A stretch of 44,166 nt of DNA from a virus (IMGVR_UViG_3300037486_000228:1-44166), one strand, 5' to 3'. Shown: positions 1-44,166, numbered from the stretch's first letter. Notes: generated by a model not told the origin, from the sequence alone. Numbers and translations: made by a program.

Positions 1-1031
1 TTCCACCTGCGATTATAAATTCAACGAGATTAACTGGCAAATCAATAACGTCGCCAGAAAGCGCGGAATTATTTGTAACTCCAAAATATAGTAACCCGGC
101 TGGCAGGTCTGCAATATCGCCATTGACTACACCCGTAGTGAATATATAAAACCTTTGTAACGTTGCTGGTAAGTCTGCAATGTCTCCTCCAAACGTTACG
201 GCAGCACCGGAACAATAAAAATATGTCAATGCAACTGGCAGATCGGCAAAATCACCAGTAACAATTCCAGTAGTAGCCAAACTGAAAAACGTAACCCCAA
301 CCGGAATGTCTGCCAAATCTCCCTGTATTGAACTGCCACTGTCCACAAGGAAATAAGTTAAAGCTGCACTAATATCAGCTATGTTACCTGTAAGGCTATT
401 GTTAACTACAAGAAAATAAGTTAATCCGGGCGGTAAGTCTGACACCGCCCCAGTTATCCCAACACCACTGAATACAAAGTATGTTATTCCGGCAGGTAAT
501 TCACTTGCAACCAGATTAAATGTATTTCCTGACGTAAATTCAAAATAAGTCAGGTTTGTGAATAACAAAGGATTCCCTCCGATTGTGGGACTATTCGATC
601 CTCCGGGAGTCCAGCCACCACCAGAACCGCCAAGCCGTGTAACTTTTGACGAATCGCTGAAATTGATAATACCAGTTCCGACGGGACATCTCATATAAAG
701 AGTACGCAAACCACCACTCGTAACTAATAGTGAAGTAGATTCATTGAGAGTTCCTGCCGCATCAGAATAAAAACGCCCTGCCCCGCTGATTGTCAAAGTT
801 ATATTACTTGACACAATCATATTCATTGAGGTTACACCACTGCCGTCCCCCTGTTTTGTTATGCCAAGACTGAATGCTGACGATTGTGAAATTGTGTTAG
901 AATTAACTGTTTGCCATGAAATTGATTCTGCACGAACACGGTAATAGTATTGCGTGTTTTCTAACAAGCCAGTTACGGGATATGAAGTAACATTTCCGAC
1001 GGACAGATTGTTGTAACCGGGAACGAATGAA
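1..1031. repeat. Imperfect terminal direct repeat, left copy
   Basis: Bases 1-1031 align without gaps to 43136-44166, with about 59 mismatches by eye. The repeat lies wholly inside the fibre gene. It most likely reflects overlap of the two ends of a circular or circularly permuted genome carrying allelic differences. Two separate paralogous genes are the alternative. Confidence 0.95.
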
Positions 1032-2083
1032 ATAAAGCCAGCATCGTAAGCAATGTCAAGAAGATAATTTGTTGCTCCTGCATAAGCTTGCCAGTTTGAC
1101 GTAAATGACAATACTGATACGTTCGTTGCAGCCAAAGCAACCGGCGGAGTTAAATTAAGTGATTTACCTTTTATTAAACGCAATCCTAAAAATTGATTTT
1201 TGTTAGCTACACCGGAAAATGAAGCATTGTCTGAATTAAATTCCATCTGTGCATAATAACACCTTGTCGCATCATATTCGTCTGCTGTTAATAATAAGGC
1301 TTGTTGACCAAGTAACAAATACAATCCTGTAATCGGATCGTAATAACCTGTCGACCGCATACTAAATCCATAAGTGTCGACAGCCCCTGTATTCGGTGCG
1401 TTCCAATGAACTGTACCAACTTCTTTTAAGATACCTCCAGCATCACTAACGTCACCAACAAAATTTATTAATTGCTGCCAATCGCTACGGGAAGGAACTC
1501 GCCAGCCATCAGGGACAAAACCAGATGACATAATTTGATTGTACGTGTATAAACCACCGTAGCCAGTTCTGTTAGGTTCATAGTTGTCATACACTTTTGA
1601 TCCGGGATAATTAGCATCCCAGTTTAAACACATCCAAATTTGTGTGCCTATTTCAACCTCGCAATAAATAACAGACGGTTCGATTACAGGTAATTGTATT
1701 GCTGGACTGAATCCGGTTGTGGATACTGCACGACTACCGACAATAATCGTAATTTCAACATCGTAACCATGTGTCAGGTTATTATAAACTTCCCACGATC
1801 CGGGATCAGCACGGACAGCACCCCAACCGGAATCCGTATAAATATAAATTTCCCGTGCGTTCATTATCGTCCGGATAGCCGTCGTCTGTTCTTCGGTAAG
1901 TTGACCAGATCCGATACGCATTTTCTGAGTTCCGAGCGTCCGGTATTTTTCACCTTCAGTCTGAAACAGGATTGAACCAGTACGAAATAGCCAGTAATGC
2001 CAACCATTATAATACCAACGCAGGTAATATCCGTCACATCGACGGCTGATTTTGATTCGTGCAAGATCGTAAAGACAGGCCAT
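1..2083 (-). CDS. Composite tail fibre: FISUMP + FN3 + leucine-rich repeats (3' part beyond window edge)
   Basis: Open for 694 codons from the ATG at 2083, which overlaps the stop of the upstream gene (ATGA). Residues 1-110 form a domain with the motif YYLRWYYNGWHYWLF (19-33), also found at the start of the 779-residue tail protein. Residues about 139-306 match the FISUMP (Fibrobacter succinogenes major paralogous) domain: IGTQIWM (145-151), PDGWRVPS (191-198), FLGLRLIKG at its end. Residues 310-395 are a fibronectin type III domain (ENTQYYYRVRA near its end). From about 470 follow repeats of 22-24 residues with the core GDIADLPxxLxYF, a leucine-rich-repeat type. If the genome is circular the gene ends at 42756, giving about 820 residues. 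Inferred role: exposed tail fibre or receptor-binding adhesin. Domain calls are firm, role inferred. Confidence 0.8.
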   Translation of the reverse strand, partial: MACLYDLARIKISRRCDGYYLRWYYNGWHYWLFRTGSILFQTEGEKYRTLGTQKMRIGSGQLTEEQTTAIRTIMNAREIYIYTDSGWGAVRADPGSWEVYNNLTHGYDVEITIIVGSRAVSTTGFSPAIQLPVIEPSVIYCEVEIGTQIWMCLNWDANYPGSKVYDNYEPNRTGYGGLYTYNQIMSSGFVPDGWRVPSRSDWQQLINFVGDVSDAGGILKEVGTVHWNAPNTGAVDTYGFSMRSTGYYDPITGLYLLLGQQALLLTADEYDATRCYYAQMEFNSDNASFSGVANKNQFLGLRLIKGKSLNLTPPVALAATNVSVLSFTSNWQAYAGATNYLLDIAYDAGFISFVPGYNNLSVGNVTSYPVTGLLENTQYYYRVRAESISWQTVNSNTISQSSAFSLGITKQGDGSGVTSMNMIVSSNITLTISGAGRFYSDAAGTLNESTSLLVTSGGLRTLYMRCPVGTGIINFSDSSKVTRLGGSGGGWTPGGSNSPTIGGNPLLFTNLTYFEFTSGNTFNLVASELPAGITYFVFSGVGITGAVSDLPPGLTYFLVVNNSLTGNIADISAALTYFLVDSGSSIQGDLADIPVGVTFFSLATTGIVTGDFADLPVALTYFYCSGAAVTFGGDIADLPATLQRFYIFTTGVVNGDIADLPAGLLYFGVTNNSALSGDVIDLPVNLVEFIIAGG

Positions 2084-3066
2084 CAGGGTGCAGTTATTTC
2101 AGCAGTAAAATACGATGCAGTGGATTCGATTCCAGCAGGATCAATCGACAGCGAACAGACGTGTCCCTCGAGATCATCAGCCGGAACGTTCGTTGTTGTT
2201 GACGATAACAATAGATTTTGAGCCGAATACGTTTTTATCGTAACCGTAATATCTGATCCGGGTGAAATAAGCGGACGTTCAGGAAGGATAAATGAAATAT
2301 CGAACGGTAACCCGGCGAAATAAACAGGATATTCAAATGAATTGAAAAACGGAGCGCAGTTAATATCATCCGGTTCGTATTCATGAAGGTTCGATCCCTG
2401 TTCTTCAGACCTGACTGCTTCAGCATAATACCATATCACTTCCGGAGAGGCTTCAGGTATCCATGATTCGGCTGATCCGTACCAGCATTCACGATATTCA
2501 AGACTGAAATTCCCTGATTTATTCGTATCGGCCAGTATCAGTGCAGAATAATCCGTTACTTTCCCGATCGCCGTTATGATTCTCAGAATCCCAGATACAT
2601 CAAGGTCAGCATAACCGAACGAATCCGGGGATGCGATTATAGTCAGACTGTTCAGGACACCGTTTATCGTCAATCGCCCCTCGAAATAATATCCACCATG
2701 AATGGTATTATCATTCAGGTATGTTATCGCCCGGTCGGGATCAAGGGCAGGATCCGTCGGATCGAATCCGGTGATAAACGGGATATCAGTTTCAATTACA
2801 GTCGTCGTAGTTCCTGCATCAACAGTTCCGAGATACATGGCGTTCAGGGATTTGTTATAAACAGCGATAACATCGTTTTCAGCCCCATCGTATGTTCCTG
2901 CTGCAACAGTAATTTGCAGAAAGCCTCCGTTATTAGCCGCCGATACAACGTCATAATCGTGGCGATGCAGCCTGAAGTTATTCGGAGATTCAGTCGCCAC
3001 CCACCGACAGAGGATTTCAGGACTTACTTGTTCAACGTATGCTGGTGTACTGATTAACGTTATCAT
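2083..3066 (-). CDS. Putative tail protein, 327 aa
   Basis: I do not recognise a named family. The protein is rich in beta-strand-like segments with many T, S, Y and D residues and no membrane segment or signal peptide, as expected of a virion protein. Its ATG at 3066 lies just after the lipoprotein gene and its stop overlaps the ATG of the fibre gene, so it belongs to the tail operon. Residues 1-60 look like an anchoring region and the C-terminal 90 residues like a beta-sandwich. Position just before the fibre suggests a tail-tip or baseplate component; this is inference from context. Confidence 0.6.
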   Translation of the reverse strand: MITLISTPAYVEQVSPEILCRWVATESPNNFRLHRHDYDVVSAANNGGFLQITVAAGTYDGAENDVIAVYNKSLNAMYLGTVDAGTTTTVIETDIPFITGFDPTDPALDPDRAITYLNDNTIHGGYYFEGRLTINGVLNSLTIIASPDSFGYADLDVSGILRIITAIGKVTDYSALILADTNKSGNFSLEYRECWYGSAESWIPEASPEVIWYYAEAVRSEEQGSNLHEYEPDDINCAPFFNSFEYPVYFAGLPFDISFILPERPLISPGSDITVTIKTYSAQNLLLSSTTTNVPADDLEGHVCSLSIDPAGIESTASYFTAEITAP

Positions 3067-3067
3067 T

Positions 3068-3304
3068 TTATTTGCATTTACAGGTTTGAACCATGTTTGT
3101 CGTAGTATCAGAATACGTGTTTATCGTTTCAAATGTCTTGATCCATTCTGCGTCAACGTTACAATACGGGAATTCCTTCACGGAAGTAACAGTATGCCCG
3201 GTATAAACCCACATCGTCGTCACGGTGCAGACGTAGCAATCACTTTCAGGTTTATCGCACCCCGTAAATAATAATAACAATATTGTCAATAATAAACATT
3301 TCAT
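3068..3304 (-). CDS. Small lipoprotein in the tail operon, 78 aa
   Basis: The N-terminus MKCLLLTILLLLFTGCDK is a classic lipoprotein signal peptide with lipobox LFTGC, so Cys16 would be lipidated. The rest is a short domain with several cysteines (YVC, PYC, TCKCK at the end). The ATG overlaps the stop of the preceding small gene. A lipoprotein among virion genes is atypical. Phage lipoproteins in such positions (for example T5 Llp) often block receptors or exclude superinfecting phages, and that is my best guess without direct support. Confidence 0.65.
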   Translation of the reverse strand: MKCLLLTILLLLFTGCDKPESDCYVCTVTTMWVYTGHTVTSVKEFPYCNVDAEWIKTFETINTYSDTTTNMVQTCKCK

Positions 3305-3453
3305 CTGTATTTTTCCATTATTTTATCAAATTGTTCTTGCGTAACCGTGCGGACAAATCCCCCTAACTGAATCAATACACGGCCATTTTCAAACCGCTTG
3401 ATGATATGCGGCTCATAGGATTTCGGTAGTGATTTTTCCGATGAAAATACCAT
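3301..3453 (-). CDS. Hypothetical small protein, 50 aa
   Basis: Short frame ending in an ATGA overlap with the lipoprotein gene. I chose the Met at 3453 because the longer version from 3540 would overlap the preceding gene by 128 bases; even so 41 bases overlap. The middle reads HIIKRFENGRVLIQLGGFVR, a small beta-rich unit of the kind found in tiny phage accessory proteins. Function unknown. Confidence 0.4.
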   Translation of the reverse strand: MVFSSEKSLPKSYEPHIIKRFENGRVLIQLGGFVRTVTQEQFDKIMEKYR

Positions 3454-3862
3454 ACTTTTGGTTAATTTTTTCAATAGTTTTCTGACGTTCCGTATTATAA
3501 ACGTCAATAAATACTTTATTCCTGAACTGTTTGTTTCCATATTTATTTATGTACCAAGTCATTGACCGGGCTTCCGCCCATTTTCCTTTCTCCGTTACAG
3601 CCCTGAACAGGTTACGCCGTTGCATCCACCCGTAAATGATTTTGACCAACCCGTGATCTTTCGTGTTACGTCGTGGCCCCCGTCCACGTTCGACGACCGG
3701 AAGCCAGTACGGAACAATAATCCCGGCCGAATGTCCAGTTTCTTCAATAACGAACTGACGCATGATCGAATTAGATATCCGGTTGCCATAAAATGTATTT
3801 TTCTGACCGATATTACGGATCAGTTCTTCAAGTTCAGGGCGTATCGTAATGGCTAAAGACAT
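3413..3862 (-). CDS. HK97 gp10-like tail completion protein (putative), 149 aa
   Basis: Contains VPYWLPVVERGRGPRR (residues about 50-65) followed by a segment ending in IIYGWMQRR, a pattern resembling the neck/tail completion proteins of the HK97 gp10 group. These join the connector and the tail terminator. It begins 10 bases inside the end of the upstream gene and follows a tail-terminator-sized gene, which fits. Family assignment is by motif recognition only. Confidence 0.5.
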   Translation of the reverse strand: MSLAITIRPELEELIRNIGQKNTFYGNRISNSIMRQFVIEETGHSAGIIVPYWLPVVERGRGPRRNTKDHGLVKIIYGWMQRRNLFRAVTEKGKWAEARSMTWYINKYGNKQFRNKVFIDVYNTERQKTIEKINQKYGIFIGKITTEIL

Positions 3863-4293
3863 GGATCACGAGTTTCGTTCAGCAGATAATAAAGATTCAG
3901 GGCGATTGACCATCCGATGACATTCGCATCGTATTTCGTTTCCAGTACCCGTATGGCAGTAACGGGTGTTATTGTTTTAAATTCAGCCGATCCGATCAGC
4001 CGGATGATAATTCGTTTACAGATATTTAAACATTCCTGAAGTTTCGTTTCATTCTGTTCTGCTTTGTTCTCGAGCCTAACCTGCTGAACGACTTCAACCA
4101 TTATCGGGTTGTAATGTTCATGAATAGCGTTCGCCCGGACTTCAAGCTGAATATCTGCTGGTTGAATAATCACGCCGACGATATCAATCATATCCGACCG
4201 ATCTGTATATAGGTTCGTAAGCTGTGCCTGATCGTAAACAACCAGCGTACACCCGGAATCCGTGAGGATCTGTTTCAGTTTATCAGTAATCAT
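3853..4293 (-). CDS. Putative tail terminator / minor tail protein, 146 aa
   Basis: No named family recognised with confidence. Its size (146 aa), alpha/beta look and place directly before a gp10-like gene fit a tail terminator or related head-tail joining protein. It starts right after the stop of the 289-residue gene (4294) and overlaps the next gene by 10 bases, so translation is probably coupled. Confidence 0.45.
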   Translation of the reverse strand: MITDKLKQILTDSGCTLVVYDQAQLTNLYTDRSDMIDIVGVIIQPADIQLEVRANAIHEHYNPIMVEVVQQVRLENKAEQNETKLQECLNICKRIIIRLIGSAEFKTITPVTAIRVLETKYDANVIGWSIALNLYYLLNETRDPCL

Positions 4294-5163
4294 CTAATAT
4301 TGTGTTTTAAATCCCATCCTTACATATCCCCATCTAATAGAATTATTTGCAGTCGTGGTAATTCTCACTACATATCCTTCCCCAATAGTTTTACCAGATA
4401 TTAAAGTTGATAAATTACTTCTGCGCCAATTAACATAAAGCCCCGATGCTATCCTTGTATTCGCACCGTAATCAGTTGACAGCATTATAATCCTGTTTGC
4501 AGTCGGATACGTAAATGCGGCTGCACTGTATGTCCAGCCTGTCGTTTTATGATGAATTAATTCAAGGTTTATCCCGGTGTCAGTTGCGCCACCAAGCGCA
4601 AAGAATACAAGACTTGTAATAATGAAATTGGTATTGTTATTACTTTTTGCTCTGATACTTCCGTAATTGAATGACAACGCGTTTCCGGCAGCACCTCCCG
4701 ATAAAGTATATGTGACCTGACCGAGCCATTTCTTCGTCGTTTGAAAAAATTGATTTGCAGAAATAGTTGAGCAATTAGCTATAAGAATTTCGCTATCAGC
4801 ATTATTCCTAATTCCGTTATCATCAATGGAAATACCCGTAACGGTCAGAACTGTTGCTCCTGCTGAAGCCCCGGAAACAACAGCAATGACTCTTACGCCC
4901 GTTGCGTTAAGTGCTGTGCCGTGTGTTTGCGTTACTGTTCCGCCGATTGTTAATGTAGCGTTAGCAGCCACTAAATTATAAAATCCACCAACATAATTAC
5001 TACCGGCAAGCCCAGAATCGATTAATGGTAAGGTTTCAAGACTAACTAAATCACTTGAAAGCAGTGCAAGAATACGATCATCAAATGGTATATGAACCGA
5101 ACCTTTAGCAGGATTCCGTTTAACGGTATTGACTTCAAAGTATCTACGTTTCGGATCTGCCAT
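4294..5163 (-). CDS. Putative structural (tail) protein, 289 aa
   Basis: A soluble protein without signal peptide, rich in Gly, Ala, Thr and Ser with many predicted beta strands (for example TLTIGGTVTQTHGTALNATG). This composition is typical of virion tube or decoration proteins. It lies between TerL and tail joining genes, overlapping its upstream neighbour by 20 bases. A separate capsid gene lies at 30142-31227, so this one is more likely a tail tube or decoration protein, but the sequence does not settle it. Confidence 0.45.
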   Translation of the reverse strand: MADPKRRYFEVNTVKRNPAKGSVHIPFDDRILALLSSDLVSLETLPLIDSGLAGSNYVGGFYNLVAANATLTIGGTVTQTHGTALNATGVRVIAVVSGASAGATVLTVTGISIDDNGIRNNADSEILIANCSTISANQFFQTTKKWLGQVTYTLSGGAAGNALSFNYGSIRAKSNNNTNFIITSLVFFALGGATDTGINLELIHHKTTGWTYSAAAFTYPTANRIIMLSTDYGANTRIASGLYVNWRRSNLSTLISGKTIGEGYVVRITTTANNSIRWGYVRMGFKTQY

Positions 5164-5806
5164 GTTTCTTATTTTTTGCTTTGTATTCCTGATTTAGCAG
5201 GTCAGCATATTGCCGATTGAAATCCTGTGTAGCCTTTTCGTGCATAAATCTGACAAGGCATTCATTATACGGTGTCAGCAGGACTTCGCCGACAGTTATT
5301 TTCATGGAGTCACGTAAGAAATTCAGGGCTGACATTTCAGCAAAGACATTCAGCTTTTCGACGCCTGCGGCTAATTCCACTTTTGATGGTTCACGATGAA
5401 GCAGTTTCTGTTCACGTGTGATCATTTCACCAATCAGATTTATTATGTGGATAACGACCGGGTACAAATCCTGAACGACGCAAGTTAGAACTATTTTTCC
5501 GAATAATAACGCACAATCCTGATCCCATTTTTTACCAGTTACGATCGGATAATAGTAACCATCAATCACCCTGACAATTACGCCATAATCATTCGGTTCA
5601 TCACGGGCAAAGAACATTCGCTGACCGTAACAGATATTCCCTGTAAATTCATCCATCGTCTGTGGAACAGCATATTTTCGTTTCCCGATACGGATCTGAT
5701 CCGGGACACCGAACTGTGACAGCCCTTCAGCCAGACCGCCGTATTCATCATTCCGAGCCATCATTTGACCGAGCGTCAGTTTATGAATTGGGATCACGTG
5801 TGCCAT
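5144..5806 (-). CDS. Hypothetical phage protein next to TerL, 220 aa
   Basis: Unrecognised. It is a mixed alpha/beta soluble protein with a basic, lysine-rich tail (EYKAKNKKHG). It overlaps the end of TerL by 13 bases and the start of the 289-residue gene by 20 bases. In many phages this place holds a portal-proximal or tail-assembly protein, but no diagnostic motif is visible. The residues TMDEFTGNICYGQR (51-64) recall Bacteroidetes phage hypothetical proteins found in tail modules; low certainty. Confidence 0.5.
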   Translation of the reverse strand: MAHVIPIHKLTLGQMMARNDEYGGLAEGLSQFGVPDQIRIGKRKYAVPQTMDEFTGNICYGQRMFFARDEPNDYGVIVRVIDGYYYPIVTGKKWDQDCALLFGKIVLTCVVQDLYPVVIHIINLIGEMITREQKLLHREPSKVELAAGVEKLNVFAEMSALNFLRDSMKITVGEVLLTPYNECLVRFMHEKATQDFNRQYADLLNQEYKAKNKKHGRSET

Positions 5807-6939
5807 TTTGCCCTTCCACGATTAGCGTTAGTAACTGTTTCCATGAATCTGTATCGTCCGCAGTCAATCAGGTGATCGAACCCGTCAATCGGTATTCCTG
5901 CCCGTTTATCTGACCACAGATAGTTTTTAAATTCCTTTGCCAGATCCGTCGAATCCTCAGTAATCACGTGTTCGTAATCCTGCATGAGTCTGAGGGCTTC
6001 AGATACCGTCCATTTCGTTTTATTAACAGGTCGGATATTGAATCCCTTCTGTTTCAGTTCTGCAATCATTCGGGCATCGGCACAGTCAGCAGTTATCAAA
6101 TCATTACGCCGGGCCGACTGTCCGATCAGTATCCCGAGTTGTCCGGGTGTATTCCCTGACTGATATAATCTCTGATCCCAATACATTATTTTACGGCGCT
6201 GATCAATCGCAACTTTGACCATTGCGTCAGGATCATTAAATCCGAAATCCAATCCGAAACTAAATGGCAGATGATCATCGAATTCTCCGTAATGCCAGTT
6301 CTGGAATATCGCACCCTCGAGTTTGCCCGTAAGACCTTCGCCATAAACTTTCCACCAGTACGGACTGTTACGGTGTCGCAGAATTGATTCAACGATACGT
6401 GCTGAAAGGAACGGGTTGTCCCGGTACGTCGAATGGATATACCCGCATTCGTCCGGGTTCTTTGCCATCAGTTCATCGTGTACCCAGAATTCGGCAACAG
6501 GATTGAAGTCAATCAGGACAAACCAGTTTGTTCGGATTTCAAGCTGATCGAAAATATCATATTTTATTCCGTATGCTTCATTAACAAACAGGATATCCCG
6601 TCGGGCGCCTTTCATCCGTTCTGCCTTATCCCCGGAAAAGAATTCAATCAGGTTTGATCCGATCCGATAACTGCTGTCGGATCTGTTATGATCTGATTCG
6701 TTATATATCCCGTCATTCATCAGGATATGAAAGAAGTCACGCATCGCCCCACGTTTAAGGTGCGGATATGTTTCTGCGACAATACTGATTATCAGGTTCG
6801 ATTTAATATGACAGAGGCTAATAATGTTTTGCAGGACTGAATACGTTTTCGATGATGATGTACCGCCCTGATTTATTACGAAACGTTTTCCTGCTGCTAC
6901 TGCCTCAAGATTCTTTCGGTAAATCGGCGTTACTTTCAT
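5794..6939 (-). CDS. terL: Terminase large subunit (TerL)
   Basis: The DNA-packaging motor: an ATPase that drives DNA into proheads and a nuclease that cuts concatemers. Walker A is GGTSSSKT (25-32) and Walker B with the catalytic Glu is ILFVNEA (116-122). The RNase-H-like nuclease half has GLDFGFNDP (229-237, Asp231), ADCAD (284-288) and DHLIDCGRYRF (355-365), supplying the acidic metal-binding residues. The 381-residue length is on the short side but both domains are present. The layout is PBSX/Terminase_3-like. Its start overlaps TerS by 35 bases. Unusually, no portal gene follows; the portal lies about 22 kb away. Confidence 0.95.
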   Translation of the reverse strand: MKVTPIYRKNLEAVAAGKRFVINQGGTSSSKTYSVLQNIISLCHIKSNLIISIVAETYPHLKRGAMRDFFHILMNDGIYNESDHNRSDSSYRIGSNLIEFFSGDKAERMKGARRDILFVNEAYGIKYDIFDQLEIRTNWFVLIDFNPVAEFWVHDELMAKNPDECGYIHSTYRDNPFLSARIVESILRHRNSPYWWKVYGEGLTGKLEGAIFQNWHYGEFDDHLPFSFGLDFGFNDPDAMVKVAIDQRRKIMYWDQRLYQSGNTPGQLGILIGQSARRNDLITADCADARMIAELKQKGFNIRPVNKTKWTVSEALRLMQDYEHVITEDSTDLAKEFKNYLWSDKRAGIPIDGFDHLIDCGRYRFMETVTNANRGRAKWHT

Positions 6940-7342
6940 TCAACATTTCTAACGATTTATTTATTTTTTCCTGTTCGTCCTGATCCATCGGCTGGACTTT
7001 TAGTTCCGGAAGCCGGATCGTCTGTTCGACCTGATCCTTTTGTCCGAGCAGTTGTTTCCCGAGCCAGATCAGCATCGTTTTATCCCCTGACATTGCAGTA
7101 TCGAACTGCTTCGCCCGGATCAGTTCCAGCCCTTCAGCTTTTTTTAATGCCGACCAAGCCGAAAATTCCATATTATTGTCTTGTGGACAACGAACATAAA
7201 GTGTATCTGCCGATATGCCTAAAATACCTGCAATTTCTTTCGTCTGACATTGTGCCTGAAGGTAGCGTCCGACTTTCGTCCAGTCAATCAAAGCTTTTGG
7301 CCGACCTGCTGAGTCACGTTTTTTTACCTGAGTTTTCATCAT
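6905..7342 (-). CDS. terS: Terminase small subunit (TerS), putative
   Basis: A 145-residue protein directly before TerL. Residues 25-55 read like a helix-turn-helix that recognises the packaging site (QTKEIAGILGISADTLYVR), and a helical oligomerisation region follows. The basic N-terminus (KTQVKKRDSAGRPK) could contact DNA. Met1 or Met2 could be the start; both overlap the end of the glycosyltransferase gene (7314). Call based on HTH, size and position. Confidence 0.8.
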   Translation of the reverse strand: MMKTQVKKRDSAGRPKALIDWTKVGRYLQAQCQTKEIAGILGISADTLYVRCPQDNNMEFSAWSALKKAEGLELIRAKQFDTAMSGDKTMLIWLGKQLLGQKDQVEQTIRLPELKVQPMDQDEQEKINKSLEMLNESNADLPKES

Positions 7343-8207
7343 AAAATTGTTGTAATTCTGTTGACCTGATTTCCTGACGTTTCATTAACTGAATCCCGTA
7401 ATCGTCCCGTTCTGGAATCTTTGACCAATCAATATCAGTTCGCCGGATCAGTTTATTATGGAAACACCGCCAGTTATCTTTGACCTGAAAATGCCAACGA
7501 TTGAATTTCCAGACGACCGTTACGTACTGTGGCCAAGTCAGGGCAAGAATTTTGGCATTCCTGAGCCGGGCAAGTTTCGATCCTTTGTATTCTGTCGTAC
7601 AACCGCCTTTGACGGTCATCGTATTACATTTTTTTACAAGGAACGAATTGAAATTAACAGTACACATTCCACCCGTTACTACCTGTAAGCAGATATCGAC
7701 ATCATCATTCATTCTGAGGCGCCAACGATACGGCATTGTATTACTGAACAGACAGGCGGAATACGTATGGCAATTCAGGTAATAAGGCTTATCGATATCA
7801 TTCAGGGCGAACATATCGTAATTCAGTCCAGCGATCCCGATATTCGTATAACGGTCACAGAAGTCCTCGATTGCACTCAGGGCGACGTTAGCATTACAGC
7901 GGATCCGTTTGCCTTTGTTCATCCGGTACACCCACCGGATATTATCGTCGAACTGCCAGTTACGTGAGAACCCCTCTTTCGTGCTGTGGTCACGAATCCA
8001 ATTCCGGGCGTAAATTAATCCCTGATTATTCTGTGGAAGTTTCAGCAGACGTTCTGCTCCGAATTTTTCCCGGTACGTTTCATATTCCTGTGGCTCAACA
8101 ACGATTCTGAATTCCAAACCATCTTCCAGAAAAAATCGAGCCGTATAACTTACATCAGCCCGGCCTTTCGACGGAATATAAACAGGATATCTCGGCTTAT
8201 GTTCCAT
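7314..8207 (-). CDS. TET-associated-type glycosyltransferase (TAGT-like)
   Basis: The N-terminus PVYIPSKGRADVS (8-20), VVEPQEYETY (36-45), then FDDNI (86-90) and NDDVD (167-171) match the signature of the TET-associated glycosyltransferases (GT-A fold; the DD motifs bind metal and sugar nucleotide). Members of this family were predicted to glycosylate oxidised bases in phage DNA. No TET/JBP oxygenase or hydroxymethylase is visible here, so the acceptor is unknown; protein or glycan acceptors remain possible. It overlaps the rSAM/SPASM gene by 11 bases and TerS by 29, placing it in one operon with radical SAM, ParB and terminase genes. Confidence 0.7.
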   Translation of the reverse strand: MEHKPRYPVYIPSKGRADVSYTARFFLEDGLEFRIVVEPQEYETYREKFGAERLLKLPQNNQGLIYARNWIRDHSTKEGFSRNWQFDDNIRWVYRMNKGKRIRCNANVALSAIEDFCDRYTNIGIAGLNYDMFALNDIDKPYYLNCHTYSACLFSNTMPYRWRLRMNDDVDICLQVVTGGMCTVNFNSFLVKKCNTMTVKGGCTTEYKGSKLARLRNAKILALTWPQYVTVVWKFNRWHFQVKDNWRCFHNKLIRRTDIDWSKIPERDDYGIQLMKRQEIRSTELQQFYDENSGKKT

Positions 8208-9174
8208 CGTGGCAGTATTGACAAACAGGATTCATCCGGTAATTACCCTCACGATGCAGAAGGCGAAGATTAGTTATTACGGGACTGCTCCAAGCCTGAC
8301 GTAACGAAACTTTTTTTATGTTCCCGATTTTTAATTTCAGTCCGTGCATCGTGCAACATGGCAGGATATCACCGGCGGAATTTACAACTAACTGTTTAAA
8401 CGGGAACGAACATCTGAAAGTCCGACCATTCTGCGGAATAAATATATTCGATACCTTATCGATCGTTTCATACATTTCCTGAACAATGACCATATCGGCT
8501 TTTCCTGTCCAGTAATCCACAAATTCAGATTCTTCAGATTCATTCAGTTTATTTTTTAGGAAGTTAACACGAACCAATGGGTATTCCAGTTTCATTTCAT
8601 CACGGACGTTAATAAAATTCAGCGTATTATGAACGACCAGATTATATTTCGGTGATCCACGCTGAAGCATATATGTCCGGGCATTTATGGCGTCGATACT
8701 GATAAACAGTTTCGTTAGCCCGGCATCGATCAGCGAACGTGCCCTGTCGTCGGTCAGCAGGACACCGTTCGTACTCAGGAATACATTTATCATTCCACGA
8801 TTACGGGCTAACCTGATATAATTTTCCAGATCAGGCATCAACAGCGGTTCGTTCATATAGTTCAGTTTCAGCGACCGGATACCAAAATCATAAGCCTGAG
8901 TTATTATTTCATGGAACAGATCGAATCCGAGTTCCTGCTTTTTTATATTACGGACGCCGTGAATACAGAACTTGCACGACATATTACAATGTGAATTCAA
9001 TTCAACGTCCAGTTGTGCCGGGTGTTCATTGACCACGAGATTCTGAGCATCGTTATAATAATGTCGAAACGAATCCCATTCAGCAGGATCGACACCCGGA
9101 GGACATTGCTCCATAAGGTGGCGGTTCAGGATTTTATTACATTCATTCTTCCGTTGCACTAACATTTTCTTCAA
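8197..9174 (-). CDS. Radical SAM protein with SPASM-like C-terminal domain
   Basis: The CX3CX2C motif CNMSCKFC (Cys63, 67, 70) binds the 4Fe-4S cluster that cleaves S-adenosylmethionine. A C-terminal cysteine set (Cys255, 273, 274, 318, 321, in RCSFPF, LPCCTMHG and CQYC) fits a SPASM/Twitch auxiliary-cluster region preceded by the typical VVNSAGDILPCC. SPASM enzymes modify peptides, sugars or alcohols. Here the partners are a glycosyltransferase downstream and a ParB-like gene upstream (32-base overlap). The substrate cannot be told from the sequence. Confidence 0.85.
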   Translation of the reverse strand: MKKMLVQRKNECNKILNRHLMEQCPPGVDPAEWDSFRHYYNDAQNLVVNEHPAQLDVELNSHCNMSCKFCIHGVRNIKKQELGFDLFHEIITQAYDFGIRSLKLNYMNEPLLMPDLENYIRLARNRGMINVFLSTNGVLLTDDRARSLIDAGLTKLFISIDAINARTYMLQRGSPKYNLVVHNTLNFINVRDEMKLEYPLVRVNFLKNKLNESEESEFVDYWTGKADMVIVQEMYETIDKVSNIFIPQNGRTFRCSFPFKQLVVNSAGDILPCCTMHGLKLKIGNIKKVSLRQAWSSPVITNLRLLHREGNYRMNPVCQYCHDGT

Positions 9175-9808
9175 ATCTTAATGATTTCATATCCATCCGT
9201 TCCCTGTCGGGCCACCATGCAGACCAGACCGAATTTTGTTTCTCGAATTTTTTACTGAACTTCAGTTTCGTCAGTTCGATAAATTTTTCACGGTCATCTT
9301 CGGTTCTGAAATTAATGTTTATCATAAACGGTTTATCTCCCGGGACGAATTCAGGCATCCCCGTATAATCCTGTTCGTTCATCTTTTCGATCTGATCATT
9401 ATCAAAAAATGGGATTTCCAAGCCCCAAGCGATCAGGTCTTTTTCATCCCATTCATTTGCGAGTGCATCCCAATCAGCCTCACCAAACGGAATATTATCC
9501 TTGATGATATATCGTTTCAGTTTTTCGACCGACGTATCAGCAGGTAATATTTTACACAGCGTATCCTTAAATTTCAATTCCCGGCAAACTGCAAGTCGCT
9601 GATTCCCGGCAACGACAACGAATTTCGAGTTCAACGGAAAAACTAATAGTTCACGCAGTTCGAGCATTTCAGGATCTTCGATGATCGATTGTTTTAATTT
9701 CTGGTAACGGTGATCTTTGATGTAACGTGGATTCTTTGGAACGCCGTCGATCTGACCTGTGTTATTTTCCAGTTTCGATAACGGGAGGGTTTTTAGTATT
9801 ACTTCCAT
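9143..9808 (-). CDS. ParB/Srx-fold domain protein
   Basis: Residues 1-105 have the ParB/sulfiredoxin fold pattern: NPR (26-28), then VVVAGNQRLAVCREL (64-78) containing the GNQR nucleotide-binding motif. The C-terminal half (about 125-221) is acidic and holds DREKFIELTKLKF. Phage ParB-like proteins of this size may act as nucleases, ATP/CTP-binding switches or base-modification partners; this is not a plasmid-partition pair since no ParA exists here. It overlaps the SplB-like gene by 47 bases and the SPASM gene by 32. Confidence 0.8.
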   Translation of the reverse strand: MEVILKTLPLSKLENNTGQIDGVPKNPRYIKDHRYQKLKQSIIEDPEMLELRELLVFPLNSKFVVVAGNQRLAVCRELKFKDTLCKILPADTSVEKLKRYIIKDNIPFGEADWDALANEWDEKDLIAWGLEIPFFDNDQIEKMNEQDYTGMPEFVPGDKPFMININFRTEDDREKFIELTKLKFSKKFEKQNSVWSAWWPDRERMDMKSLRFEENVSATEE

Positions 9809-10805
9809 CGGTTATAAATTTATGATTGAATTGAGTATACTTAACATGGAATCCGGGAACCTTCCCGGAGATATTACAACAGTCATCCGGGTTCGCCCAA
9901 AGATATCTGAATTTATTATATGAACGATCATCGTCATAACAGATCGAAAATTCTATTCCTGATTTATCGCACAGGGATTTCAGGTGTTCGTAATAGTATT
10001 GCTTTTCGCTGAACTGAAAATGTAATGCCCCGTTTTTCATTTTGGCACCGTCGAACAGTTGACGGAAATTTATACCTGTCGCCTTGCGGATCCATCGCAG
10101 ATTCCAAGCCGACAGCCGGGCGAATCCTGCAATGACTGATCGTGTTCCGGATTCCCGGATCATATCGACGATCGACCAATCGAAATATCTGAATCGTCCT
10201 GCAAGGTTACGGTCGATTTCATATACCGGGAAAAACGGATTGATCCTGACTGCCGTATAAATCCCTGCATCGTTCAGACGGCGTAACGCCTCGAATCGCC
10301 CTGATGATACTGTGGCACCCGGTTCATAAATCCGGCTGACATCATCGAACGGTGTCGTTATTGAAACTTGTACGATACAATTTTTAGGATTCAGAATCGG
10401 AATGTAATCGGCGACCAGTTTATTTTTTGTCAGTATCAGGTACGGGTAGTCGTATTCGTTCAGCATCTGAATTATATCGTATGTCCGTTTCTGAGATATT
10501 TCGATATCCGAAAAGCAATCTGTCATTCCACCTAACCGAACCGGCATCCGGGCTGAAATCAGTTCAGCAAATTCACCCCGATTTTTCGTCAGGGCATTCT
10601 CGAAAACTGACCTGATATAATCTGAATTACTAACAGCAGGATCTTTTTCGTCCCACAGTTTTCGGAAATCGAGTGCAGATTTTGCATAACAGTACAGGCA
10701 ATTATTCGAGCAACCGCAACCGTAAGTATCAAGGACGAAGGGATAAAAACATCGGTTTGTTTCACCGCCTGAGGGAATACGAATAGGACTTTTGAATTCT
10801 TTCAT
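9762..10805 (-). CDS. SplB-like radical SAM protein, first gene of the late operon
   Basis: A 347-residue enzyme with GGETNRCFYPF then DTYGCGCSNNCLYCYAKS; the CX3CX2C cysteines are 32, 36 and 39. This is the group of phage radical SAM proteins related to spore photoproduct lyase. An in-frame ATG exists at 10934, but I prefer 10805: the frame before it has no family-like sequence and a good promoter box lies at 10850-10857, inside the longer version. Its end overlaps the ParB gene by 47 bases. Predicted activity is radical chemistry on nucleic acid or another substrate; DNA repair or base modification are both possible. Confidence 0.8.
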   Translation of the reverse strand: MKEFKSPIRIPSGGETNRCFYPFVLDTYGCGCSNNCLYCYAKSALDFRKLWDEKDPAVSNSDYIRSVFENALTKNRGEFAELISARMPVRLGGMTDCFSDIEISQKRTYDIIQMLNEYDYPYLILTKNKLVADYIPILNPKNCIVQVSITTPFDDVSRIYEPGATVSSGRFEALRRLNDAGIYTAVRINPFFPVYEIDRNLAGRFRYFDWSIVDMIRESGTRSVIAGFARLSAWNLRWIRKATGINFRQLFDGAKMKNGALHFQFSEKQYYYEHLKSLCDKSGIEFSICYDDDRSYNKFRYLWANPDDCCNISGKVPGFHVKYTQFNHKFITDGSNTKNPPVIETGK

Positions 10806-10849
10806 ACCGGATTTTAAGCGGTTTGAGGCTGTCGGAACTGAAATTTTCT

Positions 10850-10880
10850 CAAATGTAAGAAATTCCCTGAAATGGACACA
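10850..10880 (-). promoter_or_regulatory. Bacteroidetes-type promoter for the leftward operon
   Basis: On the minus strand, TACATTTG (10857-10850) is an exact match to the Bacteroidetes -7 box TAnnTTTG. TGTG at 10880-10877, with a 19-base spacer, resembles the -33 box TTTG. Transcription would start about 10843, leaving a leader of about 38 bases before the ATG at 10805. This site decided the start chosen for the radical SAM gene. Confidence 0.6.
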
Positions 10881-11435
10881 TTTTTTTTCGACGGCTAAAA
10901 CTGTGGTGGCTCCAATCGGTCGAACGTTCGTCAACAGGGTGGTATTACTATATCATGGATACCCGTAAATCGCTCCTACAAAGCCTTTTATCGGTCTACA
11001 TTAAAATGAAAATACTTTGAAAATAAACGTATAAATGTTTCCTCATGTCAAATGAATATATTAATTTTACCATTGTTCAGATCAGTTCTGATCCCGTCCC
11101 TTGAAATTCTGATTTCCCTGATACCCGGATGCTCGAATCAAAATCGCCGGGTTAGTGTCAGCAGATTTATTTTCTGTCAGTCTGGCATCCTCCAAGTTCT
11201 GGTATCAGGTTAAAAAAATAATCCTGAAAATATATGCGTCGGCATCTGATAACGGTTGTTGGGAAATAACCGGATACATACTCTAACAGACGGGGCGAAT
11301 CCGAACATAAAGTCTAAGGAAGGTCAATCAGCCTATTTATTATTGATATAACGGTGTCATGAAAGTTAACAGGGATCGTAACCCCTGCACCGTTACAAAT
11401 TAATTAACTGAATTATTCACTTAAATTTTACGATT
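10881..11435. other. Long structured non-coding control region between divergent operons
   Basis: About 550 bases without a convincing gene on either strand. It holds several inverted repeats: 9-base arms 11117-11125 and 11201-11209 (CCTGATACC/GGTATCAGG) with a nested CCCGG/CCGGG pair (11124-11128, 11147-11151); CGGTT/AACCG around 11254-11272; CGGAT/ATCCG (11271-11275, 11299-11303); and the pair at 11349-11395. A weak promoter-like TACTTTG lies at 11013-11019 on the plus strand. It probably carries the early promoter, a long structured leader and possibly operators or a non-coding RNA. No known RNA family recognised. Confidence 0.5.
11349..11395 (+). promoter_or_regulatory. Two-stem hairpin in the early leader
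   Basis: Outer arms TAACGGTG (11349-11356) and CACCGTTA (11388-11395) pair perfectly over 8 bases. An inner stem CAGGG/CCCTG (11370-11374, 11383-11387) abuts the outer 3' arm, allowing coaxial stacking. It ends 40 bases before the first early gene. No U-tract follows, so it is more like a regulatory leader or an operator than a terminator. Confidence 0.5.
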
Positions 11436-11603
11436 ATGAAAAGATTAACTGCTGAACTGAAAAAATTCATACAGTCCGTTGCCATGCAACAGGGCGTATC
11501 GAAAACATTATCGCTGAAAGAATTACAGAGGGCAAATCGTTTCTGTGGTAAATGTGGCGATGCTGATTATTATTATAAACTGAAAGAATATTTTAACAAT
11601 TAA
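11436..11603 (+). CDS. First early gene, 55-aa protein with a CxxC motif
   Basis: An ATG preceded by an A/T-rich leader without Shine-Dalgarno, typical of Bacteroidetes genes. The product is basic at the N-terminus (MKRLTAELKKFI) and contains RFCGKCGDADYYYK, a single CxxC knuckle. It is the first gene after the control region. Function unknown; first-expressed small phage proteins often take over host functions. Confidence 0.55.
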   Translation: MKRLTAELKKFIQSVAMQQGVSKTLSLKELQRANRFCGKCGDADYYYKLKEYFNN

Positions 11604-11614
11604 TTTCTACGACA

Positions 11615-11806
11615 ATGAATGAAACATGTTATTTGTATGTGGACAAAAATAATTTTGTTACATACGCATCGAACAGGGATAATATTAATAACAGGTACGA
11701 ACCATCTTGGAGACGTTACCTGCTGAAGCCCGAAAACGTCAGGACGTTTATGAAATATTATGAATTAAAATTTCACCCGTTAACTTTAAAAAACGTAATC
11801 AAATGA
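11615..11806 (+). CDS. Hypothetical early protein, 63 aa
   Basis: Small soluble protein starting MNETCYLYVDKNNFVTY, 11 bases after the previous gene and overlapping the next by an ATGA. It lies in a chain of five tiny tightly coupled genes. No family recognised. Confidence 0.55.
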   Translation: MNETCYLYVDKNNFVTYASNRDNINNRYEPSWRRYLLKPENVRTFMKYYELKFHPLTLKNVIK

Positions 11807-11994
11807 AAACGAAAGTCAGAATGGTTATTATGTCGCACCTGTCGGACGTACAGGAAAATTGGAGGGATACATCGAACAATACCCGGTTAAATTTTGCAAA
11901 ATGGTTACTGCTGAGATACCCGGATACATCAGTCGAAATTGATCCCGACGTTCAGTTCAGTTTATTTATGAAACAATATTATAAAATTCAATAA
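11803..11994 (+). CDS. Hypothetical early protein, 63 aa
   Basis: Starts in an ATGA overlap with the previous gene and ends in a TAATG overlap with the next, strong signs of a real, translationally coupled gene. Helical protein with WRDTSNNTRLNFAKWLLLRYP in its middle. Function unknown. Confidence 0.55.
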   Translation: MKTKVRMVIMSHLSDVQENWRDTSNNTRLNFAKWLLLRYPDTSVEIDPDVQFSLFMKQYYKIQ

Positions 11995-12179
11995 TGGAAA
12001 CACTCGTAATCAAATCAGAACAGTTCATCACGAACACAGTACGGATCACCCTGTTATCGACAGGGAAATTCCAGTCATATCATTTCGATTCAGATCAGGA
12101 AGCCTTTGAATTTTTCGAGCAGAAAAAACTTCAGTGCCCGACTTCGATTTATAAACTTGAAATAATTACACAGCGATGA
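11994..12179 (+). CDS. Hypothetical early protein, 61 aa
   Basis: Begins within a TAATG junction and ends within an ATGA junction. The product has an alternating beta-strand start (VRITLLSTGKFQSYHF) and a short helix (DQEAFEFFEQKKL). No family recognised. Confidence 0.55.
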   Translation: METLVIKSEQFITNTVRITLLSTGKFQSYHFDSDQEAFEFFEQKKLQCPTSIYKLEIITQR

Positions 12180-12394
12180 GCAGACAAACAGAATTATCAC
12201 CTGAATTTGTAAAGTACCGGGAATCGTTCAAAGAATATTTTCGGTCGCATTACGCACATATCAGTTACGATATAACAGAACAGGAACTAACGAATTGGAT
12301 ACTTGATTCACAGTATCTGATGCCGATCAGCCGTTTGGCAGATCAGTTCTCCGATTACCTGTTATCGCAGGGATTGGCAGACGTTCAGGAATGA
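12176..12394 (+). CDS. Hypothetical early protein, 72 aa
   Basis: Last of the coupled tiny genes, joined by an ATGA. A mostly helical, acidic protein (YRESFKEYFRSHY, then NWILDSQYLMPISRLADQF). It is followed at once by two GC-rich hairpins. Function unknown. Confidence 0.55.
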   Translation: MSRQTELSPEFVKYRESFKEYFRSHYAHISYDITEQELTNWILDSQYLMPISRLADQFSDYLLSQGLADVQE

Positions 12395-12404
12395 TCCCAA
12401 GTCA

Positions 12405-12441
12405 GGGCGGTGAAAGACCGCCCACCCGCTCACGGGCGGGT
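12405..12441 (+). terminator. Two back-to-back GC hairpins after the first early gene block
   Basis: Stem 1 is GGGCGGT/ACCGCCC (12405-12411, 12417-12423) with loop GAAAG. Stem 2 is ACCCGC/GCGGGT (12424-12429, 12436-12441), next to it. No immediate U-run follows, only TTCGTTC and a later TTTT at 12461-12464. It could be a weak terminator, an attenuator or an mRNA-stability element. Confidence 0.5.
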
Positions 12442-12484
12442 TCGTTCACAATCATTCGAGTTTTAAAACTTAAAAAAATTAATC

Positions 12485-12730
12485 ATGGAAAAAAATGATC
12501 TTGATTATTTATCGAAACGGTTCGGGATTCCCGAATCAGAAATCTTATGGTTCAATTCTGGAATCTGTTATAGCAGGATTCAGGTACGAACCCGTAAATC
12601 TGCTGATAAAGTCCGGTCGGTTGTTAAAGGAAATTTTGTTAACGGCGGTATGTTGGACGGTATGCCACTCGGTGGAATATCTGTATATAAGGATTCAAAC
12701 GGAGATATTTATTATGACATAACCTGCTGA
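12485..12730 (+). CDS. Hypothetical early protein, 81 aa
   Basis: Preceded by an A-rich leader. The product contains a helix-turn-helix-like start (LDYLSKRFGIPESEILWF) and a Gly-rich centre (VNGGMLDGMPLGGISVY). Only 3 bases separate it from the next gene. It may be a small regulator; no family recognised. Confidence 0.55.
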   Translation: MEKNDLDYLSKRFGIPESEILWFNSGICYSRIQVRTRKSADKVRSVVKGNFVNGGMLDGMPLGGISVYKDSNGDIYYDITC

Positions 12731-12733
12731 ACA

Positions 12734-13018
12734 ATGGAAAAGAAAAGATTTTATATTATCGATGAATCAGTCGTTCGCAATGTATACGTTGGCCGTGATT
12801 GCGGATGCCGTTGCGGTTGCCACGGAAAATATACTTATTCGTCACTTCATTCCGGCAATCCTTATTATGCAGATATTAACAGCCGTCGATTAAAATCCAC
12901 GTTAACCCGAGCATGGAAATTACTTGTAACTCGTGACGGGCAAATTACTGACTGTAATGAAAGGTATATTAATATCAGTCATGGCATCGACAGGGCAATA
13001 ACAATCTACCTGATATGA
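12734..13018 (+). CDS. Cysteine-cluster small protein, 94 aa
   Basis: Contains the compact motif DCGCRCGCHGKY (residues about 22-33), four Cys and one His in eight residues, a likely metal-binding knuckle. The remainder looks like a small alpha/beta domain. It is coupled to the next gene by ATGA. The motif does not match a classical zinc finger that I know. Confidence 0.55.
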   Translation: MEKKRFYIIDESVVRNVYVGRDCGCRCGCHGKYTYSSLHSGNPYYADINSRRLKSTLTRAWKLLVTRDGQITDCNERYINISHGIDRAITIYLI

Positions 13019-13149
13019 AAACGAGGATCCGCCATATTACGATCGTCGTTGTACTGATCGATAAACAGTTCCGGTCGATAACAGTCTGCAAGGCACCGGT
13101 TGCCCGGATCGTCCGACCGGATTATAAATTCACATTTTATATTAACTGA
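13015..13149 (+). CDS. Very small protein, 44 aa
   Basis: Begins in an ATGA overlap with the cysteine-cluster gene; stop at 13147-13149. The product is basic and beta-rich (HITIVVVLIDKQF, then RIVRPDYKFTFYIN). Its existence is supported by the overlap and by filling the gap exactly up to the next gene. Function unknown. Confidence 0.45.
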   Translation: MKTRIRHITIVVVLIDKQFRSITVCKAPVARIVRPDYKFTFYIN

Positions 13150-13150
13150 C

Positions 13151-13453
13151 ATGAAAATTGACTTTAAAGAAATTATCCCATTGATCGACATCAGTGACTT
13201 ACCGGAAGGGAAATTCGAAAGGGAATACAAATTGCCCGACGGCAGGTCGATTGAAATAAAAGGCCGGGTAGAAATACACGGCAGTCGCATTCATAACTAT
13301 TCCGATCCTGACGATTCAGGATATTTTAACGGAACGGTTGAATTCACTCTAACTGATTGGTCAGGTTTCGGACCTGACGGGTCGGAAATATCCGTTCAGA
13401 ACTACGCATATTTTCAGAATAGAATACAGTCATTAATTCAGGAATCAATTTAA
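13151..13453 (+). CDS. Hypothetical early protein, 100 aa
   Basis: I take the ATG at 13151, two bases after the previous stop; an in-frame ATG at 13100 would overlap the 44-residue gene. The protein is acidic, with DLPEGKFEREYKLPDGRSIE and a C-terminal DWSGFGPDGSEISVQNY, likely a small beta domain. No family recognised. Confidence 0.6.
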   Translation: MKIDFKEIIPLIDISDLPEGKFEREYKLPDGRSIEIKGRVEIHGSRIHNYSDPDDSGYFNGTVEFTLTDWSGFGPDGSEISVQNYAYFQNRIQSLIQESI

Positions 13454-13488
13454 TCAATTTTATTATTAACAATTTAATCTCAAGACAA

Positions 13489-14637
13489 ATGGATCAAATC
13501 GGATTGAACGCAGTATTACAGCGTAAGGTAAATGATTTCGTAGCGAAATCAAGAATTGAAAGTGAACGTATTTATCAGCAGTTGGAATCCCGTCATATCG
13601 ACGATCAGGTAATCCCGGCATCGCTGATTAATTTCGGAATCCTGCACCCGTCGAATGATGTTGCTGCAGGACGAATCGGAGTCAGAGTAAATGAAGAAGG
13701 TAAAATGCACCATTGGACGCTGAACCAGAATTCGGCATATCAGGTCGGATCGAAAATCGGAGTTCCGCCACAGTGGGTGAAAGAATCCCTTGGCGGTCGG
13801 CCATACCAGCAACAGGCCGTTGCCTTCGCCCTGAATAAATACATGGAAAACTATACAGGTCGTGACGATCGGTTCCTATTCCGTAACGTGGACGGTGTTG
13901 TACGTGGGTTTTTATCGACCAGTTACAAACGGCTGAACACCCGGGAGATTTTTATGAAGTTTATTGAAACGGCTGAAGAACTTGGACTGCCACTGATCGG
14001 CGCCCTTGAAGGTCAGTCACGGGATTACCTCGAGGTACTTGATCCGCACCTGATCGAGATCAGGACTCCGAATAACGGCGTCGTACTTTACGCCCGTGGA
14101 TTTCAGTTAAAGAATGGGGACTTCGGAGGATCGAAACTTGAAGGTCGTTCGTACTGGAAAAAGGCAATTTGCATGAATGGTGCTATCGGACAATCGTACC
14201 TGAAAGAAGTACACCTCGGATCACGCCTCGAAGATCAGTTTATTTTCAGCCTTGAAACGGTATCGAAAGATACTGAAGTCCGGGCGTTAAAAATCCGGGA
14301 CGCTATGCGGTACGCATTTTCTGAACGTAACCGCCAGTTTGAAGAAGCACAGATAATGGAAGCATCGGATCATAAAATCGAACTGCCAAAACAGATCGAA
14401 CACCTTCCGAAACTCGGTGTATCGAAAACTGAAAAAACGGCCATCGAAGAAATCCTGATGCGCCGGGACGAAAACGACGGGCTGTCGGGCAGTCCGACGA
14501 TGTACCTGTTTGCAAATGCAGTATCAGCATACGCTAACCGGGTGACGGATCCTGAACGCAGTCGGGATCTTCAGCAGATCGCCGGGAATCTGATATTCAC
14601 ACAGGAACAGGAAAAGCAGGAAGAATTAAGTTTATGA
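13489..14637 (+). CDS. DUF932-type phage protein, 382 aa
   Basis: Large early protein with GFLSTSYKRLNTREIF (about residues 140-155), the signature region of DUF932 / phage-plasmid-like proteins. It is widespread in phages and plasmids with unknown biochemical role, and an early, DNA-metabolism-associated function is usually assumed. The protein is soluble with an acidic C-terminus rich in E and Q. It is its own unit: A/T leader before it and an intrinsic terminator after it, so it may be highly expressed. Confidence 0.7.
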   Translation: MDQIGLNAVLQRKVNDFVAKSRIESERIYQQLESRHIDDQVIPASLINFGILHPSNDVAAGRIGVRVNEEGKMHHWTLNQNSAYQVGSKIGVPPQWVKESLGGRPYQQQAVAFALNKYMENYTGRDDRFLFRNVDGVVRGFLSTSYKRLNTREIFMKFIETAEELGLPLIGALEGQSRDYLEVLDPHLIEIRTPNNGVVLYARGFQLKNGDFGGSKLEGRSYWKKAICMNGAIGQSYLKEVHLGSRLEDQFIFSLETVSKDTEVRALKIRDAMRYAFSERNRQFEEAQIMEASDHKIELPKQIEHLPKLGVSKTEKTAIEEILMRRDENDGLSGSPTMYLFANAVSAYANRVTDPERSRDLQQIAGNLIFTQEQEKQEELSL

Positions 14638-14699
14638 TCGTGGGGAGTAACAGACTGCAACTGATCATTGCAGAGTAAGTGAAAGCCTATTTACCGATG

Positions 14700-14738
14700 C
14701 CGGGACGGGTTAGAATAATGCAATATCCCGGTTTTTTT
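14700..14738 (+). terminator. Intrinsic terminator after the DUF932 gene
   Basis: CCGGGA (14700-14705) pairs with TCCCGG (14726-14731) and is followed by seven T. A smaller hairpin, CTGCAA/TTGCAG (14655-14660, 14668-14673), lies upstream. Confidence 0.8.
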
Positions 14739-14762
14739 ATTCAATTAATTTAAACATCAGAT

Positions 14763-15221
14763 ATGAAAACATTGGATTATTTATCGAAGTTCAAAGACGC
14801 TCGTCGGGAAGTCAGATATATGGCACACAAAATTATGATCTGCCGTATGGTTGCTGACAGTATCCGTGATATCGTTCCGGTGGATTATAAAATTGAACCC
14901 GTAAATTACAGTTACGGAGTCAAGATCAGCCCTGTGGATGAAACATTTTCGCTCGATCATTTTCCGAAGTTCGCACAGAAATTGGCAAAAGTATTCAGGA
15001 ATAAACCGGACATCGAAATAAATACTGAACACGCTGTCGCCACATGGTGGGTGTATCCTGCTATGGGAGATATGTTTATCGGCGAGAATCAGATCCGTAT
15101 CGAACTGGTATTCGGGAACACTGAAAAATGTGATATCATCAAAAAACCGATGGTGTATGAATCGTATGAACTGACAGGATATTGTAAGAAAATTAAAGAA
15201 ATGGAATATGATATCAGTTAA
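14763..15221 (+). CDS. Hypothetical early protein, 152 aa
   Basis: Soluble alpha/beta protein; the helical N-terminus contains basic residues (KFKDARREVRYMAHKIM) and the C-terminal half is beta-rich. It follows a terminator with a 24-base A/T-rich leader and overlaps the next gene by 14 bases. No family recognised. Confidence 0.6.
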   Translation: MKTLDYLSKFKDARREVRYMAHKIMICRMVADSIRDIVPVDYKIEPVNYSYGVKISPVDETFSLDHFPKFAQKLAKVFRNKPDIEINTEHAVATWWVYPAMGDMFIGENQIRIELVFGNTEKCDIIKKPMVYESYELTGYCKKIKEMEYDIS

Positions 15222-15477
15222 AATTTCCAGTCTGGTTGGTGATCCGATCCGAGAATTACGTTTTCCCGGATTTCGGAACACGTTCGTGATCGGTAAAATA
15301 AACCTGAATAATTTACCGGAATCACGATATGTAATTATTGATCGTTTCAGCATGGTGATTCTTGTCGATGCCTATAAACTGACTGATCTGATTTATCGGA
15401 TCTCCAGTTTTTTGGCTGATCTGACACAGGATCAGCTTGATGATTATATTAATACGATCAGGGAATACAATGAATGA
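15208..15477 (+). CDS. Hypothetical early protein, 89 aa
   Basis: Starts 14 bases inside the preceding gene. Beta-rich N-terminal half with FRNTFVIGKINLNNLPESRY, helical C-terminus DLTQDQLDDYINTIREYNE. It ends a two-gene unit before a promoter. Function unknown. Confidence 0.55.
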   Translation: MISVKISSLVGDPIRELRFPGFRNTFVIGKINLNNLPESRYVIIDRFSMVILVDAYKLTDLIYRISSFLADLTQDQLDDYINTIREYNE

Positions 15478-15512
15478 ACAGGTTATCAACCGTAGCTTGT
15501 TTATAATTCTGA

Positions 15513-15520
15513 TACGTTTG
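15513..15520 (+). promoter_or_regulatory. Promoter -7 box before the recombination genes
   Basis: TACGTTTG is an exact match to TAnnTTTG and lies 40 bases before the ATG at 15560, in the only longer gap of this stretch. The -33 region is weak (TTG at 15498-15500, closer than usual). It would drive the annealing protein and exonuclease genes. Confidence 0.5.
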
Positions 15521-15559
15521 TTTTAATATTCTTAATATCTTTATTCAAATTTTACTGAA

Positions 15560-15823
15560 ATGCTACAATTCATTTATTTAAAACAGTCAGACGGACAGGC
15601 TACGGCTTATACCTCATTAACAGAACTATTACGATCAGAACAGATTGAACGGACATATCATACAGTCCGTAAAATCCTGATCCGTGGCGAGAAATTTTAT
15701 TATAATCAAATAACAGTTTCAAAAGTTAAATTAAATCACTTCACAAATGGAAAACAATCAGATCGAGGTCATCGACATACAGGCGGTGACAGTAACAGAA
15801 GCCCAATCACGGGCGGAAATTGA
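15560..15823 (+). CDS. Small HTH-like early protein, 87 aa
   Basis: Residues 17-60 (YTSLTELLRSEQIERTYHTV and onwards) resemble short Bacteroidetes phage proteins with a helix-turn-helix-like unit. The last 26 residues are encoded in an overlap of 77 bases with the next gene and look like read-through sequence. It is the first gene after the promoter at 15513, so a regulatory role is possible. Confidence 0.5.
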   Translation: MLQFIYLKQSDGQATAYTSLTELLRSEQIERTYHTVRKILIRGEKFYYNQITVSKVKLNHFTNGKQSDRGHRHTGGDSNRSPITGGN

Positions 15824-16622
15824 CATTCAGGTCGCAACGGCGAATAAATATCCCCGTAACGTCGACCGGGCTGTTCAGAACATAATCGCAATCGTCAGTA
15901 AAGATAAAGAACTGGCGGAAAAATGCGTGTATTCCCTGCCACGTGCCGGGAAAGAAATACAGGGTGCATCGGTTCATTTAGCCCGGCTGATCGCATCGGA
16001 ATATAAGAATATCAGGGTGGATGCCCGGATCGTCGAGATCGGTGATACAATGGTGACGGCACAGGCTACCGTTCTGGACTTGCAGAATAACTTCGCAATA
16101 CGTACTGAGGTAAAACGCCGGATCACGGACAAAAAAGGTCAGCGGTATCAGGACGATATGATCGTCGTTACCTGTAATGCAGCCCTTTCGATTGCTTCCC
16201 GGAATGCCATACTTCAGGTAATCCCGGCAACAGTCGTATCAGCAGTTTTTAAATCGGCTCAGAAAACTATTATCGGCGATATGACCGATGAACAAAAACT
16301 GATCAAGCGCCGTAAGGAAATACTGGACGGATACCTGAATACATGGAACGTAACAGAAGCTGAAATCCTGCGGTTGCTGGAAATCGAAACTGTCAACCAG
16401 ATCAGGGAAACACAGATGCTGACATTGGTCGGTCTGGCGAATGCTATCAAGGACGGAGACACCACAGTGAACGAAGCCTTCGGACGTTCAGTCCAGAATG
16501 GTATATCAGTTAACACGAAAGAAAAAGTCGATGAGGCGATTCGTAAGGCCAAGGAGCGTAAACAGAAACAGCAGGGAGTTCAGACGAATCCACCAGATTT
16601 AAAACTTGAACCCACTGCTTAA
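15747..16622 (+). CDS. Putative single-strand annealing protein (phage recombinase), 291 aa
   Basis: Soluble protein with GKEIQGASVHLARLIASEY (about 68-86), AQATVLDLQ, then VKRRITDKKGQRYQDDMIVV and NAALSIASRNAILQVIP. This pattern belongs to a phage protein group usually found beside an exonuclease and thought to act like RecT/Erf annealing proteins. Support here is the partner YqaJ exonuclease one gene downstream. The C-terminus is basic (KAKERKQKQQ). Family recalled by pattern, not by search; function inferred from neighbourhood. Confidence 0.5.
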   Translation: MENNQIEVIDIQAVTVTEAQSRAEIDIQVATANKYPRNVDRAVQNIIAIVSKDKELAEKCVYSLPRAGKEIQGASVHLARLIASEYKNIRVDARIVEIGDTMVTAQATVLDLQNNFAIRTEVKRRITDKKGQRYQDDMIVVTCNAALSIASRNAILQVIPATVVSAVFKSAQKTIIGDMTDEQKLIKRRKEILDGYLNTWNVTEAEILRLLEIETVNQIRETQMLTLVGLANAIKDGDTTVNEAFGRSVQNGISVNTKEKVDEAIRKAKERKQKQQGVQTNPPDLKLEPTA

Positions 16623-16623
16623 T

Positions 16624-16803
16624 ATGAAAAGGAAAAAACGTATCGATACCAGACCTTTGAATCAACGGGTAAAAAAATATCCTTATGTCATTGGTGAGGA
16701 CGGAATTAAACGGAATCTTATACAGAGATTAAAAATTCCGAATAAGATTCGATTTCCGGAAAATGAAGATGAAAATGATACTAATAAAAAAACTGACAAA
16801 TAA
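16624..16803 (+). CDS. Small basic protein, 59 aa
   Basis: The ATG at 16624 lies directly after the stop of the annealing protein; an in-frame ATG at 16606 would overlap it. The product is very basic at its N-terminus (MKRKKRIDTRPLNQRVKK) and acidic at its end (ENEDENDTNKKTDK). It ends in a TAATG junction with the exonuclease. Perhaps a DNA-binding accessory of the recombination pair; unproven. Confidence 0.5.
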   Translation: MKRKKRIDTRPLNQRVKKYPYVIGEDGIKRNLIQRLKIPNKIRFPENEDENDTNKKTDK

Positions 16804-17696
16804 TGTTAGATCTTGAATTACGCAAAAAGGGAATCGGCGGCTCAGAAGTAGCTGCTATTCTCGGGCTTGATGATTTCAGCAGTCCGTATAAAGTCTGGTT
16901 AGACAAAACGGGAAAGGAATCATCATCGGTAAACAATAAATACACACAAGCCGGGCTGATACTGGAATCGGCTGTCGCTGATTATTTTGAACAGCGGACA
17001 CAGTACCGAATCATTAAATCGTCAGCCCGTCAGCAGACAGTGACGCATCCGAAATTCAGTTTCGCCATCGGGACACCGGATCGCAAATATATGGCCACGA
17101 ATAAAATCGGTAAAGGAATTCTGGAATGTAAAACGACACAGTATTCGTATGACGATATCCCGGAAAAATGGTTCATACAACTGCAATGGTATCTCGGTGT
17201 GATCGGATCTGTTTACGGATCCGTTGCATGGCTGGAACACGGCCTTGATTTCAAGTACAAAGAATATGAGTTCGACAGGGATTTCTTTGATTATCTGCTT
17301 GAAAACGTCAGCAGGTTTTGGAATGAAAACGTCCTGAAAAACGTCCCACCTGAACCGATTAATTCGGCAGATATTGAACGAATGTTCAGCCGTCATCGTG
17401 ACGGTGCTGTTCTGGAAGCCACACCTGAAATCATTTCTGCACACTCGGAACTGGTGACAGTCCGTTCGGCAATCTCTGAAATGGAATCGAAGGAAAAGGA
17501 ACTGACTGAACTGATCAAAACCGTCATGCGTGATAACGAAACGATAACGGCAGGATCAAAACCATTATTCACATGGCGGACATCAAAACCAAGTCAGCAG
17601 TTCGACAAAGAAAAATTCAAAACAGATCAGCCCGGATTATACGGGCAGTATATCACTGAAGTACCCGGATCACGGAGATTTTTAGTTAAAACTTAA
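16803..17696 (+). CDS. YqaJ-like recombination exonuclease
   Basis: PD-(D/E)XK nuclease of the YqaJ / lambda-exonuclease type that resects double-stranded ends. Motifs: GIGGSEVAAILG (10-21), GLILE with Glu55, GTPDR (90-94; catalytic Asp93), ECK (108-110; catalytic Glu and Lys) and QLQWYL (126-131). Length 297 is normal. A coiled-coil-like stretch (about 215-245) precedes a C-terminal domain. It would load the annealing protein encoded just upstream onto single-stranded DNA. Confidence 0.9.
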   Translation: MLDLELRKKGIGGSEVAAILGLDDFSSPYKVWLDKTGKESSSVNNKYTQAGLILESAVADYFEQRTQYRIIKSSARQQTVTHPKFSFAIGTPDRKYMATNKIGKGILECKTTQYSYDDIPEKWFIQLQWYLGVIGSVYGSVAWLEHGLDFKYKEYEFDRDFFDYLLENVSRFWNENVLKNVPPEPINSADIERMFSRHRDGAVLEATPEIISAHSELVTVRSAISEMESKEKELTELIKTVMRDNETITAGSKPLFTWRTSKPSQQFDKEKFKTDQPGLYGQYITEVPGSRRFLVKT

Positions 17697-17706
17697 TATT
17701 ACAAAA

Positions 17707-18159
17707 ATGGCAGCAATAATGAGATCAGGTACCGTAACGAAGTACCTGATGATTTTAAATCGTTTCAAATTATTGTCAGATCGTAATGAACTGACACGCA
17801 TGGCAGAAATCCTTACGGAATTAAAAGCATCTCAGGCTATTCCTTCCAGACTGATTGAACTCGGATATTTTAAGCCAGATCCGAATAAGGCAGGATATTT
17901 CAAATCGACGTTAGTTAACGGATTCAATTCTGATTACGAAGCACGTCATGCCCTGAAACTTGCCGAATCATGTGTCATATACGGCAGGGAACACACCAAA
18001 CCAAAAACTGCTGAACCAGTAAAGCAACCTGAACAGCTTGAAGCCATAACGTCAGGATTCGACAGGTACACGACCGATCAGGTTATTCAGATCCTCAAAA
18101 ATCACAAGGAAATTGAAATCACAGGGCAGATATTCATCAGGAAAGAAATTCATTTATAA
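17707..18159 (+). CDS. Hypothetical early protein, 150 aa
   Basis: Starts 10 bases after the exonuclease. N-terminal two thirds are helical (EILTELKASQAIPSRLIEL), followed by a Pro/Glu/Lys-rich linker (KPKTAEPVKQPEQ) and a short C-terminal helix-strand unit. Overlaps the HNH gene by 47 bases. Function unknown. Confidence 0.55.
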   Translation: MAAIMRSGTVTKYLMILNRFKLLSDRNELTRMAEILTELKASQAIPSRLIELGYFKPDPNKAGYFKSTLVNGFNSDYEARHALKLAESCVIYGREHTKPKTAEPVKQPEQLEAITSGFDRYTTDQVIQILKNHKEIEITGQIFIRKEIHL

Positions 18160-18472
18160 AATTCGTTACGCTGAACTGCTGAAAAATCCGCTATGGCATG
18201 AAAAACGACTGAAAATATTCAGGCGTGATAATTTCACGTGTCAGTCCTGTAGTGAAAGTTCAGGTAAATTGAATGTTCATCACCTGAAATATACAAATAA
18301 ATTTCCGTGGGATTCTCCGGACGAAGATCTGATTACGTTCTGTGAGGACTGCCACGATATTTGGTTTGATCTGTTTCAGGATGATCGGTATGATATTTTC
18401 AAGCTGATTATGGTTATGAAATATTATGTCAGACACGAGGATTTAGAAATTACAAAATCACTAAAACAGTAA
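18113..18472 (+). CDS. HNH endonuclease, 119 aa
   Basis: YAELLKNPLWHEKRLKIFRRDNFTCQSC (19-46, shown here only as the family landmark) is followed by HH (56-57), CEDC (77-80) and His81: an HNH fold with two CxxC zinc knuckles. Small phage HNH proteins of this kind cut or nick DNA and often assist packaging or recombination. The start lies 47 bases inside the preceding gene; a start nearer residue 12 is possible but lacks an ATG. A terminator follows directly. Confidence 0.8.
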   Translation: MKSQGRYSSGKKFIYKIRYAELLKNPLWHEKRLKIFRRDNFTCQSCSESSGKLNVHHLKYTNKFPWDSPDEDLITFCEDCHDIWFDLFQDDRYDIFKLIMVMKYYVRHEDLEITKSLKQ

Positions 18473-18477
18473 CACCC

Positions 18478-18514
18478 GGTGAGTCCCTGACACAGTTCAG
18501 GGATTCGCCTTTTT
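18478..18514 (+). terminator. Intrinsic terminator after the HNH gene
   Basis: A 13-base stem, 18478-18490 with 18497-18509 (two G-U pairs), loop CACAGT, followed by five T (18510-18514). It lies between the recombination genes and the replication gene. Confidence 0.85.
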
Positions 18515-18526
18515 AACCTTATTACG

Positions 18527-19360
18527 ATGGCCAAAAATCCGGTATTTATGTTTTATAGTCAGGACTTTTTAATCGGCTGTGCCGACCTGACAATGGAGGA
18601 ACGTGGGCAGTATATCACGTTGCTGTGCTTACAACATCAGAAAGGGCATATTTCGGAGAAATCCCTGAAGTTATCCGTCCCGAATATTTCTGCTGATGTC
18701 CTGAAAAAATTTATGCGGGACTCAGATGGAAATTATTATAACGAACGGCTCGCCCTCGAGACTCAAAAACGTAACAGATTTGTCCAGCATCAGGTGGACA
18801 ATATTAATTTACGGTGGGAAGAAAAAGAATCAAATTCATACCAAACTGATACCAAATCGATACCAAATGATATACCAAATGATGAAATTGGTATGCGTGT
18901 TGGTAAAGATTTGGTACATACCAAATCGATACCTTTAGAAACAGAAACAGAAATAAGAAATAAGAATAAGAAAAAAGAAACAGAAAATGATATTCCTGTT
19001 AAAGAGAGTTTGCAGCAACAAAAAATTCGTTTACTGAAACAGCGAAAACAGGTATTCGAGATTCAGGTACTTGAATTTCATGGCACGTATCCTGAAAAAA
19101 TGCTTCAGAATTTTTTTGATTACTGGACTGAAATGAATAAATCGTGCAGTCAGATGCGTTGGGAGATGGAACGAACTTGGGAACTAAAACGACGGCTGAC
19201 AACATGGGCATCACGTGAGAAATCGTTTCCCATTAAAGCTGACCTGATATCATACAAAGAACTCGTCAGGCGGTACAACGACGGAGAAACGGATATGTGG
19301 GAACGTTACGAACAGGTCATTCCGGGAGATAAACGAAGTTTATGGAAACAAAAAAAATAA
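18527..19360 (+). CDS. Replisome-organiser-like replication protein (DUF1376-type N-terminus)
   Basis: The N-terminal 90 residues (FMFYSQDFLIGCADLTMEER, QYITLLCLQHQKGHIS, YYNERL) match the DUF1376-like domain of phage replication initiators of Bacteroidetes phages. A low-complexity linker (about residues 100-160) carries the iteron DNA described at 18838-18933. The C-terminal region (about 165-277) is a helical, basic domain that may contact the host helicase loader. No helicase, primase or polymerase gene is present, so it probably recruits the host replisome. Preceded by a terminator, so it needs its own promoter. Confidence 0.65.
   Translation: MAKNPVFMFYSQDFLIGCADLTMEERGQYITLLCLQHQKGHISEKSLKLSVPNISADVLKKFMRDSDGNYYNERLALETQKRNRFVQHQVDNINLRWEEKESNSYQTDTKSIPNDIPNDEIGMRVGKDLVHTKSIPLETETEIRNKNKKKETENDIPVKESLQQQKIRLLKQRKQVFEIQVLEFHGTYPEKMLQNFFDYWTEMNKSCSQMRWEMERTWELKRRLTTWASREKSFPIKADLISYKELVRRYNDGETDMWERYEQVIPGDKRSLWKQKK
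18838..18933. other. Candidate replication origin: iterons inside the replication gene
   Basis: Direct copies of ATACCAAA(T/C) start at 18838, 18849, 18860, 18872 and 18918. Inverted copies occur at 18887-18894 (ATTGGTAT) and 18909-18916. The last pair forms the palindrome ATTTGGTA-CA-TACCAAAT (18909-18926). An A-rich stretch (18934-18990) follows and could be the unwinding element. The layout, iterons plus an A-rich tract within an initiator gene, is that of the lambda O-gene origin. Confidence 0.65.
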
Positions 19361-19364
19361 AATT

Positions 19365-19463
19365 ATGGAAACAATTTGTACAATTTTTTGCGCTGTAATT
19401 ATGACGGTGTTCAGCTATTTTGTGATAATGAATATTTTACGTATATGGAGGGCGAAAAAATGA
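19365..19463 (+). CDS. Tiny membrane protein, 32 aa
   Basis: Starts 4 bases after the replication gene; one hydrophobic helix (TIFCAVIMTVFSYFVIMNIL) and a basic end (RIWRAKK). Coupled by ATGA to a second tiny membrane protein. Function unknown. Confidence 0.45.
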   Translation: METICTIFCAVIMTVFSYFVIMNILRIWRAKK

Positions 19464-19549
19464 CCAGTAAGGAATTTTCGTACCGGGTTGTCGGTTATGG
19501 TATTCTGGCAATTATAATTATACTGATCCTGATATCTGTATGCCGATGA
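19460..19549 (+). CDS. Tiny membrane protein, 29 aa
   Basis: Begins in an ATGA overlap with the previous gene and ends in one with the next. Nearly all of it is one hydrophobic helix (GILAIIIILILISVC). The double overlap supports translation. Function unknown. Confidence 0.4.
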   Translation: MTSKEFSYRVVGYGILAIIIILILISVCR

Positions 19550-19725
19550 AAAATTCAGATACTAAAAAACGGATCAATCGTATTCCGATGGTATTCGTTG
19601 AAATGAAATCTATTTCACAGATCCGACCGCCTGATCCTGAACAGATCAGGGAGTATGTCAAAGTCCATAAGGACTGTTTATCTTTGATTGAATTTTCAGA
19701 ATGGATAATTAAAAATGCACGATAA
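19546..19725 (+). CDS. Hypothetical early protein, 59 aa
   Basis: I use the ATG at 19546, which forms an ATGA with the previous stop; 19540 is an alternative two codons upstream. Basic N-terminus (KNSDTKKRINRIP), then a helical acidic part. It ends in a TAATG junction with the next gene. Confidence 0.5.
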   Translation: MKNSDTKKRINRIPMVFVEMKSISQIRPPDPEQIREYVKVHKDCLSLIEFSEWIIKNAR

Positions 19726-20009
19726 TGAATATACAAGACAATGATTTTGATTATGAAAAAATCGTTACACTGACCTGTCAGGAATACGAGATAACGACGA
19801 ATGAATTTTTTTCTGATTTCCGTTACGGGAATCTGCCACAATCCCGGAAAATGGTTTGTTATATTTTGTACCGGATCGGGATGAAAAACATTCAGATCAG
19901 CAGGATCACGGGATTTAAACCGCCACGAATATCAAATTCGATCCGGGATATGAAAGTTAGTTCGTTCGGTGCTATGATTTATCACAATATTATGAGGAAA
20001 CTGCCATGA
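19725..20009 (+). CDS. DnaA domain-IV-like small HTH protein, 94 aa
   Basis: Residues about 10-75 run FFSDFRYGNLPQSRKMVCYI then QISRITGFKPPRISNSIRDMK. This recalls the C-terminal DNA-binding domain of DnaA, in which the last stretch is the recognition helix. No ATPase part is present. With the iteron region 0.9 kb upstream, it may bind the origin or regulate transcription. The similarity is by eye and modest. Confidence 0.45.
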   Translation: MNIQDNDFDYEKIVTLTCQEYEITTNEFFSDFRYGNLPQSRKMVCYILYRIGMKNIQISRITGFKPPRISNSIRDMKVSSFGAMIYHNIMRKLP

Positions 20010-20368
20010 CGGAACGACAGCGACTCGAGAAACAGCTTGATGATATCGTCAGTCAGATCGTCCGACGTCGTGACCTGAAACATGGTTGCGTGACCTGCGG
20101 TCGACCGCTGATTTACGAAACATCAACGGCAGGACATTTCATGCACCGCAGTAATCATTGCGTCCGTTGGAGCCTTGTAAACGTAAACGGCCAGTGTTGG
20201 CCATGTAACCGGGACGATGATTCAGTCAGGTATGAACAGGCTATGATCCGTCGATACGGTGACGAGCTTACACAGAAGATCAAAGTTTTGGCACGACTAC
20301 CCTGTCATCAGTCGGTCGAGGATCTTCGTGAATATTACAGGGAATTACAGGAAATTAAAAAACAGTAA
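20006..20368 (+). CDS. NinG-like recombination protein (Rap family)
   Basis: CVTC (28-31), AGHF (42-45), then NGQCWPCN (61-68) match NinG/Rap, a Holliday-junction or branched-DNA nuclease with an HNH-like zinc fold. In lambda-type phages it works with the annealing protein in recombination, fitting the genes at 15.7-17.7 kb. Coupled to the preceding gene by ATGA. Length 120 is somewhat short but the core is intact. Confidence 0.8.
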   Translation: MTERQRLEKQLDDIVSQIVRRRDLKHGCVTCGRPLIYETSTAGHFMHRSNHCVRWSLVNVNGQCWPCNRDDDSVRYEQAMIRRYGDELTQKIKVLARLPCHQSVEDLREYYRELQEIKKQ

Positions 20369-20370
20369 CA

Positions 20371-20823
20371 ATGGATAACTGGAACAAAATAGAAAGAGAT
20401 TTTGTCGAATGGGATAATTCAACTCATTCAAATGCTTCACAAAGGCAGATATTGGACTGGTTTAAGGAAAGGTTTAAGTCAGAATCCAAGCTGATAGCGA
20501 AACTGGAAGAGGTAGTTATTTCAATTAAAAAGGAAAGAGAATATTTATCAAAATGGATGCTTACCGCAAGGAGTACAGAAGAATCATTTGAATATCTTTT
20601 TCTTACAAAAGAAACACTTAAACTTGAATCTGAAATTGCCACTTTGAATATTTCGCATTTGTCTGAAATGCTCTATGAATATCACGAAGCCAAGCCGAAA
20701 GAGATTACAGATGCAGACATTGAGGCATATCTTAATGAATATAAAGTTGATGATTCCATATTAAGGAAAGCAATGAAATTAGGTGCAATAGCAATGAGAG
20801 ATAACATAATAAAACATATATAA
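20371..20823 (+). CDS. Hypothetical A/T-rich coding helical protein, 150 aa
   Basis: Starts 2 bases after NinG. The product is almost entirely helical and charged, with a coiled-coil-like middle (about 40-110: KLIAKLEEVVISIKKERE). Its DNA is visibly richer in A and uses GAA, AAA and AGA far more than the neighbours, which favour CGN arginine codons and GATC-like words, suggesting a recently acquired gene. Function unknown. Confidence 0.6.
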   Translation: MDNWNKIERDFVEWDNSTHSNASQRQILDWFKERFKSESKLIAKLEEVVISIKKEREYLSKWMLTARSTEESFEYLFLTKETLKLESEIATLNISHLSEMLYEYHEAKPKEITDADIEAYLNEYKVDDSILRKAMKLGAIAMRDNIIKHI

Positions 20824-20824
20824 A

Positions 20825-21046
20825 ATGAATAAAATTCTTTATGTTCCAGTTAAAATTGAATCCGTCGGTCAGCCGGATGAATATTGGTTAAAGCCGATAA
20901 TGATTCCTGATCCTGATGAAACATTTGAAGCACTGAAAGCTGTTAATAATTATTTCGTTAATTTGCAGAATAAATGTGCACTGACAAATTCAGATGAAAG
21001 GGCTTGGAAATTAGTCGCAAAATTAATTTTAAAACTTACGGTATGA
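20825..21046 (+). CDS. Hypothetical early protein, 73 aa
   Basis: Follows the previous gene after one base. N-terminal beta strands (ILYVPVKIESVGQ), then a helix; ends in an ATGA overlap with the next gene. No family recognised. Confidence 0.5.
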   Translation: MNKILYVPVKIESVGQPDEYWLKPIMIPDPDETFEALKAVNNYFVNLQNKCALTNSDERAWKLVAKLILKLTV

Positions 21047-21201
21047 AACAGAAACTGAAGTATATCCGAGTGGACCCTAAAACTGTTATCTGTGTCCGGG
21101 CTGATATCCCGGATCAGACGGCGGTGAGTGAATACAGGCTAAAACTTGATGCCAATGAACGTAAATATGAACATTATCCAAACAGAAAAAGATGGCAATA
21201 A
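21043..21201 (+). CDS. Hypothetical early protein, 52 aa
   Basis: The ATG at 21043 overlaps the previous stop (ATGA) and is preferred over the in-frame ATG at 21004. A basic protein (MKQKLKYIRVDPKTVICVRA) with C-terminal YPNRKRWQ. Overlaps the next gene by 10 bases. Confidence 0.5.
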   Translation: MKQKLKYIRVDPKTVICVRADIPDQTAVSEYRLKLDANERKYEHYPNRKRWQ

Positions 21202-21344
21202 TTTTACTCATGACAGTAGCAATCCTTGTAATTACGTGTATCATTCTGATACACAAGGCAAAACAGCATAAAGAGGTGAATGATCAGATCTATTACCGAA
21301 ATTGGAGCAGTATGGACTACCGGGATAAAACCGATGTAGGATGA
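21192..21344 (+). CDS. Small single-pass membrane protein, 50 aa
   Basis: The N-terminal MAIILLMTVAILVITCIILI is one membrane helix, followed by a charged cytoplasmic-type tail (HKAKQHKEVNDQ, MDYRDKTDVG). It is the last gene of the rightward operon; the terminator begins 31 bases later. It could be an early membrane-acting host-takeover protein. Confidence 0.5.
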   Translation: MAIILLMTVAILVITCIILIHKAKQHKEVNDQIYYRNWSSMDYRDKTDVG

Positions 21345-21374
21345 TTCCTTGCCGGGTAGGAGCGATTATAATTA

Positions 21375-21408
21375 ACGGGCGATATTCTGTATCAGCCCGT
21401 TTTTTTTT
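21375..21408 (+). terminator. Strong terminator at the convergent junction
   Basis: ACGGGCGATA (21375-21384) pairs with TATC-A-GCCCGT (21390-21400, one bulged A), loop TTCTG, followed by eight T. It ends the early transcript where the late genes arrive from the other side. On the minus strand the flank is only A/T-rich, so leftward termination would be weaker. Confidence 0.9.
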
Positions 21409-21438
21409 GCCCCTTAGAATCGTTCGTAGACGTTTTTT

Positions 21439-21945
21439 TCATTTGAACAGGTGCCTGATAAACGTAAACAGGATTAAGGCGATAAAAATAATCCATGCCC
21501 AGAGGGCAATTTTATAAATTCCGGGAATCTTTCGATCCGTTACGACCGTCGTAACGTTCTGATATAATTCCTTCCAGTGGTACGCTTCACGCAGGGCTGA
21601 ATCTAACCGGATGAATACTGTCGTATCCCGTTGTACCAGTTTCAGCCGGATGAACGGATGATCCCACCATGCCCAAGCCACAGCCAAACTCGTTTCTACG
21701 GTGGCAGTATCCGGAATAAACTGTGGCGGTGGCGGTGGGCAGGGGATCAAAACGGAATCAGTATATATAATCGTATCACCGGGAATCAGAACTGCAATAA
21801 CAGTATCCCGGTAAACAAGTGAATCCCGAACATGGACGACCTTAACTGTATCAGCGACGACAGGGAATTTTTTTAGGCAACATTTCTGCGTGGCACAGCT
21901 ACTGACAATTAGAACCATCAGGATCAAGGCCGTCCATAGTTTCAT
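21439..21945 (-). CDS. Candidate unimolecular spanin (u-spanin), 168 aa
   Basis: Lipoprotein signal LILMVLIVSSC (lipobox VSSC, Cys17) at the N-terminus and one membrane helix near the C-terminus (about 145-163, IALWAWIIFIALILFTFI). This is exactly the u-spanin topology: outer-membrane lipid anchor, periplasmic span, inner-membrane anchor. The span holds a proline run (PCPPPPPQF) and an extended segment. Last gene of the late operon, overlapping the holin by 4 bases. u-Spanins fuse the two membranes in the last step of lysis. Call from topology and position. Confidence 0.7.
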   Translation of the reverse strand: MKLWTALILMVLIVSSCATQKCCLKKFPVVADTVKVVHVRDSLVYRDTVIAVLIPGDTIIYTDSVLIPCPPPPPQFIPDTATVETSLAVAWAWWDHPFIRLKLVQRDTTVFIRLDSALREAYHWKELYQNVTTVVTDRKIPGIYKIALWAWIIFIALILFTFIRHLFK

Positions 21946-22319
21946 TTTGTGATATTTTTTAAGTCATAAAGTCCGTTGGCCATCAGCCCGGTAACAATAC
22001 CGTAAATGACTGTTGACAGAATTGTAAATTCAGCCATGAATCCAATATTCGCCAGATTCCCGACGAACATCAGCACGACAGAGATAAGAACGGCTACGAC
22101 CTGTTTCCAAATCGACGTTATTGTTTTCCAGAACTTCGATACAAGTAACGTCAGGAATATCGTAAGCCCTGCCACCGTCGCTGTCGATGACAGCCAGTAA
22201 TTAAGATCCGAAAAAATATCGAATACGGATCCGGGCTGTGGATACTGTGTCGAATCCTGAACCTGACCGATCACGCAGACAGGAATCAGAATAAATAAAA
22301 GCATGATAATTTTTTTCAT
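21942..22319 (-). CDS. Holin-like membrane protein, 125 aa
   Basis: Signal-like N-terminus (MKKIIMLLFILIPVCVIG) plus three hydrophobic helices (around 40-60, 70-90 and 93-113). Size and topology fit a holin that opens the inner membrane, and its place between endolysin and spanin supports this. The sequence is not assigned to a specific holin class. Confidence 0.6.
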   Translation of the reverse strand: MKKIIMLLFILIPVCVIGQVQDSTQYPQPGSVFDIFSDLNYWLSSTATVAGLTIFLTLLVSKFWKTITSIWKQVVAVLISVVLMFVGNLANIGFMAEFTILSTVIYGIVTGLMANGLYDLKNITK

Positions 22320-22330
22320 AATAGTAAATA

Positions 22331-22765
22331 TTAAATAATGTTAATAAAAACTTCTTCTCCCGCTCCGAGATATGCCATCAAAATTGCAGTTATTTTTTTT
22401 TCATAATATGACGAATTCGTCAGTCGCCCGATTGACGTGTTATCCCCGACCAGAATGCACCCGGCGGTATCCTTCGCAGAATTACCGCTATGAATCCTGA
22501 TCCCTGAAAAATGTTTTACGTCGACGATTAACGGAAGTTTCCTTTTAAATTTCGGGCTGTATGTTACGATAACCGGATATCGCCCGTATGGAATTGCCGT
22601 TTCACCCGGAATCTTTATTTCACCAAGATCGTCCAGATCACCGTCTTTATTATAATCCCTGACAGCGTCCTCCAAAGTATTACAGAACTGACGTTCACCG
22701 ATTGCCAAGTTGCCGATTGAATATAACGGGTTAAGAAATATCCGGTAAAGAAACAGGTTTATCAT
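22331..22765 (-). CDS. DUF5675-type putative endolysin, 144 aa
   Basis: The pattern TAIPYGRYPV (56-65), RIHSGN (90-95; His92) and GCILVG (102-107; Cys103) matches DUF5675, a family common in phage lysis modules with an L,D-transpeptidase-like His/Cys arrangement. I take the ATG at 22765, which forms an ATGA with the upstream stop; a longer frame from 22852 would overlap that gene by 91 bases. Residues 37-46 (DYNKDGDLDD) resemble an EF-hand calcium loop inserted before the core. Peptidoglycan cleavage is inferred from family and position. Confidence 0.65.
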   Translation of the reverse strand: MINLFLYRIFLNPLYSIGNLAIGERQFCNTLEDAVRDYNKDGDLDDLGEIKIPGETAIPYGRYPVIVTYSPKFKRKLPLIVDVKHFSGIRIHSGNSAKDTAGCILVGDNTSIGRLTNSSYYEKKITAILMAYLGAGEEVFINII

Positions 22766-23274
22766 GGGAATCGTGAATGAATTTCCAAGAACAAAATTAT
22801 GCCAACTGATATTGAAATTGCTGCCGTTATCAAATTCCTGACCATCGTCCATCCGATGCTCGCATATCTTTCGAGATGCAGGATGCGCTTTTCGAGGTTT
22901 ATAAGTATCGTTTCGTCGTTTGTAAGCCGAAGCTGAATCTCTGTTAAAATTGTATTCATGTCCTTGATACTTTTAGCTATCCCTTCCATCTGACTATAAA
23001 ACGGGGAAAGTGTTTCAGCCAACTGACTGCCGACTACTGAAGCTACATTCTTACAAACGTTTTCATTATCCTGCTCATAAACTTCTTGCAGGAAATCTTT
23101 CAATTCCTCTTTCAGTTTATCCCCAAGAATCACATCCCGTTTATCCTGCCACCGTAAAAGGAACTGCTGCATCGTCGGACTCAAATCCTTCAGTTCCCTT
23201 ATAGCCTTCGGCGTCATTAATTGCTCGATCTCATTTTTAAGAACGCCATTTTCAGTAATGTTTGTCTTGCTCAT
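22762..23274 (-). CDS. Coiled-coil protein with C-terminal membrane anchor, 170 aa
   Basis: Residues 1-140 are helical, with a coiled coil around 85-135 (MEGIAKSIKDMNTILTEIQ). Residues about 142-165 form a membrane helix (MVRNLITAAISISVGIILFL). It lies between two other membrane genes and the endolysin. It may be a lysis regulator (antiholin-like) or a membrane protein delivered with the virion; no family recognised. Confidence 0.55.
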   Translation of the reverse strand: MSKTNITENGVLKNEIEQLMTPKAIRELKDLSPTMQQFLLRWQDKRDVILGDKLKEELKDFLQEVYEQDNENVCKNVASVVGSQLAETLSPFYSQMEGIAKSIKDMNTILTEIQLRLTNDETILINLEKRILHLERYASIGWTMVRNLITAAISISVGIILFLEIHSRFP

Positions 23275-23311
23275 AACTTCCGTATCCTGATTTTAAATTC
23301 TATGGTGTCCA

Positions 23312-23704
23312 TTATTCGTTTTGTCGCAATGGAATCATCCATGAACTGTTGTCTGGCTTTTTTTTTAACTCAAATTCGATGCCTTCCATATACCGCAGGA
23401 AATCATCTTTCGTCAAAGTTTTATCACTACGAAGATACGAAACGTATGAATTACGTAAACGGTTCAGCCCGGTTTTTATTTCCGTCATGCCGGACATCAT
23501 TCGGGAATTATGTGCAAAGATTGAATCTGACAACATGTGCCAATCGTGTTGCGTAACCATTTCCTGACGTATCTCGATTATGTCTGAAGTGTTCAGATCG
23601 TTCTGCGAATCGGATTTTTGGAACGAAACTGCAATGCGCCATATAACAGCAACCGCCCCGACGAACGCCATAAAATAACCTATGTACTGAATTATGACTT
23701 TCAT
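23312..23704 (-). CDS. Membrane-anchored coiled-coil protein, 130 aa
   Basis: An N-terminal membrane helix (VIIQYIGYFMAFVGAVAVIW) is followed by a soluble helical domain. It mirrors the preceding protein, which has its anchor at the other end; the two could pair. The DNA 5' to its start abuts the stop of the next membrane protein. Function unknown, lysis-associated by position. Confidence 0.55.
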   Translation of the reverse strand: MKVIIQYIGYFMAFVGAVAVIWRIAVSFQKSDSQNDLNTSDIIEIRQEMVTQHDWHMLSDSIFAHNSRMMSGMTEIKTGLNRLRNSYVSYLRSDKTLTKDDFLRYMEGIEFELKKKPDNSSWMIPLRQNE

Positions 23705-24133
23705 TTATTCATACCAGCCGTCACCGGCTTTATGTTCTTTACTATCACCGATTGCGCCATAGATACCTATGAAAAGTTCAAACAGTATTCCCCAGCAAAG
23801 ATTCAGAACTGCTAACATAATCACCCAGCGCCACCAAATGAACGGTTCGTCGATAAGAATGAGAAATATAACGAACAAAGAATTTATTATCAGGAATTTC
23901 AGTAGATGCCAAAGATCAGTAACAAAAACCAGTACAGTAGAAAATATGAACCGGATGAAAACATTTTCCGAAAAGTTCTTATTCGCCCAGCTAACAGCCG
24001 GGTTCATCCAGTCATACAGGAACGTGTCGGGCTTTATAAACTTCCCGAACGTCCGATCCCAGTGAAAACGAATTTCGTCTTGCGTAACATTAAGGAACAC
24101 GATACATATTGCAAGAATAATTGTTATTGTCAT
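23705..24133 (-). CDS. Multi-pass membrane protein, 142 aa
   Basis: Four hydrophobic stretches: residues 1-15, about 60-75, 80-95 and 103-125 (WRWVIMLAVLNLCWGILFELF). Overlaps the adhesin gene upstream by 4 bases and is followed at once by the next gene. A second holin or a host-membrane protein is possible. No family recognised. Confidence 0.55.
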   Translation of the reverse strand: MTITIILAICIVFLNVTQDEIRFHWDRTFGKFIKPDTFLYDWMNPAVSWANKNFSENVFIRFIFSTVLVFVTDLWHLLKFLIINSLFVIFLILIDEPFIWWRWVIMLAVLNLCWGILFELFIGIYGAIGDSKEHKAGDGWYE

Positions 24134-25914
24134 ATTATCGGCTTCATTGACGCGTAAGAAACGGTTGCTGTTGTGGAAACTGCAAAACTTTGAATATAAA
24201 GTACGGCTGTCGCCCCAGTACCTGTAAATAAGAAATAAAAAGTTTTAGCTGAATCAATATAATTTACCCCCGGATCAATTACCACGTAAACACTTAATAA
24301 TCCGGCTGTGAAAGAATCTACTTTTACACTGCACAAATAAATTCCAACCGGAAGATCGGGAATTATTACCTGATATCCAAACCCAGCAATTCCAACACCG
24401 GGAAAACGAAGGCGACCACCAGATATCGTACACCCTCCATTAACAAGCCAACTACCAACGGCAGCAAATGCAGGATTATCTACAAGTTCACCACCGAGAG
24501 CCATGTTCGTTGTGATAATCCAAGCAGAACCAGTCCCGGGAGCAATCGGAGAAATTGTATTCATTAGATTTATCATATCAATCAACCCTTGACCTGACGG
24601 TGCAGGATTAAGAGCATTCTGATATAAAAATATGGTGCGATGCCCAATATCATAAAGCGTTCCGGGCGTATTTTGAAAATGCGTTCTTACAACTTCACGG
24701 TTAGTCCAAATATCTGCAAGATATTGGTTAACTTCAGTTTGCGATAATGCCCATGATCCAGATTGAAATTCGCATAATTTTGTAAGATGAACTAACGATG
24801 CAGGCTTGGTCAATCCGTCTGTAACATTCAATGACTCAAGATTTACAAGTAACGTCAGATCTCCGATTACTGTTGAAGCACCGCCATTACAAGCATAATA
24901 CCATAAATCAGTATGATCCGAAATATCACCCCATATTCTTACAACACTATCGTCAGGTTGAATAACCGCAGTTGCAGGATCATTCCCAATTAAATATCCC
25001 CACGAAAAATATTGGATATCTTTAATTAAACTTATATCTCCAACCACCTTTGCAAGTGAACAGAAATGTGTAAGATGTTGAACATCAGAAAACAGACCTG
25101 TGATCTTACAAGTAAATCTGTTAGTTACTAATGTATTGCATTCAAAAACTTCAAGCAATGGAGTACTTGCAAAATCTCCTGTTAATCCAGTGTTCGCGAC
25201 AACCGGATTACTAATCCATATTTCTTTTAATTTATTCAGTAAATTTATACTACCGGATACTTCATTTATATTGATAAGAAAAAGTATCGCAAAATTCTCT
25301 GCCTTTGCAAATTCAGAAATATTTATTTCTGCGAACACAATGCTGATATCAATTCTTGTTACCGCAAAAAGATCGCCACGCAATTTTACAGTATAAGTAA
25401 CTCCTCCGATAGCGTAATTATGCGTCAATGAACGGAGTGAATTATCGCACGTTAAAGTTGACGTGTTACCATCGCCCCACTCAACTGTTACATTACCAGA
25501 AGTAGCAATATAACTGAACGTAACCGGAGCAGGTATCAGAGGAACGGCAAAATTGAAACTCATAACTCCGCCACGTGCAATATTCGATGGATTACTATTT
25601 GAACCTGATCTGTATGCAGTAACGTAATAGAAATTATTGTCTCCGGCTATTACGGTAGCTACATAAGAATTAATAATGGTTGCTGATGAATATTCAAGAT
25701 GATAATTTACACCGTCTGTACTGTGATAAATTTTATTGCCAACGAACCCGGAACCGATGTTCGTCCAGTTTAATGTTATTTGAGTATCCGAATTGCTTCT
25801 CGCAGTTAAATTAACTGGTATGCGTGTAAGCCAATAATTAGTCCAGAATAAACTGCTTAAGGTTTGTATAAGATTACATTTTTTTGGGTTCGTATGAGTT
25901 AACTGATACCTCAT
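24130..25914 (-). CDS. Adhesin-like virion protein: FN3 + PKD-like + LRR + carbohydrate-binding-like end, 594 aa
   Basis: Residues about 35-115 are a fibronectin type III domain (LTARSNSDTQITLNWTNIG, FYYVTAYRSGS). Next is a PKD-like piece (VTVEWGDGNTSTL), then irregular leucine-rich repeats (about 180-430: LLNKLKEIWISN, LLVNLESLNVTDGLTK) with a capping segment LSQTEVNQYLADI. The last 130 residues begin NPAFAAVGSWLVNGGCTISG, a jelly-roll carbohydrate-binding-like pattern. It shares the FN3 + LRR plan with the fibre at 1-2083. Probably an exposed tail or head adhesin; its place in the head-lysis operon is unusual. Confidence 0.65.
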   Translation of the reverse strand: MRYQLTHTNPKKCNLIQTLSSLFWTNYWLTRIPVNLTARSNSDTQITLNWTNIGSGFVGNKIYHSTDGVNYHLEYSSATIINSYVATVIAGDNNFYYVTAYRSGSNSNPSNIARGGVMSFNFAVPLIPAPVTFSYIATSGNVTVEWGDGNTSTLTCDNSLRSLTHNYAIGGVTYTVKLRGDLFAVTRIDISIVFAEINISEFAKAENFAILFLININEVSGSINLLNKLKEIWISNPVVANTGLTGDFASTPLLEVFECNTLVTNRFTCKITGLFSDVQHLTHFCSLAKVVGDISLIKDIQYFSWGYLIGNDPATAVIQPDDSVVRIWGDISDHTDLWYYACNGGASTVIGDLTLLVNLESLNVTDGLTKPASLVHLTKLCEFQSGSWALSQTEVNQYLADIWTNREVVRTHFQNTPGTLYDIGHRTIFLYQNALNPAPSGQGLIDMINLMNTISPIAPGTGSAWIITTNMALGGELVDNPAFAAVGSWLVNGGCTISGGRLRFPGVGIAGFGYQVIIPDLPVGIYLCSVKVDSFTAGLLSVYVVIDPGVNYIDSAKTFYFLFTGTGATAVLYIQSFAVSTTATVSYASMKPII

Positions 25915-26582
25915 GGGAATAACACTTTCTTAACTGACACGTTATCAACCGAACCAAGAAATCCATAACTCCAAAAATATAATTGATCTGCCGGTGCGGT
26001 AGTCAATGTGTAAATGAAATCCCAATTTGCACTCGCATTTATTGCCACGTAAGGATCAGCACCATTGTCAAGCAAAAAGAATCCTGACGTTATCGCGACG
26101 GTTAACCTGATACGATACTGACCTGCTCCTCCATTAAGTCCGTTAGTTGCCCTTGCGTATGAACTTGAACCGCCGTTACCATTAAGCGTGCCACCGCCTA
26201 CACTCCAAACCGCTTGCAACGTCCAATTTGAAGCATCAGGAAATGTCCCGTTAAGGATTCGTTCAATACCAAGCATAGCAATAGACTGCTCTGCTGTGAA
26301 TACTGAATAACTTGTACCGTATTTTGCCCTGATTTTATAATACCGTAAGTCTTTGGGTGCTATAATATCATCATAGCTAACATCCCCGGCAGAAAGTGTT
26401 GTTAATAAAGCGGATGTTCCACTATCGCTTTTCGCCCAGATTTCATGCTCCGCAGTTCCCCCAGTGGCGTCAGTAAAACTAATTCTAACACCACCTGAAA
26501 TTAACGCCAATGTTAATCCGGTTGGTGCTGGAGTGACCGAAGAACTAATTTGCTTTATCCCGATTCCAATGGTTATACTCAT
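25911..26582 (-). CDS. FN3 + carbohydrate-binding-like virion protein, 223 aa
   Basis: Residues 18-100 form an FN3-like domain (APTGLTLALISGGVRISFTD, RYYKIRAKYG). Residues 108-223 start ILNGTFPDASNWTLQAVWSV, a jelly-roll pattern like that at the end of the neighbouring 594-residue protein. It is coupled on both sides by ATGA overlaps. Probably a virion surface or accessory fibre protein that binds sugars. Confidence 0.6.
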   Translation of the reverse strand: MSITIGIGIKQISSSVTPAPTGLTLALISGGVRISFTDATGGTAEHEIWAKSDSGTSALLTTLSAGDVSYDDIIAPKDLRYYKIRAKYGTSYSVFTAEQSIAMLGIERILNGTFPDASNWTLQAVWSVGGGTLNGNGGSSSYARATNGLNGGAGQYRIRLTVAITSGFFLLDNGADPYVAINASANWDFIYTLTTAPADQLYFWSYGFLGSVDNVSVKKVLFP

Positions 26583-26944
26583 ATTGTAATTTGTTTCTTC
26601 ACTTTTGCCAACCCTTCAGTTAATATAAATGTATCACCGGCTGTCGTAACTTTGAAATCAAATTCTAAAAATTCGGGATTTAAGAATCCGATATTTTCAT
26701 ATAAGTTAATCGAACTTCCAGCGATAGTAAATGCGGGCGTAATGCCAGCACTTGAAAAGTCTTTTATTAATACACCGTCAATACGCCTGAACTGCCCATC
26801 AATTTGCGAACCTGTCAAATCCCATAAGTCCCATACTTCAGTAACCGGATTCCACCTGTAAACATTAAACGACATATCAATAGTAATACCCTGTTTGAAA
26901 ACAAGGTATGTTTCGAAAGGCTGGTTATTATAATAAATATTCAT
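26579..26944 (-). CDS. Baseplate/fibre attachment-like protein, 121 aa
   Basis: The start at 26944 forms an ATGA with the upstream stop; the frame continues to 27085 but that part overlaps the upstream gene. The sequence (NQPFETYLVFKQGITIDMSF, GVLIKDFS, NPEFLEFDFKV) is beta-rich and recalls the N-terminal domains of BppU-type baseplate proteins. It precedes two adhesin-like genes, so it may connect them to the particle. Tentative. Confidence 0.5.
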   Translation of the reverse strand: MNIYYNNQPFETYLVFKQGITIDMSFNVYRWNPVTEVWDLWDLTGSQIDGQFRRIDGVLIKDFSSAGITPAFTIAGSSINLYENIGFLNPEFLEFDFKVTTAGDTFILTEGLAKVKKQITI

Positions 26945-27237
26945 ACCCCGTAGCCAATATAAATTTCTGTGTCGGGTGAAGTAACCAGCTTGAATACCTT
27001 CCTGCAAATTACCGGATCGTTGAAATATGCAGATGCGATAACAGTTTTTGTGATTGCCTCCGCATCTACATTCCCGACGGGGCAATACTTAATTACCCCG
27101 CCTGAACCTGACCTGATAAAGAAGCCGTTTTCATCCGTGAAATCACCTGAAGATAAATCAAGTGGTAATTCGCGTGTGATATTTGCCATTGCAATATTCT
27201 GCCAAGGACGATGAGAAAGTTTATCTGATTCAGCCAT
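26941..27237 (-). CDS. Hypothetical virion-operon protein, 98 aa
   Basis: Small soluble protein (DLSSGDFTDENGFFIRSGSG, then DTEIYIGYGV at the end) resembling short decoration or head-tail proteins. It is the first gene after the composition change at about 27.25 kb. Coupled by ATGA to the next. No family recognised. Confidence 0.5.
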   Translation of the reverse strand: MAESDKLSHRPWQNIAMANITRELPLDLSSGDFTDENGFFIRSGSGGVIKYCPVGNVDAEAITKTVIASAYFNDPVICRKVFKLVTSPDTEIYIGYGV

Positions 27238-27255
27238 GTTTTTAAGTATTAAATT

Positions 27256-27804
27256 TCAATCTCCAATTACAGTGAACGGGCGGTTATTGGTACAAGTTGC
27301 TGCGCAACTGCAATAAGCACTATCACGCCAAAGCGGATAGGTCGCGTAGTTACGGTTTAGGAATGTTATTACTTCACACTTCAAGGCGTCAGCCGTCAGT
27401 CGTGCTTCAGTTTCAAGGCGCTGCATTACCTTATCCGTAATAGGTGTGCTAAAGTCACTTTCCTTGACGACTATGCCCGCAGCGGTGTAGTTGAACGCCG
27501 TTCGGTTTGTCAGCCGGGCAAAGGCATAATATATGATGCAAGCCTTCAAGCCCTGAAAGTAATAGTTTTTTGACAAGTACGTATAAGTGCCGCCATCCAA
27601 AAGCACCTGATTTGCGGCGCTGATGGTAGTGGGTAGTGTTGAGACTTGCCCGACTATCTCCAAGAGTAACCCGTCGCCCAGCCAGTACTTAATGTCGAGC
27701 AACTGCGCTTCGCTGACGAACTGCGACCATGTAACTTGATTCTTGATTGAATCAGCAATGTACTTGTAAGCGTCAAGGTCTGCTTTTGTAACAAGATTAA
27801 TCAT
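27256..27804 (-). CDS. Head-tail connector (DUF6712-like), 182 aa
   Basis: Helical protein with KYWLGDGLLLEI and YYFQGLKACIIYYAFARLTN, resembling the Bacteroidetes phage connector group near portal genes. The C-terminus is Cys-rich (AYCSCAATC). Overlaps the portal stop by 4 bases. Its partner would be the portal ring, forming the DNA exit channel. Family recalled by pattern. Confidence 0.55.
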   Translation of the reverse strand: MINLVTKADLDAYKYIADSIKNQVTWSQFVSEAQLLDIKYWLGDGLLLEIVGQVSTLPTTISAANQVLLDGGTYTYLSKNYYFQGLKACIIYYAFARLTNRTAFNYTAAGIVVKESDFSTPITDKVMQRLETEARLTADALKCEVITFLNRNYATYPLWRDSAYCSCAATCTNNRPFTVIGD

Positions 27805-28955
27805 GGCGCAGGCGTTGTAGGTGGTACGATGTAAGTAAGCGGCTTAATGCTATAATCCGTAAATTCAATGGCATAATAAGCAAGCAAATCCTTGAAGGCA
27901 ATTTCAATCATCTGCCTTTCGTTTGCCGTAACGCTGTTCATAAAGTTGTAAGCGTTGTTCATAAGGTCAGCCCCGAAGCCACTGCCAACATCAACACCCC
28001 GCAGGATAGGCGGGATGATGAACATTTTGCCTATATTTTCCTGCACGGTCTTTTCAGTAGTTTCGTATTGCTTGTCGTAGTTCTTACCGGCAAAGTCAAT
28101 GAACTCCGGCTTCTCTTCGTCAGCGTCCACGTCAACTACCCAAATCTTGGCAGCATTCTCGTCACCTTGCATCTGCTTTATCATTGTGGCGCTTTCCTGT
28201 TGCTCAATATACATCGGGTCACTGGTATCAATTGCACCACTGTCGAGCGTTTTGGGTTTAATGCCTTTGCGTACCAGTATGCCGGCTGGCAGGAAATTGA
28301 ACTTTGCGTTACGGTGCTTGACGGTTGAAACACTTTCCTCGGTGAGCATATCTGTAATCACAGGATCGAACGGGCTGATAGGGTATTCAAAGTCACCGTC
28401 AGCCGTGAAGTACATCACCTGCCCGACGTAAGCTTCAGGTGAGCCGGCTAATACGATCTGCGCTTCAACAGCTTGAGGATCAAATCTCTCGATGAATGTT
28501 ACGTCATCAACATTGAAGCGTTTACCCGTGATGCCAGTCCAATCTGGATGCACGGCTATACGCCCGGTATATTCCTTTTCATCATTAATTTCAATACGAC
28601 AATGTTCAAAAGGAATGTTCAGGTATTCATAAGGCAGCCCCAGCCCGTTATACTTAACAAGGAACGCGAAGCCATTGAAGTTCTTCAGGTCTTTTGCAGC
28701 TTTGCGTAGTAAGCTGTTGGCACGTTCACCCCGGCTGTTAAGCACAGTTTCGCCCAGCGCGACATCAGTGAAGCCTTCGCCTTCGACGAACTTCACATAA
28801 ATATCCATGCAGGTACGCCCCGTGCCGGAACTGTTTATGATTTCAAGAACTTTTTGAGGGTAGTCATTATTTGTGCCGTACCCCTTAATGTGTTTTGAAG
28901 TGAGATAAATGTTCCGCTCTACGCGTTGTGACGTCTTTGTAGCGGAAATTCGCAT
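27801..28955 (-). CDS. Portal protein, 384 aa
   Basis: Landmarks: SSGTGRTCMDIYVKFVEGEG (about 39-58), LNIPFEHCRIEI, HRNAKFNFLPAGILVRKG (about 218-235) and IPPILRGVDVGSGFGADLMNN (about 315-335), the arrangement of portal proteins from Bacteroidetes phages. The portal ring sits at one capsid vertex, binds TerL and the connector. It shares one base with the preceding gene. Unusual: it follows, rather than precedes, the capsid gene in transcription order. Confidence 0.75.
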   Translation of the reverse strand: MRISATKTSQRVERNIYLTSKHIKGYGTNNDYPQKVLEIINSSGTGRTCMDIYVKFVEGEGFTDVALGETVLNSRGERANSLLRKAAKDLKNFNGFAFLVKYNGLGLPYEYLNIPFEHCRIEINDEKEYTGRIAVHPDWTGITGKRFNVDDVTFIERFDPQAVEAQIVLAGSPEAYVGQVMYFTADGDFEYPISPFDPVITDMLTEESVSTVKHRNAKFNFLPAGILVRKGIKPKTLDSGAIDTSDPMYIEQQESATMIKQMQGDENAAKIWVVDVDADEEKPEFIDFAGKNYDKQYETTEKTVQENIGKMFIIPPILRGVDVGSGFGADLMNNAYNFMNSVTANERQMIEIAFKDLLAYYAIEFTDYSIKPLTYIVPPTTPAP

Positions 28956-29476
28956 TATGTTGTCGTTTTAGCAGGTTTGCGGCTGCGTGGCTTCACTGCA
29001 CTTTTTGGCTTTACGGCAGGTTCTGCAGGCGGCAGTATCTCAACTTCAGCGGCGGCAGGTTTTTCAAGCTTAATAACCTTTGCCGGTTCAATAATGTTTA
29101 TCCCGGCTGGTACTCCCGGCGTCGCGGGGCGTGGCATCTTCGTAAAGTAAACCACCCTTTCAGGATGCTGTCGTAGAAATTCCTGTGCCAGTTCGTCCGT
29201 GATCTGCTTGTTAGTGAAGGCTTTTACACCGTTAAGAGGCTTGGCTAAAAGTGCGACATAACCCCTGCGTAATTCATATTGACTGAATGCCATATTTGTA
29301 TATTTAATGATTTTAAACAAAGCCTCAATATAACAAGTTGCACACGAAATACTTATGTTCTGCCCCGATATAGCCCGCAAGGCTTCCCGGATTTGCTTCT
29401 TTCGTTGCGGTGTGCGTGCCGCCGGGCTGTTAATGTATTCCCGGCTGAACGCAATTACTTCATCAATGAGGCTCAT
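28955..29476 (-). CDS. Hypothetical head-module protein, 173 aa
   Basis: Helical N-terminus with CATC (54-57?) in a segment SISCATCYIEALFKIIKY, then YELRRGYVALLAKPLNGVKAF. The last 60 residues are an A/P/K/E-rich low-complexity tail (KPKSAVKPRSRKPAKTTT). It lies between the tube-like and the portal genes. Perhaps a head completion protein; no family recognised. Confidence 0.5.
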   Translation of the reverse strand: MSLIDEVIAFSREYINSPAARTPQRKKQIREALRAISGQNISISCATCYIEALFKIIKYTNMAFSQYELRRGYVALLAKPLNGVKAFTNKQITDELAQEFLRQHPERVVYFTKMPRPATPGVPAGINIIEPAKVIKLEKPAAAEVEILPPAEPAVKPKSAVKPRSRKPAKTTT

Positions 29477-29508
29477 TGTAAAAAAGCGGGGAAATTAATC
29501 CCCGCTTG

Positions 29509-30132
29509 TTAATCTTCACAACAAGGAGCAAGCAATGAAGCTACCGCAGCCCTCGTAGCGGCTATTGTGCCGCCTACAAAGAATGAAAGTGGCATATAGG
29601 ATTCCTTCAGTAAGTCGCTACAACCGGCAGTAAGCAGCCAGCCGCCAAGCATCTCGTCAGATTTAACGTCCCTTTCGGCGGCGTTAAGTTCCAATCCAAA
29701 ATCCCAGCCCAGCACTTCAAAGACTGTTCTGCCAGCACCCAGCACGGCGTCGGGCTTATTGTAGTTGTTCTCAATAATTACCACGAACCGGCTATCTTTG
29801 GCATTCTCAATCCACTGCTTTACTTCAGGTGTATTATCAAAGATGCGGAAAATGAAGTTATGATCCCACACCTTCTGGTAGGTTTTCTTCACCATCGCAA
29901 CCGTATGTTCGTTGCTGTAATTATATCCTTCCACGCAAAAAGCGTAGCAAGTGGGCGAAGCACTTTTCAATACAAGCTGCGTAAGTAAAAGTGGATTATC
30001 CGCGTCGAACGTGGAGAGGTCTTTATCAACACAATCCCAGTTGATAAAGTACGCCACGTCCTTAATCCCCGGAACAAGGTTCTCGCAGTTCTTGAGGATA
30101 CAATCGACTATCTGATTACAACCTATTGTCAT
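29509..30132 (-). CDS. Putative tail tube-like protein, 207 aa
   Basis: Soluble, Cys-containing protein. The segment TVFEVLGWDFGLELNAAERD (about 134-153) followed by MLGGWLLTAGCSDLLKES recalls tube-like proteins of Bacteroidetes phages. It follows the capsid gene after 9 bases, the normal place of head-tail or tube genes. Another tube candidate is the 289-residue protein at 4294-5163. Tentative. Confidence 0.4.
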   Translation of the reverse strand: MTIGCNQIVDCILKNCENLVPGIKDVAYFINWDCVDKDLSTFDADNPLLLTQLVLKSASPTCYAFCVEGYNYSNEHTVAMVKKTYQKVWDHNFIFRIFDNTPEVKQWIENAKDSRFVVIIENNYNKPDAVLGAGRTVFEVLGWDFGLELNAAERDVKSDEMLGGWLLTAGCSDLLKESYMPLSFFVGGTIAATRAAVASLLAPCCED

Positions 30133-30141
30133 ATCAGCCTC

Positions 30142-31227
30142 CTATCTTCCAACCATTAACAACGCATCCTGAATTATCTTTGCATCAAAAGCGTCGACAG
30201 CCTCAATACGGTTGTACCGGCTGCGTGGATCGTAGAACGTATTGATATTTTCAAACAGGCTGGTACAAGCCATACCGATATTCAGGTTTGACTTTGTGGT
30301 GTAAACTGCGCGGTGCGGGTCGTTCAGGTGTGTAACATGACTTTCATAAGCCCTGATCCACTGATCCCAAAGGCAGATCGAATAGATCGGTATGCCGTCC
30401 CACATTGCAATTTCAATGCCGTTGGTCATCAGCTTGTAATCCTGAAACGCTGTGCCGAGTGCCTGTAACTGCCTGCGCAGTCTATCCATAACAGATTTTG
30501 TGACGAGCAATATGCGGTCGGGCTGTTCTGCCAGTTCGCAAGGTGCGCTATCAATAAGGTTATTAATAGCATTATACATGAGCAGCGGCGTAGCGACCGA
30601 GAACTGCAAGGCTGTCGTAGCCTGTGTATTCCCAGGCAGCGCTATCAGCTGGTTCGGATTAGCTGCATAAATTGTCGCGAACTGAACCCAGAACCCGTCG
30701 AAAACATTAAAGAAGTCGGGGTCAATGCCGGGCGTAAGGTTACCAACCGGGAAGTTAGCCGCATTCACGTCACCGAACCAAGCATGACGGAATACCATCT
30801 TCTTGAGGTCTTTTGCAAGTATGTCCTGTAAGAAAGTGAAAATGTCGGTTCTCGTCAGGTCAAAAACATCGACGCCGCAATTCACTGACAGCTTCATGAG
30901 TGTATCGTTGAGTTCATCAACGCACATATCAATTATCAGTTCAAGATATTTCGGTGACCATGTTTTCTCCGTGGCTGGCAGTTCGTAACACTGGGCGGTC
31001 GGGTTACAGGATTGTGCAGCCTTGCCGATTAGTCCAAATGAACCGGGAATCGTACCAATACGTTTGTCGTTTTTTATCCCGGTGACAAGCGTATGAAATT
31101 TTGTGAGTTCGGGAGCGAGCAGAACGGCTTCGACAACCAGCTCATTTAACGATCTGATTTCATCAGCGGTAAAATGCAGGTTATCAAGATTTATCGTGTG
31201 ACCACACGAGGGGGAAGTCTGTGACAT
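30142..31227 (-). CDS. Major capsid protein (HK97-fold, putative), 361 aa
   Basis: Length, position right after the protease gene and sequence style (long N-terminal helix, DRILLVTKSVMDRLRRQLQ, MWDGIPIYSICLWDQW, NIGMACTSLFENINTFYDPR) fit the capsid proteins of Bacteroidetes siphoviruses. The protease-scaffold fusion directly before it is its usual partner. No separate scaffold gene is needed since the protease has a coiled-coil tail. Confidence 0.75.
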   Translation of the reverse strand: MSQTSPSCGHTINLDNLHFTADEIRSLNELVVEAVLLAPELTKFHTLVTGIKNDKRIGTIPGSFGLIGKAAQSCNPTAQCYELPATEKTWSPKYLELIIDMCVDELNDTLMKLSVNCGVDVFDLTRTDIFTFLQDILAKDLKKMVFRHAWFGDVNAANFPVGNLTPGIDPDFFNVFDGFWVQFATIYAANPNQLIALPGNTQATTALQFSVATPLLMYNAINNLIDSAPCELAEQPDRILLVTKSVMDRLRRQLQALGTAFQDYKLMTNGIEIAMWDGIPIYSICLWDQWIRAYESHVTHLNDPHRAVYTTKSNLNIGMACTSLFENINTFYDPRSRYNRIEAVDAFDAKIIQDALLMVGR

Positions 31228-31229
31228 AA

Positions 31230-32345
31230 TTATTCAGTATTTTGGTTTAACTTTTCTTTAAGTTCTTTTACACGTGCCATATCAATAGCGCCGTTAGCTT
31301 CACCCGAACTTCCCTTATGCCTTGCGGCTGGCTTCCAGCTGTTCTTCAGGTTGGAGAGTTCATCAATAAGAGCCTTTGCTTCGGCTTCACTTTTACGGAA
31401 GGCTGCTTCGGTTTTTATCAGTGCATCCTTTTCGACTACTGAAGCCTCAACCTGCGCTTCAAGTTCTGCTATGCGCTTCTTGGCTGCATCGAGTTCAGTT
31501 TCAGCTTCTGCTTCCTCAATTTCAGTGACAACGCCGTTGGCAATCACTATTGTCTTGCCATCGGTCATTACAAAAGTGCCATCCGGTGCAGCAACATCGC
31601 CGACGGCAGGTTCGCCAGTTTCCTTTTCAAGTGTAAACTCATTCCCGGCAGCATCGGTAAGCGTTTGGGCTTTCGGGTTGATCCTTGAAAAGTTCTTCAT
31701 CTTCAGCACTGCGCCGTCAAGCGTCGCGCCGAGTTTCTCAAAAAAAGCCTTTTCATCCATTATAAAATTGTTTTTAGGTTTGATATAAGCATAAGCCTTT
31801 ACAGGTTCAATGATTTTTGTGGCGAAGCCCAGCGAAAGCATATCTTCGGCTGAAAGCTTTGTTTCCTCCTTCATATACCCGGCAAGCACGTCCGCCGCCG
31901 TCCCCGTGCGTTCAGCATAAAACGTCAGGATTTTTTCTTCTTCCTGCCGCAAGCTTTCGGCAATTTTTTCGAGGTCGCCGCTTTCGTACTGGTCAGCCAG
32001 TGTGTAAGGTGGGATAAATGGATTATGAATAAGCGCATCGGCATTCTTCATTACAAGCCTTTCAGCGCCTGCAAGAAAAATGATAGTAGCAATGGAATAA
32101 ATTTTACCTTCGCCGACGGTGATAATTTTCTTGCCTGAATTTACAAGCAGATCGTGGATCGCCCAGCCTTCCTGAACGTCGCCGCCCCGGCTGTTAATCC
32201 GTACGTCGATTTCAGTGGCTTCTTTATTGGCGTCAAGAAATTCGGACACAGTCTTTGCAGAAATAGTTTCGACAGCTTCACCAAAGATGCTGTCAGGCAT
32301 TTGTTCGCCTATGTCGCCGTAAATTTTAAGTACCGCCGATTTCAT
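31230..32345 (-). CDS. ClpP-type prohead protease with scaffold-like tail, 371 aa
   Basis: Residues 1-185 have the ClpP/S49-like fold: EIDVRINSRGGDV (45-57), the nucleophile Ser84 in KIYSIATIIF, His107 in ALIHNP, then the third site ETKLSAEDML, where Glu161 stands in the position usually held by Asp. Residues 195-371 are acidic with a coiled coil (about 275-345), a built-in scaffold. It would cleave itself and the capsid during maturation. First large gene of the capsid unit, 6 bases after the 57-residue gene. Confidence 0.85.
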   Translation of the reverse strand: MKSAVLKIYGDIGEQMPDSIFGEAVETISAKTVSEFLDANKEATEIDVRINSRGGDVQEGWAIHDLLVNSGKKIITVGEGKIYSIATIIFLAGAERLVMKNADALIHNPFIPPYTLADQYESGDLEKIAESLRQEEEKILTFYAERTGTAADVLAGYMKEETKLSAEDMLSLGFATKIIEPVKAYAYIKPKNNFIMDEKAFFEKLGATLDGAVLKMKNFSRINPKAQTLTDAAGNEFTLEKETGEPAVGDVAAPDGTFVMTDGKTIVIANGVVTEIEEAEAETELDAAKKRIAELEAQVEASVVEKDALIKTEAAFRKSEAEAKALIDELSNLKNSWKPAARHKGSSGEANGAIDMARVKELKEKLNQNTE

Positions 32346-32351
32346 AATTTA

Positions 32352-32525
32352 TCAAGGGAATAAACCGGCACATTCAAAAAGCTGATAATATAGTAAATCA
32401 TCAATCGTATGATCGCCGGTAATGTCCTCATTATAAGGATGATATTCCGAATGATATAAAAATGTCTCCATCGGGATCGTCGGCAACAGAGTATACGCAA
32501 AACACAAAGTTTCACTTGTTCCCAT
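32352..32525 (-). CDS. Small leader-gene product, 57 aa
   Basis: An ATG at 32525 opens a frame (MGTSETLCFAYTLLPTIPME) that stops at 32352, six bases before the protease start. Acidic, aromatic protein (YHSEYHPYNEDITGDHTIDD). A promoter box lies 40 bases upstream and a palindrome just ahead of the start. It may be a real small capsid-unit protein or a translated leader. Confidence 0.5.
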   Translation of the reverse strand: MGTSETLCFAYTLLPTIPMETFLYHSEYHPYNEDITGDHTIDDLLYYQLFECAGLFP

Positions 32526-32526
32526 G

Positions 32527-32544
32527 ATGATAAGATTTTATCAT
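32527..32544. promoter_or_regulatory. Palindrome in the capsid-unit leader
   Basis: ATGATAA (32527-32533) and TTATCAT (32538-32544) form perfect 7-base arms around GATT. It lies between the promoter and the ATG at 32525, a fitting place for an operator or an mRNA hairpin. No U-run follows on the minus strand. Confidence 0.5.
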
Positions 32545-32564
32545 TGTTTCAGGATTGAAAAAAA

Positions 32565-32572
32565 CAAAGGTA
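32565..32572 (-). promoter_or_regulatory. Promoter -7 box for the capsid-lysis operon
   Basis: Minus-strand TACCTTTG (32572-32565) is an exact TAnnTTTG box; an imperfect TTTA lies 18 bases upstream. Transcription would start near 32558. It sits in the only non-coding gap of the leftward genes between the tail and the lysis end, right before the capsid genes. Confidence 0.6.
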
Positions 32573-32597
32573 TGCGAAGCAGTGAATAAATTGCTCC

Positions 32598-33113
32598 TTA
32601 TAATTGTGGAGTAAGTATGCCGCTGCCGTGAACAATCAGCTGACAGCCCTTCGCAGTCAAAGCCCGGTTAAGGTTTACAAAATGCAGACGTATCTTTGCG
32701 CAAAGCATTTTATCCAAGTGCGGGTGATTTGTCAGGTCGACGCCGAACAAGTGTATCTCGGTAGCACCAAAGTCCCGCCAAGCAATCTGCGTCGCCACAA
32801 ACGGACTACAAAAGCTTTTGTAGTAACCCGGCTGGTCAAGATTTACGGCGTGGTCAGGGTAGCCGGCAATAAGGTTAATCTTACGGAAGTCGGGGCGTGT
32901 GTCCCAAGCAACGATCTGGCTAAAGAAATATTCAGGTTTGCTTTCGTTAATCACCTTCAGGCGTTCAGGATTGAAAACTTTTGGGTAGTCAAGACAAACC
33001 AGCGCATCGGTTTTGACGTACTTCCAAACGTCATTTACGCCTATTGTGTAATCATAAGTTGGCAGGTATTCATTAATTGAACCGCCTGTTCCCAGCACTG
33101 CTACCGTTCCCAT
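32598..33113 (-). CDS. DUF115 / sialyltransferase-like superfamily protein, 171 aa
   Basis: Begins VAVLGTGGSINEYLP (4-18), a glycine-rich nucleotide-binding start, then IGVNDVWKYV and DALVCLDYPKVF; later ATEIHLFGVDLTNHPHL (about 116-132). This arrangement is seen in DUF115/MAF-like and GT29-like families that handle sugar nucleotides. Short compared with most relatives. Last gene of the carbohydrate cassette, overlapping the glycosyltransferase before it by 13 bases. Exact reaction unknown. Confidence 0.55.
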   Translation of the reverse strand: MGTVAVLGTGGSINEYLPTYDYTIGVNDVWKYVKTDALVCLDYPKVFNPERLKVINESKPEYFFSQIVAWDTRPDFRKINLIAGYPDHAVNLDQPGYYKSFCSPFVATQIAWRDFGATEIHLFGVDLTNHPHLDKMLCAKIRLHFVNLNRALTAKGCQLIVHGSGILTPQL

Positions 33114-33823
33114 ACGCCTTCAATTTCAGTTTTACCCCTTGCCGCCCTGTCGCGCCGTGTGCCGGCAGTGTTGTGTATTACGTAAACCGGCTCAATCGCA
33201 TCCCATACCCAGCCCTTCCCCGAAGTATGACCAAGATCGGGCAGGCGCTTGATGATGCGGTCGGTCAGCCCGTGCTGATGTATGTCAAGTGCTGCTTTGA
33301 AGCAAGGCGCGCCATGATGAACGTACTTATGGAACTTGTAATATTCCGAGATTTGCAGCAAGTGAAAGAACGGGTGTAGCATATACATAAATTCCTGCGT
33401 TTTATGGTGTGGCTGCGCCCCGTATTCATACCCGTCAAAGCCAGTCTTTTCAAGGTAACCCACGCCGTAAGTATCAGCATCCATCATGGAGAGCATCAGT
33501 TCCACCGGGCTTTTTATCATTACAATATCACTGTCAAAGATCAGCGCAAAGCGTGTCTTACACATTGCAATAGCAGCATCCATTCCCCTGCCGTGACCGA
33601 TGTTCTTGCCGGCTTGCCCGATGGTAGTCAGGTCGCTGGCAAGTGTACGCACGTAATTATAGCACGGGTCGCCGGGCGTGCTGCCATCAATAATTATTAT
33701 TGGCATTGTGGGATGAAACTTACGAACACTATCGTAAGCGTTGCGCATTAAGTCCGCGGTGTTGTGGCATACCGTTATGCCCGTGATATCCTTCATAGAG
33801 TTTTGCATCATCTTGTATTTCAT
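33101..33823 (-). CDS. GT2-like glycosyltransferase, 240 aa
   Basis: GT-A fold beginning ITGITVCHNTADLMRNAYDS, with IIIIDGSTPGD, then FALIFDSDIVM giving the metal-binding DSD (97-99). C-terminal acceptor region HHGAPCFKAALDIHQHG. Starts 95 bases (68 if Met10 is used) inside the end of the preceding glycosyltransferase, an unusually long overlap. Sugar and acceptor unknown; part of the cassette at 32.6-37.8 kb. Confidence 0.75.
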   Translation of the reverse strand: MKYKMMQNSMKDITGITVCHNTADLMRNAYDSVRKFHPTMPIIIIDGSTPGDPCYNYVRTLASDLTTIGQAGKNIGHGRGMDAAIAMCKTRFALIFDSDIVMIKSPVELMLSMMDADTYGVGYLEKTGFDGYEYGAQPHHKTQEFMYMLHPFFHLLQISEYYKFHKYVHHGAPCFKAALDIHQHGLTDRIIKRLPDLGHTSGKGWVWDAIEPVYVIHNTAGTRRDRAARGKTEIEGVWER

Positions 33824-34517
33824 GAGTTAAGTAAAGCATTTGAGGGTCGGGGCGCATATTGAGCAGCTTGCCATGACCTGCGCCAATACCAGCACGCCCC
33901 GGCATACCTTTCATACCGATAGCCAAGTTGCCTTCATTGAACAAGCCAACTTCGCCCCGGTGAACATAAAGCAGGGAATGTAGCTTCTCAAAGAATTTAA
34001 AGTCAATAAATTGCTGTCTGTAATTGCTGGCAAAGAGTTCAATCATTTCAGGACGAAAAGCCAGCTGAAATAAGCTTACGTGTGAAGTGTTACGGTTTAC
34101 GAAGTAGTTACGATAAAAAACGTTGTAGTAAACCGTGTTCATCTCGCCCAGTACCTTATAGTCTGCAAAGCGTGCCATCATGCGTTCAAGGTAAACGGGG
34201 CGGTAATAGTCATCGTCCTCAATTATGAAAATTGCTTCAATGTCTGCACGCTGGTAATTAGCAAGTAAGGCGTTCATCCCGGCTTCAATATTACGTGCCT
34301 GCGTGTTCTGCCCGTGCTGCCAAATTGGCGAAGGATAAATTTTGATGATCGTCCAGCCGGGCTTGAAGTCAGCCTGTACCATTTCGGTAGACCGTGGCTG
34401 CGCATCATCAACAATACACCACACCACTTCGCCCGTAAAGGTCTGCCGGCGCATAAACATCTGACATAATTCGAACTGTGCCGGGCGTGCGCCGGTTGGT
34501 GTAATGAGTGCTATCAT
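33729..34517 (-). CDS. GT-A glycosyltransferase, 262 aa
   Basis: Begins MIALITPTGARPAQFELCQM; VVWCIVDDAQ (31-40) and FIIEDDDYY (97-105; acidic DDD 101-103) provide the nucleotide-sugar and metal sites. The C-terminus has GIGAGHGK and many His. Coupled to the radical SAM gene by a 4-base overlap. Likely transfers a sugar onto the product of its neighbours; target unknown. Confidence 0.7.
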   Translation of the reverse strand: MIALITPTGARPAQFELCQMFMRRQTFTGEVVWCIVDDAQPRSTEMVQADFKPGWTIIKIYPSPIWQHGQNTQARNIEAGMNALLANYQRADIEAIFIIEDDDYYRPVYLERMMARFADYKVLGEMNTVYYNVFYRNYFVNRNTSHVSLFQLAFRPEMIELFASNYRQQFIDFKFFEKLHSLLYVHRGEVGLFNEGNLAIGMKGMPGRAGIGAGHGKLLNMRPDPQMLYLTHEIQDDAKLYEGYHGHNGMPQHRGLNAQRLR

Positions 34518-35635
34518 CGTGCTGTCATAATTTGGTATTCCCAGTTGCGTAATGTTTCAAGACTTTGTTCGTAAGTGTAATAAGGCGCACCACTTTCAAG
34601 GTAAACTTTATCATCGAAGCCCTGTTCTTTTGCCTTTGCGTGTATTGCAGTACCGGGTAGAATCCATGCAAGGTTAGCGCCCATTTCGGTAATTGCGCTA
34701 TCCTTTATCTTTGCCCGTGTGATTGCTACGTCGGCAGCCGTGTCGCCCGGCAATCCGACTATAAATAGGGAAATTGTAGGTATGCCAGCCCGTGCAGCAT
34801 TCGCAATGCCGGCGAGCATACGTTCAACCGTTGTATTTTTATTGCAGCGGTCAAGCGCCGCCTGTGAAAGCGTTTCAACACCCAGCCAAAGCTTACGGCA
34901 GCCAGCCCGGTAAAGTTCAGCGCAAAGGTCAGCGTCGAGCGCTTCGGCACGTGAGGTACACTGCCAAAGATGCTTACCATCCAAAGCACGGCAAATTTCG
35001 TAAGTACGTGTCTTGTTCAGCGTGAAGTTATCATCCTCAAAAATCCAAGTCGTATAACCTTCTGCCTTCCGGCGTTCAATCTCAAGTATAACGTTATCAG
35101 CGCTGCGCATCTTGTAACGGTGCTGCCAGAAGTCTGACGAAGCACAAAAGTTACAGGCGAACGGACAGCCCCGGCTCGTGATGATTGATATACCGGCGCA
35201 GCCTCCGAAGTTTATGCCGGTGTAGTCAGGCATAGGGATTTCGTTTATGCCGTAAAAATACTTATGTTCCTGCTCTGCCCCCTGTACTATTGGTTCGTTA
35301 TTGCCCTGCACGATTGCAATAATGGCGTTCTCGCCTTCACCTATCACAACTTGGTCGTACCCGGCTGCCAGCATTTGTTCAGGCAAAGCCGACGGGTGAT
35401 GACCGCCGCAAATAAGCTTACATTTGAACTTATTTCGGAGAATATTTGCATTTCTAACAGAAAATGAGTGGAATGTTACGCCGACGATATCAAACTGTTC
35501 ATCCGTAGCCAAAGCCTGCTCCAAGTTGTAAGCCTTAACATCAACTCGCCAGTGCTTTAACGCAGCCTGAAGGTAACCGATTGCAGGCGGCGGCAGGTAA
35601 TCATCTGCCCACGGGTTAACTAACAGAACTTTCAT
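34514..35635 (-). CDS. B12-binding-type radical SAM enzyme, 373 aa
   Basis: Residues 1-110 form a cobalamin-binding-like Rossmann domain (MKVLLVNPWADDYLPPPAIG, CGGHHPSALPEQML, VVIGEGE), without the DxHxxG motif. The radical SAM core has SRGCPFACNFCASS with Cys157, 161 and 164, then WIFEDDNFTLNK and LWLGVETLSQAALD. Such enzymes methylate or rearrange unreactive carbons, including in sugars. Flanked by glycosyltransferases, so glycan chemistry is the natural guess. Confidence 0.85.
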   Translation of the reverse strand: MKVLLVNPWADDYLPPPAIGYLQAALKHWRVDVKAYNLEQALATDEQFDIVGVTFHSFSVRNANILRNKFKCKLICGGHHPSALPEQMLAAGYDQVVIGEGENAIIAIVQGNNEPIVQGAEQEHKYFYGINEIPMPDYTGINFGGCAGISIITSRGCPFACNFCASSDFWQHRYKMRSADNVILEIERRKAEGYTTWIFEDDNFTLNKTRTYEICRALDGKHLWQCTSRAEALDADLCAELYRAGCRKLWLGVETLSQAALDRCNKNTTVERMLAGIANAARAGIPTISLFIVGLPGDTAADVAITRAKIKDSAITEMGANLAWILPGTAIHAKAKEQGFDDKVYLESGAPYYTYEQSLETLRNWEYQIMTAR

Positions 35636-36990
35636 TCTTCATACTTATCACTCATTCGCAACCAGCCGACTTCAGGGTGCAGACTTTTAAACTCATCAAT
35701 GTAATTGTCAACCACCTGCCGCAACGGCTGGAAGCCCCGGTCAATCCCCGAAGCGATGCGCACCATCAGCCCCGTCCAGTTAGCAGGCGTCTTGAGAAAG
35801 TAAACGTTAAAGCCCTCGGAATTAATCATGTCGTAATGGTTCACACGTGCGCCCGGTTCAGGTTCGCAGTCATGGAACAAAATGAGGTCAAATTTTTGGC
35901 GCAGCGTGTTAATAGCAATCATGCGACAAGTTTCATAATTGTCAACAAAGAGCAGGTTAGGTCGTGCTTCAGGCACGGGTAAGGCGGCGTAGTAGTCAGC
36001 AAGTGAACCAGCCTGCCGGTCAAGGTTGTGATGAATGAACGGCTGGTTAGTGTGGAACTTTGCCGTCATGTGACTGATCCAGCTTGCGTCATTCTCCACG
36101 CCAACGTACGGCAGCCCGGCAAAGAGGGGCGTGGAATTTTCGCCTATGCCAAGTTCAAGAATGAATTGCGGCTTGAAAAGTTCAAGTACGCCTTTGATTA
36201 TCGGCTGATGGGAAGCCCACTGCCAAGCCTTTTCATTATTCATGGTTTGTGTTGTTAGTGTTGTGTCACGGACGATGCAATTAGTTTCGATATCCTGTAA
36301 GTCTTTTGGCGTGCGCAGCCCGAACCTATGTCGCCAAAGATCGTACTTTTTATTCCATTCGTCAAGGCTTTTGGTTACGTAATGATGAATGACGGCTTTA
36401 GTGCGGGTGCTGTCAGTCCATGCGTCAGGGTATGGCACAAAGTCCTCATTCACAAGCGGGCGTGACGAGATGCAAAAATGAGGATGATGAACTTGCAGGC
36501 AGAACTCCCGGCGAATAATGGTCTTTAGCTGAAAGCTGCCGCCGTTCAGCACCCAGCCGCAACGGTCAGGCATACGCCAAATGTAATTATCCCTTACAAG
36601 CCCGGCAGGCTGCCGCCGGTGACCGGACGTGCCAAAGATTCGCCAGTTAAGCCCCAGCCCGCCATAACCTGCATAGGGTGCAAGCAGTTCATTGACGTCC
36701 CGGTGCTGCTTCAGCACAATGAACTCATCAATATCAATGCGGGCAATCCAATCGGCTGCAAAGTTGCGCACCGTATCCGTATGGCAGTTGTCAGCGGCAG
36801 AACCTTCAAATTGCCTGCGTTCCACAATTACGCTGACACGTTTGCCCCAGCGATTATGCACCAACGGGGCGCTTTCATTATCGTAAATTACAATATGCTC
36901 AAAGCCGATTGCAAGGTGGTACGCAATCCATTCATCAAGATAAGCGCCTTCATCCTTTACCTGTGTGCTGATGATTGCCTTATACTTCAT
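35632..36990 (-). CDS. Glycosyltransferase (GT92/GT2_4-like) fused to a methyltransferase-like domain, 452 aa
   Basis: I take the ATG at 36990, because the 81 residues before it overlap the preceding gene and do not look like a domain. Residues 1-245: VKDEGAYLDEWIAYHLAIGF (11-30), HIVIYDNES, and the DIDEF motif (86-90), typical of GT92/Glyco_tranf_2_4. Residues 260-452: FILELGIGENS (276-286) and GVEND (297-301) form a Rossmann start as in class I SAM methyltransferases. One protein could both add and methylate a sugar. Confidence 0.75.
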   Translation of the reverse strand: MKYKAIISTQVKDEGAYLDEWIAYHLAIGFEHIVIYDNESAPLVHNRWGKRVSVIVERRQFEGSAADNCHTDTVRNFAADWIARIDIDEFIVLKQHRDVNELLAPYAGYGGLGLNWRIFGTSGHRRQPAGLVRDNYIWRMPDRCGWVLNGGSFQLKTIIRREFCLQVHHPHFCISSRPLVNEDFVPYPDAWTDSTRTKAVIHHYVTKSLDEWNKKYDLWRHRFGLRTPKDLQDIETNCIVRDTTLTTQTMNNEKAWQWASHQPIIKGVLELFKPQFILELGIGENSTPLFAGLPYVGVENDASWISHMTAKFHTNQPFIHHNLDRQAGSLADYYAALPVPEARPNLLFVDNYETCRMIAINTLRQKFDLILFHDCEPEPGARVNHYDMINSEGFNVYFLKTPANWTGLMVRIASGIDRGFQPLRQVVDNYIDEFKSLHPEVGWLRMSDKYEE

Positions 36991-37753
36991 TGAAGTCGGG
37001 TGTAAAGTGGTGTACTGCAACCGGGTCGCCCGCCCGGCGTATAGCTTCAAAACGACGCTTGTTCCGGTTGAAAAGTTCCTGCCAGTTTTTAGGAACATAA
37101 CTGCGGGCGTGGTATTGGTGTACGACGAAGGGATGATCTGTAATTTCAACCTGCAAGCCAAGCAAGCGTACACGTGCAAGCAGTTCATCATCCTCAAAGC
37201 AGTAACCATCTGCAAACCGTTCATCAAAGCCATTGAGGCGGCGTAGGTTTATGGCACGCGTTGCGGCGCACCAATGATAACCCATAGGGCGAATAAAGCG
37301 GTGGTTCAGCCAAGCATTATCTTCGTTATTAACGGCGTGAACATTATGCCGGTTCACGACACTGTAAATTTCATGCTCGCTGAACGTTTCCCGGCTTGCA
37401 AGGTTAAAACAGGCAAATGAGATATAAGCGCCCGGCTGCACACCTGCCGCCCGGCTGATGACGTCGCCTACGTGGTAAGTTTCAGCGTTCTGCAAAATGA
37501 TGACTTCTGCGCCGCTTTTGAGTGCTGCCGCTATGCCGGTATTGTATGCCGGGCTGCCGTCAATCCAGCGCTTATCCTGTGTTTTCAATTTAGTAACCGG
37601 GAAAGGCTGCCTGCCTACTTTGGGCGCTGCCGGGCTGCAATCATCAACTATGAATACCTGAAAATCTTTGTGCGCAGTGTTACTAAAGCTTGCAAGCGTG
37701 CGGTCAAGTTGTGGCTGCCGGTCAAAATACGTCATTACGATTGCAACTTTCAT
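36980..37753 (-). CDS. GT2 glycosyltransferase, 257 aa
   Basis: Family 2 fold: MKVAIVMTYFDRQPQLDRTL, FIVDDCS (34-40), IILQNAE (85-91) in the position of the metal-binding motif, then GFDERFADGYCFEDDELLAR (about 174-193), the C-terminal galactosyltransferase-like signature. Overlaps its neighbours by 4 and 11 bases. First glycosyltransferase of the cassette. Confidence 0.85.
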   Translation of the reverse strand: MKVAIVMTYFDRQPQLDRTLASFSNTAHKDFQVFIVDDCSPAAPKVGRQPFPVTKLKTQDKRWIDGSPAYNTGIAAALKSGAEVIILQNAETYHVGDVISRAAGVQPGAYISFACFNLASRETFSEHEIYSVVNRHNVHAVNNEDNAWLNHRFIRPMGYHWCAATRAINLRRLNGFDERFADGYCFEDDELLARVRLLGLQVEITDHPFVVHQYHARSYVPKNWQELFNRNKRRFEAIRRAGDPVAVHHFTPDFNEV

Positions 37754-37998
37754 ACGGCAGCTTCCATCTTTTTTATTATCGTGTAAACCCAGCTTTGCGC
37801 AACGTGAAAATCATTGCAGACGTAAATCACTGCGTCACAGGTGCAATTCCCCAGCCGCTTATAGTAGTCATAACGGCTATAAATTTGCCAGTGCTTTAAT
37901 AAGGTACAGGGGATGATACCATGCCGCACGTCGTACTTGATGCGGTCAATATTCATATTAATATATGCGAATAACGTCATGCGGTTTGTCGGAATCAT
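37750..37998 (-). CDS. Hypothetical junction protein, 82 aa
   Basis: Starts in an ATGA overlap with the tape-measure stop and ends in one with the glycosyltransferase. Met15 at 37956 is an alternative start. Basic, tyrosine-rich (HWQIYSRYDYYKRLGNCTC) with a C-terminal helix. It marks the border between the tail genes and the compositionally different block. No family recognised. Confidence 0.5.
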   Translation of the reverse strand: MIPTNRMTLFAYINMNIDRIKYDVRHGIIPCTLLKHWQIYSRYDYYKRLGNCTCDAVIYVCNDFHVAQSWVYTIIKKMEAAV

Positions 37999-40142
37999 AT
38001 CGTTGCCCGGACTTCAACTTTCTTTACAGATTCAGCCCGTGCGTTAATATCTTCAACCGTTACGATCGGTGCCGGGATTTTCGACATAGCATCGGCGATA
38101 TCCTGTGCCGTCAGGACTGGTGTGGATGGCAGGGCGTTAACCTGCTGTTGTGTCAGCGTCGGTTGTGTCAGGACTGTTGACCCGACCTGCTGTGCCGTTG
38201 CACGTTGAGCAGGTACGGAAGCAGAAATTGTTGTCGGTGCTGGAACTGATCCGCCGACGTTATCACCCGGAAGCCCTGATTTGATGGAAGCAATCTTTTT
38301 CACCTGAAGGAGTCCGGCGATTATCGTTGATGCCATAGCAAAATAATTTGCCGGTGGCGGATAACTTGCTAACGCCTTTGTAGCTGCAAGATATGTATTG
38401 ACGGTCGCCTGTGCGATTGCGGCTATTTTTCCGATCGCCGTCTGTTCACCGAATAACTGTGCGATTGATCCTGCAAACATACCGTATGCTTCGAGTTTCG
38501 ATTCCTGTTCCTGCTGTGTTATTTCAACGGCTGCATCGGCGTACATTTGATTAATTATATTTATGTCCGCACCCGTTTTCTTTGCATTATCAATTTCAGC
38601 CTGATGTTGAATATCGAGTTGTTGACGGCGCAATGAAAATTCATTTGCACCATTCAGTTCCTGAATAGCGAGTAAATTTTCCGCATCGATCAGTCTGCGA
38701 TTTATTTCCCATTCCTGTTGTGCAATCTGATCCTCTTTCTTTTTCTGTGCTGCATCAAGATCAGCCTGTCGTCGATCTGCAAGAAATTTTTTGTAATCGT
38801 CCAGTTCTTTCGTCAGATCCGCCTTAGCCTTTTCCATATCTGACTTGGCTTTTTCAGCAGCTTTATCATCAGCTTCCTTCCGTTTCAGACGTTTCGCTTC
38901 GGCTTTATCCGCAAGGATATCCTGTCGTGTCAGGGCTTTTTCCTGTAAATTAAGTGACGCATTAAGAACTGACTGCTGATTAACGAGTGCGTCAGAAAAT
39001 GCCTTAATTTCTTCTTCAGTCAGATTCACCACCATTTTTAATTCATTGGCATATACGACGCCACGTTCGTCAAGTTCCTTTTTCTGTGCTTCAGTCAGGT
39101 TACGTCCTGCAATCATTTTCATTTTTGCCATTTCAACTTCTGCATCGGCAATTTTCATTCGTTCTGCAAGGGCAACTTCCTCGAGCAATACAGCCTGATC
39201 AATTATTGCCATACGTTCTTCCTCAGTCCTTGATCTATTTCGGGATTGAATCATCAGTTCATCAATCTGCCGTTTTCGTTTAGCGTCCAGCACAGCATTC
39301 TCGGTTGTCATCTCGAATAAATCCTGTTCAAGCTGTCGCCATTTTTCACCTTCCCCATAGGCAGTTTTGATTGAATCGCCAAGCCCGGTGAATGCTTCTT
39401 TCAGGGATATATTACCCCTTATTAATCCAATGATCGTATTACTGACTGCTGAAAATACTGCTTTTATCCCGGCCATTATCCGCTCGATAGCCTCGGCAAC
39501 AGGGACGAATCCCTTAAATATATCAGCCAGTTTTTTAACGGCCCCGGCAACCAGTGTAAAAACAATTAATGGTGATGCAGCAGTTACGGCTTTGAATCCT
39601 GACGCAAGTCCCTGAACACCCTTTGCGGCTTGACCTGCGGCACCCGGAAGATTCGTTAGTTTACCCAATGCGCCTTCGATGGCTTCACTGTAATTACCGA
39701 CGTTCAGTCTGTTATCGGCCACACCCTTTCCGAAGGCATCCAATCCCCGCTTCGCTTCCTCGACGGCTTTTTTCTGTTTTAAATAATCCTGCGATAATGT
39801 ACGGACTCCGTTCGATGCTACATTATAGGCATTCGGCATCAGTTTCAGTTGCGTCTGTGCATTTTTCCAAGCCTGATATAACTGTTCGTAGGATCCTACT
39901 TCAGCTTTCTGGACACGAACAGCGTTTTCAACAGTTTTCGATGCGTCCGTCCGGTTTTTTTGCAGGACTTTCAGTTCAGCCGATGCCTTGATATATTCTT
40001 CCGATGCCCGGTCAGCAGATGCCAACAGTTCTTTATTCGTTTCGATAAATCGGTTGACGGCCAGTTCAGCTTCTTTCGCCCGTTTGGCATATTCGTCAAG
40101 GTTGTCCTCGACGTTTATCAGGTATTTTTTTGTTTCGTCCAT
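37995..40142 (-). CDS. Tail tape measure protein, 715 aa
   Basis: Long helical protein dominated by coiled coil (residues 1-150 and 270-530, with KEADDKAAEKAKSDMEKAKA and similar stretches). Hydrophobic segments (SPLIVFTLVAGAVKKLADIF around 190-210, and SIAQLFGEQTAIGKIAAIAQ) may enter the host membrane during DNA entry. The C-terminus is Pro/Thr/Gln-rich (VGSTVLTQPTLTQQQV). By the usual length rule of about 1.5 angstrom per residue the tail would be near 100 nm. Follows the 779-residue gene through a TAATG overlap. Confidence 0.85.
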   Translation of the reverse strand: MDETKKYLINVEDNLDEYAKRAKEAELAVNRFIETNKELLASADRASEEYIKASAELKVLQKNRTDASKTVENAVRVQKAEVGSYEQLYQAWKNAQTQLKLMPNAYNVASNGVRTLSQDYLKQKKAVEEAKRGLDAFGKGVADNRLNVGNYSEAIEGALGKLTNLPGAAGQAAKGVQGLASGFKAVTAASPLIVFTLVAGAVKKLADIFKGFVPVAEAIERIMAGIKAVFSAVSNTIIGLIRGNISLKEAFTGLGDSIKTAYGEGEKWRQLEQDLFEMTTENAVLDAKRKRQIDELMIQSRNRSRTEEERMAIIDQAVLLEEVALAERMKIADAEVEMAKMKMIAGRNLTEAQKKELDERGVVYANELKMVVNLTEEEIKAFSDALVNQQSVLNASLNLQEKALTRQDILADKAEAKRLKRKEADDKAAEKAKSDMEKAKADLTKELDDYKKFLADRRQADLDAAQKKKEDQIAQQEWEINRRLIDAENLLAIQELNGANEFSLRRQQLDIQHQAEIDNAKKTGADINIINQMYADAAVEITQQEQESKLEAYGMFAGSIAQLFGEQTAIGKIAAIAQATVNTYLAATKALASYPPPANYFAMASTIIAGLLQVKKIASIKSGLPGDNVGGSVPAPTTISASVPAQRATAQQVGSTVLTQPTLTQQQVNALPSTPVLTAQDIADAMSKIPAPIVTVEDINARAESVKKVEVRATI

Positions 40143-42481
40143 TACAGTCGTATAAGTTCAACGGTACAAAGTTGACCTGCCACGTAATTCGATATTTTAT
40201 TGACATAAAAATACGCCTTGTATTGCGACAGGTAAATCGGAATATTATGTTTCAATCCTGCCACCTCGTAAACGGGCAGATTAAATTTTGCCCGGCGGAC
40301 ATTTGCCTTTGTCAGCATCCGTGACAGGGATGAATAATAATAAATCAGGTTCGAGAATGATACCGGGAGTGACTGTGCAGATTTTGGTGACTGTACCTGA
40401 TACGATGGTGCGGCGAAAATCCCTGTAAGCGGTGCAGCAGTTTCACGGATCCAAAATTCCTTCTCGTATGGCGGTGATGCAATAGATCGGATATGATCCA
40501 CGTAAACAATCCGGGGATCAATATCTTCGGCTGAATCATAAACAGCATCGTCGTCATTCCATTTATTGAAATTTATCCTGCTGACATTAACGGAGAAATT
40601 CGTTATAAGGATCGTGACTTCATCGCAGGTTGAAAGGATCAGTTGAACGATATCCTTGCGTTCCGGTAGTGTTTCATCATTGAACGGCAGATCGCCCATC
40701 CCGTTATCAGGTAATACGTCATCGGACTGTTTATAATGCAGATGATTATGCTGTCCGTAATCCCCGAATTTAAACTCGACTTCATCATCCCGTTCTGAAA
40801 GATATGCTGACCAATCGCGTGCGATAAGAAAGTTATCATAAAGTTCAGAATAATTCCAGAACTTTATTTTTCGATCCCGTGCCGTTACGTCCGGTACCAA
40901 CCCGAACAGATTACATACGAGTTTTATAAAATCCGTCTGTGACATATCGGGTAAATATAATCTCGGTTCAACTGTCGAGCCGTATCCGATCAGCGCATCA
41001 CTTATTTCAGTTATGCCCCAAAACCAGTAGTAAAATAATATCGGTGATGCAGAAATAAGTATTGGTTGTCCGGCTGTTACGCCTGATGCCTCGAATTCGT
41101 ATGACCATGTTAACGGATATGATGAAGTGAGAATCATATCTCCAACGTCAACCCCTCCGATATAAACTGTCAGCGTTGGGGGCGGTGATAATAAAGTCCC
41201 TGCAACGATATTCGCAGTCAGTTTATAAGTTCCATCGAACGGGGCGTAATAATATCCGGTAGCAAATGTCGCATTCCCTTTAATAACTGTTACACCGGGA
41301 AAACTAATATTTCCAAGTACCCGATCCGTCGGGTATCCAAGCGCCCCGCCCCAGAACATTGAATACAGGTATTTTTCAGTATCTGAAATCGCACGGGACG
41401 TTATCGGCATATACAGTTTCGAGAACAGATCAGAACTGATAATCGGGCCACCCGTCAGGGTGAATCCTGCTGTCGTAAATATTTCTTCCCAAATTGTCTG
41501 CAAACGGACAAATGGCCATATCCACCCTCCGTACATTTCTACTTTATCTCCGTCGTCTGTTAACGGGGCAATACTGCCATCGTCTGACGGTTCGCATAAC
41601 GGGTATACAACGTCCAGCGCAGGGCTAACGTCAGCATGAGTATCGGCCATGACTTCGGCAGTCCACTCATGATTACACCCGGCGAGTAGTAAATCAGTAA
41701 TTTTAAGCCCGGCGATCAGGTTAAAGAAATTCATATTACCAGAAATGATCGATACATAATAATACTGATCATCGACACGATCCAAAACTAATAATCCGCC
41801 TGTAATGACTTCGATATTATCCTGAATCAATTTACATTCCTGTCGCTGATACGGCAGATCAGTCGTTGCCCCGACTTCGCCTGACAATTCAAACAGACCA
41901 CGCATCGCCCGAGTTTTACGAATCCTAAACTGTGCCGTAAAATCTGACTGGCGGTCTTGAAGTTCAGCGATATTATTGACCTGTTTATTTATCGGGATTA
42001 CTTCGTCATCATCCATATCACACAGAATATCACCAATATACAGTAGCAATGTTTTCTGATATACTGATGAACTGTTCGGTAATTCTTTACGTGTTACTTC
42101 AAAGTCAAAAATATATCCTGTCGTTCCCGGTTCTTTGATCAGGTGTTCACCCCGTGTAATTTCAACCTCACGCCATACGCCGGATTCGTATTGCTCGACT
42201 CGTTCTGCCAATAACAGTCCTGTAAATCCCTGAATGTTTCCGGGTGTTATTCCGTGCAGGGTAACTTGATAACTGTATTCAGATCGGATCCGGGTTGACC
42301 GTTCGACCTTCGATATCACTGAAAAGAAATTCAGTACCTGAACGCCCTGTGATTCAGTCTGCATTTCGATTTCATAACCGTTCGTGAAATTGAAGTAATG
42401 CCATCCGTTGAACCACCATCGCAGATATATTCCTTCAACGCACCGGGATACCAGAATTTTCTTTTCGCAGATCGTTATCAT
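40142..42481 (-). CDS. Large tail-tip protein, 779 aa
   Basis: Residues 1-110 contain IYLRWWFNGWHYFNFTNG (19-36), clearly similar to the N-terminus of the fibre at 1-2083. The remainder is beta-rich with a long central region (about 200-560) and a C-terminal part ending KISNYVAGQLCTVELIRL. Large size and place directly before the tape measure gene suggest a tail-tip or distal tail scaffold that carries the fibre. No catalytic motif visible. Coupled to both neighbours (4-base overlap, TAATG). Confidence 0.65.
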   Translation of the reverse strand: MITICEKKILVSRCVEGIYLRWWFNGWHYFNFTNGYEIEMQTESQGVQVLNFFSVISKVERSTRIRSEYSYQVTLHGITPGNIQGFTGLLLAERVEQYESGVWREVEITRGEHLIKEPGTTGYIFDFEVTRKELPNSSSVYQKTLLLYIGDILCDMDDDEVIPINKQVNNIAELQDRQSDFTAQFRIRKTRAMRGLFELSGEVGATTDLPYQRQECKLIQDNIEVITGGLLVLDRVDDQYYYVSIISGNMNFFNLIAGLKITDLLLAGCNHEWTAEVMADTHADVSPALDVVYPLCEPSDDGSIAPLTDDGDKVEMYGGWIWPFVRLQTIWEEIFTTAGFTLTGGPIISSDLFSKLYMPITSRAISDTEKYLYSMFWGGALGYPTDRVLGNISFPGVTVIKGNATFATGYYYAPFDGTYKLTANIVAGTLLSPPPTLTVYIGGVDVGDMILTSSYPLTWSYEFEASGVTAGQPILISASPILFYYWFWGITEISDALIGYGSTVEPRLYLPDMSQTDFIKLVCNLFGLVPDVTARDRKIKFWNYSELYDNFLIARDWSAYLSERDDEVEFKFGDYGQHNHLHYKQSDDVLPDNGMGDLPFNDETLPERKDIVQLILSTCDEVTILITNFSVNVSRINFNKWNDDDAVYDSAEDIDPRIVYVDHIRSIASPPYEKEFWIRETAAPLTGIFAAPSYQVQSPKSAQSLPVSFSNLIYYYSSLSRMLTKANVRRAKFNLPVYEVAGLKHNIPIYLSQYKAYFYVNKISNYVAGQLCTVELIRL

Positions 42482-42756
42482 TTCAGGTAGCAGTAAAGTT
42501 TATTGTAGATCATTGCAGTCATTATCCCGGCTGATATAAAGAATCCGAGTTCGATAATCTGAAACGGCTTTACGATCAGGAAATACCACAGGCAGAATTG
42601 CCCAGTAAAACAACGGTAGCATCCACCGAGCGGTTTACATAACCACCACGGAAGCCGTTCAATTAATTTCCTGTACCAAGTAAGACAGGTGCGTTCGTCC
42701 TGAATCAGTGCAGAAATCATAAATGCTACAAGCGATATTTGGAGTATTTCAATCAT
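42478..42756 (-). CDS. Small membrane protein with Cys motif in the tail operon, 92 aa
   Basis: Two to three hydrophobic helices: LQISLVAFMISALI (5-18), FCLWYFLIVKPFQIIELGFF and IMTAMIYNKLYCYL. Between them is WLCKPLGGCYRCFTGQF (about 38-54), three Cys in a CX4-5CXXC arrangement. Starts in a TAATG overlap with the fibre gene. A membrane protein between fibre and tail-tip genes is out of place for a virion part; a role in the infected cell membrane is likely. Confidence 0.6.
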   Translation of the reverse strand: MIEILQISLVAFMISALIQDERTCLTWYRKLIERLPWWLCKPLGGCYRCFTGQFCLWYFLIVKPFQIIELGFFISAGIMTAMIYNKLYCYLK

Positions 42757-44166
42757 TAATTTGTAGTTACCGTAACCAGCTTAACAACCAATGAAGCGAC
42801 GGCAGCATTGGAAGCAGCAGAACGGGCGGCGTTATTTCCTGCAATATTGATTGTATTCCCTGCTTGAAACGCCCACGTACCAGCATCGAGATCAATAAGT
42901 AGATTATCAACTTCCGCAGTTGTTAGACCAAATCCCAAATTTGGCAAGAATACAACATATTGCATATTAGCCGCCCACGCCCTTCCGGCAGTATAATCAG
43001 TCATACTTGAGCCGACTATTTGTAAATACGTTATACCGGCTGGTATTTCGTCAATCCTCCCACTTAAATTCCCACTTAACATTGAGAAGGTTATTATACT
43101 TGCCGGAAGATCATTGACATCACAATTTATCGTTGTTCCACCTGCGATTATAAATTCAACGAGATTAACTGGCAAATCAATAACGTCGCCAGAAAGCGCG
43201 GAATTATTTGTAACTCCAAAATATAGTAACCCGGCTGGCAGGTCTGCAATATCGCCATTGACGACTCCGGTAGTGAATATATAAAATCTTTGTAACGTTG
43301 CTGGTAAGTCTGCAATGTCTCCTCCAAACGTTACGGCAGCACCGGAACAATAAAAATATGTCAATGCAACTGGCAGATCAGCAAAATCACCAGTAACAAT
43401 TCCAGTAGTAGCCAAACTGAAAAACGTAACACCAACCGGAATGTCTGCTAAATCTCCCTGTATTGAACTACCACTGTCCACAAGGAAATAAGTTAAAGCT
43501 GCACTTATATCAGATATATTACCAGACAGGCTATTGTTAACCACAAGAAAATAAGTTAATCCGGGCGGTAAATCTGATACTGCACCAGTTATTCCAACAC
43601 CACTGAACACGAAGTATGTTATTCCTGAAGGTAATTCACTTGCAACGAGATTAAATGTATTCCCTGACGTAAATTCAAAATACGTTAGGTTTGTGAATAA
43701 TAATGGATTCCCTCCGATTGTGGGACTATTCGATCCTCCGGGAGTCCATCCGCCACCTGCTCCGCCAAGTCGTGTAACTTTTGACGAATCGCTGAAATTA
43801 ATTACACCAGTTCCTATGGGACATCTCATGTAAAGAGTACGCAGACCACCGCTTGTAACCAACAAAGAAGTAGATTCGTCGAGTGTTCCTGCTGGATCAG
43901 AATAAAAACGCCCTGCCCCGCTGATTGTCAAAGTTATATTACTTGACACAATCATATTCATTGAGGTCACACCACTGCCGTCCCCTTGTTTTGTTATACC
44001 AAGACTGAATGCTGACGATTGAGAAATTGTGTTAGAATTAACTGTTTGCCATGATATTGATTCTGCACGAACACGGTAATAGTATTGCGTGTTTTCTAAC
44101 AAGCCAGTTACGGGATATGAAGTAACATTTCCGACGGACAGATTGTTGTAACCGGGAACGAATGAA
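42756..44166 (-). CDS. Composite tail fibre, C-terminal part (5' end beyond window edge)
   Basis: Same protein as at 1-2083, in a slightly different version: FN3 end, linker, then leucine-rich repeats and a final cap (LTTAEVDNLLIDLDAGTW, then NAARSAASNAAVASLVVKL). The frame stays open to the window edge; the first in-frame ATG at 44102 (MLENTQYYYRV) lies inside the FN3 domain and is not the real start. Only eight residue changes against the left copy in the shared 343 codons. It provides the missing 3' end: stop at 42756-42758. Confidence 0.85.
   Translation of the reverse strand, partial: SFVPGYNNLSVGNVTSYPVTGLLENTQYYYRVRAESISWQTVNSNTISQSSAFSLGITKQGDGSGVTSMNMIVSSNITLTISGAGRFYSDPAGTLDESTSLLVTSGGLRTLYMRCPIGTGVINFSDSSKVTRLGGAGGGWTPGGSNSPTIGGNPLLFTNLTYFEFTSGNTFNLVASELPSGITYFVFSGVGITGAVSDLPPGLTYFLVVNNSLSGNISDISAALTYFLVDSGSSIQGDLADIPVGVTFFSLATTGIVTGDFADLPVALTYFYCSGAAVTFGGDIADLPATLQRFYIFTTGVVNGDIADLPAGLLYFGVTNNSALSGDVIDLPVNLVEFIIAGGTTINCDVNDLPASIITFSMLSGNLSGRIDEIPAGITYLQIVGSSMTDYTAGRAWAANMQYVVFLPNLGFGLTTAEVDNLLIDLDAGTWAFQAGNTINIAGNNAARSAASNAAVASLVVKLVTVTTN
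43136..44166. repeat. Imperfect terminal direct repeat, right copy
   Basis: Partner of bases 1-1031; gap-free, about 59 mismatches, of which about 46 correspond to left-copy positions 361-780. Joining the ends removes 1031 bases and gives a circle of about 43,135 bases with an intact fibre gene. Confidence 0.95.

Follow-up and report, generated by a model that had tools for sequence, protein, structure and literature searches.

A terminase-linked ParB-glycosyltransferase cassette with a radical SAM enzyme as candidate system for phage DNA glycosylation

The stretch of DNA analysed in this study, referred to as the window, is a virus record of 44,166 bases with linear ends (IMGVR_UViG_3300037486_000228). 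Its minus strand carries a series of genes with overlapping frames, whose presence was confirmed, encoding a radical SAM enzyme (rSAM1), a ParB-like protein, a second radical SAM enzyme (rSAM2) and a TAGT glycosyltransferase, followed by the terminase subunits TerS and TerL (Table 1). On the level of protein families, rSAM2 is matched by PF04055 (2e-13) and PF13186 (3e-13) and rSAM1 by NF033668 (9e-20) and, under the cut-off of that family, by PF04055 (2e-5). The comparison with the related record L002 yields dN/dS values of 0.09 for ParB, 0.23 for rSAM2, 0.04 for TAGT, 0.16 for TerS and 0.13 for TerL, and that of rSAM1 with its counterpart in L065 a value of 0.04 at saturated dS; all six genes are therefore maintained by purifying selection. 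The original prediction of a four-gene operon running into the terminase genes is borne out with respect to the genes, their order and their overlaps but not with respect to a single conserved unit, since rSAM1 is missing in L002 and in other cassettes.

Table 1. Genes, domains and exchanged segments at the locus, in window coordinates.
Feature	Position	Strand	Description
rSAM1	9762-10805	-	347-aa radical SAM enzyme, Rv2578c/PA0069/photolyase-like group; ATG start
ParB	9143-9808	-	phrog_17622 (2e-43)
ParB N-terminal domain	9410..9808	-	residues 1-133, ParB/Srx fold; constant part of the cassette
ParB C-terminal 'MPEF' domain	9152..9409	-	residues ~134-219
rSAM2	8197-9174	-	325-aa radical SAM enzyme, BtrN-type twitch/SPASM auxiliary Fe-S site
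TAGT	7314-8207	-	glycosyltransferase, GT-A type, PF20691
TerS	6905-7342	-	small terminase subunit; by position, size and orthologues in L002 and L065
TerL	5794-6939	-	large terminase subunit; PF04466, PF17288, TIGR01547
Exchange segment 1	9835..10810	-	insertion with rSAM1
Exchange segment 2	7010..9398	-	ParB codon ~137 to TerS codon ~111

The relationship of the TAGT to enzymes acting on phage DNA is reflected in its match to PF20691, which covers the entire profile (positions 1-205 of 205) with an E-value of 1.2e-43 and a score of 149.9 bits (cut-off 27.5), and in residues that are invariant between the protein and the TAGT of phage T6 (YP_010067197), namely D87, D88, D169, E114, G201 and G202. 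The T6 enzyme uses glucosylated hmC of phage DNA as acceptor for a further glucose (PMC13216743), and members of PF20691 act on phage DNA in experiments (PMC13216743, PMC13390438). Although both proteins share the family and its DD/D/GG residues, the T6 TAGT is located beside a thymidylate-synthase-family gene in a phage that also has an alpha-GT, neither of which was found in the window, whereas in the window the TAGT stands beside the terminase in the company of a radical SAM enzyme and a ParB with its MPEF domain. In 288 of 753 genomes, phage TAGT homologues occur with neither an alpha- nor a beta-GT, and no function has been assigned to them (PMC13216743). A TAGT-type gene likewise resides in a modification cluster in TET/JBP-TAGT systems such as those of Nonlabens phage P12024L (L007) and of L022-L024, latter of which contain ParB and terminase like the window; these systems have a TET gene, which was not found in the window, where rSAM2 and a ParB with MPEF domain are present. 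In RB69-type arabinosylation (Mosigvirus), DNA glycosyltransferases also occur alongside enzymes of sugar-nucleotide metabolism, among them an epimerase, but the base handle is provided by a TS-family 5-hydroxy-dCMP synthase (PMC13390438), and no such gene was found in the window.

Searched alone against Pfam, ParB has no match, and no PDB sequence relatives were found for ParB, TAGT and rSAM1. The AlphaFold models are of moderate confidence, with low values in the MPEF domain and in parts of rSAM2; that of ParB, with a pLDDT of about 90 in the N-domain, matches PadC, CTP-binding ParB, sulfiredoxin and SbnI/SerK, and Foldseek relates the N-domain to PadC (6ryk, 1e-5) and to the ParB structures 7bnk and 6sdk. 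The fold of this domain is thus common to plasmid and chromosome ParB, which continue with a helix-turn-helix and have a ParA gene adjacent, whereas the window ParB shows no HTH_ParB match and carries the MPEF domain in its place; a ParA-type Pfam match was not found among the window proteins scanned. The MPEF domain, with the sequence pattern GMPEF...F..L...K..W.P, is present in 67 of 71 ParB open reading frames at TAGT loci and in none of 59 at other ParB loci, counts that describe linkage and not frequencies, as the two sets come from different searches. The four proteins lacking it are additional ParBs that are not upstream of a TAGT. The domain is found behind ParB, as a free open reading frame before the TAGT or fused to the TAGT (L003, L005, L153, L155, L156), and the MPEF-ParB-TAGT linkage is kept in phages with different terminases.

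Two relatives of the window illustrate how the locus is exchanged in nature. The 5.5-kb record L002 contains ParB-rSAM2-TAGT-TerS-TerL, with proteins that are 79-95% identical to those of the window, and lacks rSAM1 in a clean gap with both flanks kept at 82-88% nucleotide identity. In contrast, L065, with a TerL of 80% and a ParB N-domain of 75% identity, keeps this domain and an rSAM1 of 81% identity beside a different cassette, and its exchange segment 2 has been substituted as one block, with a ParB C-terminus and a TerS N-terminus of another type and, between them, a TAGT-family gene unlike that of the window (PF20691, 6.9e-14). The ParB C-terminal domain is therefore exchanged along with the enzymes of the cassette. 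The same records define rSAM1 as a separate, independent accessory gene outside the conserved core, as L002 lacks it and L065 retains it with a different cassette. Consequently, the proposal that both radical SAM enzymes form a single pathway did not hold, as L002 and all other rSAM-TAGT cassettes in which rSAM1 was sought are devoid of it. With respect to its own identity, rSAM1 does not match the spore photoproduct lyase family PF20903 (SPL) and has only the weak PF04055 match, and its likeness to the Rv2578c/PA0069 profiles lies below their cut-offs.

The position of ParB ahead of the terminase is itself linked to DNA modification. Scans with the single sequences of ParB and rSAM2 gave almost no matches, and profile scans were thus used, which for ParB identified 58 IMG/VR loci, of which 37 were left after dereplication. 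TerL is found within 4 kb downstream of ParB in 28 of these 37 loci, an approximate number that includes unconfirmed terminases (as in L035 and L039), with terminase identity checked by PF03237 and phrog_2 for part of the TerL calls. Among the enzymes fused to ParB relatives or encoded behind them are N6/N4 methylases, mostly in the form of fusions, a C5 methylase (L009), Mom (L013, 8e-50), TET with TAGT-like genes (L022-L024), TET alone (L062), DpdA/QueC/PTPS/QueF (L025, L027) and, at some loci, an ABC-ATPase gene, joined in L004/L060 by a GNAT domain. Matches to DNA-modification families were obtained for up to 21 of 67 ParB-slot proteins but for only 2 of 79 neighbouring genes at the same loci (Fisher p = 1e-6; p = 0.01 without methylase fusions). 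The arrangement extends to Bacteroides phage BS-TP3 (ParB-methyltransferase-TerS-TerL) and Streptococcus phage Javan291 (ParB-TAGT-small gene-TerL), latter of which lacks the radical SAM gene and yielded no TET. Because ParB relatives adjoin known DNA-modifying enzymes, these results support DNA as the substrate of enzymes in the terminase-linked ParB slot, and they agree with the earlier assignments of ParB-like proteins to DNA-modification clusters and, in conjunction with the residues shared with the T6 TAGT, of the cassette to DNA modification. ParB-fold partners of DNA modification are already known in DpdB and DndB (PMC12839542), and so are fusions of ParB with methylases and the pairing of ParBc with CmoX, for which the authors describe the function of ParB as unknown (PMC12783734). 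In all of these, a ParB/Srx fold is likewise encoded beside a DNA-modifying enzyme, whereas the window is distinguished by its cargo, a TAGT with a radical SAM enzyme, and by the TAGT-specific C-terminal domain; deazaguanine-type Pfam matches (DpdA, QueC/D/F) were not found among the window proteins scanned.

The core radical SAM enzyme, rSAM2, contains the cluster cysteines C63/C67/C70 in a CX3CX2C motif and the auxiliary cysteines C255, C273, C318 and C321. Its closest solved relative by both sequence and fold is BtrN (4m7t, E 4e-13), with which the four auxiliary-cluster cysteines align gap-free, and its top ten structural matches include BlsE and DesII, both likewise enzymes with sugar-like substrates. 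Twitch radical SAM enzymes have diverse substrates. BtrN, a 2-deoxy-scyllo-inosamine dehydrogenase, oxidises a ring hydroxyl of its sugar-like substrate by two electrons (PMC9012708). Despite the common twitch fold and auxiliary cysteines, rSAM2 is only about 21% identical to BtrN, has a different N-terminal extension and is found in a putative phage DNA-modification context instead of antibiotic biosynthesis; as to an identity with BtrN proper, no aminoglycoside gene cluster surrounds it and the NCBIfam equivalog cut-offs are not reached.

The company kept by the TAGT in related cassettes places rSAM2 in a broader context. From 469 relatives identified in IMG/VR by a TAGT profile scan, 80 loci were retained, and genomes contributed a further 8; since most loci stem from this one search and are not phylogenetically independent, counts do not equal independent phages, and the IMG/VR records are mostly fragments with mechanical gene calls in relatives. 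At most TAGT loci, a ParB of about 200 aa is found directly upstream. The TAGT is accompanied by an NAD-dependent epimerase/dehydratase at 29 loci, an RGP-type enzyme at 9 and other glycosyltransferases at 7, and at other loci by tandem TAGTs, up to four or five, or by a radical SAM enzyme. A common 277-aa gene following the TAGT, considered as a TET, proved to be an NAD epimerase/dehydratase. Orthologues of rSAM2 are present in L002, L072, L158, L159 and L161; they stand beside a TAGT in L002, L072/L071 and L159, and in the fragments L158 and L161 they immediately precede TerS/TerL and no TAGT was observed. Other radical SAM enzymes take its place beside MPEF/TAGT in L101, L082 and L154, latter of which is a ParB-rSAM-TAGT contig binned with a methanogen as putative host, and at least three divergent lineages (window/L002/L072/L159; L101/L082; L154) thus occupy this position, followed by TerL in the window, L002, L072, L101 and L154. 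In related phages the same position is filled by RGP-type enzymes or epimerases of sugar nucleotides, and the co-occurrence of epimerases with radical SAM enzymes (0/6 compared to 29/80, p = 0.09) is no more than suggestive of both being mutually exclusive.

The predicted lack of a TET or hydroxymethylase is supported by searches of the window. TET (PF12851) was not found in the window, L002, L065, L072, L101 and L154 by a search that detects four TET-bearing records, and in none of 32 TAGT records, many of them fragments. The TS-fold (PF00303) is absent from the 44-kb window, whose linear ends indicate a possibly incomplete genome, and present in 1 of 34 TAGT records, again with many fragments. 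A C5-methylase as source of the acceptor was found neither in the window nor in ten related records.

Together, these features lead us to propose, with a probability of about 0.55, that ParB, rSAM2 and TAGT constitute a phage DNA-glycosylation cassette in which rSAM2 tailors the sugar and rSAM1 is accessory. The broader reading that the genes attach an unusual sugar to the phage's own DNA is very probable. Gene content, conservation, domain linkage, block exchange and the match in fold and cluster ligands are established by the data, whereas we infer that the substrate is DNA, that rSAM2 targets the sugar and that the benefit is protection, as well as the following sequence of steps. The cassette, adjacent to the packaging genes, would be expressed late. 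Its ParB-fold protein would bind nucleotide and/or DNA via its constant N-domain and its MPEF domain would position the TAGT, which in turn would move a sugar from a nucleotide sugar onto phage DNA; as no nucleotide-level hydroxymethylase was seen in the phage, this transfer would most likely follow replication. With 5'-deoxyadenosyl-radical chemistry, which needs no oxygen, rSAM2 would change the sugar by oxidation or epimerisation while it is still part of the donor or once it has been transferred, and the finished base would resist host restriction or glycosylase defences. The role in sugar tailoring is favoured by the match to BtrN and by the epimerase and RGP genes in sister cassettes, and it appears at least as likely as the synthesis of a modified base by rSAM2, since the other TAGT companions in these cassettes are sugar-nucleotide enzymes. 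More tentatively, ParB might recruit both TAGT and rSAM2 around packaging, with rSAM2 acting independently of oxygen on phage DNA or a DNA-bound sugar, where it would either make the attachment point or edit the DNA-borne sugar.

In the DNA-glycosylating phages known so far, a TS-family or TET enzyme supplies the hydroxyl with which the process begins, and TET requires oxygen. It is conceivable, although in our view rather doubtful, that rSAM2 replaces TET and activates a base, such as the methyl group of thymine or 5-methylcytosine, to provide an oxygen-free handle for the TAGT. Such a role would account for the acceptor that the TAGT needs, in a window where the search for TET, TS-fold and C5-methylase genes found none and in a TAGT branch where, with many records being fragments, the acceptor is unexplained throughout; it would also parallel the TAGT-like genes that stand with TET in the ParB cassettes of L022-L024. 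The independence of radical SAM chemistry from oxygen would suit the putative methanogen host of L154 and that of the window, whose Fib_succ_major, DUF6712 and DUF5675 proteins presumably point to a Bacteroidota-type host. However, since most MPEF-TAGT cassettes contain neither a radical SAM enzyme nor TET, the former is not a general source of the acceptor, and both the sugar enzymes among the companion genes and the fold of rSAM2, which resembles an enzyme acting on a sugar-like ring and not a base-modifying one, argue for sugar tailoring instead.

The absence of an acceptor-making gene for DNA from our searches would also be compatible with a protein or glycan as target, on the capsid, the tail or the host surface, with the terminase nearby by chance. 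Polysaccharides, too, are built with GT-A glycosyltransferases, epimerases and RGP-type enzymes, and at 33-38 kb, where tail genes are located, the window contains a second glycosyltransferase/radical SAM cluster. We regard this as unlikely in light of the N6/N4, C5, Mom, TET and DpdA/Que enzymes linked to ParB relatives in the same position, the persistence of the MPEF-ParB-TAGT linkage with different terminases and the experimental action of PF20691 members on phage DNA (PMC13216743, PMC13390438). Similarly improbable as a general account is that rSAM2 or rSAM1 is a passenger in a hypervariable locus, a repair enzyme of the spore-photoproduct-lyase type or a maturase, and that ParB and TAGT alone confer the modification, as might be suggested by the many ParB-TAGT cassettes without radical SAM enzyme. 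For rSAM1, which matches the photolyase-like Rv2578c/PA0069 group and is clearly optional, this is the interpretation we prefer, but rSAM2 recurs beside the TAGT in divergent lineages, in overlapping frames and under purifying selection.

The original prediction named the locus as its strongest candidate for an undescribed system, a label that applies to the radical-SAM variant only, as publications already cover both TAGTs lacking an alpha- or beta-GT and ParB genes beside DNA-modifying enzymes (PMC12783734, PMC12839542, PMC13216743); searches of the open-licence literature yielded no description of ParB-MPEF-TAGT cassettes or of a radical SAM enzyme within them. If our proposal is correct, this variant would constitute an undescribed way of building a DNA disguise and could yield new DNA sugar chemistry. 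Many of the partnerless phage TAGTs may be explained by an association with exchangeable sugar enzymes and with a ParB that is linked to the terminase and carries a TAGT-specific domain, and an MPEF-ParB upstream of the terminase provides a simple marker for finding uncharacterised phage DNA modifications. Our work also raises the question why one ParB fold accompanies processes as distinct as methylation, momylation, deazaguanine insertion and glycosylation.

The segment of the window immediately 5' of rSAM1, the optional radical SAM gene preceding the TAGT glycosyltransferase cassette, is kept in two close relatives (positions 10806-11300; 88% over 317 nt in L002, and also in L065). It contains the start of the late operon and is likely a promoter or leader.

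Relatives of both radical SAM genes are found in other settings. In the human gut phage MT835521 (6315-7837), an open reading frame whose sequence by eye resembles that of a C5-methylase immediately precedes an rSAM1 relative with 39% identity across the N-terminal part, and the two are a possible pair working on 5-methylcytosine. Orthologues (54-55%) of rSAM2, the radical SAM/twitch gene, immediately precede small and large terminase-like genes in L158 and L161, two fragmentary records in which neither TAGT nor ParB was found.

The late genes of the window also hold a second sugar/radical-SAM cluster (33101-37753, minus strand), which possibly synthesizes a tail or surface glycan. A large protein with fibronectin-like stretches is probably a tail protein or adhesin, and its Fib_succ_major domain, together with DUF6712 and DUF5675 proteins encoded elsewhere in the window, suggests a Bacteroidota-type host.

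Further features of the window
Feature	Position	Strand	Cluster
Fib_succ_major, fn3-like protein	2-2083	-	
GT2	33101-33823	-	second sugar/radical-SAM
B12-binding radical SAM	34514-35635	-	second sugar/radical-SAM
GT2_4/GT92-like	35632-37233	-	second sugar/radical-SAM
GT2 with GT7C domain	36980-37753	-	second sugar/radical-SAM

In several related cassettes (L009 927-1571, L014, L028, L020), one gene family, whose L009 member carries HNH endonuclease domains, lies immediately upstream of ParB and may serve as its partner in homing or restriction. ABC-ATPase proteins also occupy the ParB slot upstream of the terminase, in L036 (520-2338) together with a formyltransferase, in L063 (2794-3513), and in L004/L060, where a GNAT domain is fused to them; they are candidates for further DNA-modification chemistries. 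In L076 (5247-9152), ParB-MPEF is followed by four tandem TAGT genes and an RGP-type companion gene, an arrangement that suggests oligosaccharide chains on the substrate.
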